Positions 1-64,000 of a stretch of 64,000 nt of DNA are shown in pieces. Made by a program: the position numbers and the translations under genes. How positions within the stretch are numbered: position 1 is the first letter of the stretch; the number at the start of each line of letters is the position of its first letter. The notes under the pieces are model-generated. The model worked only from the letters and a program-made list of their open reading frames with translations. It made no database searches and had not been told where the DNA came from. Source of the DNA: Pedobacter gandavensis (GTDB lineage: Bacteria; Bacteroidota; Bacteroidia; Sphingobacteriales; Sphingobacteriaceae); the NCBI RefSeq assembly GCF_014172405.1, contig NZ_WNXC01000003.1, forward strand, positions 372,001 to 436,000. The letters run 5' to 3'.

Positions 1-1
1 T

Positions 2-496
2 AGTTTAGAAGTTTCCAGTGAAGAAGGAGTCGGCAGTACTTTCTCTTTCAGCAATTGGTACGAAATTTCGAAAGATGCAATTCTGGTCAAAACGATGGCC
101 AAGCCTTCTTTAGATCATTTCCCTGGCTTAAGGGTACTCGTTGCAGAAGACAATCCCATCAACAAATTTCTGATCATCAAAATCTTAAAAGACTGGCAGG
201 TCATTCCTGATGTAGTTGAAAATGGAAAGGATGCTTTAACGCAATTAAATGAAGCAGACTACGACTTGATCTTAATGGACACTTTCATGCCGGTTATGAA
301 TGGCTTGGACGCGATTAAGCTCATTCGTGAAGGCTTTGTCAAAGGCAAAGAGAACATTCCAATTATCACCTTTTCGGCGGCAGTTTTAGAAACTGATAAA
401 CAAACTGCCATTGATGCAGGTGCAAATGATGTAGTGAGTAAGCCTTTTGAATTGGATGTACTCCATCAAAAAATTAAAAAATATACGTCTAAATAA
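2..496 (+). CDS. Hybrid sensor histidine kinase, C-terminal part (partial)
   Basis: The frame is open from base 2, so this is the 3' end of a gene that begins outside the window; the ATG at 95 is internal. The first residues include EEGVGSTFSF, the usual end of a HATPase_c kinase domain (G2 box and following strand). A receiver domain follows over about the last 125 residues: the acidic pair lies in VLVAEDN, the phospho-accepting Asp in LILMDTFMP and the conserved Lys in VSKPF. No output domain follows the receiver, so the protein probably signals by phosphotransfer or intramolecular control. The sensor part and target cannot be judged from here. Confidence 0.85.
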   Translation, partial: SLEVSSEEGVGSTFSFSNWYEISKDAILVKTMAKPSLDHFPGLRVLVAEDNPINKFLIIKILKDWQVIPDVVENGKDALTQLNEADYDLILMDTFMPVMNGLDAIKLIREGFVKGKENIPIITFSAAVLETDKQTAIDAGANDVVSKPFELDVLHQKIKKYTSK

Positions 497-519
497 TAGG
501 CTGTTTTATTAAGCAGGTA

Positions 520-1080
520 TTATTTGTTAAAGGCAGTCATTGTTAAAGCGGGGCCAATGGTCACAAAACTTTTGATCAGGTCCACGCTTTTGCTAATCAG
601 TGCTGGAAGTTCAGGTTGTTCATCTTTATCAAAGGGCGCCAATACATAATCCGCCTGTCTCCCTTTTGCAAAATTATCACTAATGCCAAAACGTAACCTC
701 GGGTAGGCTTGTCCCCCGCAAAGCTCTTCAATGCTTTTCAATCCATTGTGTCCTGCGCTACTCCCCTGCATTTTCAGACGGAGTTTACCCAATGGCAATG
801 CCAGGTCATCCACAATCACTAGTACGTTTTCCAATGGAATTCTCAATTCCCTCATATAATAATTTACCGATTTTCCACTCAGGTTCATATAAGTGGTTGG
901 CTTAATCACATGCAGCTTCTTCCCTTTGAAAGAAACTTCCGAATAGTAAGCCAAACGGATATTAGAAAATGTGCCTCCGAGTTCTTTTACCAGCTCATCA
1001 GCGATATCAAAACCAATATTATGACGGGTATGTGCGTATTCCGGACCAATATTCCCTAAACCAACAATTAAGTATTTCAT
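520..1080 (-). CDS. pth: Peptidyl-tRNA hydrolase
   Basis: Cytosolic esterase that releases peptides from prematurely dropped peptidyl-tRNA so that the tRNA can be reused. The protein is 186 aa, normal for the family. From the ATG at 1080 it opens MKYLIVGLGNIGPEYAHTRHN, placing Asn10 and His20 exactly where the substrate-binding Asn and catalytic His sit in characterised Pth enzymes. The VIVDDLALPLGKLR block and the GSSAGHNGLKSI motif complete the active site. A longer frame uses a TTG nine bases upstream, but the ATG gives the standard N-terminus. A TATATTTG -7 element ends 6 nt before this ATG, so the mRNA may have almost no leader. It follows rplY but is separated from it by a terminator. 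Confidence 0.97.
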   Translation of the reverse strand: MKYLIVGLGNIGPEYAHTRHNIGFDIADELVKELGGTFSNIRLAYYSEVSFKGKKLHVIKPTTYMNLSGKSVNYYMRELRIPLENVLVIVDDLALPLGKLRLKMQGSSAGHNGLKSIEELCGGQAYPRLRFGISDNFAKGRQADYVLAPFDKDEQPELPALISKSVDLIKSFVTIGPALTMTAFNK

Positions 1081-1086
1081 CTCTTG

Positions 1087-1094
1087 CAAATATA
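1087..1094 (-). promoter_or_regulatory. -7 element of the pth promoter
   Basis: Minus-strand TATATTTG matches the Bacteroidota -7 consensus TAnnTTTG. It ends 6 nt before the pth ATG. No TTTG-type -33 element is seen at 19-21 nt spacing. Transcription would start at or within a few nt of the start codon. Confidence 0.45.
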
Positions 1095-1135
1095 ATAGTT
1101 TAGCTGAGAACAGCTATGGAATCATTTTATCCGAC

Positions 1136-1172
1136 AAAAAAAAAGCAGTACCGTTGCCGATACTGCTTTTTT
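1136..1172 (-). terminator. Rho-independent terminator after rplY
   Basis: On the minus strand a 10-bp stem (AAAAGCAGTA / TACTGCTTTT) with a 10-nt loop is followed by a run of about nine T. It lies 20 bases after the rplY stop codon and separates rplY from pth. Confidence 0.85.
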
Positions 1173-1191
1173 AGATTGGACTAAAAAGAAA

Positions 1192-1770
1192 TTATTTCTT
1201 GTTAGCTTCGTTCTCAGCTTGTTTTAAAGCTCTTGACATTCCAACAGAAACGATAGTGTCTTCTGGAGTGTTAGTGATTGTGTAATCTGCTTTCGCGATA
1301 TCACGTACACGGAACAAGTTACCAACTTCTAATTTTGCAATGCTAACTTCAACTGTTTGAGGCATATCTTTTGGAAGTGATCTCACACGAAGTTTACGTA
1401 ATTTTTGTACTAATTTACCACCCATTTTAACACCTGGAGAAGTACCGGTCAATTTAACTGGGATTTCCATTAAGATTTCTTTGTCATCAAATAACTGAAG
1501 AAAATCTACGTGTAATAATAGGTCAGTAAGTGGGTGAAATTGTAATTCTTTAATGATAGCTTTAGTTTTAGTACCATTAATGTCAATTTCAACAAAGTTT
1601 GCTTCTGGAGTGTAAATAGCATCCTTTAATTCAGTAGTAATTACAGCAAAGTGTTTTTGCTCTGTACCACCATACAATACTGCAGGAACTTTACCTTCAT
1701 AGCGAAGCTCTTTAGCATCGCGTTTCCCTACGTTCTCTCTTGGAGAACCGCTAATTGCGATTGTTTTCAT
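1192..1770 (-). CDS. rplY: 50S ribosomal protein L25 (Ctc form)
   Basis: 5S rRNA-binding protein of the large ribosomal subunit. The 192-aa product is the long Ctc/TL5 form, with an N-terminal L25 beta-barrel (SGSPRENVGKRDAKELR, then VPAVLYGG) and a C-terminal beta domain (VKLTGTSPGVKMGGKL). The frame extends to 1833, but this would overlap the prs stop; the ATG at 1770 gives the conserved MKTIAISGSPRE start and is preferred. It lies 25 bp behind prs, giving the prs-rplY arrangement common in Bacteroidota, and is probably cotranscribed with it. A strong terminator follows. Confidence 0.96.
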   Translation of the reverse strand: MKTIAISGSPRENVGKRDAKELRYEGKVPAVLYGGTEQKHFAVITTELKDAIYTPEANFVEIDINGTKTKAIIKELQFHPLTDLLLHVDFLQLFDDKEILMEIPVKLTGTSPGVKMGGKLVQKLRKLRVRSLPKDMPQTVEVSIAKLEVGNLFRVRDIAKADYTITNTPEDTIVSVGMSRALKQAENEANKK

Positions 1771-1795
1771 TTTATATTTATTTATTGTTAGTATA

Positions 1796-2737
1796 TTAAA
1801 CTCTAAACAGGTCACTGATTGAACCGTGCTCATTTACATTAGCAATCGCTTTTGCAAATAGCTCAGCAGTACTCAATACCCTGATTTTATCACTCTGACG
1901 TTTCAAAGGAATGGTGTCTGTCACGATCAACTCTGCTAACATAGAGTTTTCTACCGTTTCATAAGCCTTACCTGATAACACCGGATGCGTACAAACTGCA
2001 CGCACACTTTTCGCTCCTTTTTCCATGATCAGCGCTGCTGCTTTGGACAAGGTACCTGCAGTGTCGCAAATATCGTCAATTAAAACGACATCTAAGCCTA
2101 CCACATCACCGATGATAGACATCGACTCAATTTCATTGGCACGTTTACGTCTCTTATCACAAATTACCACTTCTGCATTGAAGAACTTTGCAAAAGTACG
2201 TGCTCTGTAAGAACCTCCCATATCCGGTGAAGCAATCGTTAAATTCTCCAGGCCTAAGCTTTTGATATAAGGCACGAAAATCACTGAACCATCTAAATGG
2301 TCTACAGGGATATCGAAGAAACCTTGGATCTGAGCAGCATGAAGGTCCATCGTCATGATCCTGTGGATACCTGCCGATTTTAACAAGTTGGCAACCAATT
2401 TGGCGCCTATCGCTACACGTGGCTTATCTTTTCTATCTTGTCTGGCCAGGCCATAATAAGGAACTACTGCAGTGATGTAATGAGCAGATGCACGTTTAGC
2501 GGCATCAATCATTAACAACAACTCCATTAGATTATCATTAGGCTGGTAAGTAGAATTGATGATGAAGACATCGCAACCGCGTACTGTTTCATCGTAAGAA
2601 GGTTGAAATTCGCCGTCGCTAAACCTGTTCAAGGTGACATCACCCAAAGGTTTGCCGTAGCTGTCGGCAATTTTGATTGCTAATTCTTTTGTACCTGTTC
2701 CGGCAAAAAGTTTAACTGGATTAAACTGCAATGGCAT
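1796..2737 (-). CDS. prs: Ribose-phosphate pyrophosphokinase (PRPP synthase)
   Basis: Makes 5-phosphoribosyl-1-pyrophosphate from ribose-5-phosphate and ATP for purine, pyrimidine, His, Trp and NAD synthesis. The 313-aa protein shows the family landmarks: FSDGEFQPSYDETVRG near the N-terminus, the catalytic flexible-loop region YYGLARQDRKDKPR, and the PRPP-binding motif VVLIDDICDTAGTL near residue 225. A longer frame reaches 2791, but that start would lie inside a terminator hairpin; the ATG at 2737 gives the normal MPLQFNPVKLFAGTG start. The gene sits just downstream of tRNA-Gln and its terminator-like hairpin, with no clear promoter of its own in the 26-base gap, so it may depend on read-through. 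Confidence 0.97.
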   Translation of the reverse strand: MPLQFNPVKLFAGTGTKELAIKIADSYGKPLGDVTLNRFSDGEFQPSYDETVRGCDVFIINSTYQPNDNLMELLLMIDAAKRASAHYITAVVPYYGLARQDRKDKPRVAIGAKLVANLLKSAGIHRIMTMDLHAAQIQGFFDIPVDHLDGSVIFVPYIKSLGLENLTIASPDMGGSYRARTFAKFFNAEVVICDKRRKRANEIESMSIIGDVVGLDVVLIDDICDTAGTLSKAAALIMEKGAKSVRAVCTHPVLSGKAYETVENSMLAELIVTDTIPLKRQSDKIRVLSTAELFAKAIANVNEHGSISDLFRV

Positions 2738-2762
2738 GATTAGAGGTGTATCAATGCTGGTT

Positions 2763-2798
2763 AAAAAAAATCGGATTGTGAAATGAACCACAATCCGA
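2763..2798 (-). terminator. Terminator or attenuator between tRNA-Gln and prs
   Basis: On the minus strand a perfect 10-bp stem (TCGGATTGTG / CACAATCCGA, 8-nt loop) is followed by eight T. It begins 10 bases after the tRNA 3' end and its T-run ends 25 bases before the prs ATG. It should end the tRNA transcript. If prs uses the tRNA promoter it would act as an attenuator. Confidence 0.85.
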
Positions 2799-2808
2799 AT
2801 ATGTTTTG

Positions 2809-2879
2809 TTGCCCGACCAGGATTCGAACCTAGACAAACGGTACCAAAAACCGTTGTACTACCTTTATACTATCGGGCA
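2809..2879 (-). tRNA. tRNA-Gln (anticodon TTG)
   Basis: The minus strand folds as a full cloverleaf of 71 nt. The acceptor stem is TGCCCGA / TCGGGCA, the D stem GTA / TAC, the anticodon stem ACGGT / ACCGT with loop TTTTGGT (anticodon TTG, reading CAA), and the T arm CTAGG-TTCGAAT-CCTGG. The discriminator base reads A and the 3' CCA is not encoded. A perfect Bacteroidota-type promoter lies 52 bases upstream and a terminator directly downstream. Confidence 0.96.
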
Positions 2880-2930
2880 ATCTTTCAATTTTAATTTCGA
2901 AGCGGATAACTGTTGCTCTGAAATCTGATG

Positions 2931-2961
2931 CAAATGTACGCACATTTTTGATATCTGCAAA
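2931..2961 (-). promoter_or_regulatory. Promoter of tRNA-Gln
   Basis: The minus strand carries TTTG (2961-2958), exactly 19 nt, then TACATTTG (2938-2931). Both elements match the Bacteroidota housekeeping consensus (TTTG, N19, TAnnTTTG) perfectly. Transcription should start near 2926, about 47 nt before the mature tRNA. Confidence 0.8.
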
Positions 2962-3352
2962 TCCTGCCGCAAAAAAAGTTTAAAAAAAATCAGCCGTACA
3001 ATCCAGAAAGGAAATAATCTATTTAAAATGAGGAAGTTGCTCTGGATAAAAAAAATAACTTTTTTTTCAAAAAAAATTAGTGCCAGCGAGATTTTTAGAA
3101 AAAGCAGTTCCATTTATACCTCAGTCAGGATAAAAATATTTTAAAATAATTAGAAATGGGGCAAAACTCAAGGATCTAAAACCAGGAGGAACTGTAATAT
3201 ATAGACTCCCTGGAATTGAACAACAGAAAAGATACCTTACAATAGGAGGTTAAATTTGTTAAACTCCCCCTTACTTTGTTAGTTTATCAATCTTATTCTT
3301 TATTTTCGGCTGCATTTAATTAGCGCGACTTTAATAACTATTTAATTAAGAA
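2962..3352. other. AT-rich intergenic region before the DUF2723 gene
   Basis: About 390 bases without a convincing gene; the short minus-strand frame here runs into the tRNA and looks non-coding. It must hold the promoter of the downstream plus-strand gene. The nearest candidate is TTTG at 3275-3278 with TATTTTCG at 3301-3308, but the 22-nt spacing and the last two bases depart from consensus, so it is only a weak suggestion. Confidence 0.4.
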
Positions 3353-6300
3353 ATGAACTATTCAAAAATCAACAACCTTACCGGCTGGCTTTGTTTTCTG
3401 ATCGCTGCAGTGACCTACATTCTAACATTAGAACCCTCAGTGAGCTTTTGGGATTGCGGTGAATTTATCGCCTCTGCCTTAAAAATGCAAGTAGTACACC
3501 AACCGGGAGCCCCCCTATTCTTAATGATACAGCGCTTCTTCTCCCTATTTGCTATGGGTGATGTTAATAAAATCGCTTACTTCATGAATGTAGGCTCGGC
3601 CATTGCCAGTGCCGCAACAATCCTTTTCTTATTCTGGACCATCACCGCGCTGGCGAAAAAAGTCCTGGTTAAAGAAAATGAAGAAGTGAGTCAATCAAAT
3701 CTGATCTCGATTATGGGTGCAGGTATTGTAGGTGCTTTAGCTTATACCTTCTCAGACAGTTTTTGGTTCTCTGCAGTAGAATCGGAAGTATACGCGCTTT
3801 CCTCTTTATTTACCGCAATCGTTTTCTGGGGTATCTTAAAATGGGAAGCCCATGCAGACGAGCCTCGTGCAGACCGTTGGTTGTTGTTTATCGCTTATAT
3901 CATGGGTCTATCCATCGGGATTCACCTCTTGAACTTATTAACAATTCCGGCTATTGCCTTTGTATACTACTTCAAGAAAACTAAAAATCCAACTACTGCA
4001 GGAATCATTAAAGCAGGTATTGTTGGGATTCTGATCCTTGCCGTAGTGCAGTATGGTATCATTCAATATGTGGTATCATTCGGTGCTTACTTCGATCTAT
4101 TCTTCGTGAATACCTTAGGAATGGGCTTTGGTACCGGCGTTCTTGTTTTTGCAATCTTGCTGATTGCTGCTTTCGTTTGGGGAATCAGGTATTCCATTAA
4201 ACATGAGAAAAAGATCCTGAACCTGTCCTTGCTTTCTGCATTGCTAATCCTTTTCGGATATAGCTCTTTCTCGATGATCATCATCCGCGCAAAAGCAAAT
4301 CCTAATTTAAATAACAGTGCTCCTGACAATGTATTCTCTTTCTTAGGCTACCTGAACAGGGAGCAATATGGCGACAGACCATTGTTATTCGGTCCTAACT
4401 ATAATTCACAAGCTGTAAACTCAGTAGAAGGAAAAACATTATATAGAAAAGGTGCAGAGAAGTATGAAGTAGCCGGTAAAAAATCCGATTACGAATACGA
4501 TAGAATTACACCTTTCCCACGTATGTACAGTGATGATGCTGGTCACGTTGCCTACTATAAAGACATGATGGGCTTTAGTGATGATCACTTCCCAAGCTTA
4601 ATAGACAATATCGGCTTCTTGCTTTCGTACCAAACCGGACAAATGTACATGCGATATTTCCTATGGAATTTTGTGGGTAGACAAAATGACGACCAGGGAC
4701 AAGGTAGTTTATATGAAGGTCAGTGGTTAAGTGGTATTAAACCAATTGATGCATTACACCTGGGTAGCCAGAAAAACCTCCCTCCTTCTATTACGGAGAG
4801 CAATGCCTACAACCGCTTCTTCTTCCTTCCATTGATTATGGGCTTATTGGGTGCCATCTGGCATTTCAAAAGAAATCAAAAGGATGCAGGAATTGTGGCC
4901 TTATTATTCTTCTTTACTGGTATGGCGATCGTATTATACCTAAATCAGAAGCCGATGGAACCAAGGGAACGTGATTATGCTTATGTAGGATCATTCTATG
5001 CCTTTGCCATCTGGATTGGATTTGGTGTTCTCGCCCTGCGTGAATGGGTATTTAAGAAATTAACCCCGGCTACCGGTGGTATTTTAGCTACAGTGATCGG
5101 TTTATTTGCCGCCCCTGTGCTTATGGCTGCTCAAGGATGGGATGACCATGATCGTTCTACTAAAATGGTTGCGCATGATATCGCAGTAGATTATATGCAG
5201 TCCTGTGCCCCAAATGCCATTCTCTTTACTTATGGTGATAACGATACTTATCCACTATGGTATGCACAAGAGGTGGAAAACATCAGACCAGACATTAGGT
5301 TAGTCAACCTGAGTTTATTTGATACCGATTGGTACATCAATGGTATGAAACGTAAAATGAACGAATCTGAACCACTTCCGATCTCTATGAACGAGTCACA
5401 GTATGTTCAGGGCGTTAGAGACGTCATGTATTACCAAAATGCCGATATCGCAGGAAATATAGAATTGAAGAACATTCTTGAGCTTCTGCTTTCTGAAAAC
5501 AGTGAAGATAAATTACCTTTGAATGATGGTAGAAAAGTAAACTTTATTCCTACTAAGAACTTCAAGATTACTGTAGATAAAGAAGCCGTGATTAAAAATG
5601 GGGTCGTTGCCGCAGCTGATTCTGCCAAGATCGCTCCTGCAATGGAATGGACATTCAACAAGAACTATGTAACGAAAGGTACATTGGCCATGTTTGATAT
5701 TCTGGTTCATAACAACTGGAAAAGACCAATCTATTTCGCAAGTACAGTGCCTTCAGAGCAATACAATGGCCTTGATAAGTACCTTTACAATGAAGGTTTA
5801 GCACTACATTTAATGCCATTAAAAGTAGATACTGCTGTTTCAAGAAATGAACTGATCAATACGCCGGTATTGTACAACAATGTGATGAACAAATTTGTAT
5901 GGGGTAACGTAAAGCATGCGAAATACCTGGATCCACAATCTTCAGATGACATTTCTATTTTCACCAATGTATTCAACAATACCATTAGTGGTTTATTGAA
6001 AGAAGGTAAAAAAGCAGATGCAGAGAAAGTAGTGAACCGTTATTTTGAAGTGATGCCAGAGAAATTCTATGGTATGCGGTCAATGATGGGTGCTTACTTC
6101 ATGGCAGAAAATCTATATCAACTAGACGATAACAAAAGAGCAAATGCACTGATCGAAAAATCAGCGGATTATATCATGAAAGAACTGACTTACCTGGCCG
6201 ATGTTTCTGAAAGCAAAGGAAGGTTTGTAGGTGGACAAAATGTACAGTTAGGCTTATCCTTCCTGAACTCTATGGCCAGAACTACCGCAGAGAATAAACA

Positions 6301-6382
6301 AACAAAACTAAGCAAGGAGTTAACAGATAAATTTAATCTGTTAGAAGCGAGATTCTCTCCTTTCTTCCCGGCACAACAGTAA
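3353..6382 (+). CDS. DUF2723 / TMEM260-like multispanning membrane protein, possible protein O-mannosyltransferase
   Basis: Large (1009 aa) integral membrane protein. The first 580 residues alternate about a dozen hydrophobic segments with short loops; the rest is soluble and presumably periplasmic, with TPR-like helices near the end (LLKEGKKADAEKVVNRYFE). After the first membrane segment comes EPSVSFWDCGEFIASALKM, an acidic loop motif of the kind used for catalysis by GT-C fold glycosyltransferases, followed by HQPGAPLF. Human TMEM260, in the same family (PF11028), is reported to be a protein O-mannosyltransferase. Family assignment is firm; sugar, acceptor and activity in this organism are inference. 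It stands alone and ends in a strong terminator. Confidence 0.85.
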   Translation: MNYSKINNLTGWLCFLIAAVTYILTLEPSVSFWDCGEFIASALKMQVVHQPGAPLFLMIQRFFSLFAMGDVNKIAYFMNVGSAIASAATILFLFWTITALAKKVLVKENEEVSQSNLISIMGAGIVGALAYTFSDSFWFSAVESEVYALSSLFTAIVFWGILKWEAHADEPRADRWLLFIAYIMGLSIGIHLLNLLTIPAIAFVYYFKKTKNPTTAGIIKAGIVGILILAVVQYGIIQYVVSFGAYFDLFFVNTLGMGFGTGVLVFAILLIAAFVWGIRYSIKHEKKILNLSLLSALLILFGYSSFSMIIIRAKANPNLNNSAPDNVFSFLGYLNREQYGDRPLLFGPNYNSQAVNSVEGKTLYRKGAEKYEVAGKKSDYEYDRITPFPRMYSDDAGHVAYYKDMMGFSDDHFPSLIDNIGFLLSYQTGQMYMRYFLWNFVGRQNDDQGQGSLYEGQWLSGIKPIDALHLGSQKNLPPSITESNAYNRFFFLPLIMGLLGAIWHFKRNQKDAGIVALLFFFTGMAIVLYLNQKPMEPRERDYAYVGSFYAFAIWIGFGVLALREWVFKKLTPATGGILATVIGLFAAPVLMAAQGWDDHDRSTKMVAHDIAVDYMQSCAPNAILFTYGDNDTYPLWYAQEVENIRPDIRLVNLSLFDTDWYINGMKRKMNESEPLPISMNESQYVQGVRDVMYYQNADIAGNIELKNILELLLSENSEDKLPLNDGRKVNFIPTKNFKITVDKEAVIKNGVVAAADSAKIAPAMEWTFNKNYVTKGTLAMFDILVHNNWKRPIYFASTVPSEQYNGLDKYLYNEGLALHLMPLKVDTAVSRNELINTPVLYNNVMNKFVWGNVKHAKYLDPQSSDDISIFTNVFNNTISGLLKEGKKADAEKVVNRYFEVMPEKFYGMRSMMGAYFMAENLYQLDDNKRANALIEKSADYIMKELTYLADVSESKGRFVGGQNVQLGLSFLNSMARTTAENKQTKLSKELTDKFNLLEARFSPFFPAQQ

Positions 6383-6396
6383 GCTCCGGAAAATAG

Positions 6397-6433
6397 AAAA
6401 CGAGCATCCCCAAAAAGGGTGCTCGTTTTTTTA
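6397..6433 (+). terminator. Terminator after the DUF2723 gene
   Basis: Stem AAAACGAGCA / TGCTCGTTTT extended by CCC / GGG with one bulged T, then a T-run (about seven). It lies 15 bases after the stop codon at 6382. Confidence 0.85.
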
Positions 6434-6492
6434 TGCCCTGGATTTTGTAGCACCTGCTCTTGCGGCAGGATAGGCTTTACGAAATACCGCAC

Positions 6493-6534
6493 AAAAGAAA
6501 AGGGTTGCAATTTATGTTGCAACCCTTTTCTTTT
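6493..6534. terminator. Bidirectional terminator between convergent genes
   Basis: Perfect 18-bp inverted repeat with core AGGGTTGCAA / TTGCAACCCT and 6-nt loop TTTATG; A-rich and T-rich arms supply a U-run on both strands. It lies 16 bases beyond the accA stop and presumably ends accA transcription while backing up the upstream terminator. Confidence 0.8.
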
Positions 6535-6549
6535 TATTTCTATATGATT

Positions 6550-7512
6550 TTACTCATTCACCACACCCATTGCACAGAATTTATCAATTCTCTTGGTGAT
6601 CATGGCATCCGTTTTTAACTTCTTAATCTCTTTAAGATCGCTTAAAATGCGTTCTTTAATGGTTTCACCCATAGCCTCAGGATTTTGGTGTGCACCTCCT
6701 AGTGGTTCTTTAATGATGCCATCAATCAATTGATTTTTGTACATATCATCAGAAGTCAGTTTTAGACATTCTGCTGCTTTCTCTTTAAAATCCCAGCTGC
6801 GCCATAAAATAGACGAGCAAGACTCCGGAGAAATTACAGAATACCAGGTATGCTCTAACATATATACACGATCACCGATACCGATACCCAATGCACCACC
6901 TGATGCACCTTCACCAATGACGAAACAAAGGATTGGTACTTTTAGAACAGACATTTCTAATAGGTTACGCGCAATTGCCTCCCCCTGTCCGCGCTCTTCT
7001 GCTTCCAGTCCGGGATAAGCACCCATCGTATCAATAAAAGAAATCACTGGTTTATTGAATTTTTCAGCAAGACGCATTAAGCGCAATGCTTTTCTATATC
7101 CTTCAGGATTCGCCATACCGAAGTTACGGTACTGACGTTCTTTGGTGTTCTTACCTTTCTGGTGTCCGATCACCATTACCGTTTCACCGGCAATCGTAGC
7201 AAAACCACCAATAATAGCTTTATCGTCTTTTACGGTTCTGTCGCCATGCATCTCTATGAAATCATCACAGATCATACTGATGTAATCCAAGGTTTGTGGC
7301 CTTTCCGGATGACGGGACATCTGAACTTTCTGCCATCCTGTAAGATGGTTGTAAAGCGTTTGCTGTGTGTCAGCTAACTTCTCTTCCAGTTCAGTCAAGG
7401 TAGCAGACATATCTACTTTCGTTTTATCGGCAACCTGTTTAACCTTTTCAATCTGCTGAGCTAATTCAACTAAAGGTTTTTCGAAATCAAATGATGTTTT
7501 TATCTGTTCCAT
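6550..7512 (-). CDS. accA: Acetyl-CoA carboxylase carboxyltransferase subunit alpha
   Basis: Alpha half of the carboxyltransferase that moves CO2 from biotin carrier protein to acetyl-CoA, the first committed step of fatty acid synthesis. The 320-aa length matches the family. Visible landmarks are the N-terminal helical region ([16 protein letters not shown]), [12 protein letters not shown], the crotonase-fold block [44 protein letters not shown], and [31 protein letters not shown], which forms the oxyanion-hole region. accD is not in the window. It is a single gene converging on the DUF2723 gene. Confidence 0.98.
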
Positions 7513-7640
7513 AAGTGGGCTGTAAAAATAGGCATTTTATTTAAAACTTTGCAGACCGCTGGATTTTAGGTAAAAATTTTAATCCAATTTTCACAATATA
7601 CCCGTATTTCCGCCGTTTGAGCAGAATTTACCGCTGATTT

Positions 7641-8990
7641 TTAGGCCTCTTTTTCTTGATTACTCTGGATATATAACACTGAAATTGCCCCTAGGATCAT
7701 AAAAATCCCCGCCAGTACAATCGCATAAATCGCTTTCCCGTCGTAGAATTTCTCAACAATCATTCCTCCAAAAAAGCCATTTATGATTTGAGGCATCGTG
7801 ATAAAGAAGTTGAAAATTCCCATATATACCCCCATTTTTCGTGCTGGAATCGAGCTGGATAAGATTGCATAAGGCATAGAAAGGATACTTCCCCAAGCCA
7901 GTCCTACGCCAATCATAGCATAGATGAGTAGCTGTGGATCTGTAATGAAATAAATGGACAATAAGCCCAATCCTCCTGCTGTTAATGAAAAAGCATGGGC
8001 AATTTTCCTGCTGGTTAGCCGGGCAATAGACGGCAATAAAAGCGCGTAAATGGCAGAAACCCCGTTATAAACCCCAAAAAGAATCCCTACCCAGTTTCCT
8101 GCATCGGCAAACTGTACCGAAGAAGTATCGCCTGGAGCTACCTTATATATATGTTGTGCAATGGCTGGAGTGGTAAATACCCACATAGAAAAGAGGGCAA
8201 ACCAGGAGAAAAACTGCACCAGGCCCAACTGCTTCATCGTTAAAGGCATTTTGGAGAAATCTGTAAAAATAGACATGATGCCCTTTGTTTCTTCCGTCGC
8301 AGCACCATCATGGTAACTTTCCATTTCTTCTGGTGGATATTCCTTGGTCGTGATGACGGTCCATAAAATAGTCCCCACCAATACCGCAGCACCTACATAA
8401 AAGGAATAAATCACATTGAGTGGGACTTGTCCAACAGCAGCGACTTTAGAGACCCCTAAATATTCGGAAAGGATATAAGGCAACCAGGAACCAGTAATCG
8501 CTCCTGCGCCAATCAGAAAGGTCTGCATAGAAAAGCCAAAACTCCTTTGGCTTTCGGGCAGCTTATCCGCAACCAGGGCGCGGAAAGGCTCCATCGCTAC
8601 ATTAATAGAAGCATCCATGATCATGAGCATCCCGGCACCAATAATGATCGGTGGCAAAAAACTAGCCATTGCCGCAGAGTTTGGCATTAAAATCAATGCA
8701 ATGGCTGTCAACACGGCTCCAATCAGGAAGTATGGTCTTCGTCTGCCAAATCGATTCCAGGTTTTATCACTATAATAACCAATGATGGGCTGTACAATCA
8801 TCCCCGTTAAAGGTGCTGCTAACCAAAAAAGCGACAAATGTTCCACATCTGCTCCATAAGTTTGCAGGATTCGGGAAGCATTTCCATTTTGTAATGCAAA
8901 TCCAAACTGAATCCCGAAAAAGCCGGCACTCATATTAAAGATCTGTAGGGACGACAATCTTGGTTTACTAAGCGTGATTTTCTTTTCCAT
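7641..8990 (-). CDS. MFS sugar transporter (SLC45 / glycoside-type), probably maltose or maltooligosaccharide uptake
   Basis: Inner-membrane carrier of 449 aa with about twelve hydrophobic segments. The loop between segments 2 and 3 carries GYYSDKTWNRFGRRRPYFLI, the RFGRRRPY signature of the SLC45-like MFS branch that includes bacterial maltose and sucrose carriers. It is the last gene of the maltose/starch locus, 13 bp behind the second GH13 gene. Because the GH65 phosphorylase downstream of uptake is cytoplasmic, this carrier most simply delivers maltose to the cytoplasm. The family is clear; the exact substrate is inferred from context. No convincing terminator is visible in the 128 bases before accA. 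Confidence 0.88.
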   Translation of the reverse strand: MEKKITLSKPRLSSLQIFNMSAGFFGIQFGFALQNGNASRILQTYGADVEHLSLFWLAAPLTGMIVQPIIGYYSDKTWNRFGRRRPYFLIGAVLTAIALILMPNSAAMASFLPPIIIGAGMLMIMDASINVAMEPFRALVADKLPESQRSFGFSMQTFLIGAGAITGSWLPYILSEYLGVSKVAAVGQVPLNVIYSFYVGAAVLVGTILWTVITTKEYPPEEMESYHDGAATEETKGIMSIFTDFSKMPLTMKQLGLVQFFSWFALFSMWVFTTPAIAQHIYKVAPGDTSSVQFADAGNWVGILFGVYNGVSAIYALLLPSIARLTSRKIAHAFSLTAGGLGLLSIYFITDPQLLIYAMIGVGLAWGSILSMPYAILSSSIPARKMGVYMGIFNFFITMPQIINGFFGGMIVEKFYDGKAIYAIVLAGIFMILGAISVLYIQSNQEKEA

Positions 8991-9003
8991 CAGGTATTAA
9001 TAA

Positions 9004-10773
9004 TTAAAATTCAATAATTTGAGCAGTCCCAGGTAATACTTTTAAATATAGAGATTGTGGGGTATTTTTTACTTTAAGCCCAGACAATAAATCTGTGCTT
9101 TCTTTTATCGGACGGTTTTTCAAAAGAAGGCCTGGAATTTCAAGGTTTGTCTCCAGTGTTTTTGTCCTGTCGAAATTGGTCACAATCAGCAAACGCTGAC
9201 TTTCTGTATACCTCAAAAAAGCATATATACGCCCTTCTCCTAGCGGAACATCTAGGATTTCTCCTTTATTAATTGCCACGGACCTGGCCGTTATGTTCAT
9301 CAGCTGCTTGTAAAAACCTCTCAGTTCTCGTTGTTTCGAATCCAATAAAGCACCATCAAAAGCCCCGTTATTCATCCATTTCTGATGTTCCGGGACACCC
9401 CAGTAGTCGAAAATTGTAGTTCGGTTATCTTCTTTTCCAAAACCTTCAACTCCCGCTCCTGGTTCCCCAACTTCTTGTCCGAAATACAACATCACCGGAC
9501 CTGCAGATAGCGTTGCAGAAACGACCATTGCGGGAATCCCATGAATCGCATCCCCTGCAAAACCGGAAGAGGCAATTCGTTCTTCATCATGGTTCTCCAA
9601 AAAACTCAACATCCGTTCCCCAAATCCAGCAGTTTGTACCTGCCATACTTTTGAAATTTCTTTGACATCCGCCTCCGGCTCATTCCTGATCAACTTTTTT
9701 AAACCATCATATAGACCAACCTTATCATATAAGTAGTCGAAATGCCCATTGTTCAGATAGGTATAATAGACCGCCGGATTATAAGCTTCCCCGATAAAAA
9801 TCAGCCCCGGATACTTCTTTTTCAATTCTGGAATTACCCATTCCCAAAATGCAACAGGCACCATTTCTGCCATATCACAGCGAAAACCATCCACTCCTTT
9901 AGCAGCCCAATAACTAAGAATATCCCTCATCTTAAGCCATACGGCAGGAGTTAGGCTAAAATATTGTTTTTCTCCATGGGCATAATCCAGTCCATAGTTC
10001 AATTTTACAGTTTCATACCAATCGTCTTTTGAAGGGCTGGCAGAAAACACATTATTTCCGGTTGCTTTGGCAGGACTTTCCTTGAATTTCTGATCTTCCA
10101 ATCCTGTTAAAGCATTTGTTGATTCGTTTTTTAAGGGAACGACAAAGTCTTTTCCTGGAATATAATAGTAATCATTAGTCGAACTAAAGCTTTTACTCCG
10201 ATCATCAGTTGCTCCAAAATCCTTTATTCCTTTCGGCTTTGCGAATGAATGGTAACTCCGTGCCACATGGTTCGGGACAAAATCAATGATGACTTTCATT
10301 CCTTTCCCCTTTGTTCTCGCAATTAAAGCTTCAAACTCCTTCATTCGGTTTTTTACGTCAACTGCCAGATCAGGATCTACATCGTAGTAATCCCTAATCG
10401 CATATGGGGATCCTGCACGGCCTTTTACAACATCTGCATCATCCACAGGAATACCAAAAGCGCTATAGTCGGTTAAACTGGCATGGGCAATAACACCGGT
10501 ATACCAAACGTGGCTTACCCCTAGTTCTTTAATACCATCCAGCGCCTTGTTGTTGATATCAGCAAATTTCCCGGAACCATTCTGCTGAATGGTTCCATAA
10601 GGGATATTCTGACTTTGTTTATTCCCAAATAACCTGGGCAATAACTGATAAATAATAGGTTTACTTTGGGCCATACTCTGACTAGAAAATCCGGCAACTG
10701 TAACCCCTGTTAAGAGGATGCCGAAGAAAACGTTTCTTTGATCGGTTAAAACTTTACTGAACATACTTTTCAT
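9004..10773 (-). CDS. GH13 alpha-amylase family enzyme, exported
   Basis: Glycoside hydrolase acting on alpha-glucans. A signal peptide occupies about the first 35 residues (hydrophobic stretch, then SMAQS). The (beta/alpha)8 catalytic domain shows all GH13 motifs: DFVPNH (region I), GFRCDMAEM with nucleophile Asp300, FIGEAYNP with acid/base Glu329, and LENHDEER with Asp396. A C-terminal beta domain follows, to 589 aa. It lies 11 bp after the GH65 gene and 13 bp before the MFS gene, so it belongs to the operon. The periplasm is its likely place, trimming imported oligosaccharides. Whether it is an alpha-amylase or an alpha-glucosidase cannot be told from the motifs. Confidence 0.92.
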   Translation of the reverse strand: MKSMFSKVLTDQRNVFFGILLTGVTVAGFSSQSMAQSKPIIYQLLPRLFGNKQSQNIPYGTIQQNGSGKFADINNKALDGIKELGVSHVWYTGVIAHASLTDYSAFGIPVDDADVVKGRAGSPYAIRDYYDVDPDLAVDVKNRMKEFEALIARTKGKGMKVIIDFVPNHVARSYHSFAKPKGIKDFGATDDRSKSFSSTNDYYYIPGKDFVVPLKNESTNALTGLEDQKFKESPAKATGNNVFSASPSKDDWYETVKLNYGLDYAHGEKQYFSLTPAVWLKMRDILSYWAAKGVDGFRCDMAEMVPVAFWEWVIPELKKKYPGLIFIGEAYNPAVYYTYLNNGHFDYLYDKVGLYDGLKKLIRNEPEADVKEISKVWQVQTAGFGERMLSFLENHDEERIASSGFAGDAIHGIPAMVVSATLSAGPVMLYFGQEVGEPGAGVEGFGKEDNRTTIFDYWGVPEHQKWMNNGAFDGALLDSKQRELRGFYKQLMNITARSVAINKGEILDVPLGEGRIYAFLRYTESQRLLIVTNFDRTKTLETNLEIPGLLLKNRPIKESTDLLSGLKVKNTPQSLYLKVLPGTAQIIEF

Positions 10774-10784
10774 ACCAAGGGCTG

Positions 10785-13100
10785 TTATACTAAATACCCC
10801 TTATAAGCAATCGTTTTCTCGCCTGGAGAGACCGTATACAGTTGTTCAAAAACCTTCAGTTCTAAGCTCTCCGAAGAGTTGTTTCTGATGATCAGCTCTG
10901 ATTCATTGATCTGAACTTTCAACTGCAGCCCTCTAAAGCCTATTGTAAAAGAGAATCCGGTCCAGTTTTTCGGTAAGAAAGGCTGGAAACACAACTTTCC
11001 ATCACGCACACGCATACCGGCAAAACCTTCAACCACGCTCATCCAGGTACCAGCCATCGAAGTAATGTGTAGTCCATCCTCGCTATCATTGTTATAATCG
11101 TCCAAATCTAAACGGGCGGTGCGCAAGTAAAATTCATACGCTTTTTCCTCATCATTTAACTTTGCCGCCAGGATACTGTGAACACATGGCGATAATGAAC
11201 TTTCATGAACTGTTCTACTTTCATAGAAATTAAAGTTCCTTTTTAAGGTTTCCAGGTCGTACTCCTCTTCAAAGAAATACATTCCTTGTAACACATCAGC
11301 TTGTTTGATATAACAAGAACGTAAAATCCTATCCCAGCTCCATTTTTGATTCAGTGGGCGTTGATCCGCAGGTAAGTCTTTCACCAGGATCTGTTCTTTA
11401 TCCATATACCCATCCTGTTGCAGGAATACATTTTCGCCTTCATGAAAAGGATAGTACATCTGACTAGCCACCGAATTCCAGTCCCTAAACTCCGTAAATT
11501 CATTAAGATTTGTCTTTTCAACAATTTTTAAATATTGTTCTGGGGCTATTGCTTTAACTTTTTCCGCGGCTTCCATCGCATAGGTTAAACACCAAGCGGC
11601 TAATTTATTGGTGTACCAATTGTTATTGATGTTGTTTTCATATTCATTGGGTCCGGTAACGCCGAGCATTACAAACTTATTTCGCTCTGCACTCCAGTTT
11701 ACCCTTTGCTTCCAGAATCTGGCAATACCGATGAGCACTTCCAAACCATAATCTGCCAGGTGACGCTCGTCTCCGGTATAGCGGATATAGTTGAAAATCG
11801 CAAAGGCAATAGCGCCATTTCTATGAATCTCCTCGAAAGTAATTTCCCATTCATTATGGCATTCTTCGCCATTCATGGTCACCATTGGATACAAAGCGGC
11901 ACCATGATTAAAACCTAATTTAACGGCATTTTCTATGGCTCGATCCAGGTGTTTATACCGGTAAACCAACAAATTCTTCGCCACCTCCTGAGGGGCTACC
12001 GACAGATAAAAAGGAATACAATACGCTTCAGTATCCCAATAAGTAGAACCTCCGTATTTTTCTCCGGTGAAACCTTTCGGTCCGATATTTAAACGAGCAT
12101 CCTTACCAGTATAAGTCTGATTAAGTTGGAAAATATTGAAGCGGATGGCTTGTTGCGCGGCTACATCACCCTCAATAACAATGTCTCCTTCTTCCCATTT
12201 TTTAGCCCAGGCCACAGCCTGCTCCTGTTTCAATTGCTCAAAGCCTTTTTCCTCAGCTTTCAAAATTGTTTCTTTTGAAATACGCAACAGCGCTGCTTTA
12301 TCATAATTCTGAGAAGATAAATTGGCTACAAGCTTATAAACATCCAGCACCTCATTTTTGCTCAGGGTAAATGAGGCCTGTTGTCCCAGGTATTTTTCTT
12401 TGGCAACAGCTTTCAGCTCCTGCAAACTGCCATTTTTGAAAATAGTAGTCTGACTTACCGTAGCAACCTCAAACTCCGTTTTCTTGGTCCTCAGTACCAG
12501 GTAATCTGTATTTGCTTCCTGCTTCTTTGCCACCTCTTCCCAGAATTTCTCATCATAATTAGCATCCTGGTTTTTCACGTCTCCATCTATAAAAGAAATG
12601 ATGCTGATCTGTCCTTCAAAATTTAAGGCAGTCAGGCGGTAATGTAAGGCGGCTACTTCATCATCTACAATACTACAAAAACGTAAAGCCTCTACTTTTA
12701 CAATTTTCCCACTATTCAATTTGGCGATAAACTGGCGACTTAAAGTTCCTTCTTTCATATTCAGCACCCGTTTAAAATCGGATACTTCAGCCGTATTCAG
12801 GTCTAATATTTCCCCATCAATCTGGATATGGAGACCAATCCAATTGGTTGCATTCAGTACTTTGGCAAAATACTCAGGATAACCGTTTTTCCACCAGCCT
12901 ACACGGGTTTTATCCGGATAATATACCCCTGCCACGTAATTTCCCTGCAAAGTTTCTCCGGTATAATCTTCTTCAAAATTGGCACGTTGTCCCATTCTTC
13001 CATTACCGATACTGAATAAACTCTCTGATACTTTATTTAGATGAGGATCAAAACCTTCCTCAATAATATTCCACTCGTCTGCTTTTATATAATTTTTCAT
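10785..13100 (-). CDS. GH65 glycoside phosphorylase, probably maltose phosphorylase
   Basis: Cytosolic enzyme with no signal peptide that splits a disaccharide with phosphate; maltose phosphorylases give glucose and beta-glucose-1-phosphate with inversion. The 771-aa length is typical of GH65. The catalytic Glu lies in VTGPNEYENNINNNWYTN at residue 486, very close to the position known for the Lactobacillus brevis enzyme, and the start NEGF-like region (ESLFSIGNGRMGQR) and the KQADVLQGMYFF phosphate-binding region are present. Its neighbour pgmB consumes beta-glucose-1-phosphate, supporting a maltose rather than a kojibiose or trehalose substrate; other GH65 specificities use the same partner, so this remains inference. 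A 141-bp gap with a hairpin separates it from pgmB. Confidence 0.9.
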   Translation of the reverse strand: MKNYIKADEWNIIEEGFDPHLNKVSESLFSIGNGRMGQRANFEEDYTGETLQGNYVAGVYYPDKTRVGWWKNGYPEYFAKVLNATNWIGLHIQIDGEILDLNTAEVSDFKRVLNMKEGTLSRQFIAKLNSGKIVKVEALRFCSIVDDEVAALHYRLTALNFEGQISIISFIDGDVKNQDANYDEKFWEEVAKKQEANTDYLVLRTKKTEFEVATVSQTTIFKNGSLQELKAVAKEKYLGQQASFTLSKNEVLDVYKLVANLSSQNYDKAALLRISKETILKAEEKGFEQLKQEQAVAWAKKWEEGDIVIEGDVAAQQAIRFNIFQLNQTYTGKDARLNIGPKGFTGEKYGGSTYWDTEAYCIPFYLSVAPQEVAKNLLVYRYKHLDRAIENAVKLGFNHGAALYPMVTMNGEECHNEWEITFEEIHRNGAIAFAIFNYIRYTGDERHLADYGLEVLIGIARFWKQRVNWSAERNKFVMLGVTGPNEYENNINNNWYTNKLAAWCLTYAMEAAEKVKAIAPEQYLKIVEKTNLNEFTEFRDWNSVASQMYYPFHEGENVFLQQDGYMDKEQILVKDLPADQRPLNQKWSWDRILRSCYIKQADVLQGMYFFEEEYDLETLKRNFNFYESRTVHESSLSPCVHSILAAKLNDEEKAYEFYLRTARLDLDDYNNDSEDGLHITSMAGTWMSVVEGFAGMRVRDGKLCFQPFLPKNWTGFSFTIGFRGLQLKVQINESELIIRNNSSESLELKVFEQLYTVSPGEKTIAYKGYLV

Positions 13101-13117
13101 GGTATATGCTGCGATGT

Positions 13118-13145
13118 TATTCCGGCGGTTGATGTAACCGGAATA
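13118..13145 (-). other. Intercistronic hairpin between pgmB and the GH65 gene
   Basis: Stem TATTCC-(GGC bulge)-GGTT / AACC-GGAATA with a 5-nt loop; an alternative pairing is TATTCCGG / CCGGAATA. There is no T-run on the minus strand, so this is not a classic terminator. In the only long gap of the operon it could act as an mRNA processing or stability element. Confidence 0.5.
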
Positions 13146-13241
13146 CGTTATTCTATTGTTATTCTTCCGACCTCATTTTCTAAACAAGGCCCTGTTTATG
13201 ATTTACCTATCCTGTTTATTGAATGCTTTAGAGAACGCTAC

Positions 13242-13910
13242 TTACCGTTTTCTCAATTCTTCAATTTCGCGAATAGAGATCTCTGATAAGTCATTAATGA
13301 CTACTTGTGCACCCGGTAAATTCTCCGGCTTCCCGATTCCTACCACCATCATATTGGCTGCAATAGCAGCCTGCACACCTGCAGCAGCATCTTCAAATAC
13401 CACGCAATTTTCTTGTGCGGTATTCAACAATTCCGCAGCCTTCAAAAACACTTCCGGATCCGGCTTAGAGCTACTCACAGAGTTTCCATCTACGATGGCA
13501 TCAAAGAAATGAGCCAATGCTGTACGCTCTAAAATGAGGGCGGAGTTCTTACTGGCGGAACCCAGGGCAATCTTTATCCCTTCTGCTTTTAGTGCCGTTA
13601 ACAAATCCAATGCACCTGGCAATACTTCTGCTATGGTCATTTTCCGGATCATCGCCACATACTGTTCATTCTTTTGGGCTGCCAGTATTTCTTTCTCTCC
13701 AGCTGATTTCTCAATTCCTCCCCATTGAAGGATCATATCTAAGGATCGCATTCTATTCACGCCTTTCAGCTCTTCGTTTTGCAATTCCGTAAAATCAAAG
13801 CCTAAGGAATTTGCCAGCTGTTTCCAGGCTTTATAATGATAAACAGCGGTATCTACCAATACGCCGTCCAGGTCGAAAATACAAGCGATAGGTTCTGTAG
13901 TCTGTTGCAT
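13242..13910 (-). CDS. pgmB: Beta-phosphoglucomutase
   Basis: HAD-superfamily mutase that converts beta-glucose-1-phosphate to glucose-6-phosphate, feeding glycolysis. The 222-aa protein opens with IFDLDGVLVDT (nucleophile Asp13 and acid/base Asp15), followed by the helical cap with the GVNRMRSLDMIL stretch. The core continues with KIALGSASKNS, SSKPDPEVFLKA (conserved Lys) and VVFEDAAAGVQAA, which holds the Mg-binding acidic pair. It sits 18 bp after the susA-like gene and before the GH65 phosphorylase that supplies its substrate. The pairing of pgmB with GH65 is a known hallmark of phosphorolytic maltose catabolism. Confidence 0.94.
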   Translation of the reverse strand: MQQTTEPIACIFDLDGVLVDTAVYHYKAWKQLANSLGFDFTELQNEELKGVNRMRSLDMILQWGGIEKSAGEKEILAAQKNEQYVAMIRKMTIAEVLPGALDLLTALKAEGIKIALGSASKNSALILERTALAHFFDAIVDGNSVSSSKPDPEVFLKAAELLNTAQENCVVFEDAAAGVQAAIAANMMVVGIGKPENLPGAQVVINDLSEISIREIEELRKR

Positions 13911-13928
13911 CTATGTATATATATTGTA

Positions 13929-15773
13929 TTAAATTAGTTCTAACACCAATGTGGTCTTTGCAGGCACAGCAATGGTTTTTAAGGCATTTATTTTTTCTTT
14001 AGTGATCACGTTGGTGGCAGAACTAGCCTGGCCTATCCTTTCTTCAAATCTTGAAGTTTCCAGGGTTTTCGCCTGATCATCCGTATTCACGATCACCATA
14101 ACGGTTTTACCACCTTCCGGCAGGTATCTGAAATAAGTATACATCCCATTTTCCGGCACATACTGCATCATTTTTCCATGTTGTAAAGCGGGACTGTTTT
14201 TCCTATAATTGGCTAGGGTACGGACAAAGTTCCAGGCTTCATTCTCTTGTGCACTACGTCCGGCAGCACTAAACTTATCGGTTTTATCTGCTGGCCATCC
14301 ACCAGGGAAATCTGAACGGACCAGGCCATCTGGATCAGAATAGTTCTTCATCAGGATTTCTGTACCGTAATACATTTGCGGAATACCTCTTAGCGTTAGT
14401 AATAAAGCCATTCCCGATTTATACTTATCAAAATCTTCTTTCACCATGGAGTAGAACCTGCTCATATCATGGTTGTCCAGAAAAATCACATTGCGGCTGG
14501 CATCCTGGTAAAGGAAATCTTGTGCAACGGTGGTATACAACCTAAAAATTCCATCTGTCCAGCCTGATTTTCCATTCAAAGCTTCATAAATTGCATTTTT
14601 GAGTACGGCATCTGTCACACCAGGTAATTCAGTATCGAAACCTCTACTTACGGTATTTCCTCCGGTAAAAAATGCTTGTGCGGCTGCAGAATTCACTAAT
14701 GTTTCTCCAAAAATTGATAATGTTGGAAACTCTGCTTTTATCTTGATCGCCCAGTCTCTCATGTAATCCGGGTCGTTGTATGGATAAGTATCTAACCTTA
14801 GTCCGTCAATACCTGCGTCCTCTACCCACCAGATGTGGTTTTGCGTCAGGTAATTCTGTACATAAGGATTTCTTTGATTGAGGTCTGGCATGCTCGGTAC
14901 AAACCATCCATCCAGCATTTTCTTTTGATCTGCTTTAGAAGCATGCGGATCCATTACCGGCTCATCGCGGTAGCTGGTCTGCGTATAAACCGGCCATTGG
15001 TTTACCCAATCTTTCATTGGCATATCTTTATAGAACCAATGTCCGGTACCCACGTGGTTGTGTACAATATCTTTAACTACTTTCATTCCTTTTTCATGTA
15101 CCTTATCTACAAAAGACTTATACAATTCCAGGTTTCCGTAGCGTGGATCTATTTTATAATGATCCGTTGCAGCATAGCCATGATAAGAAGCGTTAGCCAT
15201 ATCATTTTCAATCTCCGGAGTCATCCAGATGGCGGTAACGCCTAAATCTTTCAGGTAATCCAATTTATTAATCAGTCCTTGTAAATCACCACCATGACGG
15301 AAGTACATCGAATCTCTGTTTAACTTTGTCTCCTGCATTCCTTTGACCACATCATTTTTAGGGTCGCCATTAGAAAAACGATCTGGCATCAACAGGTAAA
15401 TCAAATCCGAACTATTTACTCCTTGTATCCTTTCTGCCTTGGTTGACTTTTGCTTTAGCTCATAAACATGTTGCAGCAGCTTCTTTCCAGCTTTTGTGAA
15501 TACAATTGGGAATTTCCCCGCAGCGGCGGATTCAGAAATTTCAAGATCCAGAAACAGATAATTTGGATTTTCTACTTTGTTAATGGCCACAAGTTTTACA
15601 CCCGGGTAATTTAAAGTTACACCCAGATCAGCGATACGATCCCCATGAACCAACAATTGAAGCTTAGGGTTTTTCATACCTACCCACCAGTACATAGGCT
15701 CTATGCGCTCCAGTTTTTGGGCAAAAGCAGTTGCAGAAATACTCAGGAGGAGTAAAAGGATGATTTTTTTCAT
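13929..15773 (-). CDS. GH13 neopullulanase/alpha-amylase, SusA-like, exported
   Basis: Secreted alpha-glucan hydrolase of 614 aa. The ATG at 15773 gives a clean signal peptide (MKKIILLLLLSISATAFAQ); the frame can start two codons earlier at TTG. An N-terminal beta-sandwich (residues about 20-120), as in neopullulanases and cyclomaltodextrinases, precedes the catalytic barrel. GH13 motifs are DIVHNHVG, GLRLDTYPY with nucleophile Asp328, IFGETLVN with Glu357, and LDNHDMSRF with Asp436. Its place 75 bp behind the SusE-like gene mirrors Bacteroides SusA. It probably acts in the periplasm on imported maltooligosaccharides. Confidence 0.93.
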   Translation of the reverse strand: MKKIILLLLLSISATAFAQKLERIEPMYWWVGMKNPKLQLLVHGDRIADLGVTLNYPGVKLVAINKVENPNYLFLDLEISESAAAGKFPIVFTKAGKKLLQHVYELKQKSTKAERIQGVNSSDLIYLLMPDRFSNGDPKNDVVKGMQETKLNRDSMYFRHGGDLQGLINKLDYLKDLGVTAIWMTPEIENDMANASYHGYAATDHYKIDPRYGNLELYKSFVDKVHEKGMKVVKDIVHNHVGTGHWFYKDMPMKDWVNQWPVYTQTSYRDEPVMDPHASKADQKKMLDGWFVPSMPDLNQRNPYVQNYLTQNHIWWVEDAGIDGLRLDTYPYNDPDYMRDWAIKIKAEFPTLSIFGETLVNSAAAQAFFTGGNTVSRGFDTELPGVTDAVLKNAIYEALNGKSGWTDGIFRLYTTVAQDFLYQDASRNVIFLDNHDMSRFYSMVKEDFDKYKSGMALLLTLRGIPQMYYGTEILMKNYSDPDGLVRSDFPGGWPADKTDKFSAAGRSAQENEAWNFVRTLANYRKNSPALQHGKMMQYVPENGMYTYFRYLPEGGKTVMVIVNTDDQAKTLETSRFEERIGQASSATNVITKEKINALKTIAVPAKTTLVLELI

Positions 15774-15854
15774 AAGCAAAAATTAAAGATTCGGATTTCA
15801 AAAGAAACAGGTTTCTTTCGGGTTATGAAAACCTGAGAGAAACCTGTTCTGGTA

Positions 15855-16871
15855 TTAATTTTTAACGAGGGTATATTTTAAGTTTGGAATATCGAAAGTA
15901 ATGGTATAGTTCCCTGCTTGGGCGACTGGAATATTAGTGCTGGAATTAAAAACAAGATTGCCTCCACTTCCACCATAATTGGAACCGTAATCATGATTCT
16001 TTCTGAATTTTAGCTCTCCTGCCAACAGGTCTGCGGTTACTTTCCAGGTTTTTTTTCCGTCATTAATGAATTTCATATCGATGTCACTACCCCAGCCCAG
16101 TGGCGTAGCGCTACCAGTCATAGACCATAAATCGGCTTCTACAATAGAAAATGTTTTAGTATTCAGATCTACACTAATCAATTGAGTACCGGCTTTTGGT
16201 ACCGCCAGATTACCTGCGCTTCCGTCACTGCTGAGCAGGCCGCCTAGCACGCCATAAGAAAAATCCCAGCTCTTTTTAGGAGTAATTTTAAACTGAAGTT
16301 GATCGGTAGGAAAGTTAATAATCCCCGTGTATTTACCATCACTATCCGGAGAAACCAAACTATCGGCAGTTGCCACTCCCCAGCCATTATAAGCCCCCGG
16401 AGCATAAACCCATGAAGCCGCAAAATAAGGCGTTGCTTTCAAGGTCAGCACATTCGAATAAGTGATTGCATTTGGTGCCGGAGCAGATTTTAACCGGACT
16501 TCTATTTCTGCAGGAACCTCTGCTTTAAATCCAAAGCCAAGTAAGATGGCATTGATCTCGCTCACTTTTGGTGCATAGCTGGCGGTCGTCACCACAACTT
16601 CCGTAGGATTAGAAAAATCTTTACCTTTTCTATCTATCTGAATGGTGGTGGTCACCGGGATAATTACCCCGGTAATAACAGGAGCAGGAAAACTAAGGGT
16701 TACTGCGGTATTCGCTGCATTGGCTAAAGATAAGTCCAATGCGCTGGTACTCGCAGTTAAGGTCCCTGCCGGGCTCACATTTGACACGAGTTCTGTTCCA
16801 TCCTTTTTACAAGACCACAATCCTATGGCCACTAAAACCAAGGAAATATATTTTATGATATTTGATTTCAT
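15855..16871 (-). CDS. SusE/SusF-like outer-membrane starch-binding lipoprotein
   Basis: Surface glycan-binding lipoprotein of 338 aa. The ATG at 16871 is chosen because it gives a lipoprotein signal peptide (MKSNIIKYISLVLVAIGLWS then Cys); an upstream in-frame start would overlap the SusD gene. The N-terminal SusE-type Ig-like domain (residues about 30-150: TASTSALDLSLANAANTAVT) is followed by two beta-rich modules with aromatic residues (SWVYAPGAYNGWG, MTGSATPLGWGSDIDM) like the starch-binding modules of SusE and SusF. It lies 19 bp behind susD. Binding is non-catalytic. Starch specificity rests on the neighbouring GH13 genes. Confidence 0.88.
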   Translation of the reverse strand: MKSNIIKYISLVLVAIGLWSCKKDGTELVSNVSPAGTLTASTSALDLSLANAANTAVTLSFPAPVITGVIIPVTTTIQIDRKGKDFSNPTEVVVTTASYAPKVSEINAILLGFGFKAEVPAEIEVRLKSAPAPNAITYSNVLTLKATPYFAASWVYAPGAYNGWGVATADSLVSPDSDGKYTGIINFPTDQLQFKITPKKSWDFSYGVLGGLLSSDGSAGNLAVPKAGTQLISVDLNTKTFSIVEADLWSMTGSATPLGWGSDIDMKFINDGKKTWKVTADLLAGELKFRKNHDYGSNYGGSGGNLVFNSSTNIPVAQAGNYTITFDIPNLKYTLVKN

Positions 16872-16890
16872 CTGAATTTCTTTCTTAGGG

Positions 16891-18477
16891 TTAATAACCA
16901 GTATTTTGAGCCAGATTTCTATTGGCAATCAGGTCTGCTAATGGCAATGGATAGATGTTGCGTGTTGCAGCTACTCCAGCACCAGATTTTACCCCACCTT
17001 TATAAGGCCATAGATATCCAGCTTCGGTAAACTTTTTGTAACGGACTAAATCTGTACGGCGGAAACCTTCCCAGTACAATTCTCTACCACGCTCATCCAG
17101 GAAGAAATCAACATTTATAGTGGATACATTTCCTGAAGCATTGCCGTAAGCACGCTGACGTAAATTATTCACATACGTTAATGCTTGTCCGACAGAACCA
17201 CCGGAACCACCACGTGCTACCGCCTCACCATAGATCAGGTATTGCTCTCCAAGACGGAATAGCGCGAAATCTAAAGAGCTGAATTTTCCTTCGATAGAAG
17301 GTGCTGGCACCCCTTTGGAATCCACATTTCTAAACTTTACTACCCTCAAACCATCGGTAAAAGTATTCACGTCATCATTTTCCAGTTTAGTACCAAAAAA
17401 CAAGGCTCTAGTATCAGTAGCACCGCTATAATCCGTAAATAATTTAGGCAGGTTAATGCGACTTCGGTTACCGCCCCAACCACCAGTTGGCACACCAAAT
17501 TCCCCAGGTTTCATATCTCCATTAATCGCAGCATTGATCAGGTAAGTTGTTCCACCATCATTTTGAGTATGTAAACCATCATAATTGATCGTCAAAATAT
17601 TTTCTTTGCTGGTGCTACGGTTGTCTGTCAGGAACAAGTTTTTATAAACTGTTGACAAGGTATAACCGCCATTGATCACTTTACTAGAATAAGTAATGGC
17701 ATCAGTATATCTGGCTGTACCTGTATATACTTCTGCATTCAGGTATAATCTGGCTAATAATGACCAATCTGCACCTTTATCTGCACGTCCATATTCATTA
17801 GTCATTGGATCAGCCAACTCCCCTTCAATTGCTTTCAACTCAGACTCCACATATTTGAAAAGGTCTGCTCTCTGAATTTGTTTAGGTGCCACTTTTCCGA
17901 TCAGGTCATTTTCCGTCACGAAAGGAGGATTGCCATAACCATCCAACAATACCCAATATTGGAATGCACGTAGGAAACGGGCTTCCGCACGGTAACGTTG
18001 AACATTTGTTGCATCCTGACCTGTGATGCCGCGACTTGCCAATTTTTCTGGTGTACTTTCTCTCAGGAAATCATTACAAACTGTAATCTGATAGATACTT
18101 CTCGAGTACAAGCCTCTGATAAAGATATTTTCTGAAGTCCAGGTCATCTTGTCTAATTCCGGAATTCCGTCATCATTCCATCCGCAGATGGCTTCATCTG
18201 TTGGCAATTCCTGCGACATCCAGAATAACCTCAGGAAATCTGTAAAGCCTGGGTTTAAACCGCCAATGTCACTTTCCCCAGTCGCGCCACTTGGGTGCGT
18301 TAAGGCATAACTCGCATATAATTTTACCAGTTGGCTTTTATAACCTGCTGGATTGGCATAAGCCTGGTCCGCTACTAAATCATTAGTAGGTCGTAAGTTC
18401 AAGTCTTCTTTTTTACATGAGCTTATAAAAACCAGTAAAACGCTTGATATGGTGAATATTTTAAATAAATTTCTCAT
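16891..18477 (-). CDS. SusD/RagB family nutrient-binding lipoprotein (starch/maltose locus)
   Basis: Surface lipoprotein that acts as the lid of a SusC transporter and binds the glycan. The 528-aa protein starts MRNLFKIFTISSVLLVFISS-Cys, a typical lipobox. The N-terminal LNLRPTNDLVADQAYANPAG and the TPR-like helices with RYRAEARFLRAFQYWVLLDGYGNPPFVTE are characteristic of SusD. The C-terminal FFLDERGRELYWEGFRRTDLVRYKKF is the family's conserved end. It follows susC by 11 bp. The substrate is inferred from the alpha-glucan enzymes in the operon. Confidence 0.95.
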   Translation of the reverse strand: MRNLFKIFTISSVLLVFISSCKKEDLNLRPTNDLVADQAYANPAGYKSQLVKLYASYALTHPSGATGESDIGGLNPGFTDFLRLFWMSQELPTDEAICGWNDDGIPELDKMTWTSENIFIRGLYSRSIYQITVCNDFLRESTPEKLASRGITGQDATNVQRYRAEARFLRAFQYWVLLDGYGNPPFVTENDLIGKVAPKQIQRADLFKYVESELKAIEGELADPMTNEYGRADKGADWSLLARLYLNAEVYTGTARYTDAITYSSKVINGGYTLSTVYKNLFLTDNRSTSKENILTINYDGLHTQNDGGTTYLINAAINGDMKPGEFGVPTGGWGGNRSRINLPKLFTDYSGATDTRALFFGTKLENDDVNTFTDGLRVVKFRNVDSKGVPAPSIEGKFSSLDFALFRLGEQYLIYGEAVARGGSGGSVGQALTYVNNLRQRAYGNASGNVSTINVDFFLDERGRELYWEGFRRTDLVRYKKFTEAGYLWPYKGGVKSGAGVAATRNIYPLPLADLIANRNLAQNTGY

Positions 18478-18488
18478 CCTGATAAAAA

Positions 18489-21470
18489 TTAAAAGCCAAC
18501 ATTTAAGCCCAACGTATAAGTTCTAGGTCTTGGGTATAAGTTATAATCAATACCTGAAGTGATTTCAGGATCCAGTCCTTTGTACTTCGTCCATACAAAC
18601 ACATTCTGCACATTTGCCGAAATACGAATTGTTGTATTTCCATTTCTAGAGATTTTGCCTAAATCATATGCCAATCCTGCATTGTCCATTTTCAGGAAGG
18701 AAGCATTTTTCATGTAGTAATCACTTAGGTATTCGTTATTCGTGAAATTGGTTTTGTAAACATCAACATTGGCATTATTGATCAATCCACTCGGACTTAA
18801 GATATTGCTTCTCACCCCAAAATTTGAAGACACGTTATCATACACGTAATTACCGATATTGGCTCTCATTACTGTGCTTAAGGTCCATTTCTTATAGCTG
18901 AAAGCACTGTTAAAGCCAAATGTGAATTTCGGATCAGGAGAATGAAAGAAATATTTATCATCCGCATTCACCACACCATTACCATCAAGGTCGGCGTATA
19001 CGCCCTGTAAAGGCATTCCACTTGCATCATAGATCTGTTTTTTCACGAAGAAAGATCCTGGAGCCTGTCCAATTGCATTATACTTGATGTTGTTTCCAGT
19101 ACCACCGGTAATTCCACCAGCATCGATCTTGAAATTAGGATCCGAATCAAGTGTAAGGTTCGTTACCTCTCTTTTATTATAAGCCATATTCATCCCGATT
19201 TCCCAGCTGGTATTTTCAGTTTTAATTGCTAAAACATTGATGCTGGCTTCCAGACCACGAACATCCATATTACCCACATTGGTGAGTAAACGGTTGTTGT
19301 AATTTGTTCCTGAAGGAATGTCGATCGTAGATAAAAGATCTTTAGTTTTCTTGTAATACACATCTACACTACCATAAACTCTGTTTTTAAAGAAGCCATA
19401 GTCTAAGCCTACGTTATAAGAAGAAGTGGTTTCCCATTTCAGATCAGGCTCATAGGCTGCCGGTGTATAGTAATCATAAAGGGCATCACCAACCTGGTAT
19501 TGTCCCTGATTGGTATTTCTGAAATATTTAGCCATGTAGTTATAGTTACCGATACCATCTTTATTTCCGGTCTGGCCATAACTCAATCTCAGTTTCATAT
19601 CAGAAAACACTTTACTCTCTTTCATGAAATCTTCGCCGATTACTCTCCAGGTAAAACCTACAGAAGGGAAATATCCCCAACGGTGGTCTGCTCCGAATCT
19701 CGAAGAACCGTCAGAACGCATGGTAGCTGAAAGAATATAATTATCTGCGTAAGTATAGATTAAACGACCATAAAAAGATTCCAGTTTTTCTCTTTCCACA
19801 TTAAAAGGAAAGGCTGGTGTTCTGGTGACTGAGGTACCATCAGCTCTATATTCTTCAAAATTGTAGCCGGTGCTTTTATTGTCATAATAACCATAACCGG
19901 CAGTTACATCAATTCTACTTTTTAGGCTGGCGATGTCTTTTGCATAGTTCAGGTAAAACTCTGCGATTTTATTATTTTGAGTGTCTTGTGAACGGCCTTG
20001 AAAACCTTGTGTTGAGGCATTTTGTGCGGCATAAGCCGGAACAAAGATTCTACCGTATCCTTTAGAGACATCATATCCAAGGTTTAAGTTGGCATGTAAT
20101 TCCGGAAGAAAGTGGAAGGAATAGTCAAATCTTGCATTACCGAAACTTCTTTCTGTCTTCCCGGTATTGTTGCGTAGTTCTGCTAAAGCAACCGGGTTAC
20201 GTGGTGCATTCGGGTTAGGTACACTGCCTTTGATCCATTCGAAATAATTGCCAAACTGATTATCGGCATGTAGTGGTTGTGTAGGGTCAAACTGAATTGC
20301 CGAAGCTCTGGCAGCCTCATTAGCAAACCTTGCTTCTGATAATGATCCTTTTAAACTCAGATCAATTTTCAAATGATCGGTAAATAACCTCGGTGCAATG
20401 CTGAAAGTACCGGTTGCACGTTCAAACTTATCTGTGATTAACAAGCCTTGTTTGTCCAGATAACCTGCAGAAACGCGGTAAGGAACATTTTTGAAGATAC
20501 CGCCGATACTTAGCGTATTGTCCGTTGAAAAGGCATTTTTATAGATTTCTTTCTGCCAGTCTGTATTGGCATTCCCCAATAAAGCTTTGTAGGTATGATC
20601 TGGATTGTCGTCATAGCTCTTATTTCCGTACTGATTCACGTAAGCACGAATTTGATCTGCCGAAAGTACATCGACTGTTTTAGCGATGGTTTCAAAAGAG
20701 TTGTTGGTGTTAAAATTAATCACAGGTTCAGCAGAGCTTCCTTTTTTCGTCGTGATTAAAATAACTCCGTTGGAAGCTCTTGATCCATAAATTGCTGTTG
20801 CGTTCGCATCTTTTAGAATAGTGAAGGTCTCAATATCATTTGGATTGATCAGGGAAAGTGGACTAGGTGCGTTGTTCACCGTGTTACCACTGAATGGAAC
20901 CCCATCAATCACCACTAGAGGATCATTGCTGGCATTAAGAGAAGCACCACCACGAATACGGATTGTACTTCCTCCACCTGGCTGACCACCATTAGAGATG
21001 ACATTTACGCCGGCAACTTTACCTTGAATCAATTGATCTGGTGAAGTAATGGCTCCTTTTTGGAAATCTTTAGCGCTCACTGTAGCGATGGAGCCTGTTA
21101 AATCTTTCTTTTGTTGGGTACCATAACCGATCACGACCACTTCATTCAAATTCTGGGCATCTGGTTTAAGGGTTAAATTTAAAACCGTATGACCAGAAAT
21201 GGTTACCTGCTGCGTTAAAGCAGTATAGCCAATGTAATTTGCGGTAACAGTGGTTGCACCGTTCGGCAGTCCAGTTAGACGATACTTTCCACTGGCATCT
21301 GTCATGGTACTCTTATTGATATTTTTGATTTGAATAGACGCACCGGGAAGTGGCAATCCGGTCTCATCTAAAACTGTTCCAGTTAGTGAACTGGTTTGTG
21401 CCTGAGCTGTCAATGTTGCGAGAACAAGGAACAGCAATAAAAAAGGCTTCAGCAGGTAAAATACTTTCAT
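18489..21470 (-). CDS. SusC/RagA family TonB-dependent outer-membrane transporter (starch/maltose locus)
   Basis: TonB-dependent importer of 993 aa, first gene of the operon. The order is signal peptide (residues 1-24, ending AQA), carboxypeptidase-regulatory-like domain (about 28-105, LTGTVLDETGLPLPGASIQI), TonB-box region (LNEVVVIGYGTQQKKDLTGS), plug with the SusC motif LVVIDGVPF, and a 22-strand barrel ending in Phe (YTLGLNVGF). With SusD it forms the lidded importer for oligosaccharides. It lacks the extra N-terminal STN domain of FecA-type receptors, so control is more likely through the LacI-type regulator upstream than through a sigma/anti-sigma relay. Confidence 0.96.
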   Translation of the reverse strand: MKVFYLLKPFLLLFLVLATLTAQAQTSSLTGTVLDETGLPLPGASIQIKNINKSTMTDASGKYRLTGLPNGATTVTANYIGYTALTQQVTISGHTVLNLTLKPDAQNLNEVVVIGYGTQQKKDLTGSIATVSAKDFQKGAITSPDQLIQGKVAGVNVISNGGQPGGGSTIRIRGGASLNASNDPLVVIDGVPFSGNTVNNAPSPLSLINPNDIETFTILKDANATAIYGSRASNGVILITTKKGSSAEPVINFNTNNSFETIAKTVDVLSADQIRAYVNQYGNKSYDDNPDHTYKALLGNANTDWQKEIYKNAFSTDNTLSIGGIFKNVPYRVSAGYLDKQGLLITDKFERATGTFSIAPRLFTDHLKIDLSLKGSLSEARFANEAARASAIQFDPTQPLHADNQFGNYFEWIKGSVPNPNAPRNPVALAELRNNTGKTERSFGNARFDYSFHFLPELHANLNLGYDVSKGYGRIFVPAYAAQNASTQGFQGRSQDTQNNKIAEFYLNYAKDIASLKSRIDVTAGYGYYDNKSTGYNFEEYRADGTSVTRTPAFPFNVEREKLESFYGRLIYTYADNYILSATMRSDGSSRFGADHRWGYFPSVGFTWRVIGEDFMKESKVFSDMKLRLSYGQTGNKDGIGNYNYMAKYFRNTNQGQYQVGDALYDYYTPAAYEPDLKWETTSSYNVGLDYGFFKNRVYGSVDVYYKKTKDLLSTIDIPSGTNYNNRLLTNVGNMDVRGLEASINVLAIKTENTSWEIGMNMAYNKREVTNLTLDSDPNFKIDAGGITGGTGNNIKYNAIGQAPGSFFVKKQIYDASGMPLQGVYADLDGNGVVNADDKYFFHSPDPKFTFGFNSAFSYKKWTLSTVMRANIGNYVYDNVSSNFGVRSNILSPSGLINNANVDVYKTNFTNNEYLSDYYMKNASFLKMDNAGLAYDLGKISRNGNTTIRISANVQNVFVWTKYKGLDPEITSGIDYNLYPRPRTYTLGLNVGF

Positions 21471-21920
21471 ATTTATAGCTTGTTTTTAGGGTAAATATTT
21501 GGTTAGTGTATGGTGCTTATAATGCTCATGGTAAATAAGCGAAGCGTACCTGATAAATCAAAATATTATATGTTATTTTTTTTTAACACCATATTTTATA
21601 CTTCAAAAAGTAAAAACAGAGATAATAAATTTGTTTTTGTGTTTTTGAAAATCTACACTTAAAAAATATTAAGATCTAATTATCAACAAGTTACAAAAGA
21701 AAATAGCTTTAGAAAGTGTATTTTTTACACTTTGCGATTTTAACTAAGTTTTTCGGGAACGATACCGGGAACGTTCCCGAAGTTATCAACAGCTTTTGGA
21801 AACCTTGTGGAAAGTCGGAGGTCAAATTCTGCGTAAAATCCCAAAACCCACTAAACTTTTTTCAAAAAACACGTGTTTTAGATGACCTAAAAAACCGGTT
21901 ATCCAGAGGCTAAAAAGACA
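21471..21920. promoter_or_regulatory. Regulatory region of the maltose/starch operon
   Basis: About 450 bases between the lacI terminator and the susC start. It holds the inverted repeats at 21752-21781 and a long AT-rich stretch with A and T runs at 21560-21720. No -33/-7 pair meeting the Bacteroidota consensus was found on the minus strand, so the susC start site cannot be placed. Confidence 0.55.
21752..21781. promoter_or_regulatory. Putative LacI-family operator with overlapping inverted repeats
   Basis: CGGGAACGTTCCCG at 21766-21779 is a perfect 14-bp palindrome with a central CG, the form of many LacI-family operators. A second inverted repeat, TTCGGGAACG (21752-21761) with CGTTCCCGAA (21772-21781), shares its right arm, so CGGGAACG is present twice in direct orientation at a 12-bp step. 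It lies between the LacI-type gene and the susC gene. Confidence 0.6.
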
Positions 21921-21956
21921 AAAAAAATGCCCTTCTTTTCTGAACAAAAAAAGGGC
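21921..21956 (-). terminator. Terminator after the LacI-type gene
   Basis: Minus-strand stem GCCC with T/A extension (GCCCTT / AAGGGC plus four A-T pairs after one mismatch) followed by A and a run of eight T. It is about 80 bases past the stop codon of the regulator. Confidence 0.75.
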
Positions 21957-22036
21957 GATTTACCGATCATAATCCTGAGGGACAGCAACCGTTTTCGAAG
22001 CCATTATAAAGACGATTGCCTTGTAAAAAGCAAGTA

Positions 22037-23050
22037 TTAAATTTGCTCCGTCGACCGTCTTTTTATCAATTTAGAATTGAGTACTATCTTTTGATTTGGA
22101 TTCACCTCTTCCGGATCTTCCAACATCCTAAATAAAAGATTGGCAGCCTCAATTCCTATTTTCGTAGCAGGTTGTGTAACCGTGGTTAAAGAAGGGTTTA
22201 GTAAAGGGGCAATTTCTAAACTTGAGAAACCAATCACCATTAAATCTTCAGGAATAGAAATCTTCAAGTCATAACAAGCGTAATAGGTGGCAAAAGCCAA
22301 TCTTTCTACGGAAGTAAAAATCCCATCCGGTTTTATATCCAGCAACAATCGCTTTAAAATCAACGAATTTTTTGCGTAGCTGTTGGTACAGTCCACCACC
22401 AGGTGATCTTCGAAAGGAATTTTATATTTCGCCAATGCATCAATATAGCCTTGCATTCTAAACTTACCAATAGACAGATTTTTGTTGATCACCAGGTAGG
22501 CAATCTTCTTACAGCCTTGCTTGATCAAATGTTCCGTAGCAGAAAAACTACTGTCATAATCATTGGTGATCACTCTAGGGGTAATGATATCTTCATATAC
22601 CCGATCAAAAAACACCAATGGCAAGCGTTTCTGACTCAGTTCATTCAGATAAGTATGGTCATTTGCTTCTCCAGACACCGACATAATGATCCCATCTGCT
22701 CTACCATTGTGTAAGTGCCTGATGAAAGAAACTTCTTTTTCATAATCATCATCTGTTGCATAAATCAGAATATGGTATCCCTTTCCTCGGGCAATTTTTT
22801 CAATCCCATTAATTGCCTGTGAGAAAAAGTTATTTGCCAATTCCGGAACAATCACCGCAATGGTTTTACTTTTTTGCTCTCTCAGATTACTCGCATAATG
22901 ATTGGGCTGATAGTTTAATTCTTTCGCCTTTGCCAGGATTTTCTCCTTTGTTTCCTTACTAATGTCACTATTATCTCTGAAAGCTCGGGAAACCGTTGAA
23001 GTAGATAAATTCAGGGCTTTAGCTAATTGCTTGATATTGATGCTCTCCAT
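22037..23050 (-). CDS. LacI family transcriptional regulator, likely of the maltose/starch operon
   Basis: DNA-binding regulator of 337 aa. The N-terminal helix-turn-helix and hinge helix read INIKQLAKALNLSTSTVSRAFR and LNYQPNHYASNLR. A periplasmic-binding-protein-like ligand domain follows (TIAVIVPELANNFFSQAINGIE, DGIIMSVSGE, LVVFFDR-like LPLVFFDRVYE, VIGFSSLEIAPLLNPSLTTV). It is oriented like the susC operon directly upstream of it and separated from it by a terminator. A role in sensing a glucan-derived sugar is inference from position; LacI-type MalR regulators of maltose genes are known in Bacteroidota. The 8-bp inverted repeat just before its start may serve autoregulation. Confidence 0.92.
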   Translation of the reverse strand: MESINIKQLAKALNLSTSTVSRAFRDNSDISKETKEKILAKAKELNYQPNHYASNLREQKSKTIAVIVPELANNFFSQAINGIEKIARGKGYHILIYATDDDYEKEVSFIRHLHNGRADGIIMSVSGEANDHTYLNELSQKRLPLVFFDRVYEDIITPRVITNDYDSSFSATEHLIKQGCKKIAYLVINKNLSIGKFRMQGYIDALAKYKIPFEDHLVVDCTNSYAKNSLILKRLLLDIKPDGIFTSVERLAFATYYACYDLKISIPEDLMVIGFSSLEIAPLLNPSLTTVTQPATKIGIEAANLLFRMLEDPEEVNPNQKIVLNSKLIKRRSTEQI

Positions 23051-23061
23051 CTATGTTCCAA

Positions 23062-23084
23062 TAATGGTTGATATAGAACCATTA
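23062..23084. promoter_or_regulatory. Inverted repeat upstream of the LacI-type gene
   Basis: TAATGGTT and AACCATTA flank a 7-nt spacer, 11 bases upstream of the regulator's ATG. It could be an autoregulatory operator or a leader hairpin. It does not resemble the CGGGAACG repeats before susC. Confidence 0.4.
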
Positions 23085-23233
23085 ATTGAGGGTAAATATA
23101 GATGAAAATCTAAACTGCTCGTATTTTCATAACTAAATAATAATATAAGAAAGTGACAGGTCCGTATTAATTGTGCTACATTAGCTAAAATTACCTAGGG
23201 GAAAGCCATACATTTAGTACGGAAAAACAATTT

Positions 23234-24400
23234 ATGGCGAGAAAGATTAAGTTTACAAACACCAATAAATCAACATTTTACATTACAGTCCGAAAGAGAG
23301 TTGATGCCTATTTTACAGCAAACAACACCACTACTTATGCCAATCCGGCCATGTGGTTCAAAGTTTTTTTCTTCCTTACTGGCTTAACGAGTATCTATTT
23401 GTTGCTGTTACTGGGCAACTTCAGCATACCAATCATGCTTGTATTGACAGTTCTTTTGGGGATGTTCGGTGCTTTTGTAGGATTTAATGTTTGCCATGAT
23501 GCCATTCATAAAGCACTATCTCCGAATCCTACCATAAATAAAGTCTTCAGCTTTATTTTTAACCTGATCGGAGCCAGTCCCTATGTATGGAACATCTGCC
23601 ATAACATTGTACACCATACCTATACAAATATTGCGGGGCATGATGAAGATATTGATGTGGCACCAGGTTTAATCCGATTTTCAACTTCTGAAACCGTAAA
23701 CAGGGTACAACAATACCAGCATTTTTATGCTTTTGCGCTCTATAGTCTGGCGATGCTTTCCTGGGTTTTCAGAAAAGATTATAAGAAATTCTTTCAGAAA
23801 AAAATTGGTGAGCATGTCTTAAACCACCCTAAAATTGAATACTTCAACCTGTTTTTTTATAAAGCCATTTATTATTTCCTTTTCATTGTCCTTCCTTTAA
23901 TGGTGATGAACATTACCTGGTGGCAGTTTATTATTGGTTTTCTGGTGATGCAATTCGCGCAGGGATTAGTCTTGGGACTGGTATTCCAATTGGCACACGT
24001 GGTAGAAGCTACAGAATTTCCTTTTCCCAATGAGGAAGGTAATATCGAGGAAGCATGGGCAGCACACCAATTGCAAACCACAGCTAACTTTGCCGTAAAC
24101 AGTTCCCTTGCAGCATTCCTGTGTGGCGGCTTAAACAGACAGGTAGAACACCACTTGTTTCCAAAAATCTGTCATATTCATTACCCAGCAATCAGTAAAA
24201 TTGTCAAAGAAACCGCAGCAGAATACAACCTGCCTTATAATGAATGTCCGACTTTCCTGGATGCCTTGAAATCCCATTATAAGATGTTAAAGAAGCTTGG
24301 AAAAGAGACCTATAAAACAGACCGATATGTGAACAGGGAGATTATTCCATTTCCCGAGCCTGTTTTTCTGGCTGCTGAACCGGTCTCTTATCGCAACTAA
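23234..24400 (+). CDS. Membrane fatty acid desaturase (acyl-lipid / linoleoyl-CoA type)
   Basis: Di-iron membrane desaturase of 388 aa that inserts a double bond into acyl chains. The three histidine boxes are HDAIH (88-92), HNIVHH (123-128) and QVEHH (ending at 307). The QxxHH third box and the CHDAIHKALS context are those of front-end or delta-6-like desaturases, but no cytochrome b5 domain is fused. Hydrophobic pairs at about 43-95 and 210-260 are the membrane anchors. It is a single gene between divergent and convergent neighbours. The position of the bond is not predictable. A cold or membrane-fluidity role is inference. Confidence 0.93.
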   Translation: MARKIKFTNTNKSTFYITVRKRVDAYFTANNTTTYANPAMWFKVFFFLTGLTSIYLLLLLGNFSIPIMLVLTVLLGMFGAFVGFNVCHDAIHKALSPNPTINKVFSFIFNLIGASPYVWNICHNIVHHTYTNIAGHDEDIDVAPGLIRFSTSETVNRVQQYQHFYAFALYSLAMLSWVFRKDYKKFFQKKIGEHVLNHPKIEYFNLFFYKAIYYFLFIVLPLMVMNITWWQFIIGFLVMQFAQGLVLGLVFQLAHVVEATEFPFPNEEGNIEEAWAAHQLQTTANFAVNSSLAAFLCGGLNRQVEHHLFPKICHIHYPAISKIVKETAAEYNLPYNECPTFLDALKSHYKMLKKLGKETYKTDRYVNREIIPFPEPVFLAAEPVSYRN

Positions 24401-24409
24401 GGTGATCTA

Positions 24410-25318
24410 TTATGGCACCAATAAATTAGGATAATCAGAAATGATACCGTCTACCTTCAAATCTTTAAGGGCTTGGATGTCTTTTTCCGAATTTACCGTC
24501 CAGGGAATCACTTTGATTTCCAGATCATGGCATTTCTTTACGAGTTCAGCATTCACCATTTTATAAGCCGGGCTCAGGATGAAAGGCGTAAAACCAAGGT
24601 CTGCAAGGTTTTCTTCCAGGCTTTTCTGGTTGGATACCAAATAAGAAGTCCTTACTTCCGGGTATTTTTCATTTAATACTTGTAAAGTCCTTTTATCAAA
24701 AGATTGAATCACCACAAATGGCGCTATTCTTTTTTTCTCTACTACTGCCATCAACAGCCTCACAAAAGTTTCGGGATCAGGGTTCAACAAGCCATCTCCT
24801 TCAGGACTGCATTTCGTTTCTATATTATAGAACACTTGCTTTTTACCTGTTTTTTTTAAGTAATGTTGTACAGAATCAATCAATTCCTCCAGACGAGGAA
24901 TAAATGTTTTTATCTTTTCTTGCTGAGGGAATGCTGCATAGTATTTTGAACCCAGGTCAAACGCTTTCAATTGCGGGTAAGTCATTTGATATACCGGGTA
25001 TTTTTTAGCATCCGCAGATAACAATTCATTTCCCTGAGCATCTAACATAAAGGCCGGGCTTAAGTAGTCATCATGCGTTACTACTACTTCCTGATCTTTG
25101 GTGATGTGGGTATCCATTTCCAGTGTCGTTACCCCAATATCGATTGCTTTTTTCATAGCTAAGATACTGTTTTCAGGCATTAGTCCACGGGCACCGCGAT
25201 GGCCTTCGGTACTAAATACCGGATATTTTGCCAAAGAGATCACTTTTACTTGTGCCTTCAGCTCAGACGAATATAATCCGATCACAGCGAGGCCAATCAA
25301 TAAGGAGTTAATTTTCAT
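24410..25318 (-). CDS. Glycerophosphodiester phosphodiesterase, exported
   Basis: Hydrolyses glycerophosphodiesters to glycerol-3-phosphate and an alcohol. The 302-aa protein has a signal peptide (hydrophobic residues 4-20, ending LKAQ) and the GDPD barrel motifs: EGHRGARGLMPENSILA (catalytic His and Arg), LEMDTHITKDQEVVVTHDD (metal Glu and Asp, second catalytic His), and VIPWTVNSEKDIQALKDLKV with DGIISDYPNLL near the end. It is the last gene behind susC-susD and a calcineurin-like phosphoesterase, 80 bp after the latter, so a periplasmic role in degrading an imported phosphodiester is likely. The stop lies 9 bases from that of the desaturase gene. Confidence 0.94.
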   Translation of the reverse strand: MKINSLLIGLAVIGLYSSELKAQVKVISLAKYPVFSTEGHRGARGLMPENSILAMKKAIDIGVTTLEMDTHITKDQEVVVTHDDYLSPAFMLDAQGNELLSADAKKYPVYQMTYPQLKAFDLGSKYYAAFPQQEKIKTFIPRLEELIDSVQHYLKKTGKKQVFYNIETKCSPEGDGLLNPDPETFVRLLMAVVEKKRIAPFVVIQSFDKRTLQVLNEKYPEVRTSYLVSNQKSLEENLADLGFTPFILSPAYKMVNAELVKKCHDLEIKVIPWTVNSEKDIQALKDLKVDGIISDYPNLLVP

Positions 25319-25398
25319 GAATTATAGTTTATACTTATTAGGTGATAATTTATACCAATCAAAGTGATGATCATTTTATGCGCTATATATATCCAAAT

Positions 25399-26814
25399 CT
25401 AGGAACATGCCATTTCCATAAGATACTCGTTCCCAAAGCGGTCAGTAGCCAATACCTTTACCTTTTTTACTGAAGGTGCAAAATGTGCAGTAAACAGGTG
25501 ATCCATTTTCTGTGGTTCAGCAAAGGTTCTACCTATTGGCAGCTGATCTCCAAGGTACAGTTTAACCGCTAAAGGATCAAAGCCCTTTTGCTGTTCCATA
25601 ATCCCCATTGGACGATCATCCAGGAAATAAATAACTTTCCACTCCGGATCCCAGTTCCAGACATTGGCAATAACCCGGGTCTGGTTGGTTAACTGATCCA
25701 CATAAATACTCATCTGCTCTTTTTTATCCTTTCCGGTTGATTTATAATACCATTTCAACTCATTTCCATCAACCTCATAAACACCGTAGCCTCTTGGTGT
25801 CCCATCACTACAGATTGGCCCGGTCCACCATGCGCCACAAACCGTCCCATGATTGTGTTCATAAATACCATCCTGAATGTGATTGGCATTGTAATGGGTA
25901 TGTCCCGACATGATGTGTACATTTTTATAACCCGCTAATAAAGCATAAAAGTCAGCGTTATTCTTCACAGAATTATATACCGGAATATGCAAATTGATAA
26001 TCAACAGCTGATCTTTTGGGACTTGCTGTAAGTCTTTTTGCAGCCAGGCCAATTGGTTTTCTGAGATAAAGCCATCGTATTCTCTTTCTTTACCCAGGTA
26101 ACGCACATTGTCCAAGACCACATAATGTGCCTTCCCCCTATTGAAGGAGTAATAGGTAGGGCCATAAATTTCTTTAAAAGTACGGTCGGAAGTTTCATCT
26201 CCGCCCATTCTATAGTCCATATCATGGTTTCCTAATGCCTGGAAAAACGGAATGTTCATTTGTGCAACCGCGGCATTGTAATCTGCAAACAATGCATGAT
26301 TGTCCCAAACCAGATCTCCAACCCCAATTCCATGGATCAATGCATCTTCCCCTAATGAAGCAACCAATTCCTGAACATCTGGAACAGCTGTTTCCATCAT
26401 TTGAGCCACATCTTTTTTATTCTTTACCTGCGGATCCGCCCAGATGATAAAGCCATGTTGCTGATCGTCCTTTTTTAGGCGCTTCAGGTCGAAATCGTAC
26501 TCATTTCTACTCCCCAGAAGATGATAATGACTCGCCAAACTGGCTTTCGTTGGAAACTCATAACCGGCCGGCGTACTCAACCAGACTGTTGATGCCATTG
26601 GATCAGTCTTGATTTTATAATTTCCTTTGGCATCCGTCCTTACCACAGAGTAGCCATCAGAAACCACTATATTGGCCAGTCCTTTTTTACCAGAGGTCAC
26701 CCTTCCTTTGATGGTATTTCCTCTTTGCAATGCAGCGAAGGCATCATTATTCAAGCTGACCACCAAACCGGTAGTCAGCATGCTAAAATTCTGTATAAAT
26801 AATCTTCTGTTCAT
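25399..26814 (-). CDS. Calcineurin-like metallophosphoesterase, exported
   Basis: Exported phosphoesterase of 471 aa. The ATG at 26814 is used; a GTG one codon upstream is possible. The N-terminus (MNRRLFIQNFSMLTTGLVV) has a twin-arginine pair before a hydrophobic stretch, so Tat export is possible. A small beta domain (about 35-115, KGRVTSGKKGLANIVVSDGY) precedes the metallophosphatase core: IIWADPQVKN, GVGDLVWDNHALFADY, ALGNHDMDY, NLHIPVYN and MSGHTHYNANHI, which supply the two-metal site. A C-terminal beta domain ends the protein, the three-part layout of the MetallophosN/C family. It lies 3 bp behind susD, arguing for cotranscription and a shared phosphorylated substrate. Confidence 0.9.
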   Translation of the reverse strand: MNRRLFIQNFSMLTTGLVVSLNNDAFAALQRGNTIKGRVTSGKKGLANIVVSDGYSVVRTDAKGNYKIKTDPMASTVWLSTPAGYEFPTKASLASHYHLLGSRNEYDFDLKRLKKDDQQHGFIIWADPQVKNKKDVAQMMETAVPDVQELVASLGEDALIHGIGVGDLVWDNHALFADYNAAVAQMNIPFFQALGNHDMDYRMGGDETSDRTFKEIYGPTYYSFNRGKAHYVVLDNVRYLGKEREYDGFISENQLAWLQKDLQQVPKDQLLIINLHIPVYNSVKNNADFYALLAGYKNVHIMSGHTHYNANHIQDGIYEHNHGTVCGAWWTGPICSDGTPRGYGVYEVDGNELKWYYKSTGKDKKEQMSIYVDQLTNQTRVIANVWNWDPEWKVIYFLDDRPMGIMEQQKGFDPLAVKLYLGDQLPIGRTFAEPQKMDHLFTAHFAPSVKKVKVLATDRFGNEYLMEMACS

Positions 26815-26817
26815 CAC

Positions 26818-28278
26818 TTATTTCTCCCACCAAACTTTAGTCATCACGTTGTCTCCACCGATACGATCGGCAGCAATTCTATAATTTTCCGGATTAAATC
26901 TACGCACATCATTATGGTACATAAAGCGTGTAGGCATCTCTCCATTATGCAACATAAAAGCTGTTTTTGGCAATTTAGGAAAACCGGTACGGCGATATTC
27001 AAACCACTGCTGGTAGTCATTAAAGAACAAAGCCAAATACTTCTGATTCATAACCTGTTCTAGTGTTCCGTTAAAAGCAGCATTAGGGTTGCTAAAATAA
27101 TCGGCAGGCATTACTCCATTCGGCCATTGCGTAACCGCAGCGGCTACTCCTTTTTCATAAGCGGTTTTTGCTGCTGGCAAATCGCCGGTTACTAATGCCA
27201 CTTCCGCTTTAATAAATTCTACTTCCGCATAGCTCATGATCACCTCATTAATTGCTGTACCTACTGCCGCCGGGAACATTAAATCTCCGTTAGGTCCGCT
27301 TGGCGTAAAGCCAAATTGTGAATCTTGCCCGGAATGACCAGCAGTATATCCTTTAAAGCCTATATCTACAGGTTTTTTATCTACAATTTTAGAGGCTTTA
27401 GTCATAAACAATGCTCTTCTAGGGTCATTAACACCATTCAACATGTCTACAAAAAATTCTCCCATGGCTTCAGAATTCACATAATCCTGACGTCTGCCCC
27501 AGGCATAATCATAAGGTGCAATTCCGGAAACCTTAACAATTGCAGCTTCTGCATTACTGGTAAATACCGGATATTTCACAGGATCAGCAATCATCGCCTT
27601 TAAACGTTCATAACTTTTGAACTCCGTTCTTTTAGAGAGACGTAACAGCATGCGCATCAATAAGGAGTTATTGAACTTCTGCCAGTTTTCCTTCTTATTA
27701 GCATATAAAAAGTCATTGCCAGACATCGCTCCTTTTTCCGTAGCATAAATGGTGTTTGCTTCTTCCAGCTGTTGGAGTAAGGAAACATAAATTTCTTCCT
27801 GTGTATCAAAGCGGGGCTGAGTAATCTTTTCTTCTGCGCGCATTGCCTCAGAAAAGGGCACATCACCAAAGCTATCGGTCAGGATTCCACTGATATAAGC
27901 CTTCATTGTAGTTGCCACCGCCTTGTAAACCGGCATATTAAACACCTTTGCCGAAGCTTCCATCTCTTTTACATTGCGCAAATACTTATAGCAATTGTTC
28001 CAGGTCCCATTTCCTTCAGATTCCTGAACATCATAGCGGTGAATACCAGCAGAAAGACTAGGGTTAGGCAAGCCTACTTGCATGATCTGCCAGGTAAAGT
28101 TGTAACTTCTCACCGTAAAGTAAGTACTCATACCATACATGGTAGGTGTTAATAAACTTCCCGGAACAGCAGTTTGCACCAAATTAGGATTGGTATTCAG
28201 TTCTTCAAAATCCTTCGTACAAGAAGAAAAAACCATCAGATTCACCAAAGCAAGAATGGCTGTTATCTTTATTTTCAT
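26818..28278 (-). CDS. SusD/RagB-like lipoprotein of the phosphoester locus
   Basis: SusD-like surface lipoprotein of 486 aa. The ATG at 28278 gives the signal peptide MKIKITAILALVNLMVFSS with lipobox Cys; the upstream frame lacks one. DFEELNTNPNLVQ after the Cys and the late YFSNPNAAFNGTLEQVMNQKYLALFFNDYQQWFEYRRTGFP-type ending (here split around residues 410-440) are typical of the SusD-like_2 subfamily, different from the classical starch SusD of the other locus. It pairs with the SusC-like gene 64 bp upstream. The ligand is not predictable from sequence; the neighbouring phosphoesterases suggest a phosphorylated compound. Confidence 0.92.
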   Translation of the reverse strand: MKIKITAILALVNLMVFSSCTKDFEELNTNPNLVQTAVPGSLLTPTMYGMSTYFTVRSYNFTWQIMQVGLPNPSLSAGIHRYDVQESEGNGTWNNCYKYLRNVKEMEASAKVFNMPVYKAVATTMKAYISGILTDSFGDVPFSEAMRAEEKITQPRFDTQEEIYVSLLQQLEEANTIYATEKGAMSGNDFLYANKKENWQKFNNSLLMRMLLRLSKRTEFKSYERLKAMIADPVKYPVFTSNAEAAIVKVSGIAPYDYAWGRRQDYVNSEAMGEFFVDMLNGVNDPRRALFMTKASKIVDKKPVDIGFKGYTAGHSGQDSQFGFTPSGPNGDLMFPAAVGTAINEVIMSYAEVEFIKAEVALVTGDLPAAKTAYEKGVAAAVTQWPNGVMPADYFSNPNAAFNGTLEQVMNQKYLALFFNDYQQWFEYRRTGFPKLPKTAFMLHNGEMPTRFMYHNDVRRFNPENYRIAADRIGGDNVMTKVWWEK

Positions 28279-28342
28279 TTGATTATATTTTTGTAACCTT
28301 TTATATTTTATGGCCAATGGCCGTTTTGTTCTTTTACTCCAA

Positions 28343-31300
28343 TTATAGTTGTAGCCTTAAATTCAATCCAAAAGTTCTGGTGCTTGGCAACTGGCCCATT
28401 TCAACACCTGGCATCACCGTTGAACCATTTAATGCAGCTGTTTCCGGATCAAAAGCAGGGAATTTAGAAATCATTGCCAGATCTCTGCCATATAGGGCAA
28501 TTGTAGCACCGGTAATATTCATTTTTTTGATCCATGTTTTAGGCAAGCGGTATTCAATTCTAGCCTCTCTTAATTTCAAGTAAGAAGCATCAAAGCTATT
28601 TGTCTCTACGTTTGCGCGACGGTAATAATCGGCATACCAGGTCGCCACTGGTACTCTGGTGGTGTTCGGAGAAAAGCTGCCATCAGTATTTTGCACAACT
28701 CCTTCGCCAATTACACCTCCTTCTTCCCTGCCAAGAAGCGTATGTGTTAATTTTCCTTGTTCTGTCATTTTATGGTGTGTTTGAGAATACACAATACCAC
28801 CAAACTGACCGTCAACCAATACGCTTAATGTAAAATCTTTATACCTGAATTCATTGTGGAAACCACCGCGCCAGTCTGCATACGCATTACCGATTTTCTT
28901 CATGTCTGTAGGACGAACCGCAAAACCAGTCTTTTTATCAAAAATTACATCACCATTGTCGTTGCGAACTAGTCCATAACCCCATAAGTCACCAGTAGTC
29001 CCGCCAACTGTCGCGATAATCGAAGCAGCACCAGAACCACTTTGTGCAATAATCTGCTGTGCACTCAATACATCCTTACTCAACTCGAGGATTCTGTTTT
29101 GGTTTTTCGACCAAGTAACGGTAGAAGTCCAGGTAAAATCACCAGAAACGACTGGTTTGCCACTCAACATCAATTCTACACCTTTATTACGCACCTTACC
29201 CCCATTCACAAAACCTTTAGAATAGCCAGTCGTGATGTCTAATGGCACCAATAAAACCTGATTGCTGGTAGTTGACATATATAAATTCACATCGGCCGTG
29301 ATGCGATTCTTTAGAAAAGCAACATTGGCACCTGTTTCCCAGGAAGTAGACATTTCTGGTTTCAGGTTGTCATTATATAAGGTTCCTGGTGCTTCTGCCG
29401 AACCAGGAAATAACGAAGAGCCATAATATTTTTGAGTACGGTAAGGTTCTGTATCCGAACCAATCTGCGCCCATGAAAGTCTTAATTTCGCAAAAGAAAC
29501 TGCTTTAGGCATTTTGAACATATCCGATAAAATATAACTGGTACTTACAGAAGGGTAGAAATAAGAGTTATTGCCTTTTGGTAAAGTAGAAGACCAGTCA
29601 TTTCGTCCGGTAATATCCAGATAGATTTTCTTATCCCAATCCAGATTGATCAAACCGAAAGCACTTTGCGTCTCCCGCTTAATCAGTTCATTTTCAGCAA
29701 GTGCATTGGTTAATGCATTCGACAACTTATACACTCCTGGTGATAGTAAGCCGCGTGCAACAGAATTATTCTCCTTTAATGTTCTTCTCATTAAGTTTCC
29801 ACCAAAGGAAGCGCGCAAGCCTAATTTAGGTGCCAGGCTTTTGGTATAACTCAGTAAAGCATCCGTATTGTATTCCTGGAAGTTCACATCCTGTTGCTTG
29901 TAATATCCCAATGGAAAATTCGAGGTATCGAATGTGCGGCGTTGTTCGCGAGCATCCACACGCATATTTAGTCCGGAACGCACCATCAACTCCCATTGGT
30001 CATTGAAAGTATAAACCCCTTGCAGGTTTCCTTCCAGATTGGTACTATTCAGGCTGTTTGTCATTTCATTGGCAATCAGAAATGGATTTTCTATGTAGGA
30101 GCTAAAAGGGTGAATCTGTTTCAACTGCTCCAGACCTTTCTTCCACATCGGTTTATACCAATTCAAATCCACATTTGGATTTTGGAAGATCATAAAGTAA
30201 CCAATCGACTGACCGTTGTATCCAGTCCCCGGAAGGTTATCACTGGTTTTATTGGTGTAACTGATTTTTCCATTCAGTTTCATTTTCTTTGAAATCTGCA
30301 TACTGGTATTCAAGGATGCGACCAATCTTTCAAAGCCTGTATTTGGCATGATCCATTCATTTTTGGTATGTGTGATGGAAGCTCTGGCAGTAAAGTTATC
30401 TGTACCACCATCCAGAGCAACACCATTCTGAAGCGTATAACCGGTACGCCAGTATCCTTTAATATTGTCTTTATATGGAACCCATGGTGTACGTGTTAAA
30501 CCCTGACCTTCTAAATTGGGATCATATTGAAAATAACTCTGACCATTAAACTTCGGACCGAATGCGCTGGAGGTGGCACTGGTACTTACTCCATCCGCAG
30601 AGGCGCCATAAGAGTAATACAATTCACCCGCAGCATTTCTATTGTCATTTCCCTGACCATATTCATACTGGTAATCCGGCCAGCGCAATACATCATTGAT
30701 GCTCGTATTAGAGTTGAAAGTAATACCCAATCCTTTTTCTCTTTTAGCACCTGATTTAGTGGTGATGATCAATGCCCCATTTTGTGCCCTGCTACCATAA
30801 AGCGCGGCCGCAGCTGCACCTTTTAATACCGTTACTGAAGCGATATCATCCGGATTAATATCGGAGATCCCATTTCCAAAATCGATTGGAATGTCTTTAT
30901 CGGCACCGGAAGAACCTGCACCGTAAGCATCATTTACACCAGAACTCGCCGCACGGGTCAAGATAGGCACCCCATCTACCACAATCAATGCCTCATTATT
31001 ACCACTCAGGGAGCGATCACCACGAAGATTAATTCTCGCACTATTAATCGGTCCTGAGCCTGTTTGCGTCAACATCATTCCCGGTACTTTACCTTTTAAG
31101 GCATCAGACCAGTTATTAGAAGGTGCATCAGAAATATCTTTCCCAGTCACCACGGTCGCGCCGAAGCCCAGGGATTTTGCTTCACGTTTGATTCCCAACG
31201 CAGTCACAACGACCTCATTTAGCTCATTACTCGACTCCGCTAAAGAAATTAGCACCTGACTTTGGTTTTCATTAAATGTTTTTGTAGCTACATTGTAGCC

Positions 31301-31603
31301 AATCATATTAAAGGATAATACAGTTCCTTTCGGAATGATCAGGTTAAAAGCACCTTCAGCATTTGTAGCAGCGATTACTTTTCTATGCTGATCCGTAATG
31401 GTAACCCCAGGCAATGGCTGTCCGTCCTTTTGATCTTTCACTATCCCCTTAACTGTAACCTGCTCTTGTAAAATACTACGCGATTTAACTACAGGCGTAG
31501 CAGCCAATATTTCGCCGGCAGGCACAATCGCCATGGCCAGGAAAATTGCCCTGTACTTGAAAAATTTCGTAAACCGTTGATGATTGGTAAAAGTTTTCTT
31601 CAT
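28343..31603 (-). CDS. SusC/RagA family TonB-dependent transporter of the phosphoester locus
   Basis: Outer-membrane TonB-dependent importer of 1086 aa. The ATG at 31603 is preferred over a TTG four codons earlier. It has a long signal peptide (to about residue 35, EILAAT), a carboxypeptidase-regulatory-like domain (VKGIVKDQKDGQPLPGVTI), the TonB-box region LNEVVVTALGIKREAKSLGF, the plug motif LIVVDGVPIL and a barrel ending GLNLRLQL. It heads a four-gene minus-strand unit with susD, a metallophosphoesterase and a glycerophosphodiesterase, and diverges from a DeoR-type regulator across 439 bases. Confidence 0.95.
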   Translation of the reverse strand: MKKTFTNHQRFTKFFKYRAIFLAMAIVPAGEILAATPVVKSRSILQEQVTVKGIVKDQKDGQPLPGVTITDQHRKVIAATNAEGAFNLIIPKGTVLSFNMIGYNVATKTFNENQSQVLISLAESSNELNEVVVTALGIKREAKSLGFGATVVTGKDISDAPSNNWSDALKGKVPGMMLTQTGSGPINSARINLRGDRSLSGNNEALIVVDGVPILTRAASSGVNDAYGAGSSGADKDIPIDFGNGISDINPDDIASVTVLKGAAAAALYGSRAQNGALIITTKSGAKREKGLGITFNSNTSINDVLRWPDYQYEYGQGNDNRNAAGELYYSYGASADGVSTSATSSAFGPKFNGQSYFQYDPNLEGQGLTRTPWVPYKDNIKGYWRTGYTLQNGVALDGGTDNFTARASITHTKNEWIMPNTGFERLVASLNTSMQISKKMKLNGKISYTNKTSDNLPGTGYNGQSIGYFMIFQNPNVDLNWYKPMWKKGLEQLKQIHPFSSYIENPFLIANEMTNSLNSTNLEGNLQGVYTFNDQWELMVRSGLNMRVDAREQRRTFDTSNFPLGYYKQQDVNFQEYNTDALLSYTKSLAPKLGLRASFGGNLMRRTLKENNSVARGLLSPGVYKLSNALTNALAENELIKRETQSAFGLINLDWDKKIYLDITGRNDWSSTLPKGNNSYFYPSVSTSYILSDMFKMPKAVSFAKLRLSWAQIGSDTEPYRTQKYYGSSLFPGSAEAPGTLYNDNLKPEMSTSWETGANVAFLKNRITADVNLYMSTTSNQVLLVPLDITTGYSKGFVNGGKVRNKGVELMLSGKPVVSGDFTWTSTVTWSKNQNRILELSKDVLSAQQIIAQSGSGAASIIATVGGTTGDLWGYGLVRNDNGDVIFDKKTGFAVRPTDMKKIGNAYADWRGGFHNEFRYKDFTLSVLVDGQFGGIVYSQTHHKMTEQGKLTHTLLGREEGGVIGEGVVQNTDGSFSPNTTRVPVATWYADYYRRANVETNSFDASYLKLREARIEYRLPKTWIKKMNITGATIALYGRDLAMISKFPAFDPETAALNGSTVMPGVEMGQLPSTRTFGLNLRLQL

Positions 31604-32042
31604 TATCGTTATCAATTGTGTGTGTTTAACATGCTGGAACCCTCACATTTCGTTTCATTTCCATTTTGCGTTTCGCCGCAAATATCTCCCTATTACTATT
31701 AACCGTACATTATTGATGTGTTAAATTAAACCCAAAAACAGCCTTAATCACACCAAAAAAGGCATCTTTAAAGGAAAAACAAAACGAAACAACGAGAATC
31801 AATCTCCAACACACGATACTGCTTAAATACTAAGTGTCAGCTGTTTTAAATAAAAAAACAAGAAATATCCTCAGCAATGACGAGCATATCCCTTCGTTAA
31901 CTTTCGCTTAACATTAAATCACAACAAAATGAAATAGCGAGTTATCGCGTCCCAAAAACATAGCTGATTAATTTATTTTTTCATTTAATTTTGTTGCATC
32001 TTTAATTCCAAGCCAACCAAAAACCACACAACAAGCCCAACC
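31604..32042. promoter_or_regulatory. Divergent control region between susC-like and deoR-like genes
   Basis: 439 bases with promoters for both directions expected. Repeated CGTTTC/GAAACG words occur at 31646-31654 (TTTCGTTTC), 31667-31673 (CGTTTCG) and, inverted, 31783-31788 (CGAAAC), all on the susC side. DeoR-family regulators often bind repeated words of this kind, so they are operator candidates. No complete minus-strand promoter was found. Confidence 0.4.
31986..31993 (+). promoter_or_regulatory. -7 element of the deoR-like gene promoter
   Basis: TAATTTTG fits TAnnTTTG fully, 49 bases before the ATG. No TTTG is present at the usual -33 distance. Confidence 0.4.
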
Positions 32043-32807
32043 ATGATCAACATTGCAGAAAGACACCAATACATTCTCCACAGAATTCAGGCAGAGGGAT
32101 CTGTAGATGTTCAGGTTTTATGTAAGGAACTAGATGTTTCCTCGGTGACCATCCGTAAGGATTTGAAACTTCTCGAAGACAAAAAGTTACTTTTTAGAAC
32201 CCATGGAGGAGCCACACTGAACAATCCGTATACCGTAGACCGACCAGTAAATGAAAAAGAGGAATTACAATCTTCAGAAAAATTGAGAATAGCTGCCACC
32301 GCAGCACAATTGGTCAAAGACAATGATTCTATTATCATCGCTTCCGGCACAACAGTGTTGGCATTGGCCAGAGCCATTAAACCACAGGGCAACCTCACTG
32401 TCATTACCTCTGCATTAAACGTAGCTTTAGAACTCATTCGTCATGATAACATTGATGTAATCCAACTGGGTGGACTATTGAGAAAAAGCTCGGCTTCTGT
32501 AACCGGTCCTTATTCTGACAACATCCTAAGCAATGTTTTCTGCAGTAAGTTATTTCTTGGCGTAGATGGGATTGATTTAGAATTTGGCCTCACCACCACC
32601 AATGCTTTTGAAGCACAGCTCAACAAACAGATGATGGATGCCTCCCAAAAGGTAATCGTCCTGGCTGATTCTACCAAGTTTGGGAAAAGAGGTTTTGGAA
32701 AGATTTGTGGAATTGAAGAAGTCGATCATGTGATTACCGATAGCGGGGTCTCTCCACAGATACTACAACAACTTGAAAGTTTAGGCATCGAAGTCTCTAT
32801 CGTTTAA
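32043..32807 (+). CDS. DeoR/GlpR family transcriptional regulator
   Basis: Sugar-phosphate-responsive repressor family, 254 aa. The N-terminal winged helix (ERHQYILHRIQAEGSVDVQVLCKELDVSSVTIRKDLKLLE) ends with the family signature RTHGGATL. The C-terminal DeoRC sensor domain carries DSIIIASGTTVLALA, the usual phosphosugar-binding SGTT-type motif, and VLADSTKFGKRGF. It diverges from the SusC/SusD/phosphoesterase unit, so it most likely controls that unit in response to a phosphorylated breakdown product. Glycerol-3-phosphate, the product of the GDPD and the ligand of GlpR, is an attractive but unproven candidate. Confidence 0.92.
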   Translation: MINIAERHQYILHRIQAEGSVDVQVLCKELDVSSVTIRKDLKLLEDKKLLFRTHGGATLNNPYTVDRPVNEKEELQSSEKLRIAATAAQLVKDNDSIIIASGTTVLALARAIKPQGNLTVITSALNVALELIRHDNIDVIQLGGLLRKSSASVTGPYSDNILSNVFCSKLFLGVDGIDLEFGLTTTNAFEAQLNKQMMDASQKVIVLADSTKFGKRGFGKICGIEEVDHVITDSGVSPQILQQLESLGIEVSIV

Positions 32808-32845
32808 ATAGCAGAAACTTCATCCCTTGTTAATATTGCGATCGA

Positions 32846-32853
32846 TATTTTTG
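32846..32853 (+). promoter_or_regulatory. -7 element before the DUF47 gene
   Basis: TATTTTTG fits TAnnTTTG, 18 bases before the ATG. A CTTG lies upstream but only 16 nt away, so the -33 element is doubtful. Confidence 0.4.
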
Positions 32854-32871
32854 AGTTAAATCGTCTGCTTT

Positions 32872-33513
32872 ATGAACAACTTCTTCAAAGTCTTTAGCCC
32901 TAAAGATAAAAAATTCCAGCCTCTCTTTGAACAATGCGGAGGGAACTTGGTGCGCTTATCAGAAACCTTGCTGCTTACTTTAAGCACAACAGATCTGGAG
33001 TTACGGAAATCCCATATTAAGGAAATCGAACGCATGGAGCATACCGGCGAACAGATCCGTACCAAGGTGTTTCTGAGTCTTAGTAAAAGTCTGATCACCC
33101 CATTCAGCAGAGAAGACATTCATTCTCTGATCAGCGCTTTATATGCCATTGCCGACTATATGCATACCGCAGCCATTAATGTAGACCTGTATCAGGTTAC
33201 AGAGCTCAATAAACCGATGATCAAAATGGCGCAACTGTTGATCGAAATGTGCCGAGACCTGGAAATTGCCCTTAAAGAACTTCGAACCTTTAAAAACACG
33301 ACCTTAATCAGCGACGTTTGTCTGCGGATTTATAAAGGCGAAGGCCAGGCAGATGCCGTATGCCACCAGGCACTGGCTTTTTTATTCCAATCTGATATCA
33401 GTCCCATAGAGCTCATCAAACAAAAAGAGATACTTCAGCTCCTGGAGATGGCCACTGATAAATGTGATGATGTAGCCAACGTACTGGAAAGCATCCTTGT
33501 AAAAAATTCTTAA
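32872..33513 (+). CDS. PhoU-like DUF47 family protein
   Basis: All-helical 213-aa cytosolic protein of the DUF47/PhoU-like group. The helical pattern, the early FKVFSPKDKKFQPLFEQCGGNLVRLSETL, the acidic HIKEIERMEHTGEQIRTKVF and the central TPFSREDIHSLISALYAIADYMHTAA match the group's two three-helix bundles; the E/D-rich HxxEIERMEHxGE segment is the likely metal-binding site. DUF47 proteins are usually encoded beside a Pit-type phosphate transporter and are thought to control it. No pit gene is present here; instead it follows a phosphoester-scavenging locus and its regulator by 64 bp. A role in phosphate homeostasis is inference. Confidence 0.88.
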   Translation: MNNFFKVFSPKDKKFQPLFEQCGGNLVRLSETLLLTLSTTDLELRKSHIKEIERMEHTGEQIRTKVFLSLSKSLITPFSREDIHSLISALYAIADYMHTAAINVDLYQVTELNKPMIKMAQLLIEMCRDLEIALKELRTFKNTTLISDVCLRIYKGEGQADAVCHQALAFLFQSDISPIELIKQKEILQLLEMATDKCDDVANVLESILVKNS

Positions 33514-33543
33514 GCCCTATTGCAGATTCCATAATTAATACTT

Positions 33544-33562
33544 TACTTTGTAATACAAAGTA
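33544..33562. promoter_or_regulatory. Palindromic operator candidate, copy 1
   Basis: TACTTTG-TAATA-CAAAGTA, a 19-bp palindrome ending 5 bases before the ATG of the membrane-protein gene. The same palindrome plus a CTTTTA tail recurs before creD (23 of 25 positions identical). TACTTTG resembles a shortened -7 element and an ATTG lies 21 nt upstream, so a bound protein would cover the promoter and start site. Confidence 0.65.
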
Positions 33563-33567
33563 CTTTT

Positions 33568-34188
33568 ATGGAAAAGCAAGAAATCTATTCTGAACTCCAT
33601 TCCATCAGAAACCTGATGGAGCGTTCTGCAAAATTCATCTCCCTTAGCGGGTTATCAGGAATCATGGCGGGAGTTTATGCCTTAATTGGTGCTGGTATTG
33701 CCTATCTATTGGTATACGGGCAAAGCCTAACCATGGATTACCGGGAAAATTTATTGCAGGAAGCAGAGCTGCTCTGGAACTTGTTTTTCGTCGCATTAGC
33801 AGTATTGATTCTTTCTATTGGTACGGGGATTTTGCTTACCCTCAGAAAAGCAAATAAAAATAACCAGAAGGTCTGGAATCCAATCAGCAAAAAACTACTT
33901 TTCAGTATGCTGGTTCCTTTACTTACCGGAGGCCTGTTGATCCTAATTCTTTTTTATAGAGGATATTACGGCGTTATCGCCCCTACCTGTCTGATATTTT
34001 ACGGCCTTGCCCTGGTTGGTGCCAGCAATTTCACGTTTGAAGATGTAAAATGGTTAGGCTTAATGGAGCTGATTCTAGGTATATTTGCCGCCTTAATACC
34101 TGGATATGGCTTACTTTTCTGGACCATTGGTTTCGGATTACTCCACATCATTTATGGTACGATCATGCATTTTAAATACGACAAGTGA
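33568..34188 (+). CDS. Multispanning membrane protein of unknown function, coupled to a winged-helix regulator
   Basis: Not recognised as a named family. The 206-aa protein has an amphipathic N-terminal helix (MEKQEIYSELHSIRNLMERS) and about six hydrophobic segments (residues roughly 23-50, 72-96, 112-132, 136-155, 160-180, 183-200), so it is an integral inner-membrane protein. Its stop codon overlaps the GTG start of the following winged-helix gene in the sequence GTGA, which suggests translational coupling. The trio with the regulator and CreD recurs in related bacteria as far as I recall. The palindrome before it is shared with creD, so the three genes probably form one regulon; it may act as a sensor or partner for the regulator. 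Confidence 0.8.
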   Translation: MEKQEIYSELHSIRNLMERSAKFISLSGLSGIMAGVYALIGAGIAYLLVYGQSLTMDYRENLLQEAELLWNLFFVALAVLILSIGTGILLTLRKANKNNQKVWNPISKKLLFSMLVPLLTGGLLILILFYRGYYGVIAPTCLIFYGLALVGASNFTFEDVKWLGLMELILGIFAALIPGYGLLFWTIGFGLLHIIYGTIMHFKYDK

Positions 34189-34487
34189 AAACCACATTAG
34201 CAAATTTCGATAAAGCCTTTGAAAACCGAGTTCGCTTGCAGATTATGAGCATCCTGGTGGCCAATGATAATTACGACTTCAATTCTCTGAAAGAATTGCT
34301 GGAGGTGACAGATGGCAATCTGGCCTCTCACCTAAAAGCGCTGGAAAAAGAAGCTTATATTAATGTCTATAAATCCTTCCTCGGAAGAAAGCCTAACACC
34401 AGTTATGCCGCTTCGGAAAAAGGAAAAATTGCCTTCCTAAAACACCTGGAATCCCTTGAAAATTTAATCAAACTTCAAAAAACTTAA
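34185..34487 (+). CDS. Winged-helix transcriptional regulator (MarR/ArsR-like, HTH_34 type)
   Basis: Small DNA-binding protein of 100 aa. It starts at GTG (34185), overlapping the TGA of the upstream membrane-protein gene by four bases. The sequence FENRVRLQIMSILVANDNYDFNSLKELLEVTDGNLASHLKALE is a winged-helix fold with the recognition helix TDGNLASHLKALE, and ASEKGKIAFLKHLESLENLI forms the dimerising last helix. Such proteins bind palindromes as dimers, which suits the two TACTTTG-N5-CAAAGTA sites in front of this gene pair and creD. Autoregulation and control of creD are therefore likely but inferred. Confidence 0.88.
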   Translation: MKTTLANFDKAFENRVRLQIMSILVANDNYDFNSLKELLEVTDGNLASHLKALEKEAYINVYKSFLGRKPNTSYAASEKGKIAFLKHLESLENLIKLQKT

Positions 34488-34502
34488 TTTTTTTTATCCA
34501 CC

Positions 34503-34521
34503 TACTTTGAAACACAAAGTA
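34503..34521. promoter_or_regulatory. Palindromic operator candidate, copy 2
   Basis: TACTTTG-AAACA-CAAAGTA followed by CTTTTA, 17 bases before the creD ATG. It differs from copy 1 only in the central spacer. It lies in the 51-base gap between the regulator and creD. Confidence 0.65.
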
Positions 34522-34538
34522 CTTTTAAAAATAAAACC

Positions 34539-35912
34539 ATGGAAACAACTCAATCGCAAAAAGAAAAATCGGTATTCCAACAACTTCAGGAATCCGTTGG
34601 CGCTAAATTATTTTTAATTGCCGTGCTCACACTGCTCTTGCTCATTCCCTCCTCCTGGATACAATTCCTGATTGAAGAGCGACAAGGCAGACAAGATGAT
34701 GCCATCAAAGAAATTTCAGAAAAATGGTCTGGTCCGCAATTGATAGAAAGCCCAATCTTACAACTCCCATATAAAACATGGACCAAGACGACCGATGTTA
34801 ACGGCAAACAAATGATGAAAGAAAGTCTTTCCACCATATACCTTCTTCCAGAAACATTGGATATACAAAGCCAGGTGAACCCAGAAATTCTACACCGTGG
34901 AATCTTTGATGCCGTAGTCTACCATGCAAAAATTAGCTTACACGGAAAATTCAGTCCACTAGAATGGAAGAAATCAGGTGTTAATCCTGACCTGATCCTA
35001 TGGGATAAAGCCAAAATTGTTGCCGGAATCAGTGATTTTAAAGGTTTAAAAAGTAGCCCTATCATCAAAATAGAAGGACAACCTTATACCGCGGAGCCAG
35101 ATTTTGCAGCGGACAATCTATTTGCCAACAACTTAGGTGTACAAATTGACCTCGCAGCAAAAAAGAGTGCTGCCATCCAATTCAATTATGAGTTAGAGTT
35201 GAGAGGTAGTGAGGCCTTGAATTTCCTGCACCTGGGTAAAAATAGCACCATCAAGGTAAATGGTGCATGGAACAATCCAAGTTTCACAGGGGCATTTCTT
35301 CCGGAAAACAGGAACATCACGGAAAAACAATTCAATAGTACCTGGAAGATGTCGAATTTCAACAGACCATTTCCGCAGCAATGGATAAGTGGTCAACAGG
35401 TACTGACCCCACAAAATAAAGTCAAAGCCACATTTGGGGTTAAATTTTTGCTCCCGGTAGATCAGTATCAGAAAACCATGCGCTCTGCAAAATACGCCAT
35501 CCTCATCATTTTACTGAGCTTCATCTCTCTTTTCTTTATCGAGTTATTGAACAAAGTAAAGGTAAACCTGCTGCAGTATGTGTTAATCGGGGCAGCAATG
35601 ATCATCTACTATACGCTATTACTTTCATTTACTGAGCAAGTAGGATTTGCAATTGCCTATTTTATTGCCTCAGTAGCTACAGTAATCTTGGTCAGTAGCT
35701 TTATTGGTGCTTTTCTCCGGAATAAAAAAGCGGCAATCGCTTTCGCCATTATTCTCAGCATCTTTTATAGTTTCATTTATGTGATTATCCAGCTACAAGA
35801 CCTTGCGCTGCTTTTCGGAAGTATTGGCTTGTTTATTACAGTGGCCTGTCTGATGTATTTCTCGGTGAAAATAAACTGGCATAAACCGGGTGTGGACCTT
35901 GCTCAATCTTAA
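34539..35912 (+). CDS. creD: CreD family inner-membrane protein
   Basis: Inner-membrane protein of 457 aa. One membrane segment (about 22-45, AKLFLIAVLTLLLLIPSSWIQF) is followed by IEERQGRQDDAIKEISEKWSGPQLIESPIL, the CreD signature, a large periplasmic domain to about residue 315, and five further membrane segments to the end. In gamma-proteobacteria creD is controlled by CreBC and affects envelope integrity and beta-lactam response; its biochemical function is unknown. Here CreBC is absent and a winged-helix gene lies directly upstream, with a shared palindrome in front, so regulation must be different. It converges on an M28 peptidase gene across a long hairpin. Confidence 0.92.
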   Translation: METTQSQKEKSVFQQLQESVGAKLFLIAVLTLLLLIPSSWIQFLIEERQGRQDDAIKEISEKWSGPQLIESPILQLPYKTWTKTTDVNGKQMMKESLSTIYLLPETLDIQSQVNPEILHRGIFDAVVYHAKISLHGKFSPLEWKKSGVNPDLILWDKAKIVAGISDFKGLKSSPIIKIEGQPYTAEPDFAADNLFANNLGVQIDLAAKKSAAIQFNYELELRGSEALNFLHLGKNSTIKVNGAWNNPSFTGAFLPENRNITEKQFNSTWKMSNFNRPFPQQWISGQQVLTPQNKVKATFGVKFLLPVDQYQKTMRSAKYAILIILLSFISLFFIELLNKVKVNLLQYVLIGAAMIIYYTLLLSFTEQVGFAIAYFIASVATVILVSSFIGAFLRNKKAAIAFAIILSIFYSFIYVIIQLQDLALLFGSIGLFITVACLMYFSVKINWHKPGVDLAQS

Positions 35913-35948
35913 GAAATTTTTTCAATCGCAAGATAAACCAATCTATTT

Positions 35949-35980
35949 AGCGCTGAATTCCTGATTAGGAATTCAGCGCT
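35949..35980. terminator. Bidirectional hairpin terminator between creD and the M28 peptidase gene
   Basis: Perfect 14-bp stem (AGCGCTGAATTCCT and its complement) with the 4-nt loop GATT. The flanking T-runs are short, so termination may be imperfect, but its place between convergent genes suits a shared terminator. Confidence 0.65.
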
Positions 35981-36038
35981 TTGAAATTTACCATTTCCAT
36001 TCTCCAGCAACCTTCAAAGGGAGTTCCAGGTCATTATC

Positions 36039-37481
36039 CTAGAGGAACTTTTTCAACACCTCATCTGATTGTCTGCTGACAGGAATATTTGGGGTATTCG
36101 CTAAAGCATAAGCCAGCATCGCACTAAACCTTACGGTATTCCTTAATTCCTGATCATCCACCAGTGAGAATACATCTCCGTCAGAATGGTAAAAAGGACC
36201 AGAATGATTCGGCAACTGCTCCCCTGCGCCACCACCAGTAGGGATCCCTTCCAATAAGAAAGGCTGGTGATCGCTATGCAAACCTGCGCCTGAATAAAAT
36301 ACATTTTTGAAACCAGTATCCAGTTTATTGATCTGGCTCCCCCAAGCGGTAAATAAATCTTTCATTTCTACCCTACTCGTAGAAAAACCTTTAGGGTTAT
36401 TGGCCATATCATAGTTCAACATAAAGCGGACTTTATCCAGTCCATTTTGTTTTTGCGCTTCCGCAACATAAGCTTTTGATCCTAGTAAGCCTTGTTCTTC
36501 GCCCATAAACAAGATAAATTCCAAAGTCCTCGCTGTTTTTAGATTTAGTTTTTTGAAAGCACGCGCCATATCGATGATGGCAAAAGAACCTATCCCATTG
36601 TCGATTGCACCTGTTGCCAGATCCCAGCTATCCAGATGGCCACCTACCACAATTTTCTCTTGCGGCAACGTCGTTCCTTTAAGTGTCGCAATTATATTTC
36701 TGGCTTTAATTGGGCCAGAGAAATTGGTCATGTTTAAACTTGCGTATTGCTTTTTATGCTGAAGTGTTTCCTTTAAAGCCATCCCATCTTCCAAGCCAAT
36801 GCAAATTGCAGGGATAGGAATCAGTTTTCCAGTTACCGAAGCAGTTCCGGTTAGCAATACACCATCTTTTACACCATTGATCAGGATGATCCCAACGGCG
36901 CCATGGTTAATGGCAATGGCCGCTTTTTCCGATCGGTGTAAATAAGGTGTTTTTTCAGGGGATCCAGGAAGGATACCCAGATATACCAGGGCGATTTTCC
37001 CCTTCACCTTTCCAGCGTCCTTTGTATAATCAGCTTCTAAACCATTCCCCAAATCAATCAGCTCTCCTAATACATTCGCTTTTACCGGCGAATGCGCCAA
37101 GGTCACTGAGTTTACCTTTTTCAATTCATTTTCTGAATCTCCAATTTTCGTCTCATTGCTTAGTCTGCTCCAACTTTCCACCTCAAAAGGTTGATATTTC
37201 ACCTCATAACCGTAAGACTTTAACAGTTGATAGGCATAAGCCTCTGCTTTTGCTCCATTTTCAGAACCAGTTAAACGGTGCCCAATATTTTCTGTAGCGA
37301 ACTTCAGGTTATCATACGCTTTAGAATTGGCCTGAACTTCAGCATTGATTTTTTTGAAAACCGGGACGAAATCATCCTGAATCTGTCTTTGCGACTGTAT
37401 TTCCGTTTTCTTTTGTACGGACGTTTGTGCTACCGCAGAAACTGCGATACCACAAATCAATAAACTAAAAATAGTTTTCAT
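36039..37481 (-). CDS. M28 family metallopeptidase with PA domain, exported
   Basis: Zinc aminopeptidase or carboxypeptidase of 480 aa. Signal peptide MKTIFSLLICGIAVSAVAQ. A protease-associated domain (about 130-240, GKIALVYLGILPGSP and AINHGAVGIILINGVKDGVLL) is inserted before the catalytic core. Zinc ligands and catalytic residues lie in VVGGHLDSWDLATGAIDNGIG (His, bridging Asp), MGEEQGLLGSKAY (catalytic Glu) and AGLHSDHQPFLLEGIPTGG (last His region). Periplasmic or extracellular peptide breakdown is likely. A TAAATTTG -7 element lies 72 bases upstream at 37553-37560, partly past the end of the ispB-like gene. Confidence 0.93.
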   Translation of the reverse strand: MKTIFSLLICGIAVSAVAQTSVQKKTEIQSQRQIQDDFVPVFKKINAEVQANSKAYDNLKFATENIGHRLTGSENGAKAEAYAYQLLKSYGYEVKYQPFEVESWSRLSNETKIGDSENELKKVNSVTLAHSPVKANVLGELIDLGNGLEADYTKDAGKVKGKIALVYLGILPGSPEKTPYLHRSEKAAIAINHGAVGIILINGVKDGVLLTGTASVTGKLIPIPAICIGLEDGMALKETLQHKKQYASLNMTNFSGPIKARNIIATLKGTTLPQEKIVVGGHLDSWDLATGAIDNGIGSFAIIDMARAFKKLNLKTARTLEFILFMGEEQGLLGSKAYVAEAQKQNGLDKVRFMLNYDMANNPKGFSTSRVEMKDLFTAWGSQINKLDTGFKNVFYSGAGLHSDHQPFLLEGIPTGGGAGEQLPNHSGPFYHSDGDVFSLVDDQELRNTVRFSAMLAYALANTPNIPVSRQSDEVLKKFL

Positions 37482-37569
37482 AATGGGGGTATTTTCAATG
37501 AAAATAAGGATTTTGCCTGTACAGTTCTACCTGCAGGTCATTTTTTTTGCAACAAATTTATGATGATGG

Positions 37570-38541
37570 TTATTTCTTGCGTTCTGTAGTATAACGAACC
37601 AACTGCTCCAGTCCTGTTCTGGCTTCTCCTTCTTCAAAAGAATAGAGAATATCGAAAGCTTCCTGCTGATACTGCACCATTTTTTCATGCGCATAGCGAA
37701 CCCCTTCTTTGGCATTCACGAAATCGATGATTTGTTGGATTTTAGCGGGGTCATCCTGGTGATTTTTCACCAAACTGATCATTTTCTTTTTCTCTGCTTT
37801 TTCAGAACGATTCAGGGCATAGATCAAAGGAAGTGTTACCTTTTTCTCTTTAATGTCGATACCTAGCGGTTTTCCAACATCATCAGTTCCAAAGTCAAAA
37901 GTATCGTCTTTAATTTGAAAAGCGATACCTACCTTTTCACCGAACAACCTCATTTTCTCGATGGTTTCCTCATCGGCACCTGCAGAAGCAGCACCACAAG
38001 CGCAGCAAGAAGCAATTAAAGAAGCTGTTTTCTGACGGATCACATCAAAGTATAATTCTTCACTGATGTCCATCTTACGAACCTTTTCAATTTGCAGCAA
38101 CTCCCCTTCACTCATTTGCTTTACCGCTTCAGAAACGATTTGCAACAGACGGAATTCCCCATTATTTACGGAAAGCAACAATCCTTTGGCCAGCAGGTAA
38201 TCACCTACTAAAACCGCAATCTTATTTTTCCATAAAGCATTGATGGAGAAGAAACCTCTACGTTCGTAAGCATTATCTACCACATCATCATGCACCAGGG
38301 TTGCAGTATGTAGCAGTTCCACCAAAGCGGCACCTCTATGTGTAGATTCAATGATTCCGCCGCAAAGTTTTGCAGCAAAGAAGACGAACATCGGACGAAT
38401 TTGTTTACCCTTTCTTTTAACAATATAATGGGTAATCCTATCGAGTAATGGTGCGTCACTGTGCATCGAGGCCTTGAACTTTTCTTCAAAGGCAGCAATG
38501 TCGGCGGCTATGGGTAGTTTTATCTGATTTATTCCCGGCAT
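37570..38541 (-). CDS. ispB: Polyprenyl (all-trans) diphosphate synthase
   Basis: Chain-elongating prenyltransferase of 323 aa that condenses isopentenyl diphosphate with allylic diphosphates, here most likely for the menaquinone side chain. The two Asp-rich motifs are TLVHDDVVDNAYERRG (first, DDxxD) and QIKDDTFDFGTDDVGKP (second). GKQIRPMFVFFAAKL before them and the Lys-Glu rich KEKKVTLPLIYAL after them are standard. Chain length cannot be read with confidence. A TATGTTTG -7 element ends 21 bases before the ATG. It diverges from an alpha/beta hydrolase gene. Confidence 0.92.
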   Translation of the reverse strand: MPGINQIKLPIAADIAAFEEKFKASMHSDAPLLDRITHYIVKRKGKQIRPMFVFFAAKLCGGIIESTHRGAALVELLHTATLVHDDVVDNAYERRGFFSINALWKNKIAVLVGDYLLAKGLLLSVNNGEFRLLQIVSEAVKQMSEGELLQIEKVRKMDISEELYFDVIRQKTASLIASCCACGAASAGADEETIEKMRLFGEKVGIAFQIKDDTFDFGTDDVGKPLGIDIKEKKVTLPLIYALNRSEKAEKKKMISLVKNHQDDPAKIQQIIDFVNAKEGVRYAHEKMVQYQQEAFDILYSFEEGEARTGLEQLVRYTTERKK

Positions 38542-38562
38542 TCAGGTGAAAAAATATGTGTG

Positions 38563-38570
38563 CAAACATA
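38563..38570 (-). promoter_or_regulatory. -7 element of the ispB-like gene
   Basis: Minus-strand TATGTTTG fits TAnnTTTG; the expected start is near 38558, giving a leader of about 17 nt. No -33 TTTG at the usual distance. Confidence 0.4.
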
Positions 38571-38613
38571 AATTAAATATCTTTAAAAGCGTACTTTTAG
38601 TAAAAAGTTTAAA

Positions 38614-39633
38614 GTGAAAAATACATTCAAAGTACTTATCGCCGTTATTTTAGTCGCTGCCGTGGTGTATTTTATGGGTCCAAGACCTGTACAACCACAA
38701 TATAGCGCTCAGCTTCCCGTTGTTCCGCAACTCCCTCAGCTTGAAAATTATGTAAAAACCATTGAGTCGAAGCACAAGATCAAGCCGGGTAATGAGGCTG
38801 AGATTGTGTGGGCAGATTCGACGTTAAAACAGCAGTCGGAATATTCCGTCGTGTATTTACACGGTTATAGTGCTTCTAAAGAAGAGGGAAATCCTGTTCA
38901 TACACACCTGGCAAAAGAAATCCATGCCAACTTATACCTGGCCAGACTATCTGACCATGGCGTAGATACCGTTTCGGCCATGGAGTATTTCACGCCGGAT
39001 CGCGTGTGGGAAAGTGCCAAACAGGCTTTAGAAATCGGAAAGAGATTGGGGAAGAAAGTAATTTTGGTGGGTACCTCTACTGGCGGCACTTTAGCTTTAA
39101 AACTAGCCGCTACCTATCCCAAAGATGTTTATAGCTTGATGTTAATCTCCCCAAATATCGAGATCAATGAGAAATTCGCCTGGTTATTAAACAACCCATG
39201 GGGCTTGCAAATTGCCCGCCTAACCTTTGGTGGTAAAGAAAGGGTTGTTTCCGACAGTGATCCTAGATATGCTAAATACTGGTATACCAAGTACCGTTTA
39301 GAATCTGCGGTAGAACTACAGGAATTGGTAGAAACCACCATGAACAAACAGACTTTTGAAAAAGTAACACAGCCAACCTTACTGCTATATTATTATAAAA
39401 ACGAACAGGAACAGGATAAAACGGTTAAAGTATCTGCTGAATTGAGGATGTTTGATGAATTGGGAACTCCTGCTTCATTAAAGGTTAAAAAAGCAATTCC
39501 TAATGGCGGAGACCATGTTTTAGGTTCTTACATCACCTCTAAAGATATTCCATCAGTATTAACGGCTATAGACGACTTTGTAAAGCAGGTCTTAAAAATT
39601 CAGGTACAAGAAAAAGCCGCTGTACAACCCTAA
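38614..39633 (+). CDS. Alpha/beta hydrolase (esterase/lysophospholipase type), membrane-anchored or exported
   Basis: Hydrolase of 339 aa, starting at GTG (38614), the first codon that gives the N-terminal hydrophobic segment (VLIAVILVAAVVYFM). This acts as signal anchor, since no cleavage site is obvious. The core shows an oxyanion-strand motif VVYLHGYSASKEEGN, nucleophile Ser in VGTSTGGTLAL, and the catalytic His in NGGDHVLGS. The substrate is unknown; monoacylglycerol or carboxylester activity fits the motif style. It diverges from the ispB-like gene and converges on ypdA. Confidence 0.87.
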   Translation: MKNTFKVLIAVILVAAVVYFMGPRPVQPQYSAQLPVVPQLPQLENYVKTIESKHKIKPGNEAEIVWADSTLKQQSEYSVVYLHGYSASKEEGNPVHTHLAKEIHANLYLARLSDHGVDTVSAMEYFTPDRVWESAKQALEIGKRLGKKVILVGTSTGGTLALKLAATYPKDVYSLMLISPNIEINEKFAWLLNNPWGLQIARLTFGGKERVVSDSDPRYAKYWYTKYRLESAVELQELVETTMNKQTFEKVTQPTLLLYYYKNEQEQDKTVKVSAELRMFDELGTPASLKVKKAIPNGGDHVLGSYITSKDIPSVLTAIDDFVKQVLKIQVQEKAAVQP

Positions 39634-39685
39634 TAGCTGGTCAGCGGCCTCCATACTTTAGCAGTTCTGATTAAAAGGAAGCGCT

Positions 39686-40648
39686 TTAGCTACCTGCGGC
39701 AATATGCGCAAAGATTTGTTCCGCATGCACCCTGCTATTTTCTATATACCATTTATGAGTATCCATACCTCCACATACTACTCCTGCCAGGTACAAACCT
39801 GGTAGGTTACTTTCCATACTTTCCTCATTATAGAAAGGCTGTGTGCCATCTCCCATTTCTACCCCTAAATTTTTAAGCATCTTGAAATCGGGATGATACC
39901 CCGTCATGGCAATCACAAAATCATTGTCGATGCTGTGTTCCCCATCTGGTGTTTTTATTTTTACTGTTCCTTCGCCAATCTCTGTCACTTCCGAATGGAA
40001 ATGTGCCATAATTTCGCCTTCTTTGATCCTGTTTTCAATATCCGGGCGCACCCAATATTTCACATAAGAACCAATTTCTCCACTACGGATCACCAAGGTT
40101 ACTTTTGCGCCTTTACGGTAAGTTTCCAATGCGGCATCGATGGCGGAGTTATTTGCTCCAATCACGACTACATTTTGAAAGGCATACAAATGCGGATCTT
40201 TATAGTAATGCGTTACCTTGGGAAGCGATTCACCAGGAATATTCATCATCAAAGGAATATCATAAAACCCCGTCGCGACGATCACTTTTTTGGCTTCATA
40301 ATTTGTTTTTGAGGTAGCGATATGAAATCCCCCATCAGGTTGTTTCTCTACCTTCTGAACTTCTTCAAAAAGATGAATGTTTAAAGAAAATTTCTCTTTA
40401 ACTCTCCTATAGTACTCTACTGCTTCATTGCGATTGGGCTTAGGATGAATGCTCACAAAAGGAACATCCCCAATTTCCAGTCGCTGGGAAGTAGAAAAGA
40501 ACGTCATAAACACTGGATAATTGAACAGGCTGTTTACCAATGCCCCTTTTTCTACGATAACATAAGTCAGTCCCGCCTTTTTGGCTTCAATTGCACAAGC
40601 CATCCCAATTGGGCCGGCACCAATTATCAGTACATCGTAATTGTTCAT
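39686..40648 (-). CDS. ypdA: YpdA family bacillithiol disulfide reductase
   Basis: NADPH-dependent flavoenzyme that regenerates bacillithiol from its disulfide in Firmicutes. The 320-aa protein has an N-terminal FAD motif (VLIIGAGPIGMACAIEAKKAG), the YpdA-specific NYPVFMTFFSTSQRLEIGDVPF region, a second dinucleotide motif (VVIGANNSAIDAALETYRKGA) for NADPH, and LPGLYLAGVVCGG near the end. It lacks the CxxC pair of thioredoxin reductases, as YpdA proteins do. It follows an MBL-rhodanese gene by 21 bp, probably in one operon. BshA and YtxJ elsewhere in the window support a functional bacillithiol system. Confidence 0.92.
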   Translation of the reverse strand: MNNYDVLIIGAGPIGMACAIEAKKAGLTYVIVEKGALVNSLFNYPVFMTFFSTSQRLEIGDVPFVSIHPKPNRNEAVEYYRRVKEKFSLNIHLFEEVQKVEKQPDGGFHIATSKTNYEAKKVIVATGFYDIPLMMNIPGESLPKVTHYYKDPHLYAFQNVVVIGANNSAIDAALETYRKGAKVTLVIRSGEIGSYVKYWVRPDIENRIKEGEIMAHFHSEVTEIGEGTVKIKTPDGEHSIDNDFVIAMTGYHPDFKMLKNLGVEMGDGTQPFYNEESMESNLPGLYLAGVVCGGMDTHKWYIENSRVHAEQIFAHIAAGS

Positions 40649-40669
40649 TTTATTTTCCTGAGTTAAAGA

Positions 40670-42085
40670 TTAAGCTTTCATCCCTTTAGAAGGGCAGGCA
40701 AAATCTGTACGCTTCAATCCGGTATTTTTAATCGCTCCATAACCACCGGCGATGTCGATTACATTTTCTACACCACGAGCTTTAAGAATAGATGCAGCTA
40801 CCATAGAGCGGTAACCACCAGCACAATGGATATAATAAGTTTCCTGGTGATCCAGCTCATTGGTCCATTCATTAATGTAATCCAAAGGACGTGTCAAAGT
40901 TTGCTCCAGGTGTTCTGCCTCATATTCTCCTGGCTTTCTCACATCTAATGCCAACACATTTTCATTGCGATTCAATACCTGTTCAAATTCTGTCGCAGAA
41001 ATGGAAGTAATGGTATCCAGTTCTTTTCCAGCCGCAGCCCATAGACTAATGCCATCCATTAAGAAACCAATGGTATTGTCGTAACCTACTCTGGAAAGGC
41101 GGGTAATTGCTTCTTCCTCTTTCCCCGGTTCACATACCAGCAACAAAGGTTGTTTCAAATCGGTGATTAAAGCGCCTACCCAAGGGGCAAACTGCCCATT
41201 TAATCCAATATTCACAGCAGAAGGGATAAAGCCTTTAGCGAAGACCTGAGGATCTCTGGTGTCCAGGATTAATGCGCCAGTACTATTGGCCATGGCTTCA
41301 AATTCATCTGGAGTTAAAGGCGTCAATCCTTTTTCACAAACGTCTTCGAAGCTTTCATAACCATGTTTGTTCATGGCGGCATTTTTAGAGAAATATTGAG
41401 GCGGAGGTAAAATACCTGCCGTTACTTCTATGATAAATTGTTCTTTTGAACTGGCTTTAAGCGCATAGTTCACTTCTTTCTGATGTCCTAAAGTATCAAA
41501 AGTCTCCTTGCTCATGTTCTTTCCACAAGCAGAACCGGCACCATGTGCGGGATAAACCAATACATCATCAGGAAGCGTTAGAATTTTATCTTGTAGAGAA
41601 TCGTAAAGTGTAGCTGCCATGTCTTCCATAGTCAGTTCTCCTTTTTGCGCCAGATCCGGGCGACCGACATCTCCTATAAACAAGGTATCACCAGTAAAAA
41701 TACAATGTGCCTTTCCTTGCTCATCTGTTAACAGATAGGTCGTAGATTCGGGCGTATGTCCCGGAGTATGCAAGGTCGTAATTGTTAATGCGCCAATTTT
41801 AAATTGTTGCCCATCAACGGCGATCAGCGATTTGAAAGTCGTCTGCGCAGTTGGTCCATAAACGATTTCCGCGCCTGATTTTTCAGCCAGGTCAACATGT
41901 CCTGAGACAAAATCCGCGTGGAAATGAGTTTCAAAAATATATTTTATCGTTGCATTGTCTTTCTCCGCACGCTTAAGATAGGGATCTATCTCACGTAGGG
42001 GATCAATAATTGCTGCTTCACCATTACTTTCTATGTAATAGGCTGCCTCTGCTAAACAACCTGTATATATTTGCTCTATCTTCAT
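40670..42085 (-). CDS. MBL-fold protein fused to two rhodanese domains (persulfide dioxygenase-rhodanese type)
   Basis: Cytosolic sulfur enzyme of 471 aa. The N-terminal metallo-beta-lactamase domain carries THFHADFVSGH, LHTPGHTPES and FTGDTLFIGDVGRPDL, the metal-binding set of ETHE1/CstB-type persulfide dioxygenases. Two rhodanese domains follow (about 260-360 and 370-465). The second has the standard active-site loop YYIHCAGGYRSM; the first has a Cys in LLLVCEPGKEEEA but not the standard loop, so it may be inactive or altered. The layout equals that of staphylococcal CstB. Coupling with ypdA suggests that bacillithiol persulfide is handled; this is inference. Confidence 0.9.
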   Translation of the reverse strand: MKIEQIYTGCLAEAAYYIESNGEAAIIDPLREIDPYLKRAEKDNATIKYIFETHFHADFVSGHVDLAEKSGAEIVYGPTAQTTFKSLIAVDGQQFKIGALTITTLHTPGHTPESTTYLLTDEQGKAHCIFTGDTLFIGDVGRPDLAQKGELTMEDMAATLYDSLQDKILTLPDDVLVYPAHGAGSACGKNMSKETFDTLGHQKEVNYALKASSKEQFIIEVTAGILPPPQYFSKNAAMNKHGYESFEDVCEKGLTPLTPDEFEAMANSTGALILDTRDPQVFAKGFIPSAVNIGLNGQFAPWVGALITDLKQPLLLVCEPGKEEEAITRLSRVGYDNTIGFLMDGISLWAAAGKELDTITSISATEFEQVLNRNENVLALDVRKPGEYEAEHLEQTLTRPLDYINEWTNELDHQETYYIHCAGGYRSMVAASILKARGVENVIDIAGGYGAIKNTGLKRTDFACPSKGMKA

Positions 42086-42105
42086 TCCAATTTGCTATTG
42101 AGTTG

Positions 42106-42136
42106 CAAAATTAAGGTTATAATTGAATAGACCAAG
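42106..42136 (-). promoter_or_regulatory. Promoter of the MBL-rhodanese/ypdA operon
   Basis: Minus-strand CTTG (42136-42133), 19 nt, then TAATTTTG (42113-42106). The -7 element is perfect and the -33 element has three of four bases. Start predicted near 42101, leader about 16 nt. Confidence 0.6.
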
Positions 42137-42172
42137 ATTTTGGTTTTTAATTACATTGGCAGGATAACTAAT

Positions 42173-43189
42173 TTAGGCAGTTAACTCTCCACGAAGCGAT
42201 TGTTCCATCAATGCGGCGACCTCCTCCTGGGTATAATCTTGTCCCATTAAATACATCAACTTAGTAACGGTTGCTTCAAAAGTCGTGTCATAACCACAAA
42301 CTACGCCCATTTGCTGCAATTTCTTACTGGTTTCATATTTCCCCAATTCTACTGATCCCCTTTTACACTGCGTAATATCAATGATCAATTTACCAGCATG
42401 GATCGCTTCCTGTAAACTGGCAATAAACCAATCGGCAGTATTGGTATTTCCGGAGCCAAAGGTCTCCAGTACAATTGCATCGACGCCTGATTTGGTAATG
42501 GCATGGACAGCTTGCGGGGAAATTCCAGGATACAATTTCAGCACACCAATATTGGCATTGAACTTTGTATGCACCTTTAAAGGTTCTGTAGGCTGTTTGG
42601 CAATGTAATTTTTATAGAAAGAAAGGTGAACACCAGCTTCTGCCAAAATGGGATAATTTGGCGAGCGGAAGGCTTCAAACTTTTCTGAATTGTATTTAAT
42701 AGAGCGGTTACCGCGGAACAGCTGATAATCGAAATAAATGCATACTTCTGGCACCATCGCTTTACCTTGTTTTTTTGTAGCCGCAATTTCTAGTGCAGTG
42801 ATTAAATTTTCCTTGGCATCTGTTCTGATTTCCCCTATTGGCAATTGGGATCCAGTTAAAATCACCGGTTTAGACAGGTTTTCCAACATAAAGCTCAATG
42901 CTGAAGCCGTAAAAGACATCGTATCGGAGCCATGAAGAATTACAAAACCATCAAATTCCTCATATTTATCACGAATTAAACTGGCTAATTCTTCCCAAAT
43001 CAAAGGATCCATATTAGAGGAATCGATGATGGGCTGAAAAGAATGCACGGAAAGGTCATAGTTTAATCTGGCCAGCTCCGGAACATTTTGTTGAATTTGC
43101 TCAAAGTTAAAAGGAATGAGAACACCAGTTTTAGGGTCGTTTACCATCCCTATGGTTCCACCGGTGTAGATGATTAGTATTTTAGTCAT
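42173..43189 (-). CDS. ansA: Type I asparaginase
   Basis: Cytosolic L-asparaginase, giving aspartate and ammonia; 338 aa is normal. The first catalytic Thr lies in ILIIYTGGTIGMV and the second in VILHGSDTMSFTASALSFML, with the Lys in RTDAKENLITALEIA. No signal peptide, which separates it from the periplasmic type II enzyme. It starts 3 bp after the tatD stop codon on the same strand, so the two are probably cotranscribed. Confidence 0.95.
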   Translation of the reverse strand: MTKILIIYTGGTIGMVNDPKTGVLIPFNFEQIQQNVPELARLNYDLSVHSFQPIIDSSNMDPLIWEELASLIRDKYEEFDGFVILHGSDTMSFTASALSFMLENLSKPVILTGSQLPIGEIRTDAKENLITALEIAATKKQGKAMVPEVCIYFDYQLFRGNRSIKYNSEKFEAFRSPNYPILAEAGVHLSFYKNYIAKQPTEPLKVHTKFNANIGVLKLYPGISPQAVHAITKSGVDAIVLETFGSGNTNTADWFIASLQEAIHAGKLIIDITQCKRGSVELGKYETSKKLQQMGVVCGYDTTFEATVTKLMYLMGQDYTQEEVAALMEQSLRGELTA

Positions 43190-43192
43190 TGG

Positions 43193-43960
43193 TTAGATGT
43201 TAAAGATAATTTTAGAATTGGCAGTGGTTACCGCAGCAATTTCCTCGATATCGGTATGGTAAATGTCTGCTAATTTTTCGGCGATATGGATCAGATAACT
43301 GCTTTCATTTGGTTTACCTCGGAATGGCACAGGTGCTAAATAAGGGGAATCTGTTTCCAATACCAGATTGGCCAATGGAATTTCTTTCAATACCTCATCC
43401 AAGCCAGCTTTTTTATAAGTAACTACGCCACCAATCCCCAGGTAGAAACCAAGATCGATGGCCTGTTTAGCCTGCTCCACATTACCGGTAAAGCAATGTA
43501 AAATCCCTCTTAGTTTGGCATCTCTTTCCTTTTCTAATACTTCGAAGATCTCATCAAAAGCTTCTCTGCAATGGATTACGATAGGTAAGTTTAGGTCTTT
43601 AGCCCATTTGATTTGTTCTGAGAACGCGATTTTCTGAATATCTAATGTGGTTTTATCCCAATGTAAGTCGATACCGATCTCACCAATGGCATAGATCTCT
43701 CTACCTACAATACTTTCGCAGATCTCGTCCAGCACCAATTCATAATCTTCTTTCACATCACAAGGATGTAAACCGGCCATTGCGAAACAGTGGTCTGGAT
43801 ATTTTTGCACCATGGCATCGATTTTAGCAATCGAGGCAATGTCGACATTGGGCAGGAACAATCGTTCAACCTGATTATCAAGACATCTTTGCATCAAGAT
43901 ATCTAATTTTTCCGGGTCTGTCTCGTAATAAAGGTGGGTATGGGTATCCGTCAAAAGCAT
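43193..43960 (-). CDS. tatD: TatD family metal-dependent hydrolase/DNase
   Basis: Metal-dependent hydrolase of the TatD family, 255 aa, known members having 3'-5' exonuclease or quality-control roles. Metal ligands are visible in LTDTHTHLYYE, AIGEIGIDLHWD, IVIHCREAFDE, GILHCFTGN and LETDSPYLAP. The ATG at 43960 is preferred over a TTG two codons upstream because it directly gives the metal motif. A TAACTTTG -7 element ends 3 bases before this ATG, which suggests a leaderless mRNA. It forms a unit with ansA. Confidence 0.94.
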   Translation of the reverse strand: MLLTDTHTHLYYETDPEKLDILMQRCLDNQVERLFLPNVDIASIAKIDAMVQKYPDHCFAMAGLHPCDVKEDYELVLDEICESIVGREIYAIGEIGIDLHWDKTTLDIQKIAFSEQIKWAKDLNLPIVIHCREAFDEIFEVLEKERDAKLRGILHCFTGNVEQAKQAIDLGFYLGIGGVVTYKKAGLDEVLKEIPLANLVLETDSPYLAPVPFRGKPNESSYLIHIAEKLADIYHTDIEEIAAVTTANSKIIFNI

Positions 43961-43963
43961 GGA

Positions 43964-43971
43964 CAAAGTTA
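43964..43971 (-). promoter_or_regulatory. -7 element of the tatD/ansA unit
   Basis: Minus-strand TAACTTTG, full TAnnTTTG match, ending 3 nt before the tatD ATG and abutting the T-run of the upstream terminator. No -33 TTTG is seen, as the upstream DNA is the terminator hairpin. Confidence 0.45.
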
Positions 43972-43973
43972 AT

Positions 43974-44009
43974 AAAAAAAGCCCGTTCGCTATATGCGGA
44001 CGGGCTTTT
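43974..44009 (-). terminator. Terminator after the FKBP lipoprotein gene
   Basis: Stem GCCCGTCCGC / GCGAACGGGC on the minus strand (10 bp with one G-T pair), loop ATATA, flanked by AAAA and a run of seven T. It starts 19 bases after the stop codon. Confidence 0.85.
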
Positions 44010-44027
44010 CTATTTTATGCTTTTTTA

Positions 44028-45032
44028 CTATTTTTTTGTCACCGGAGCAGCTGTTGCTGGAGTCAATGTTGCAGCAGGAACTGATTTAGGTTTTTTGATA
44101 TCTACCAATTCTACATCAAATACCAATGGAGCGAATGGGCTGATACCAGCACCACCTTGTTGCATTCCGGCTTCGCCATAAGCTAAAGCAGAAGGAATCA
44201 CCATGGTGATTTTTCCACCTTTACCGATCAACTGTAAACCTTCGTCAAATCCTGGAATTGCTCTTCCTAAAGTGATTGCACGTGGGCCATAAACAGCCAT
44301 TGGGTTATGTTTACCTGCTTCTTTAGCGATTTTAGCATCACTAGTATCGAAGATATTGTCTTTACCGTCTGCTTTTTTAGTCGTTAATTTACCAGTATAG
44401 TTTACCATCATGGTATCTCCTAAAACAGGTTTTTCGTTGTTACCTGGTTTAACGATTACATATTGTAATCCTGAAGCAGTAGTAGTTGTTTTAAGGTTGT
44501 TATCAGCAATATATTTTTTGATTTTACCAGCTTCCGCATTTTTCATTCTATCGATGCTTGCTTTGTAATCTTTTTCAAAAAAATCTCTTGCTTTTTTCTG
44601 GAAAGTTGAGTCTGCCTCACCTTTATCTTTTTGCAATACTTTTTCAACTTTAATTGTAAATACCAGGTATTTATCTTTTTGACCAGCTGGTTTTGGCTGA
44701 CCAGAATATTTAGCTACGGTATCTAAGTCTAATTTGAAAGTTGCACTATCGCCTTCTCCAAACAAGGTCAACACATCATTCATATCACCTGCGAATACTT
44801 TTTTCTGAACAGGGAACACTTGTGGTGCTTCCATATCCCAGGTATTCATGGTTACCGAATCTTTTTCAGTTTTTTGAATAAAGTTCAATTTTACAATATC
44901 ACCTTCTTTAATCTTATCTTTTCCACCATCTTTATGAATGGTGTACATTAGGCCACCCGGACCTTTTTTGTATTGGTTACAAGCAGCTAATCCAAGTGTT
45001 GCTGCGAAAAGAATTACGATACCTTTCTTCAT
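44028..45032 (-). CDS. FKBP-type peptidyl-prolyl isomerase lipoprotein with two FKBP-like domains
   Basis: Envelope foldase of 334 aa. Lipoprotein signal MKKGIVILFAATLGLAAC, so it is membrane-anchored outside the cytoplasm. A first, divergent FKBP-like domain (about 25-125, KIKEGDIVKLNFIQK to KYLVFTIKVEKVL) lacks the usual aromatic active-site residues. A helical linker (SIDRMKNAEAGKIKKYIADNN) leads to a canonical FKBP_C domain (about 185-315) with TASGLQYVIVKPG, GDTMMVNYTGKL, AIPGFDEGLQLIGKGGKITMVIP and FDVELVDI. A Pro/Ala/Thr-rich tail ends it. Substrates are unknown. It precedes the tatD-ansA unit but is separated by a terminator. Confidence 0.9.
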   Translation of the reverse strand: MKKGIVILFAATLGLAACNQYKKGPGGLMYTIHKDGGKDKIKEGDIVKLNFIQKTEKDSVTMNTWDMEAPQVFPVQKKVFAGDMNDVLTLFGEGDSATFKLDLDTVAKYSGQPKPAGQKDKYLVFTIKVEKVLQKDKGEADSTFQKKARDFFEKDYKASIDRMKNAEAGKIKKYIADNNLKTTTTASGLQYVIVKPGNNEKPVLGDTMMVNYTGKLTTKKADGKDNIFDTSDAKIAKEAGKHNPMAVYGPRAITLGRAIPGFDEGLQLIGKGGKITMVIPSALAYGEAGMQQGGAGISPFAPLVFDVELVDIKKPKSVPAATLTPATAAPVTKK

Positions 45033-45137
45033 GTGGTTTATTAAGTTTTATTTTTTATTTAATCTTTTTATTTTATTCCTAGGCCGGAAGGTCACCCTTC
45101 TTTTGTCCTACACCTCGATCAGCAATAGCCTCTTTTT

Positions 45138-46148
45138 TTACTGTATCAACTGCGTTTTATAGTCTGGTAATAACGCTTTAAAAGCGGTTACGGTATCTGC
45201 AAGGTTTTCATCTGAGAAGCCTCCTGCCGCATTTCTATGTCCGCCACCGTTGAAATATTTCTTACAAATTTCATTTGCAGGGAAATCACCGGTGGAGCGC
45301 AAAGATAATTTAACTTTATCAGTTCTTTCAATAATAAATGCAGCTAATTTTATCCCATTTACGGAGAGTGCATAGTTCACAATTCCTTCTGTATCACCCG
45401 TCTGAATATTGAAAGATTTCAACTCTTCACTCGTTACCGTAATGATTGCGGTATGGTATTCAGGAAGGATTTCCAACTTGTTACTCAGGCAATGACCAAG
45501 GAAACGCAGGCGGTTTTCCGTTGCATTGTCATACACCAACTGGTGGATCTTCCAATGCTCTGCACCCAAATCAATCAGGTCAGCCCCAATACGGTACACC
45601 GTAGAATTGGCAGAAGGAAAGCGAAAAGAACCAGAATCAGTCATGATTCCTGTATATAAACAGGTCGCAATGTCTTTATTCATGAATTCACCGTCTTCCA
45701 GTTCATTCACAATAAAATCATAAACCAGTTGTGCTGCTGCACAGGCATTGATACTCCAATGGCGGTAATCATCAAAATCTTCCGGATCCAAATGGTGGTC
45801 GATCATCAGTTTTAAAGCACTTGATGCCCTTACCAATTCCCCAAGTTCATTGATCCTGCTCAGACTGTTAAAGTCCAGGCAAAAGATCATCGCTGCATCT
45901 GCTACTAATTGCGCAGATTTCTCCTGTTGTTCCGTGTAAATAATTACCTCAGAATTGTTTGGAAGCCAATGTAAAAAGTAGGGATAATCCGTAGGAGTGA
46001 TCACAGTAACGTGATGTCCTTTCTGGATCAGATAAGCGTACAAGCCTAAAGATGAACCCATCGCATCGCCATCAGGCTTATGGTGGGTCGTAATTACAAT
46101 TTTTTGCGGCGTTGCCAGCAATGATTTTAATTCAGGAACAGATAGCAT
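45138..46148 (-). CDS. nrnA: DHH family phosphoesterase (NrnA-like oligoribonuclease/pAp phosphatase)
   Basis: Mn-dependent phosphoesterase that degrades nano-RNA and 3'-phosphoadenosine-5'-phosphate in characterised relatives. The 336-aa protein shows DHH motifs ITTHHKPDGDAMGSSLGLY (I), IFCLDFNSLSRI (II), LMIDHHLDPEDF (III, the DHH itself) and TGIMTDSGSFRF (IV), then a DHHA1 domain ending FNGGGHRNAAGG. A GTG three codons upstream is possible, but a TAGCTTTG -7 element at 46160-46167 places the start of transcription at about 46155, favouring the ATG at 46148. It is upstream of the FKBP gene by 105 bp and may be cotranscribed. Confidence 0.92.
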   Translation of the reverse strand: MLSVPELKSLLATPQKIVITTHHKPDGDAMGSSLGLYAYLIQKGHHVTVITPTDYPYFLHWLPNNSEVIIYTEQQEKSAQLVADAAMIFCLDFNSLSRINELGELVRASSALKLMIDHHLDPEDFDDYRHWSINACAAAQLVYDFIVNELEDGEFMNKDIATCLYTGIMTDSGSFRFPSANSTVYRIGADLIDLGAEHWKIHQLVYDNATENRLRFLGHCLSNKLEILPEYHTAIITVTSEELKSFNIQTGDTEGIVNYALSVNGIKLAAFIIERTDKVKLSLRSTGDFPANEICKKYFNGGGHRNAAGGFSDENLADTVTAFKALLPDYKTQLIQ

Positions 46149-46159
46149 AATTTTCACTG

Positions 46160-46167
46160 CAAAGCTA
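46160..46167 (-). promoter_or_regulatory. -7 element of the nrnA-like gene
   Basis: Minus-strand TAGCTTTG fits TAnnTTTG, 11 nt before the chosen ATG, giving a very short leader. No -33 TTTG found. Confidence 0.4.
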
Positions 46168-46229
46168 GTGATTAAATGATTAATTGGAGCCTATTATATT
46201 TGATGCTATAATATTAACAGTATAAAACG

Positions 46230-46237
46230 TAATTTTG
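46230..46237 (+). promoter_or_regulatory. -7 element of ndk
   Basis: TAATTTTG fits TAnnTTTG; predicted start near 46242, leader about 14 nt. A TTTG at 46199-46202 is too far away (27 nt) to be a normal -33. Confidence 0.45.
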
Positions 46238-46255
46238 CAAAAAAATTGAAATAAG

Positions 46256-46675
46256 ATGACTACAAACAGAACATTTACCATGATTAAGCCTGATGCTGTT
46301 GCAAACGGACATATCGGCGCAATCATCAACGACATTACTGCAGCAGGTTTCAAAATCATTGCATTAAAATATACTAAATTGACAGAAGAAACTGCTGGTC
46401 AGTTCTATGCTGTTCACGCTGCACGTCCTTTCTACAAGGATTTAGTGTCTTTCATGTCTTCAGGTCCTATCGTTGCGATGATCTTAGAAAAAGACAATGC
46501 AATTGAAGATTTCAGAACTTTAATCGGTGCTACTAACCCAGCTGATGCAGCTGAAGGTACTATCCGTAACAAATACGCAGTATCTATTGATGCAAATGCT
46601 GTTCACGGTTCTGACTCAGACGAAAATGCACAAATCGAAGGAGATTTCTTCTTTACTGCTGCTGAACGCTTCTAG
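46256..46675 (+). CDS. ndk: Nucleoside diphosphate kinase
   Basis: Transfers the gamma phosphate from ATP to nucleoside diphosphates through a phospho-histidine, balancing (d)NTP pools. The 139-aa length is standard. [20 protein letters not shown] opens the fold with the conserved Lys, and the active-site His lies in [17 protein letters not shown]. It is a single gene with its own promoter and terminator, divergent from nrnA. Confidence 0.98.
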
Positions 46676-46750
46676 TCTTCCCTAAGCGGAAAACATATTT
46701 CGGTCATTTTGTAAGGCAGCGTCTAGCTGAACCAAGACAACAGACCTTTA

Positions 46751-46786
46751 AAAATAAGCATCCTTAACCGGGTGCTTATTTTTTTT
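46751..46786 (+). terminator. Terminator after ndk
   Basis: AAAATAAGCA / TGCTTATTTT stem (plus CC/GG) followed by eight or more T. It lies 75 bases after the stop codon. Confidence 0.85.
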
Positions 46787-47153
46787 ATACCCGATTTTTT
46801 CCAAGTCATTCATCTATCGCCTTAAACAGGATTATTTAGGAATAAAGCACCCGGTATGATTCGCCTATTGGTCGGAATGACTGCATAGTTTCCTGAGAGT
46901 TGACTTGGAGTTCAGTTACAGTCTATTTAATGTTTTATCACATGAACTCCTGCTGGACTCTTGCTGAACTCCTGAGTTACCCCTATCAAACCTGCACCAC
47001 TTCCCGACCACAACCCGGACAATTCCTATTGCCTTCACGCTTGATCAGAAAAAAATCAGCTGAAAAATTTAAGGATACTTTGTACCTTTCGGCGGCAAAC
47101 AAACCACAGGGCCTTGCATAAGAATACGAGGTCATTTATAAATTATAGAATTG
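46787..47153. other. Intergenic region with short inverted and tandem repeats
   Basis: About 370 bases. The frame within it (46900-47121) has protein-unlike composition and is not called. It contains three tandem 11-mers at 46942-46974 (ATGAACTCCTG, CTGGACTCTTG, CTGAACTCCTG) and an inverted GGAGTTCA at 46907-46914. TACTTTG at 47076-47082 may be a variant -7 element for the next gene. Confidence 0.5.
46942..46974. repeat. Three tandem 11-bp repeats
   Basis: ATGAACTCCTG, CTGGACTCTTG and CTGAACTCCTG follow each other without gaps. GGAGTTCA at 46907-46914 is the reverse complement of their core, so a hairpin with a 28-nt loop is possible. Confidence 0.6.
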
Positions 47154-47891
47154 ATGAAAAAAATTTTTATCACCTTATTACTTCCATGTTGCAGCTTAGT
47201 TGCGGTCGCACAGACAGGAAAAAAGGCGAGTCCCGTTAAAAAGGCAACGGTGACAAAAACACAGGCATCTGGCCCGGCAAAACCTGTTTTCAAAAACAAC
47301 CTGGATTCTGCCAGTTATGCTTTAGGCAGTAATATGGCGGGAAGCATGAAAAAAGACGGGCTGACTTCCTTAAACTATGATCTCATGATCAGAGGAATGA
47401 AGGATGCACTCGAAGGAAAAACATTACTAATTAGCAAAGAAGAGTCACAAACCCCAATCAGCAACTTATTTAATGCGCTGAGCAAAAAGAAATTTTTACC
47501 TATGATCAACGAAGGAAAAGCATTTTTAGAAAACAACAAAAATCAACCAGGCGTACATGTTACCCCTAGTGGATTGCAATACATCGTGCTACAAGAAGGA
47601 ACTGGTATCAAGCCAAAGGCTACAGATACCGTATTGGCACATTACAAAGGAACTTTGTTAAACGGAAAACAGTTTGACAGTTCTTATGACAGAAATGAGC
47701 CGCTTTCATTGCCTTTAAACAGAGTGATTCAAGGATGGACAGAAGGCATCCAATTGATGTCTACAGGTTCAAAATACAGATTTTTCATCCCTTACCAACT
47801 GGCTTATGGCGAACGTGGTGCAGGTGCAGATATCCCACCATACAGCACTTTAATTTTCGAAGTTGAACTTTTGAAAGTAAACGGTAAATAA
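47154..47891 (+). CDS. FKBP-type peptidyl-prolyl isomerase, exported
   Basis: Periplasmic foldase of 245 aa. The ATG at 47154 follows a TTG in frame; the ATG is used. Signal peptide MKKIFITLLLPCCSLVAVAQ, cut after VAQ or processed as a lipoprotein is less likely because the Cys residues are central. A basic Lys/Thr linker precedes an FKBP_N dimerisation domain (about 50-125, LDSASYALGSNMAGSMKKDGL), then FKBP_C (135-242) with TPSGLQYIVLQEGTG, VLAHYKGTLLNGKQFDSSYDR, VIQGWTEGIQLMSTGSKYRFFIP and LAYGERGAGADIPPYSTLIFEVELL, the complete active site. The layout is that of FkpA/Mip proteins. Likely a monocistronic gene or linked to the small lipoprotein after it. Confidence 0.93.
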   Translation: MKKIFITLLLPCCSLVAVAQTGKKASPVKKATVTKTQASGPAKPVFKNNLDSASYALGSNMAGSMKKDGLTSLNYDLMIRGMKDALEGKTLLISKEESQTPISNLFNALSKKKFLPMINEGKAFLENNKNQPGVHVTPSGLQYIVLQEGTGIKPKATDTVLAHYKGTLLNGKQFDSSYDRNEPLSLPLNRVIQGWTEGIQLMSTGSKYRFFIPYQLAYGERGAGADIPPYSTLIFEVELLKVNGK

Positions 47892-47944
47892 ACTATACAA
47901 AAACCATTGGGAAATAGCTTTGTTGTTAGGGTAAACACATCCTT

Positions 47945-48124
47945 ATGAACGCAAAAAGATATTTCCCACTGGCGCTTGTTGCGCTCCTGTCCAGCACGCT
48001 CATGAGCTGCGAACTAATCACAGGCATATTCAAAGCTGGCGTATGGACCGGCATTATCGCTATTGTAGTGGTGCTTGCATTGGTCATCTGGCTGGTTAGC
48101 CGGATTTTTGGTGGCAGAGATTAG
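47945..48124 (+). CDS. Small lipoprotein with one membrane segment (59 aa)
   Basis: Reads MNAKRYFPLALVALLSSTLM then SC, a lipoprotein signal with Cys22, a short hinge ELITGIFKAGVWTG, one membrane segment (about residues 37-52, IIAIVVVLALVIWLV) and the basic end SRIFGGRD. Short proteins of this form (Cys, then GIFKAG, then a single helix) are common in Bacteroidota and are often given misleading names. Function is unknown. It begins 53 bases after the FKBP gene and ends 3 bases before the DUF721 stop on the opposite strand. Confidence 0.8.
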   Translation: MNAKRYFPLALVALLSSTLMSCELITGIFKAGVWTGIIAIVVVLALVIWLVSRIFGGRD

Positions 48125-48127
48125 CCC

Positions 48128-48418
48128 CTATAGAAAGACTATTTCTGTGATGACTTCGGAACCGGCACGTTCATTTAATTTATCAATGATTCCGGTTCTG
48201 ACCATCATCAATTCATTTTTAATCACCGAAGACTCTATTCTCACAAAAAGTTTCTTTTGAAAAATATAGATCTGCGTGGTTCGGTTGCCTATAGCTACCC
48301 CCATCAGCTCCGGCCATAAGGCAATGATGGTCGTCTCATCGAACTTCCCTTTCAGCTTATAGACATTAAGCAATTTGCCAATCCCTTCTTTTAAGGTGAT
48401 GTCATTAGGTTTACGCAT
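48128..48418 (-). CDS. DUF721 (DciA-like) protein
   Basis: Small protein of 96 aa, one DUF721 domain: ITLKEGIGKLLNVYKLKGKFDETTIIALWPELMGVAIGNRTTQIYI, with the family's W-P-x-x-x-G core, and LFVRIESSVIKNELMMVRTGIIDKLN. In other bacteria DciA of this family works with the replicative helicase DnaB. The gene overlaps the end of recF by 8 bases in another frame, so they are translationally linked; a replication or repair role fits that neighbourhood. Confidence 0.9.
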   Translation of the reverse strand: MRKPNDITLKEGIGKLLNVYKLKGKFDETTIIALWPELMGVAIGNRTTQIYIFQKKLFVRIESSVIKNELMMVRTGIIDKLNERAGSEVITEIVFL

Positions 48419-49514
48419 TTTCTACTGCTCCGTTGTTTACTTCGAACAAAGTGACTGCCACATCGATCTTATTGAATACTGCCAACACCCGTTCTTTACC
48501 GGTATCTGTAATAAATATCTGCCCGAAATCATGATGTGATACCATTTCCATCAGTTTGTGCATCCTACTGTCGTCCAATTTATCAAAAATATCATCCAGC
48601 AACAGCAAAGGCTTAAAACCTTTAAACTTCTGAAGATAAGCATATTGAGCCAGTTTTAACGCAATTAAAAAAGATTTTTGTTGCCCCTGCGAGCCAAACT
48701 TCTTTAAAGGCATTCCGGTGATGCTGAAGATCAGGTCGTCTTTATGAATTCCGGTAGTAGTTCGTTCCAGAATTTTATCCTTTTCTATAGACTGGCTTAA
48801 TAGTTTCAGAAAAGGAGTCTCTTTCAATTGACTTAAGTAAGTCAGACTCACCTCCTCTTTATCATCCGTCAGATACTGATAATATTTGTTAAACAAAGGA
48901 ATAAAATCGGCCATAAACTCCTCGCGTTTTGCGAAAATCTTATCACCGGATTGTACCAGTTGCTCATTGTAAATTTCCAATAAGGTAGGGTCATAACTTC
49001 TGGTCAGCGCTAACTGTTTCAGTAACGCATTCCGATTCAGCATGTGTTTATTATACAGCATCAGCTCATCCAGATATTGTGCATCCGTTTGGGAAATCAC
49101 ATTGTCCATGAACCGTCTGCGCTCCTCGCTACCCTCCATAATAATGGTAGTATCATAAGGAGAAATCATCACCAATGGAAATAAACCAATGTGATTAGCC
49201 AGTTTATCGTATTCCTTTTTATTGCGCTTGAATTGTTTCTTTTGATTTCTTTTTACACCACAGGTGATCTTCTCATTCTTCTGCTCGCGTTCAAAGTCCC
49301 CCTGGATCAAAAATAAATCTTCAGCTGTTTTAATCTGCTGACTGTCGATTGGATTGAAATATCCTTTACATAAACAGAGGTAATGAATTGCATCTAATAA
49401 ATTGGTCTTTCCTGCACCATTATTCCCTACAAAAGCATTTACAGTTTTGGAAAAACTAAGACTTGCGTCAGAATAATTTTTAAAGTTGAGGAGTGTAATA
49501 TTTTTTAACCACAT
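48411..49514 (-). CDS. recF: DNA replication/repair protein RecF
   Basis: SMC-like ATPase that loads RecA at gaps through RecFOR. The 367-aa protein starts at the ATG at 49514 (MWLKNITLLNFKNYSD); five extra upstream codons are possible but unlike the family. Walker A is VGNNGAGKTNLLDAIHYL, the signature region lies in KKFGSQGQQKSFLIALKLAQ and Walker B in PLLLLDDIFDKLDDSR. It overlaps DUF721 by 8 bases. A TTTG-N21-TAACTTTG promoter lies just upstream. Confidence 0.96.
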   Translation of the reverse strand: MWLKNITLLNFKNYSDASLSFSKTVNAFVGNNGAGKTNLLDAIHYLCLCKGYFNPIDSQQIKTAEDLFLIQGDFEREQKNEKITCGVKRNQKKQFKRNKKEYDKLANHIGLFPLVMISPYDTTIIMEGSEERRRFMDNVISQTDAQYLDELMLYNKHMLNRNALLKQLALTRSYDPTLLEIYNEQLVQSGDKIFAKREEFMADFIPLFNKYYQYLTDDKEEVSLTYLSQLKETPFLKLLSQSIEKDKILERTTTGIHKDDLIFSITGMPLKKFGSQGQQKSFLIALKLAQYAYLQKFKGFKPLLLLDDIFDKLDDSRMHKLMEMVSHHDFGQIFITDTGKERVLAVFNKIDVAVTLFEVNNGAVENA

Positions 49515-49526
49515 AGTTGTATGGAG

Positions 49527-49559
49527 CAAAGTTACCGTTTAGCTTTGTTATATAGCAAA
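49527..49559 (-). promoter_or_regulatory. Promoter of recF
   Basis: Minus-strand TTTG (49559-49556), 21 nt, TAACTTTG (49534-49527). The start is predicted near 49522, giving a leader of about 8 nt. Both elements lie in two direct copies of AGCAAAGTnACCG (49526-49538 and 49555-49567, plus strand). Confidence 0.55.
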
Positions 49560-49706
49560 GTGACCGTATCATTTATTTCTCCTTTTAATTTCCGCTTAAA
49601 TTCCACAGTCAAGGCAGGTTTTAGCGCCTATGCAGTAGATTATTAACCATCAGGTAGTTCGGTTTAACCATTTAAGCAACAAAGTTTAAGAAATACGTCG
49701 AAAGGG

Positions 49707-49737
49707 GTTGATACTTTCCCATAAAAATGTATTTTTG
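49707..49737 (+). promoter_or_regulatory. Promoter of the TPR-protein gene
   Basis: GTTG (49707-49710), 19 nt, TATTTTTG (49730-49737). The -7 element is perfect and the -33 element has three of four bases. Start predicted near 49742, leader about 20 nt. Confidence 0.7.
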
Positions 49738-49761
49738 CAATCCTTAATTTTTTTAAATAAA

Positions 49762-50430
49762 ATGTCTACAACAGAAAAAGAAATGAGTCACCCAGTAAGA
49801 AAGGGTTCCTTTTTAGAAGAAAATTCAAAAAGCCTTTTGTTCATTGCAGGCGCTGTAGTGCTATTAATTGGAATCTACTTTTGGTATCAAAATGTATATC
49901 TAAAAGACAGAGCACAGGAAGCATCGGCTAAAATGTACAAAGCAGAGCAGTTTCTTGGTGTAGATTCTCTTGCCAATAAAGCAATCAATGGCGATGGTGG
50001 TTACCCAGGTTTAGAAAAAATTGCGGAAGAGTATGACAACACCAAATCGGCAAACTTAGCGAACCTTTATTTAGGTGGTATCTATTTGCGTAAAGGTGAG
50101 TACAAAAAAGCAACTGAAGCTTTGGGTAAATATTCAGAAACTGGTAGCCCGGTAGCAGATCCATTGGCTTTAGGTTTATTAGGTGATGCTTATAGCGAGT
50201 TGAAAGACTTCAAACAAGCGGCTACTTATTACAAAAAAGCAGCTGATAAAGCAAGCAACAAATTCACTTCTCCAATGTTCCTTAAAAAACTAGGATTAGT
50301 TTATGAGCACCTGAAAGATTTCAAATCTGCGGAAGATGCTTATACTAAAATCAAAACTCAATATCCGGAAAGCCAGGAAGCAGCAATGATCGATGAATAT
50401 ATCGCTCGTGCTACCGTTCAGGTGAAGTAG
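49762..50430 (+). CDS. Tetratricopeptide-repeat membrane protein (YfgM-like)
   Basis: 222-aa protein with an N-terminal cytosolic tail (MSTTEKEMSHPVRKGSFLEENS), one membrane segment (about 26-43, LLFIAGAVVLLIGIYFWY) and a periplasmic TPR domain: SANLANLYLGGIYLRKGEYKKATEALGKY, DPLALGLLGDAYSELKDFKQAATYYKKA and PMFLKKLGLVYEHLKDFKSAEDAYTKI. The ATG at 49762 lies 20 bases after a predicted start site, while the earlier in-frame start would precede it. Such proteins hold chaperone or complex partners; the partner here is unknown. A terminator separates it from ribH. Confidence 0.9.
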   Translation: MSTTEKEMSHPVRKGSFLEENSKSLLFIAGAVVLLIGIYFWYQNVYLKDRAQEASAKMYKAEQFLGVDSLANKAINGDGGYPGLEKIAEEYDNTKSANLANLYLGGIYLRKGEYKKATEALGKYSETGSPVADPLALGLLGDAYSELKDFKQAATYYKKAADKASNKFTSPMFLKKLGLVYEHLKDFKSAEDAYTKIKTQYPESQEAAMIDEYIARATVQVK

Positions 50431-50450
50431 GATGAAAAAAATATTATGAC

Positions 50451-50481
50451 AAAGGTTAGCCATTACGGCTAGCCTTTTTTT
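50451..50481 (+). terminator. Terminator between the TPR gene and ribH
   Basis: AAAGGTTAGCC / GGCTAGCCTTT stem with one G-T pair, loop ATTAC, run of seven T. Confidence 0.85.
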
Positions 50482-50493
50482 GTACCCTTTCCT

Positions 50494-50501
50494 TATATTT
50501 G
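50494..50501 (+). promoter_or_regulatory. -7 element of ribH
   Basis: TATATTTG, full TAnnTTTG match, ending 4 nt before the ribH ATG. The upstream DNA is the terminator of the previous gene and gives no -33 element at 19-21 nt. A leaderless transcript is suggested. Confidence 0.45.
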
Positions 50502-50505
50502 CAGT

Positions 50506-50997
50506 ATGGCAACACAACTTAAAAACCTATCTGACTTTTCACATACTACTGTTCCTAATGGAGCTACGTTTAAAATCGCAATTGCTGTTGCGGAGTGGAA
50601 TGCAGAAATCACGGGCAGCCTGTATAATGGCGCTTTAAAAACCTTATTAGACCATGGCGTTGCAGCGGAGAACATTCTTTCTATTGCAGTTCCAGGTAGT
50701 TTTGAGCTGACTTCAGCTGCTGATATCCTGTTAAAAAAACATACTGATCTAGATGCAGTAATTTGCTTAGGTTGTGTGATCCAGGGCGACACGAAACATT
50801 TCGACTTCATCTGTGATGCAGTAGCACATGGTGTAACTCAGGTAAGCGTAAAATACAGTAAGCCGGTTATTTTTGGCGTATTGACTACCAATGATTTACA
50901 ACAGGCAATTGATCGTGCTGGTGGTAAACATGGCAACAAAGGCGATGAGGCTGCAATTACAGCCCTAAAAATGGCTGAACTGGCAGCTACTGCTTAA
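50506..50997 (+). CDS. ribH: 6,7-dimethyl-8-ribityllumazine synthase
   Basis: Penultimate enzyme of riboflavin synthesis, joining 5-amino-6-ribitylaminouracil with 3,4-dihydroxybutanone phosphate. The 163-aa protein shows FKIAIAVAEWNAEITGSLYNGAL (substrate-binding Trp/Asn region), VPGSFELTSAADIL, and AVICLGCVIQGDTKHFDFICDAV with the active-site His. FGVLTTNDLQQAIDRAGGKHGNKGDEAA closes the fold. No FMN riboswitch is visible; the gap to the upstream terminator is only 24 bases. Other rib genes are not in the window. Confidence 0.97.
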   Translation: MATQLKNLSDFSHTTVPNGATFKIAIAVAEWNAEITGSLYNGALKTLLDHGVAAENILSIAVPGSFELTSAADILLKKHTDLDAVICLGCVIQGDTKHFDFICDAVAHGVTQVSVKYSKPVIFGVLTTNDLQQAIDRAGGKHGNKGDEAAITALKMAELAATA

Positions 50998-51003
50998 CAA
51001 AGC

Positions 51004-51035
51004 TTTGTTTCTTCGTATTAAAATCGGTAATTTAG
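51004..51035 (+). promoter_or_regulatory. Promoter of the small lipoprotein/ytxJ unit
   Basis: TTTG (51004-51007), 20 nt, TAATTTAG (51028-51035), one mismatch in the -7 element. Start predicted near 51040, 24 bases before the small gene. Confidence 0.45.
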
Positions 51036-51063
51036 TTGAAGAAAATTTTTAAATCCTTTGAAA

Positions 51064-51177
51064 ATGAAAAAATTAGTGCTCTTATTGCTTTGTGTAGGTT
51101 GTACGATTATGCTATTGCAGTCCTGCGCAAACAAACTTTGTCCGGCTTATGGCTCTTATCCCCAGAAAAGAAGATAA
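51064..51177 (+). CDS. Very small lipoprotein (37 aa)
   Basis: MKKLVLLLLCVGCTIMLLQS then CANKLCPAYGSYPQKRR. A lipoprotein signal with Cys21 leads to a 17-residue basic tail with a second Cys. Short lipoproteins ending in a CPAY-type motif recur in Bacteroidota to my recollection, but I know no function. It has a plausible promoter and lies 33 bases before ytxJ, possibly in one transcript. Confidence 0.65.
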   Translation: MKKLVLLLLCVGCTIMLLQSCANKLCPAYGSYPQKRR

Positions 51178-51210
51178 AGGCTAAATACAATATCTATTAA
51201 AAGAATCTCA

Positions 51211-51543
51211 ATGCAGTGGAAACAGATAACTGATCTGGTACAGATCAGTGAAATAAAAAATAATGAAGGCTACAGTTTAATTTTTAAACACAGTACCCGT
51301 TGTTCGGTGAGTAGTATGGCAAAGAGACGCTTTGAGTTGGATTGGGAAGCGATTCCTGAGACTACCAAACTCTATTTCCTGGACTTAGTGAGCTTTAGAG
51401 AGATTTCTGCAAATATTGCAGAAACCTTCCAGGTGCATCATGAATCTCCGCAGATCTTATTGATCAAAGACGGAGATTGCGTTCTTGATGCTTCCCATAG
51501 CGACATCTCCGCGGAGGAGGTTGCCGAAATGATTAATAATTAA
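51211..51543 (+). CDS. ytxJ: Monothiol bacilliredoxin YtxJ/BrxC-like
   Basis: Thioredoxin-fold protein of 110 aa (DUF2847). The single active Cys lies in FKHSTRCSVSSMAKRRFELDW, the YtxJ position of the TCPIS motif in Bacillus BrxC. VHHESPQILLIKDGDCVLDASHSDI supplies the cis-Pro loop. In Firmicutes these proteins remove bacillithiol from S-bacillithiolated proteins. YpdA and BshA elsewhere in the window support that role. Its 3' end overlaps that of the convergent osmC-like gene by 11 bases. Confidence 0.9.
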   Translation: MQWKQITDLVQISEIKNNEGYSLIFKHSTRCSVSSMAKRRFELDWEAIPETTKLYFLDLVSFREISANIAETFQVHHESPQILLIKDGDCVLDASHSDISAEEVAEMINN

Positions 51544-51937
51544 AAGATACCGTTTGCTTGATATCAGGATGTAAACTCATCGCCACCGGACAAGTATGTG
51601 CCGAGCGCTCAATGATCGTTTTATCCTTATCAGAATAACCATTTGCAGGGAATTGGAAATTGACTACAATTTCCGAAACCCTCCTTGGATTTTCGGCCAT
51701 GACCTTTGTGATCTCACAAGTAGTCCCATCAATGTTGAAGCCATGTGAGGCAGATGCAATACCTACAATCGTCAGCATACAATTTCCTAAAGAAGTAGCC
51801 AGCAAATCTGTCGGCGAAAATGCCTCTCCTTTTCCCTGATTGTCCACCGGTGCATCGGTTATAATTTCATTTCCCGAACGTAAATGAACAGAAGTTGTCC
51901 GTAAACCTCCGTTATAAGTTATTTTTGAAGTTACCAT
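51533..51937 (-). CDS. OsmC/Ohr family protein
   Basis: Thiol peroxidase-fold protein of 134 aa. Conserved parts are GEAFSPTDLLATSLGNCMLTIVGIAS (first reactive Cys in GNCML), and ERSAHTCPVAMSLHPDI (second Cys in HTCPV), the two-Cys pair of OsmC/Ohr hydroperoxide reductases. The helix RRVSEIVVNFQFPANGYSDK fits OsmC rather than Ohr. Reduction of organic hydroperoxides is likely. Its end overlaps ytxJ, another thiol-redox gene. Confidence 0.92.
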   Translation of the reverse strand: MVTSKITYNGGLRTTSVHLRSGNEIITDAPVDNQGKGEAFSPTDLLATSLGNCMLTIVGIASASHGFNIDGTTCEITKVMAENPRRVSEIVVNFQFPANGYSDKDKTIIERSAHTCPVAMSLHPDIKQTVSFNY

Positions 51938-52034
51938 CGCTTAGTTTTTAGATACAAGATTAACATATTTTTTTAAAACTGTCAGATTAGCGTTGTTAAA
52001 CGGCCCATTTTTATAACTATTCAAACCTATTGCT

Positions 52035-52042
52035 TAACTTTG
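52035..52042 (+). promoter_or_regulatory. -7 element of lipA
   Basis: TAACTTTG, full TAnnTTTG match, ending 4 nt before the lipA ATG, the same geometry as at ribH. No -33 TTTG at 19-21 nt. Confidence 0.45.
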
Positions 52043-52046
52043 CCTC

Positions 52047-52925
52047 ATGATCGAACTTCCGGTTGTTTCCGCAAACACAGTACAACGTAAACCTGATTGG
52101 CTTAGAGTTAAGCTTCCTGTTGGTAAAGAATATGCACAAGTACGTAGTCTGGTAGACACGCATAAACTGCATACCATTTGCGAAAGTGGCAATTGCCCAA
52201 ATATGGGCGAATGCTGGGGTGCTGGTACTGCAACCTTTATGATTCTTGGAAATATCTGTACGCGTTCCTGCTCTTTCTGTGCAGTAGCAACCGGCAGACC
52301 ATTGGCTGTAGATACAGATGAGCCAAATCGTGTGGCGAACTCGGTGAAACTGATGCAGGTAAAACACTGTGTAATCACTTCCGTAGATAGAGATGACCTG
52401 AAAGATGGTGGTTCTATCATCTGGGCAGAAACATTACAGGCAATCAGGAGAGAAAGTCCGGAAACTACATTAGAAACCTTAATCCCTGACTTTAGAGGGA
52501 TCTGGGATAATTTATACCGCGTACTGGAAGAAAGACCAGAGGTGATGTCTCATAATATTGAAACGGTAAGACGTTTGACCAAACAAGTGCGCATCCAGGC
52601 TAAATATGATCGAAGTTTAGAGTGCCTTAAACGCATTTCAGATTTTGGATTGAGAACCAAAACCGGTATTATGCTGGGTTTGGGTGAAACCGAAGAAGAT
52701 GTTTATGAAGCAATGGACGATCTGGTAGCCAATGGCGTACACATCCTAACCTTAGGACAATACCTACAGCCTACCCGCAACCACCATCCGGTGCTGGACT
52801 GGATTCATCCAGATCAGTTTGCAAAATATAAAGAAGTAGGCATGGCTAAAGGATTTAAATATGTAGAAAGCGGACCATTGGTACGTTCTTCTTATCATGC
52901 TGAAAAACACCTATTTGATTTATAA
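52047..52925 (+). CDS. lipA: Lipoyl synthase
   Basis: Radical-SAM enzyme that inserts two sulfurs into protein-bound octanoyl groups to form lipoate. The 292-aa protein carries the auxiliary-cluster Cys set in [16 protein letters not shown] and the radical-SAM CxxxCxxC in [29 protein letters not shown] and [17 protein letters not shown] are family blocks, and the C-terminal [13 protein letters not shown] has the RSSY motif that supplies the cluster-binding Ser. LipB is not in the window. Confidence 0.98.
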
Positions 52926-52956
52926 TCTGCAGGAATCAAACAAATATTAAATTTTC

Positions 52957-53001
52957 TTGTTAAGGTTTACGGTATATCTGTATATTAGTAAACCTTGACA
53001 A
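52957..53001. promoter_or_regulatory. 14-nt inverted repeat over promoter and start codon of the ECF sigma gene
   Basis: Left arm TTGTTAAGGTTTAC (52957-52970), right arm GTAAACCTTGACAA (52988-53001), 17-nt spacer; 13 of 14 pairs are Watson-Crick and the other is G-T. The right arm contains the TTG start codon. The spacer holds TATATTAG (52981-52988), a near -7 element 21 nt from TTG at 52957-52959. Confidence 0.7.
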
Positions 53002-53546
53002 CGAACAATAAAATCTCCCTCACTGAAGAACAACTCGTTCTGGCCTTAAAGGCTCAGGACACCAATGCTATGAAAGCATTGTACGATATGTATTCAGCCT
53101 CTTTGTTTGGTGTCATTTCCCGAATCGTAGTTCATACCGAAGTCGCGGAAGATATATTACAAGAAACTTTCTTGAAAATCTGGAATTCGGCAGGTACTTA
53201 TGATGTCTCTAAAGGCCGTCTATTTACCTGGATGATGAATATTGCCCGGAATTTAGCTATCGATAAGCTCCGTTCAAAAGATTTTAAGAATGCCAGCAAA
53301 AACCAAGACATCGAAAATAACGTAGATTTCGTTGACGCACAGAAAGAAACAACTTTCAACGCAGATGTGATTGGTTTAAAAGACATGGTGACTGCGCTTA
53401 AACCGGAATTCACCAATGTGTTGGATATGGTTTATTTTAAAGGCTATACACACGTCGAAGCGGCAGAAGAATTGGATTTGCCATTGGGAACGGTTAAAAC
53501 CCGCATCCGGATGGCTATTATGGAATTAAGAAAGCATTTTAATTAA
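52995..53546 (+). CDS. ECF-type RNA polymerase sigma factor
   Basis: Sigma-70 family group 4 factor of 183 aa. Start TTG at 52995 is the only start that keeps the N-terminus; the next Met would cut into region 2. Region 2 runs from ALYDMYSASLFGVISRIV to TWMMNIARNLAIDKLRS, with AEDILQETFLKIWNSA for -10 recognition; region 4 is FTNVLDMVYFKGYTHVEAAEELDLPLGTVKTRIRMAIMELRK. It is followed without a gap by an anti-sigma gene. A long inverted repeat covers its start, so its own production is probably controlled. It resembles the SigK/RskA pair type; the signal is unknown. Confidence 0.93.
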   Translation: MTTNNKISLTEEQLVLALKAQDTNAMKALYDMYSASLFGVISRIVVHTEVAEDILQETFLKIWNSAGTYDVSKGRLFTWMMNIARNLAIDKLRSKDFKNASKNQDIENNVDFVDAQKETTFNADVIGLKDMVTALKPEFTNVLDMVYFKGYTHVEAAEELDLPLGTVKTRIRMAIMELRKHFN

Positions 53547-54407
53547 GTGGAAGAGGGAAAAGCATATATCGAATCAGGCATACTTGAACTTTACGTTCTC
53601 GGCGAGCTTACAACGCAGGAACAACGGGAAGTAGAGGCAATGGCAGCAAAATATCCGGAAATAAAAAAGGAGATCAGTGCCATTGAGCTTGCTATGGAAA
53701 ATTATGCCCTGGAAAACGCGATTACACCATCTGCAGAGTTGGAGCGCATCATTCTGGAGAAAATCACACCGAAGGGAAAAGAAACACCTGTTGCCCCTAC
53801 TACAGCTCTATTGGCCAGTCAGCAGTCAGGAGTGTTGCCTATTCATCAAGCAGGATATGAATCAAAAATAAGGACCTTAAAATTTGCCTTAGCAGCTTGT
53901 GCAGCATTGCTATTAATAACAGGCATTGCGCTTTATTCTGCACATACAGAATTAGATACTGCAAAAAATCAAATCATCGCCCTAAATCAGGATAAGCAAC
54001 GATTTGCCACCACGGTAAATTACCTGGAAGGAACCAATAAAGAATTGCAAACTATTGCAGATATGCCTGCTGATCCGGATTGGAAAATAGTACGTTTGGC
54101 AGGGACAGAAATGGACCCTGAGGCAAAAATGACGGTTTATTGGCATACTTCGGGTCGCCATGTGATGCTGGACAATACCAAAATGGGACTTCCTAAAAAC
54201 GATGACGCACACCAATATCAATTGTGGGCATTGGTCAAAGGTAAACCTGTTGACCTTGGTGTATTTGATGTGAACGCAGACAGCAGTCACATCCTCTTAA
54301 AAATGAAGGAAATTGCAGGTGCTGATGCTTTTGCTGTGACTTTAGAGAAAAGAGGTGGTTCAGCTGCTCCTACGATGGACCAAATGATTGCCAAAGGTGG
54401 CGTTTAA
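53547..54407 (+). CDS. RskA-like anti-sigma factor
   Basis: Membrane-bound anti-sigma factor of 286 aa. It starts at GTG directly after the sigma stop codon, so the two are translated together. The N-terminal cytosolic part (YIESGILELYVLGELTTQEQREVEAMAAKYPEI) is the anti-sigma domain; one membrane segment lies at about 112-132 (LKFALAACAALLLITGIALY). A coiled coil (DTAKNQIIALNQDKQRFATTVNYLEGTNKEL) leads to a periplasmic RskA_C domain, KMTVYWHTSGRHVMLDNTKM with LPKNDDAHQYQLWALVKGKPVDLG. Release probably needs regulated proteolysis; this is by analogy with RskA. Confidence 0.92.
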   Translation: MEEGKAYIESGILELYVLGELTTQEQREVEAMAAKYPEIKKEISAIELAMENYALENAITPSAELERIILEKITPKGKETPVAPTTALLASQQSGVLPIHQAGYESKIRTLKFALAACAALLLITGIALYSAHTELDTAKNQIIALNQDKQRFATTVNYLEGTNKELQTIADMPADPDWKIVRLAGTEMDPEAKMTVYWHTSGRHVMLDNTKMGLPKNDDAHQYQLWALVKGKPVDLGVFDVNADSSHILLKMKEIAGADAFAVTLEKRGGSAAPTMDQMIAKGGV

Positions 54408-54409
54408 GA

Positions 54410-55354
54410 TCAGTCTTCCGCTTTATTAAACAAACTTTTTACGGTTATCGGAATTTGTGCGGCTACCTCTGAGGCCGTTACATTGAAATGTGTGGTACTC
54501 AACTCATCCCCGGCTTTGCCATGAAAATAGCAGGAAAGTATTGCTGCGGCCTTTGCACTATATCCTTGCGCCAAATAAGCGGTCAATATACCGGTTAGCA
54601 CATCCCCCATTCCACCTTGTGCCATCGCTGGGTTTCCCGTTTGATTAATAGATACATCGCCTTCATGATCCACAATAAAGGTATATTGATTTTTGAGAAT
54701 CAGAATGACACCTCTTTTTTTAGCTTCGGTTCTGGCCGTTTGTAAACGATCCCACCAATTTTTATGGGGACCAAAAAGACCATCAAATTCTTTTACATGA
54801 GGACTCAGGATGGAATCTTTAGGCAAGAGGTGAAATAAGTCTGGATGTCCGCTTAGGATGGCTAATGCATCCGCATCGATCACCACTGGTTGTTTCAGTG
54901 CAAAAATCTCTGCCATAATGGTATGACTATCTACCATTCGGCCAATTCCTGGCCCAATACCAATTGCATCATAATTATCTAATGTTCTGGATCTGAGTAA
55001 CTCAGAACGCTCGAGGTACATCGCCTCTGGTACAGCGGTATTCAGTGCCGTTAACCCTTGTACAGGAATGGAAAGCGTAATCAAGCCTGCTCCGCCATAC
55101 ACACAGCCTTTAGCACAGAGCAAAGCTGCACCCATGGTCTTCTCTGCTCCGGCAATGATCAGGGCATGGCCATAAGTTCCTTTATGAGAAAAAGGCATTC
55201 TGATTTTGACCATGCCGCGTATGTCGGCCAGTTCTATTAATTTATAAGGAGAAGCTTTTGCTTCTGCACTTTGTTTAGTTAATCCACGATCTACTACCTG
55301 TTTTTTACTCAATGGATCTGTATCGGGTAAATAGGCATTCAGGAAAACTGACAT
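54410..55354 (-). CDS. ADP/ATP-dependent NAD(P)H-hydrate dehydratase domain, epimerase domain missing
   Basis: Ribokinase-like repair enzyme that dehydrates damaged NADHX/NADPHX. The dehydratase domain (about 55-310) shows RMPFSHKGTYGHALIIAG, KTMGAALLCAKGCVYGGAGL, AIGIGPGIGR, PVVIDADALAIL and GNPAMAQGGMGDVLTGILTAYLAQG, all expected for CARKD/NnrD. In most bacteria an epimerase domain of about 200 residues is fused before it. Here only the last part appears kept: VVDRGLTKQSAEAKASPYKLIEL looks like the normal domain linker. An in-frame stop lies 10 codons or fewer upstream and uvrA ends 9 bases before. The gene is thus shortened or split; the dehydratase part looks intact. Confidence 0.85.
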   Translation of the reverse strand: MSVFLNAYLPDTDPLSKKQVVDRGLTKQSAEAKASPYKLIELADIRGMVKIRMPFSHKGTYGHALIIAGAEKTMGAALLCAKGCVYGGAGLITLSIPVQGLTALNTAVPEAMYLERSELLRSRTLDNYDAIGIGPGIGRMVDSHTIMAEIFALKQPVVIDADALAILSGHPDLFHLLPKDSILSPHVKEFDGLFGPHKNWWDRLQTARTEAKKRGVILILKNQYTFIVDHEGDVSINQTGNPAMAQGGMGDVLTGILTAYLAQGYSAKAAAILSCYFHGKAGDELSTTHFNVTASEVAAQIPITVKSLFNKAED

Positions 55355-55363
55355 AATTAGATT

Positions 55364-58207
55364 TTATAAACCCATTTCTTTCTTTAAAAACTTACCGGTT
55401 AAACTAATTGGGTTCTGTACTAATCCTTCAGGAGTTCCTTCAAAGATGATCCTGCCACCGCCGGCACCACCTTCTTCTCCTAAATCGATCACCCAATCCG
55501 CTACTTTTACGACGTCCAGGTTGTGCTCAATGACCAATACCGTATTCCCTTTTTCCACCAATTCATTCAGCACACCAAGCAACACATTAATATCCTCAAA
55601 ATGTAAGCCAGTTGTTGGTTCATCCAGAATATAAAATGTTTTTCCAGTGTCTTTTTTAGAAAGTTCCGTTGCCAGTTTTACCCTTTGCGCTTCCCCACCG
55701 GAAAGCGTGGTAGAAGACTGGCCTAAAGTAATATAACCTAAACCTACATCTTTAAGCGTTTTGATTTTACGGTAGATGACCGGCATATTTTCAAAGAAAT
55801 CACAGGCTTCCTCGATACTCATATCGAGTACGTCACTGATGGATTTACTACGGTAACGCACTTCCAGGGTTTCCCTGTTGTATCTTTTTCCACCACATTC
55901 TTCACAAGGCACCTGTACATCTGGAAGGAAGTTCATTTCGATGACTTTCATTCCTCCTCCCTGACACGTTTCACACCTTCCTCCTTTTACATTAAAAGAG
56001 AAACGGCCTGGTTTATAACCTCTGATCTTGGCTTCCGGCAATTGCACAAACAAGTTTCTGATGTCAGAAAACACGCCTGTATAGGTAGAAGGGTTAGATC
56101 TTGGCGTACGTCCGATAGGCGCCTGATCGATTTCAATTACTTTATCAATTTCTTTAATGCCATTGATTTTTTCATACGGCAAAGGATGTTTCTTAGCCCT
56201 AAAGAAATGATGGTTTAAAATCGGGTATAAGGTTTCGGTAATCAAACTGGATTTACCACTTCCGGACACCCCGGTTACGGCAATAAATTTACCCAATGGG
56301 AATTCTACCGATACCTCTTTTAAATTATGTCCACTTGCTTTGATGATGGATAATTTATGACCAGTTCCTTTCCTACGTTTTTTAGGAACTTCAATTCCTT
56401 TCTTACCATTCAGGTAAGCCGCAGTCAAGGTATCTGATTTTAGAATCTCTGCCGGAGTTCCCTGCGCAACGATTTGTCCGCCGCGAACACCTGCTGCAGG
56501 TCCCACATCAATCACATGATCTGCTTCCAGAATCATGTCTTTGTCGTGTTCTACTACCAATACCGTATTCCCAAGGTCTCTTAAATTTTTCAAAGCACCA
56601 ATTAAACGCTCATTGTCGCGTTGGTGCAAGCCAATACTTGGCTCATCCAGAATGTACATTACATTCATCAGTTGCGAACCGATTTGCGTCGCCAAACGAA
56701 TCCGCTGCGCCTCACCACCTGATAAAGTCCTCGCCGTACGATCCAGAGAAAGATAATTCAACCCTACATCCGTCAGGAAGCCCAATCTGGTTCTGATTTC
56801 TTTAAGAATTTCTTTAGCAATGGTATTTTGACGTTCCGACAAGCGACTTTCTATGTCCACATACCAGTTTTTCAAACTGTTAATGTCCATTTCTGCCAGC
56901 TCAAAAATATTTTTGCCGTCAATTTTAAAATGCAAACTTTCCTTCTTTAACCTCGCCCCATTACATACCGGACAGGTTTTAAGTTTACGGAAGGTTTCCA
57001 TATCGTCAATCGCTCCTTCTCCCTTTTTCTCCTGTTGCTCTTCCAACAGTTTAATGATTCCATCAAAAGTGATCTGGTAGTTTTGAACATTCCATTTGTT
57101 GTATTCTACAGCTACACTTAGCAATTCATGAGAACCGTCCAGAATGATCCCAATCTGTTCTTCTGTGAGTTTTTCCAGTGGCGTAGATAAAGAGAAGTTA
57201 TATTTTTTGGCCAGCGCCTTCAACACCTGGAAAACCCAGATGTCGCGGTACTCTCCTAATGGTGCTAAACCACCGTTCATAATGCTCAATTTAGGATTCG
57301 GCATCACCGATTCCTTATCGATTACAAAAATATACCCCAGTCCGTCGCAGCTTTCACAGGCTCCATAAGGAGAGTTAAAAGAGAAACTATTGGGTTGTGG
57401 CTCATCATAGGAGATTCCAGTGGTTGGGCACATCAGGAAGCGACTAAAATGAGCAACATTATTGTCTTTATCGCTAATTTTAATAATCCCTTTTCCCATT
57501 TTCATCGCGGTTTGAATAGAATCATTCAAACGCTTTTGATCTTCTTTATCAACGATCAGTCGATCAATGACCACTTCAATATCATGGATTTTATAACGAT
57601 CCACCTGCATTTTAGGGCTCATGTCCTGTATTTCTCCATCAATGCGCACCTTCACATATCCTTGTTTACGAATTTGTTCGAATAACTCTCTGTAATGTCC
57701 TTTACGGCCTTTTACTACAGGCGCCAGGATATTCACCGGCATCCCTTCAAATTTCTTATAGACATTTCCCAGAATCTGATCTTCGCTCATGCGCTCCATT
57801 TTCTCCCCTGTATTGTAAGAGAAGGCATCCGCAGTACGCGCATACAATAAACGCATGAAATCATAGATTTCAGTAATTGTACCTACAGTAGATCTTGGGT
57901 TTTTACTGGTTGTTTTTTGTTCGATGGCAATCACCGGACTTAATCCAGATATCTTGTCGACATCAGGACGCTCCATTCCACCCATAAACTGGCGGGAATA
58001 CGCGCTAAAAGTCTCCATATACCTCCGCTGCCCCTCCGCATAAATGGTGTCAAATGCCAAAGAAGACTTTCCACTTCCACTCAACCCGGTAATGACTACC
58101 AGCTGGTTGCGGGGAAAGGAGATGTCTATATTTTTAAGGTTATGTACCCTGGCACCATATACTTCTACATCCTTTTGCTCGCCCAGGTCAACGGTATTTT
58201 TGCTCAT
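55364..58207 (-). CDS. uvrA: Excinuclease ABC subunit A
   Basis: Damage-recognition ATPase of nucleotide excision repair, 947 aa. The first ATP site has Walker A ITGLSGSGKSSLAFDTIYAE and signature RTLSGGEAQRIRLATQIGS; the second has AVTGVSGSGKSSLI and TTLSGGEAQRVKLATELSK. Walker B motifs are MYILDEPSIGLHQRD and FYILDEPTTGLHFED. Zinc modules lie in YGACESCDGLGY (first, with partners upstream) and RCETCQGGGMKV with VPCEECGGKRYN (second, needed for DNA damage binding). It precedes the shortened NAD(P)H-hydrate dehydratase by 9 bp. Confidence 0.98.
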   Translation of the reverse strand: MSKNTVDLGEQKDVEVYGARVHNLKNIDISFPRNQLVVITGLSGSGKSSLAFDTIYAEGQRRYMETFSAYSRQFMGGMERPDVDKISGLSPVIAIEQKTTSKNPRSTVGTITEIYDFMRLLYARTADAFSYNTGEKMERMSEDQILGNVYKKFEGMPVNILAPVVKGRKGHYRELFEQIRKQGYVKVRIDGEIQDMSPKMQVDRYKIHDIEVVIDRLIVDKEDQKRLNDSIQTAMKMGKGIIKISDKDNNVAHFSRFLMCPTTGISYDEPQPNSFSFNSPYGACESCDGLGYIFVIDKESVMPNPKLSIMNGGLAPLGEYRDIWVFQVLKALAKKYNFSLSTPLEKLTEEQIGIILDGSHELLSVAVEYNKWNVQNYQITFDGIIKLLEEQQEKKGEGAIDDMETFRKLKTCPVCNGARLKKESLHFKIDGKNIFELAEMDINSLKNWYVDIESRLSERQNTIAKEILKEIRTRLGFLTDVGLNYLSLDRTARTLSGGEAQRIRLATQIGSQLMNVMYILDEPSIGLHQRDNERLIGALKNLRDLGNTVLVVEHDKDMILEADHVIDVGPAAGVRGGQIVAQGTPAEILKSDTLTAAYLNGKKGIEVPKKRRKGTGHKLSIIKASGHNLKEVSVEFPLGKFIAVTGVSGSGKSSLITETLYPILNHHFFRAKKHPLPYEKINGIKEIDKVIEIDQAPIGRTPRSNPSTYTGVFSDIRNLFVQLPEAKIRGYKPGRFSFNVKGGRCETCQGGGMKVIEMNFLPDVQVPCEECGGKRYNRETLEVRYRSKSISDVLDMSIEEACDFFENMPVIYRKIKTLKDVGLGYITLGQSSTTLSGGEAQRVKLATELSKKDTGKTFYILDEPTTGLHFEDINVLLGVLNELVEKGNTVLVIEHNLDVVKVADWVIDLGEEGGAGGGRIIFEGTPEGLVQNPISLTGKFLKKEMGL

Positions 58208-58321
58208 ATTTTTATTAAAACAATACTGATATCTATATATTTAAGACAACAAATTTTCAGCCACAAAAATGCTAAAAATTTTATCAAATGAAAAGTTTAC
58301 AAGCCTTGCGGCTGATAATGT

Positions 58322-59374
58322 TTACCAAACTAGTGTGGTACCATTTTCAGTGGGGTGGCCAGTACAAACCAGTACCCTTCCTGCTGCAATTTCATTGTCC
58401 ATTAAAACTTCATTATAATCCATTCTTACTGAACCTTTGGTACAATTGGCAGTACAAGTGCTACAAATGCCAGCATGACAGCTGTATGGCAGGTTGATTC
58501 CTGCTGCTAAAGCCGCGTCCAAAATGCTCTGGTGGTAAGGCACCTTGATTTCCTTAATTTCTCCTTTAAAATGGAGGATCACGGAATAGGTATTGGTATC
58601 TTTTACTTTCTTTTCGGTGGTATCATCTTCATCAGCCTCATCTTCAGGAAGTACAAAAGTTTCTTTCTTAATTTGCGTTTGATGGAAGCCCATGTTCAAC
58701 AAGGTAATCCTACAGACATCCATATAGTCTACCGGGCCACATGTATATAATAAGGTATCCTCTTTTTTAAATTCCTGATTTTCCGCTACGATTCTTTCGA
58801 TCAGTTGTCCGTTTAAGCGGGCCATCATCAGGTTCTTCGCCGTACTAAACAAATAGCTAATTTTTAGCCGATCCGGATATTTAAGCTGCCATTCCTGAAG
58901 TGCTTCATAGAACAAGCTGGCTTCGGCCGACCTATTGCTATATGCTAAAATGACTTTGGTATGTTTTTCACGGATCAATGCCGTCTTCAATATCGAGAAT
59001 AAGGGCGTGATGCCTACACCTGCGGCGAATAAAAACACGGTTCTTTTGATTTCTTCCTGCGGCAGATAACTGAATTGTCCATTTGGTTCCAATGCAGTAA
59101 GCACATCTCCAATCGCTGTTTTATGGTGTAAAAGCCTGGAGATTTCGCCATTTTCCACTCTTTTGATCGCAATAGTCAGTGGTTCTTCCAGATCTGGAGC
59201 ACTGCAAAGGGAATATGACCTTCTCAATTCTTTTCCATTCACCTCAAATACAAGCGTTAAGAATTGTCCGGCCAAATAGTTTGGCTTTGGGGCATCTATT
59301 GGCTCAAAACTGATGAGGAGTGTTTCACCCGGACCATAGGTCATTCCGGTAATGCGCAATTTTAACAGTTTCAT
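58322..59374 (-). CDS. FAD/NAD-binding oxidoreductase with C-terminal 2Fe-2S ferredoxin domain
   Basis: Electron-transfer protein of 350 aa in three modules: FAD-binding barrel (ELRRSYSLCSAP, the RxYS motif), NAD(P)-binding fold (FLFAAGVGITPLFSIL and LLYTCGPVDYMD), and a plant-type [2Fe-2S] domain at the end (LPYSCHAGICSTCTANCTKG, then a last Cys in VLVCTGHP). An acidic insert (PEDEADEDDTTEKKVKD) joins modules 2 and 3. The order FAD-NAD-Fe/S is that of the PaaE (phenylacetyl-CoA epoxidase reductase) and Hmp-reductase group. No paa genes are nearby, so the partner oxygenase or acceptor is unknown. No linked operon gene is seen. Confidence 0.9.
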   Translation of the reverse strand: MKLLKLRITGMTYGPGETLLISFEPIDAPKPNYLAGQFLTLVFEVNGKELRRSYSLCSAPDLEEPLTIAIKRVENGEISRLLHHKTAIGDVLTALEPNGQFSYLPQEEIKRTVFLFAAGVGITPLFSILKTALIREKHTKVILAYSNRSAEASLFYEALQEWQLKYPDRLKISYLFSTAKNLMMARLNGQLIERIVAENQEFKKEDTLLYTCGPVDYMDVCRITLLNMGFHQTQIKKETFVLPEDEADEDDTTEKKVKDTNTYSVILHFKGEIKEIKVPYHQSILDAALAAGINLPYSCHAGICSTCTANCTKGSVRMDYNEVLMDNEIAAGRVLVCTGHPTENGTTLVW

Positions 59375-59401
59375 AGTCGGGTAAAATAGTGATTTTCTGA
59401 G

Positions 59402-59430
59402 AAAACAAAAAGCCGGAATAAATTCCGGCT
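59402..59430 (-). terminator. Terminator after the lytic transglycosylase gene
   Basis: Minus-strand AGCCGGAAT / ATTCCGGCT stem with a tight loop, then TTTTTGTTTTC. It is 30 bases past the stop codon. Confidence 0.8.
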
Positions 59431-59460
59431 CCCCCCATTGTCTGTCTTAATATTTTATGC

Positions 59461-60270
59461 TTATTCTTTGTTTTCCGCTTTATCAGCTTCGCTGGCGGCC
59501 TTTTCAGCATTGTAAGCTAAAAACGCTCTTGACGCTTTATAACCATACTGATCCGGATATTCCATGATCTGTTTCATGGAAATCAATTTGTAAACGTAAC
59601 TAGCGGTTTCGCTGTTCAGTTTCATCTTGAAATAATTGTCTTGTTTTTGCCTGTTAATCTGCTTTCTCATGTGGTTATCACCAACATTATAAGCCGCTGC
59701 AACTAATGCCCAATTGTCAAAAATTCCGTAGAGTTCTTTGATGTATTTGGCGGCAGCGATTGTGGACTTGCGCAAATTGTTTCGCTCGTCTACTTTCGAA
59801 TTAACTTTCAAACCATAACCGCGTGCAGTTGCCGGCATGAACTGCCAGAATCCTGCTGCTCCTTTTGGAGAAACGCCCGACTTTAATCCTGATTCCACTA
59901 AAGGCATATACTTAAAGTCGTCAGGAATGCCGTAGGCGGCAAGTATTGGTTCTATTACAGGAAACCATTCAGCTGCTTTATTGTGCAAACGGTTGGTTTG
60001 TAGATTACTGTAACTAAATTTAGCAAGGGCCTTTTCCATTTTCCGCTCCACAATCGCATCCCCTAATGGTAGTCCTTCCTCTGCAAATTTTAGATCAGCC
60101 ATTGTTTGAGCTGGCTCCTCGATCTCTGATACTAGTGTATCGTTATTTTTTGTTATTTTATCTTCTTTTAAAAGACTTTTTGCTGCTTGGGGCATGTTGT
60201 AAGCAAACACTTTTGCCATTACTAGTAATGTAATAATTACCGTTAATGTTATTATGTGTTTCTTTATCAT
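59461..60270 (-). CDS. Lytic transglycosylase (SLT domain), exported
   Basis: Murein hydrolase that cleaves the glycan strand with anhydro-ring formation; 269 aa from the ATG at 60270. That start is chosen because it gives the signal-anchor MIKKHIITLTVIITLLVMAK and has AGGAGG 3 bases upstream, a strong Shine-Dalgarno that is rare in this phylum. The SLT domain (about 105-235) has the catalytic Glu in YMPLVESGLKSG, then SPKGAAGFWQFMPATARGYGL, DERNNLRKSTIAAAKYIKELY and NWALVAAAYNVGDNHMRKQI. Family GH23, MltD-like without LysM domains. A Lys/Ala/Glu-rich tail ends it. Confidence 0.92.
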   Translation of the reverse strand: MIKKHIITLTVIITLLVMAKVFAYNMPQAAKSLLKEDKITKNNDTLVSEIEEPAQTMADLKFAEEGLPLGDAIVERKMEKALAKFSYSNLQTNRLHNKAAEWFPVIEPILAAYGIPDDFKYMPLVESGLKSGVSPKGAAGFWQFMPATARGYGLKVNSKVDERNNLRKSTIAAAKYIKELYGIFDNWALVAAAYNVGDNHMRKQINRQKQDNYFKMKLNSETASYVYKLISMKQIMEYPDQYGYKASRAFLAYNAEKAASEADKAENKE

Positions 60271-60273
60271 TTT

Positions 60274-60279
60274 CCTCCT
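60274..60279 (-). promoter_or_regulatory. Strong Shine-Dalgarno before the transglycosylase gene
   Basis: Minus-strand AGGAGG, 3 nt before the ATG. Most genes in this window have no such sequence, and it decides the start here. Confidence 0.7.
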
Positions 60280-60308
60280 TTTTTTGGTTAACAATTTTAA
60301 AACGTTTG

Positions 60309-60340
60309 CAAAGATACCGTATATTATCTTAACTATCAAG
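60309..60340 (-). promoter_or_regulatory. Promoter of the lytic transglycosylase gene
   Basis: Minus-strand CTTG (60340-60337), 20 nt, TATCTTTG (60316-60309). Start near 60304 gives a leader of about 34 nt that contains the Shine-Dalgarno. It also shows that the longer upstream frame is not used. Confidence 0.6.
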
Positions 60341-60449
60341 CTTTTACAAAAACTGTCTCCAAAATCCACGTTTAAACACCCATAGACCGCGATTTTTTCC
60401 AACTCTTACAACTTCGCAAAATAGTAGCGATAAATTGCTCGATTTTTAC

Positions 60450-60457
60450 TAAATTTG
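60450..60457 (+). promoter_or_regulatory. -7 element of the rluB-like gene
   Basis: TAAATTTG fits TAnnTTTG. The predicted start, near 60462, coincides with the first bases of a small hairpin (60461-60477). No -33 TTTG found. Confidence 0.5.
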
Positions 60458-60460
60458 CAC

Positions 60461-60477
60461 CCGCATAAATTATGCGG
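60461..60477 (+). other. Hairpin at the predicted 5' end of the rluB-like mRNA
   Basis: CCGCATAAATTATGCGG is a perfect 17-nt inverted repeat (8-bp arms around one base). By the promoter placement it would form the very 5' end of the mRNA, where it could hinder RNA decay. Confidence 0.45.
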
Positions 60478-60491
60478 AATAATAGCGTATC

Positions 60492-62042
60492 ATGATGAAA
60501 GACAACAACAGGAACAGTCGGGATGACAAGTCCAAACCGGGAAACAGAAGTTCAACAGGCCAAAATCGTAGTGGAGGAGATTCCTCTTACAGAGATAAAG
60601 GCAAGTTTGACGACAAAGAGGGGAAAGATAAAAAATTTGGTGGCCCGAGAGATTTTAACCCAAGAGAAGGTGGATCGAGAGATTACAAACCTCGTGAAGG
60701 CGGATCTAGAGATTTCAAACCACGCGAAGGCGGTTCAAGAGATTTCAAACCACGTGAAGGTGGTTCAAGAGATTTCAAACCACGTGAAGGTGGTTCAAGA
60801 GATTTCAAACCACGTGAAGGTGGTTCAAGAGATTTCAAACCACGTGAAGGTGGATCAAGAGATTTCAAACCACGTGAAGGTGGTTCAAGAGATTTCAAAC
60901 CACGTGAAGGTGGTTCAAGAGATTTCAAACCACGTGAAGGCGGTTCAAGAGATTTCAAACCACGTGAAGGTGGTTCAAGAGATTTCAAACCACGTGAAGG
61001 CGGTTCAAGAGATTTCAAACCACGTGATGCTGGTTCAAGAGATTTCAATTCTAGACCTCATAGTGCAGGAAGCTCAAGGGATGTACCTCCTTCTGACAAA
61101 ACACGTAGTTATATAAAGAAAGACCATTTCGGAAAAGGGGATCAACCTTTCAGGAAATTTGATGATAATAAAGGTGGTGCTTCAAGAAGTACTGACAGCA
61201 GACCTTTTAGAAAAAGAGAAGACGAAGGTGGTTCAAGAGATTTCAAACCTCGTGATTCACGCCCTGACCGCACAGAAGGTAACACGACTATGCGTAGCAG
61301 AAAAGCACCTATCGTTAAAGATGACGGCTTAATTCGTTTGAACCGTTACATCGCCAATTCAGGCATTTGCTCCCGTCGTAAAGCGGATGAGCTTATTGCT
61401 GCTGGTGTAGTATCTGTGAATGGCGAAGCAATTTCTGAACTAGGTCACAAAATTGACCCGGCGAAAGATGAAATCCGTTATAACGGTGAATTGCTAAAAC
61501 GCGAAAAGAAAATTTACGTGTTATTAAACAAGCCTAAAGATTACATTACGACTACTGATGATCCTCAGGAACGCCGTACCGTAATGCAATTGGTAGAAAA
61601 AGCAAGCAGAGAACGTATTTATCCGGTAGGAAGATTAGACCGTAACACTACAGGTTTATTATTGATGACCAATGATGGCGATCTTGCTGATAAATTATCT
61701 CACCCAAGAAATGGCATCACTAAAATCTACCATGTAGAATTAAGTAAGGCTTTAAGTCAAGGTGATTTTAACAAAATTCAGTTCGGTTTAGAATTGGAAG
61801 ATGGTTTGATCAAACCTGACAACATTTCTTATGTTGCTGGTGGTAGTAAAAAAGAGATCGGTATTCAGATCCACAGTGGTAAAAATAGAATCGTAAGAAG
61901 AATATTTGAACACTTAGGTTATGATGTCGTGAAACTTGACCGTGTAGTTTACGGTAACTTGACTAAAAAAGACCTTCCACGTGGAAGATGGAGATATTTA
62001 GAAGAGCATGAATTGATTCAGATCAAACATCTGATCAAGTAA
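60492..62042 (+). CDS. 23S/16S rRNA pseudouridine synthase (RluB/RsuA family) with long repetitive N-terminal extension
   Basis: RNA-modifying enzyme of 516 aa (start at 60492 or the next ATG, 60495). Residues 1-275 are a low-complexity Gly/Ser/Arg/Lys-rich extension with GGSRDFKPRE repeated in tandem (11 DFKPR units plus variants). An S4 RNA-binding domain follows (IRLNRYIANSGICSRRKADELI, about 280-330), then the synthase domain with the catalytic Asp in PVGRLDRNTTGLLLMTNDG and SGKNRIVRRIFEHLGYDVVKL. Domain order and motifs fit RluB, RsuA or RluE; the target uridine is not assignable. Charged N-terminal extensions occur on these enzymes in Bacteroidota, and probably bind RNA. It is monocistronic, with its own terminator. 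Confidence 0.9.
   Translation: MMKDNNRNSRDDKSKPGNRSSTGQNRSGGDSSYRDKGKFDDKEGKDKKFGGPRDFNPREGGSRDYKPREGGSRDFKPREGGSRDFKPREGGSRDFKPREGGSRDFKPREGGSRDFKPREGGSRDFKPREGGSRDFKPREGGSRDFKPREGGSRDFKPREGGSRDFKPREGGSRDFKPRDAGSRDFNSRPHSAGSSRDVPPSDKTRSYIKKDHFGKGDQPFRKFDDNKGGASRSTDSRPFRKREDEGGSRDFKPRDSRPDRTEGNTTMRSRKAPIVKDDGLIRLNRYIANSGICSRRKADELIAAGVVSVNGEAISELGHKIDPAKDEIRYNGELLKREKKIYVLLNKPKDYITTTDDPQERRTVMQLVEKASRERIYPVGRLDRNTTGLLLMTNDGDLADKLSHPRNGITKIYHVELSKALSQGDFNKIQFGLELEDGLIKPDNISYVAGGSKKEIGIQIHSGKNRIVRRIFEHLGYDVVKLDRVVYGNLTKKDLPRGRWRYLEEHELIQIKHLIK
60651..61060 (+). repeat. 30-bp tandem repeat array inside the pseudouridine synthase gene
   Basis: A 30-bp unit whose core is GATTTCAAACCACGTGAAGG recurs with exact spacing at 60711 through 61011 (eleven GATTTCAAAC copies), with diverged copies at each end (GATTACAAAC at 60681, GATTTCAATT at 61041). 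Most differences are silent GGC/GGT/GGA changes. A further single copy lies at about 61230-61260. Because 30 is a multiple of 3, copy-number change keeps the frame. Confidence 0.95.
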
Positions 62043-62074
62043 TCTTTTAAATAAGATCCAATAAAATATCATTA

Positions 62075-62117
62075 GCCTGTTCTTTACAAATTGTAAGGAA
62101 CAGGCTTTTGTTTTTTT
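62075..62117 (+). terminator. Terminator after the pseudouridine synthase gene
   Basis: GCCTGTTCTTTACA / TGTAAGGAACAGGC stem (14 bp, one G-T pair) and TTTTGTTTTTTT. Confidence 0.85.
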
Positions 62118-62139
62118 AAGATTATTTTAAATAAATTAG
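62107..62139 (+). promoter_or_regulatory. Candidate promoter of the lactonase-like gene
   Basis: TTTG (62107-62110, within the terminator tail), 21 nt, TAAATTAG (62132-62139; one mismatch), then 5 nt to the ATG. The mRNA would have almost no leader. Confidence 0.4.
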
Positions 62140-62144
62140 CCCTC

Positions 62145-63257
62145 ATGAAGAAACTCTTATTTTTCCCGGTCATTATGTTAGCACTACAAAGCTGCGCACA
62201 GAAAAAAGATTATAATTTAATTGTAGGAACGTATACCAATACAGGGAAAAGTGAGGGGATTTACGTGTATGACTTTGACACCAATACCGCTGCTTTTAAA
62301 GCGAAAAGCGTGACTAAAAACGTAGAGAACCCAAGTTTTTTGGCTTTAGGCGATGGGAATAAAACCATTTATGCAGTCAACGAAACCGGGGAAACCAGTG
62401 CAGCCAGTGCTTTTAATTTTGATCCTGTTTCCGGCAAGCTGACTTTCCTGAACAAACAAGTCACCAATGGTGCAGATCCATGTTATATCATTGCCGATAA
62501 GAAAAATGTGATCACCGCAAATTATTCGGGTGGTAGCATCTCTGTTTTTGGCATTGAAAAGAATGGTTCCTTATCCGCCATTAAACAATTGGTAAAACAT
62601 AGTGGAAAAAGCATAGATAAAGACCGTCAGGGAAGTTCACATGTACACATGGCACAGTTTAGCCCAGACCATAAGTATGTGGTGGTAGATGACCTGGGTA
62701 CAGATAAGATTTATTTATATAACTATAACCCGGACGGTGGCAATAAAGTACTCACGATTAAGGATAGCGTTGCTGTAACCCCTGGAGCTGGCCCCAGACA
62801 CCTTATTTTCAGTAAGGACGCTAAATATGCCTACCTGATTCATGAAATTGATGGAGGGATCACTGTATTCAGTTACAGCGATGGCAACCTGACTGAAATT
62901 CAGAAAACCAAAATCACAGAAGATGGGTTCAAAGGAGAGAATGGCGCTGCCGATATTCACCTTTCTCCGGATGGTAAGTTTTTATATGCAAGCAATAGAG
63001 GTTCTGAAAATAAGATCACCATTTTTGCCATTGAAAAAGGTGGTTTATTGAGTATCAGAGGGTATGTCTCTACTTTAGGAAAAGGGCCGAGAAACTTTGC
63101 CATTGATCCTACAGGAAAACACCTTCTGGTTGCACATCAATACACCAACAACATCGTTATTTTTGAACGCAATATGGAAACAGGTGCCTTAACAGATACC
63201 GGTAAAAGAATTGAAGTGGGTGCTCCGGTATGTTTGATATTTGCAGCGGCTAAATAA
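62145..63257 (+). CDS. Lactonase family beta-propeller lipoprotein (6-phosphogluconolactonase-like)
   Basis: Seven-bladed beta-propeller of 370 aa in the PF10282 (YbhE/Pgl-like) family. Lipoprotein signal MKKLLFFPVIMLALQSC, so unlike cytosolic E. coli Pgl it is exported and membrane-bound. Blades are marked by LIVGTYTNTGKSEGIYVYDFD, ENPSFLALGDGNKTIYAVNE, SSHVHMAQFSPDHKYVVVDDLGTDKIYLY, GPRHLIFSKDAKYAYLIHE, ADIHLSPDGKFLYASNRG and GPRNFAIDPTGKHLLVAHQ. Its export makes a pentose-phosphate role unlikely; the substrate is unknown. Confidence 0.9.
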   Translation: MKKLLFFPVIMLALQSCAQKKDYNLIVGTYTNTGKSEGIYVYDFDTNTAAFKAKSVTKNVENPSFLALGDGNKTIYAVNETGETSAASAFNFDPVSGKLTFLNKQVTNGADPCYIIADKKNVITANYSGGSISVFGIEKNGSLSAIKQLVKHSGKSIDKDRQGSSHVHMAQFSPDHKYVVVDDLGTDKIYLYNYNPDGGNKVLTIKDSVAVTPGAGPRHLIFSKDAKYAYLIHEIDGGITVFSYSDGNLTEIQKTKITEDGFKGENGAADIHLSPDGKFLYASNRGSENKITIFAIEKGGLLSIRGYVSTLGKGPRNFAIDPTGKHLLVAHQYTNNIVIFERNMETGALTDTGKRIEVGAPVCLIFAAAK

Positions 63258-63294
63258 CACTTAGAAAGAACGCGCATTAACCAGTGTAATCTTA

Positions 63295-63332
63295 CAAAAA
63301 AAGGCCTTCGGAAAATCCGAAGGCCTTTTTTA
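63295..63332. terminator. Bidirectional terminator between the lactonase-like and bshA genes
   Basis: GGCCTTCGGA / TCCGAAGGCC stem, loop AAA, flanked by A-runs and T-runs on both sides. It serves both convergent genes. Confidence 0.9.
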
Positions 63333-63401
63333 TGGAATTATATTTAACCAATGAATTGGATATTGTTCATTTACTTATTGGCTTTAACTACTTGTTTCCA
63401 G

Positions 63402-64000
63402 CTAATTTAAGGTCGCATTAAGTGGGTTATTATGCTTAGCTTCTTCAATAATCTGGCTATAGTAATCCACATATATTGGCAGAATTTTCTTCAGGTCAAA
63501 ATCTTGTGCCCGAATAAAGGCGTTTTCCTTGAACTGTTGTAATACCTCATCATTTTCCAGAATCTGAATTCCTTTAGCCGCCATATCGTTTACATCGCCT
63601 ACATTGCTCATAAACCCACAAAAGCCATCTACATTTAGTTCAGGGAGGCCACCAGCATTAGAGGTGATCGCTGGCACCTTACAGGCCATCGCTTCCAATG
63701 CTGCCAATCCAAAGCTCTCAGATTCTGAAGGCATCAGGAACAAATCAGATACCGAAAGAATCTCTTCTATCGCATCTTGTTTCCCCAGGAAGCGAACATG
63801 CTCGCAAATGCCCAGGTCCCTGCACAATTGTTCACAATATACGCGCTCAGGACCATCTCCTACCATCAATAATTTCGAAGGAATTGTTTTCTGAATCTTT
63901 TCAAATGTCAAGACTACATCTTGCGTACGCTTCACTTTTCTAAAATTGGACGTATGGATTAAGATACGCTCGTTATTTGGGGCGATTGCTTTTTTAAAGT
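63402..64000 (-). CDS. bshA: BshA, N-acetyl-alpha-D-glucosaminyl L-malate synthase, C-terminal part (partial)
   Basis: GT4 glycosyltransferase that starts bacillithiol synthesis by joining UDP-GlcNAc to L-malate. The frame is open to the window edge, so the N-terminal half is outside; the GTG at 63935 is internal. Visible parts are ILIHTSNFRKVKRTQDVVLTF, LLMVGDGPERVYCEQL, the BshA-style FLGKQDAIEEILSVSDLFL and the retaining GT4 motif ESESFGLAALEAMACKVPAI with GGLPELNVDG. The SNFR-VKR and KQDAIEE runs point to BshA rather than to another GT4 protein. It converges on the lactonase-like gene across a strong terminator. Confidence 0.88.
   Translation of the reverse strand, partial: FKKAIAPNNERILIHTSNFRKVKRTQDVVLTFEKIQKTIPSKLLMVGDGPERVYCEQLCRDLGICEHVRFLGKQDAIEEILSVSDLFLMPSESESFGLAALEAMACKVPAITSNAGGLPELNVDGFCGFMSNVGDVNDMAAKGIQILENDEVLQQFKENAFIRAQDFDLKKILPIYVDYYSQIIEEAKHNNPLNATLN

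Follow-up and report, generated by a model that had tools for sequence, protein, structure and literature searches.

A conserved promoter and non-ATG start, probably giving a leaderless mRNA, lie beneath a clade-specific inverted repeat at an ECF sigma factor gene of Pedobacter

In the transposase genes of IS10 and IS50, transcripts that arrive from outside have the start paired within an inverted repeat, and transcripts from the internal promoter omit one arm; both are mobile elements with terminal repeats. In the SigK-RskA system, a mutation of the sigK start codon, in work from 2005 ascribed to Charlet, reportedly lowers antigen expression in M. bovis BCG. In phage T4, long early transcripts of gene e hide the start, and late promoters situated in the 5' strand of the hairpin give open transcripts, as described in PMC3014915; gene e shares with soc, 49 and I-TevI the sequestration of the start in an RNA helix of longer transcripts. 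Among the Bacteroidota, 5.5% of the examined mRNAs of Flavobacterium psychrophilum are given as leaderless (PMC9723704), and about 3.7% of the 5' UTRs of Bacteroides thetaiotaomicron are given as under 10 nt (PMC7366714). In the survey of Zheng 2011, 1 of 37 Bacteroidetes/Chlorobi genomes had leaderless genes, with the caution that the survey's own Pribnow-box method may underestimate them (PMC3160421). Shine-Dalgarno sequences are described as absent in Bacteroidetes in PMC6847099. On leaderless mRNAs of E. coli and Caulobacter, alternative starts are reported to be much less efficient than AUG, UUG being named for E. coli (PMC9031893).

The locus lies in a 64,000-nt stretch of the Pedobacter gandavensis genome (contig NZ_WNXC01000003.1, positions 372,001 to 436,000), referred to here as the window, and all of its features are on the plus strand. 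The lipA gene for lipoyl synthase (52047-52925; Pfam Radical_SAM and LIAS_N), a possible source of read-through transcripts, ends 69 nt before the TTG start codon at 52995 of an ECF sigma factor gene (52995-53546; Pfam Sigma70_r2, Sigma70_r4 and Sigma70_ECF), which is the distance given in the initial annotation. This TTG is the first usable start of the sigma gene because an in-frame TAA (52989-52991) directly precedes it. An anti-sigma factor gene (53547-54407; Pfam RskA_C, PF10099) opens with a GTG directly after the sigma stop, the TAA and the GTG abutting at 53544-53549. The combination of sigma-70 regions 2 and 4 with an adjoining RskA_C protein assigns the pair, by Pfam, to ECF sigma factors with RskA-type anti-sigma factors. 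The best NCBIfam model for the sigma protein is SigK (NF007228), which together with the RskA_C neighbour recalls SigK-RskA; the score of 121.4 bits does not reach the SigK family cut-off of 226 bits. The Pedobacter gene differs from SigK-RskA in its sigma-A type promoter and its conserved UUG/GUG start.

Relatives were gathered by protein searches, in which 96 of 99 genomes of the genus matched at an E-value of 1e-20 (genomes with only a paralogue and the window's own genome included) and 79 of 151 family genomes, spread over 14 of 25 genera, matched at 1e-60 (own genome again included). Among the matches listed, 78 of the best 80 named loci are labelled Pedobacter. From part of the matches 199 loci were collected and 198 were analysed, the remaining one (L001) being a second copy of the window. 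At least 100 nt of upstream sequence was available for 196 of the 198, and these gave 137 distinct upstream sequences, the window included. When 145 genomes of the genus were searched at the DNA level, 33 matches were obtained at an E-value of 1e-30, and a fifth species (G259, locus L247) joined the window's clade; this locus stands outside the 137 sequences and the four-member folding comparison, and inside the five-species alignment and the simulation.

A sigma-A type -7 box, TATATTAG (52981-52988, recognized by sequence), ends 6 nt before the sigma TTG. In 103 of the 137 distinct loci the start is preceded at 4-9 nt by a box of the form TA..TT[TAC]G; between 20 and 89 nt the average is 0.14 loci per position. 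Thirty of the 34 loci that lack this strict form come from other genera, and a looser form is found 3-10 nt before the start in 117 loci, the 20 without it comprising 3 from Pedobacter and 17 from other genera. The sigma-A box of F. psychrophilum, TAnnTTTG, is placed at -12 to -5 (PMC9723704), and when this spacing is applied to the conserved box, leaders of 0-5 nt are predicted; in the window the predicted leader is the 2-nt CC, with transcription starting at 52993. With the box at 4-9 nt and leaders of this predicted length, the sigma mRNA is probably leaderless. Its likeness to other leaderless mRNAs of Bacteroidota lies in the -7 box just 5' of the start codon, and the difference lies in the start itself, which stays non-ATG across genera.

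The first usable sigma start is TTG in 90 of the 137 loci, GTG in 45 and ATG in the remaining 2, and 134 loci have no ATG candidate between the upstream in-frame stop and 36 nt downstream. Four start-codon changes, two of them to ATG, were placed on the tree (137 leaves, tree length 12.1). Among 20 weaker matches picked from the genus search, 16 have an ATG candidate; the other four, each the sole match of its own genome, have a TTG 16-20 nt past the -7 box. The non-ATG start seems to mark the lineage of this sigma gene, and it appears to be independent of the leaderless layout because these four divergent relatives keep the TTG at the longer distance from the box. At the other end of the gene, 136 of 137 loci have a non-ATG codon as the first open start candidate between -12 and +24 nt of the sigma stop; in 49 of those 136 this putative anti-sigma start is a TTG that overlaps the sigma stop. 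In the open-access literature searched, we found no paper about this sigma gene's start or about any sigma gene with a conserved leaderless UUG. One paper mentions a single gene with a leaderless UUG, in Enterococcus faecalis (PMC7724050).

In 450 kb of the window's contig, with 358 ORFs, 27 TAnnTTTG boxes precede a first ATG by 0-9 nt, versus 2 for the reversed motif, an excess which suggests that a leaderless class exists in the P. gandavensis genome; a second peak was found 15-29 nt before the ATG (33 versus 4). In-frame starts 3-10 nt after TAnnTTTG in the same 450 kb were ATG 27, GTG 5 and TTG 5, with out-of-frame controls of 7 and 0, 0 and 1, and 6 and 1, respectively. After TAnnTT(A/C)G, the type to which the sigma gene's box belongs, they were ATG 12, TTG 3 and GTG 1, with controls of 4 and 2, 6 and 2, and 5 and 0. 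Measured against these out-of-frame counts, TTG is not enriched after the boxes. Of the 8 in-frame TTG matches, seven lie at least 60 nt inside their open frames, which leaves the sigma gene as the sole case with the TTG near the frame's beginning. The lipA gene has a -7 box of its own, TAACTTTG (52035-52042), 4 nt 5' of its ATG, and is predicted to be leaderless. It lies upstream on the same strand in 78 of the best 80 named loci, and in 74 of the 75 that could be scored an ATG follows a -7 box by 3-10 nt. The predicted leaderless genes of the 450 kb, lipA included, start mainly with ATG, unlike the sigma gene. Two candidate leaderless GTG genes were also seen on the window's contig (C15), at about 438864-441425 (plus strand) and 82726-85146 (minus strand); in each, a GTG close to the beginning of the open frame follows a TAnnTTTG box by 4 or 6 nt.

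Over the sigma promoter and start lies an inverted repeat with 14-nt arms, TTGTTAAGGTTTAC (52957-52970) and GTAAACCTTGACAA (52988-53001), and a 17-nt spacer (52971-52987) that would form the loop of a hairpin. The initial annotation had described the arms and gap correctly; 13 of the 14 pairs are Watson-Crick, and the remaining one makes a G·U in RNA. The right arm contains the start codon, as had been stated. The near -7 element that had been placed in the spacer does lie at the spacer's end, but its last base already belongs to the right arm. The first bases of the left arm, TTG(TT), stand 21 nt 5' of the box, close to -33.

That such pairing is unlikely by chance, as had also been proposed, holds for the region: among 5000 controls of the 135-nt stretch 52926-53060, one had such a repeat, defined by arms of 14 nt, 13 or more Watson-Crick pairs and a spacer of 3-30 nt. 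For a whole stretch of 64 kb it holds less well, a mean of 0.45 such repeats being expected (20 Markov controls), and 8 other sites in the window have a repeat of equal quality, all with a shorter smallest spacer. The repeat is surprising at its position and less so across a 64-kb search. No Rfam family matched at E-values up to 1 within 52800-53300. A long stem between two genes might also serve as an intrinsic terminator or attenuator of lipA, and in GTG-clade relatives (many of L050-L069) a hairpin-like sequence with a T-run behind it can be seen by eye just upstream of the promoter. Here, however, the sequence past the right arm (CGAACAATAAAA) has no T-run, and a loop of 17 nt is large; we regard a terminator as very improbable. 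In the GTG-clade loci themselves the terminator-like T-run, again by eye, leads into the TTTG at -33 (L050-L069).

The complete repeat is narrowly distributed. Fourteen of 14 RNA pairs with the right arm over the start (spacer 3-30 nt) were found in 4 of the 137 distinct loci, those of the window's species, Pedobacter sp. PLR, Pedobacter sp. N36a and P. polysacchareus, with G259 as the fifth member of the clade; elsewhere a start-covering repeat reaches 13 pairs in 4 more loci and 8-12 in the rest. In the five-species alignment, standard RNA pairs occupy 70 of 70 pair cells, with 11 of the 14 pairs invariant, two varying on one side and one on both (U-A in two species, U·G in two and C-G in one). 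Sliding the partner arm lowers the pairing to 21-49%, a comparison in which the structure was derived from the same sequences. All four arm changes reconstructed in the clade keep RNA pairing; when four random arm changes were simulated from the window's arms, all pairs were kept in fractions of 0.010, 0.019 and 0.038 of runs (kappa 1, 2 and 4), and in 0.16 with transitions only. A shuffle control on the pair count reached the observed score in 308 of 500 cases and is not significant, because only 3 of the 14 pairs vary. Both arms overlap sequence that is constrained for other reasons, namely the promoter and the coding start. The substitution evidence points to a hairpin with modest strength. 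The alignment of orthologous upstream regions, which the initial annotation had named as a check, gives a divided answer: the arms are kept within the five-species clade, where one pair has changed on both sides, and are not conserved in the wider genus.

A palindrome without function remains a serious rival. The promoter and the start would have been conserved independently, and a 9-nt insertion with a few changes in the ancestor would have given the complementarity, either by chance or through template switching, a plausible origin (a quasipalindrome mutation), with too little time since then for it to erode. The restriction of the repeat to five close species speaks for this explanation, as do the 9 nt present in the window-clade rows L002 and L074 and missing from L005 and L011 (the only rows used in this comparison), the resemblance of the right arm and of TTGTT to relatives that lack the palindrome, the chance expectation over 64 kb and the outcome of the shuffle control. 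Two results count against it: the retention of RNA pairing through all four arm changes, with a frequency of about 0.01-0.04 by simulation, and the single occurrence among the 5000 regional controls. We consider it a distinct possibility, if not a likely one. Relatives have other inverted repeats 5' of the -7 box: the best repeat reaches at least 11 Watson-Crick pairs in 10 of 137 loci (the window and PLR being two of them) versus 0 of 137 controls. L012, L013, L015, L022, L032, L038 and L084 show a different inverted repeat that spans the -33 region, roughly 25-60 nt 5' of the start; its arms in L013 are AACAAGTTCAAA and TTTGAACTTGTT.

Two interpretations of the repeat had been put forward in the initial annotation, a repressor bound to both arms or, in transcripts begun upstream, an RNA hairpin that hides the start codon. 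As a DNA operator, the arms, which flank the -7 box at a centre-to-centre distance of 31 bp, or about three helical turns, would hold a dimeric or tetrameric repressor that blocks the promoter between them. Against this, matches to the arm with at most 2 mismatches are not enriched in the genome (102+171 versus 176+217 for the reversed control), and the paired core recurs at one other genomic place, C17:32136, inside a 283-aa minus-strand open frame, the reversed control also yielding one. Furthermore, three of the arm changes in the five species leave a G·U, which is a mismatch in DNA, and the repeat is missing from relatives with the same promoter. On this evidence we regard the repressor as improbable. 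A regulon defined by the arm sequence was rejected, the reversed control matching more often. The alignment agrees a little better with a hairpin in RNA than with an operator in DNA because every pair cell holds a standard RNA pair and the two-sided pair forms a U-A, U·G, C-G series. The pair of interpretations is thus partly supported, with the RNA option modestly favoured over the repressor.

Folding predictions place the hairpin within the clade. RNA from 52900-53060 (161 nt) has a fold z of -4.04, with 0 of 200 shuffles as stable, and the predicted energy of the repeat fold is -17.3 to -21.8 kcal/mol in the five species. Over -50 to +30, four clade members have a mean z of -5.9 and a mean P(unpaired) at the start of 0.00; the mean z elsewhere is -0.48 in 54 loci with at least 71% protein identity (a group that includes L044, which starts with ATG), -0.80 in 45 GTG loci and +0.29 in 34 others. 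In per-locus folds, the start is also folded over (P unpaired under 0.2) in 15 of the 45 GTG loci and 5 of the 54 others with at least 71% identity. A hairpin conserved across the genus was rejected, and the hairpin is better described as a local addition than as a genus feature because the group mean z is near zero outside the clade. The proposal that RNA structure hides the start is somewhat strengthened, in that all 70 cells pair and the start is predicted to be paired in the four clade members, and is limited by its confinement to five species. The short 5' end predicted for a leaderless transcript is open, with P(unpaired) of 0.65-0.74 at the TTG.

We propose, with a probability of about 0.5, that the sigma gene has a leaderless non-AUG mRNA of its own and that the clade's hairpin silences read-through from lipA. 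The sigma/anti-sigma pair would be transcribed from its own sigma-A type promoter, with a leader of about 2 nt and a UUG start, and the region around this promoter forms a 14-bp inverted repeat in the five-species clade. Both arms would be present only in transcripts begun upstream, which we assume to be lipA read-through; these would fold with the start codon paired, and the sigma factor would hardly be translated from them. Transcripts from the internal promoter would lack the left arm and be open at the UUG. With the UUG hidden in the long RNA and open in the short one, the repeat would uncouple sigma synthesis from lipA transcription. The weak UUG/GUG start would probably hold sigma production low in comparison with the closely following anti-sigma factor. 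The much lower efficiency reported for UUG on leaderless mRNA in E. coli (PMC9031893) counts against the proposal, as do the 34 loci without the strict box.

In this arrangement the sigma gene resembles T4 gene e. The start is predicted to lie in the 3' arm of a stable helix in longer transcripts, and the promoter is so placed in the sequence that a transcript from the predicted start at 52993 would omit the 5' arm. It differs in its setting on a bacterial chromosome, in the ECF sigma gene that it would control, in its UUG start and in its predicted 2-nt leader; we suggest that the hairpin may work in the manner of gene e and do not claim it as a member of that type. Two points reach beyond the initial annotation: the promoter predicts a near-leaderless mRNA without the left arm, and both promoter and non-ATG start are widely conserved. 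This conserved, predicted near-leaderless non-ATG start beneath the repeat is a stronger finding than the hairpin.

A broader reading, which is tentative and in our judgement rather unlikely, is a throttle on the ECF sigma factor, in which the poor UUG/GUG start would limit sigma, the anti-sigma GUG would set the ratio, and the clade hairpin would silence read-through. UUG/GUG is kept in much of the bacterial family, on a predicted leaderless or near-leaderless mRNA in Pedobacter. A throttling role is suggested because alternative leaderless starts are described as much less efficient in E. coli (PMC9031893). If this broader reading is true, sigma would be made only via a throttled start in the one clade where read-through is silent.

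The proposed hairpin mechanism, if true, would extend the T4 logic of a promoter inside a hairpin to a chromosomal sigma factor. The predicted near-leaderless UUG/GUG start of the sigma gene and the AUG of the adjoining lipA would form a natural matched pair for the choice of start by the ribosome.
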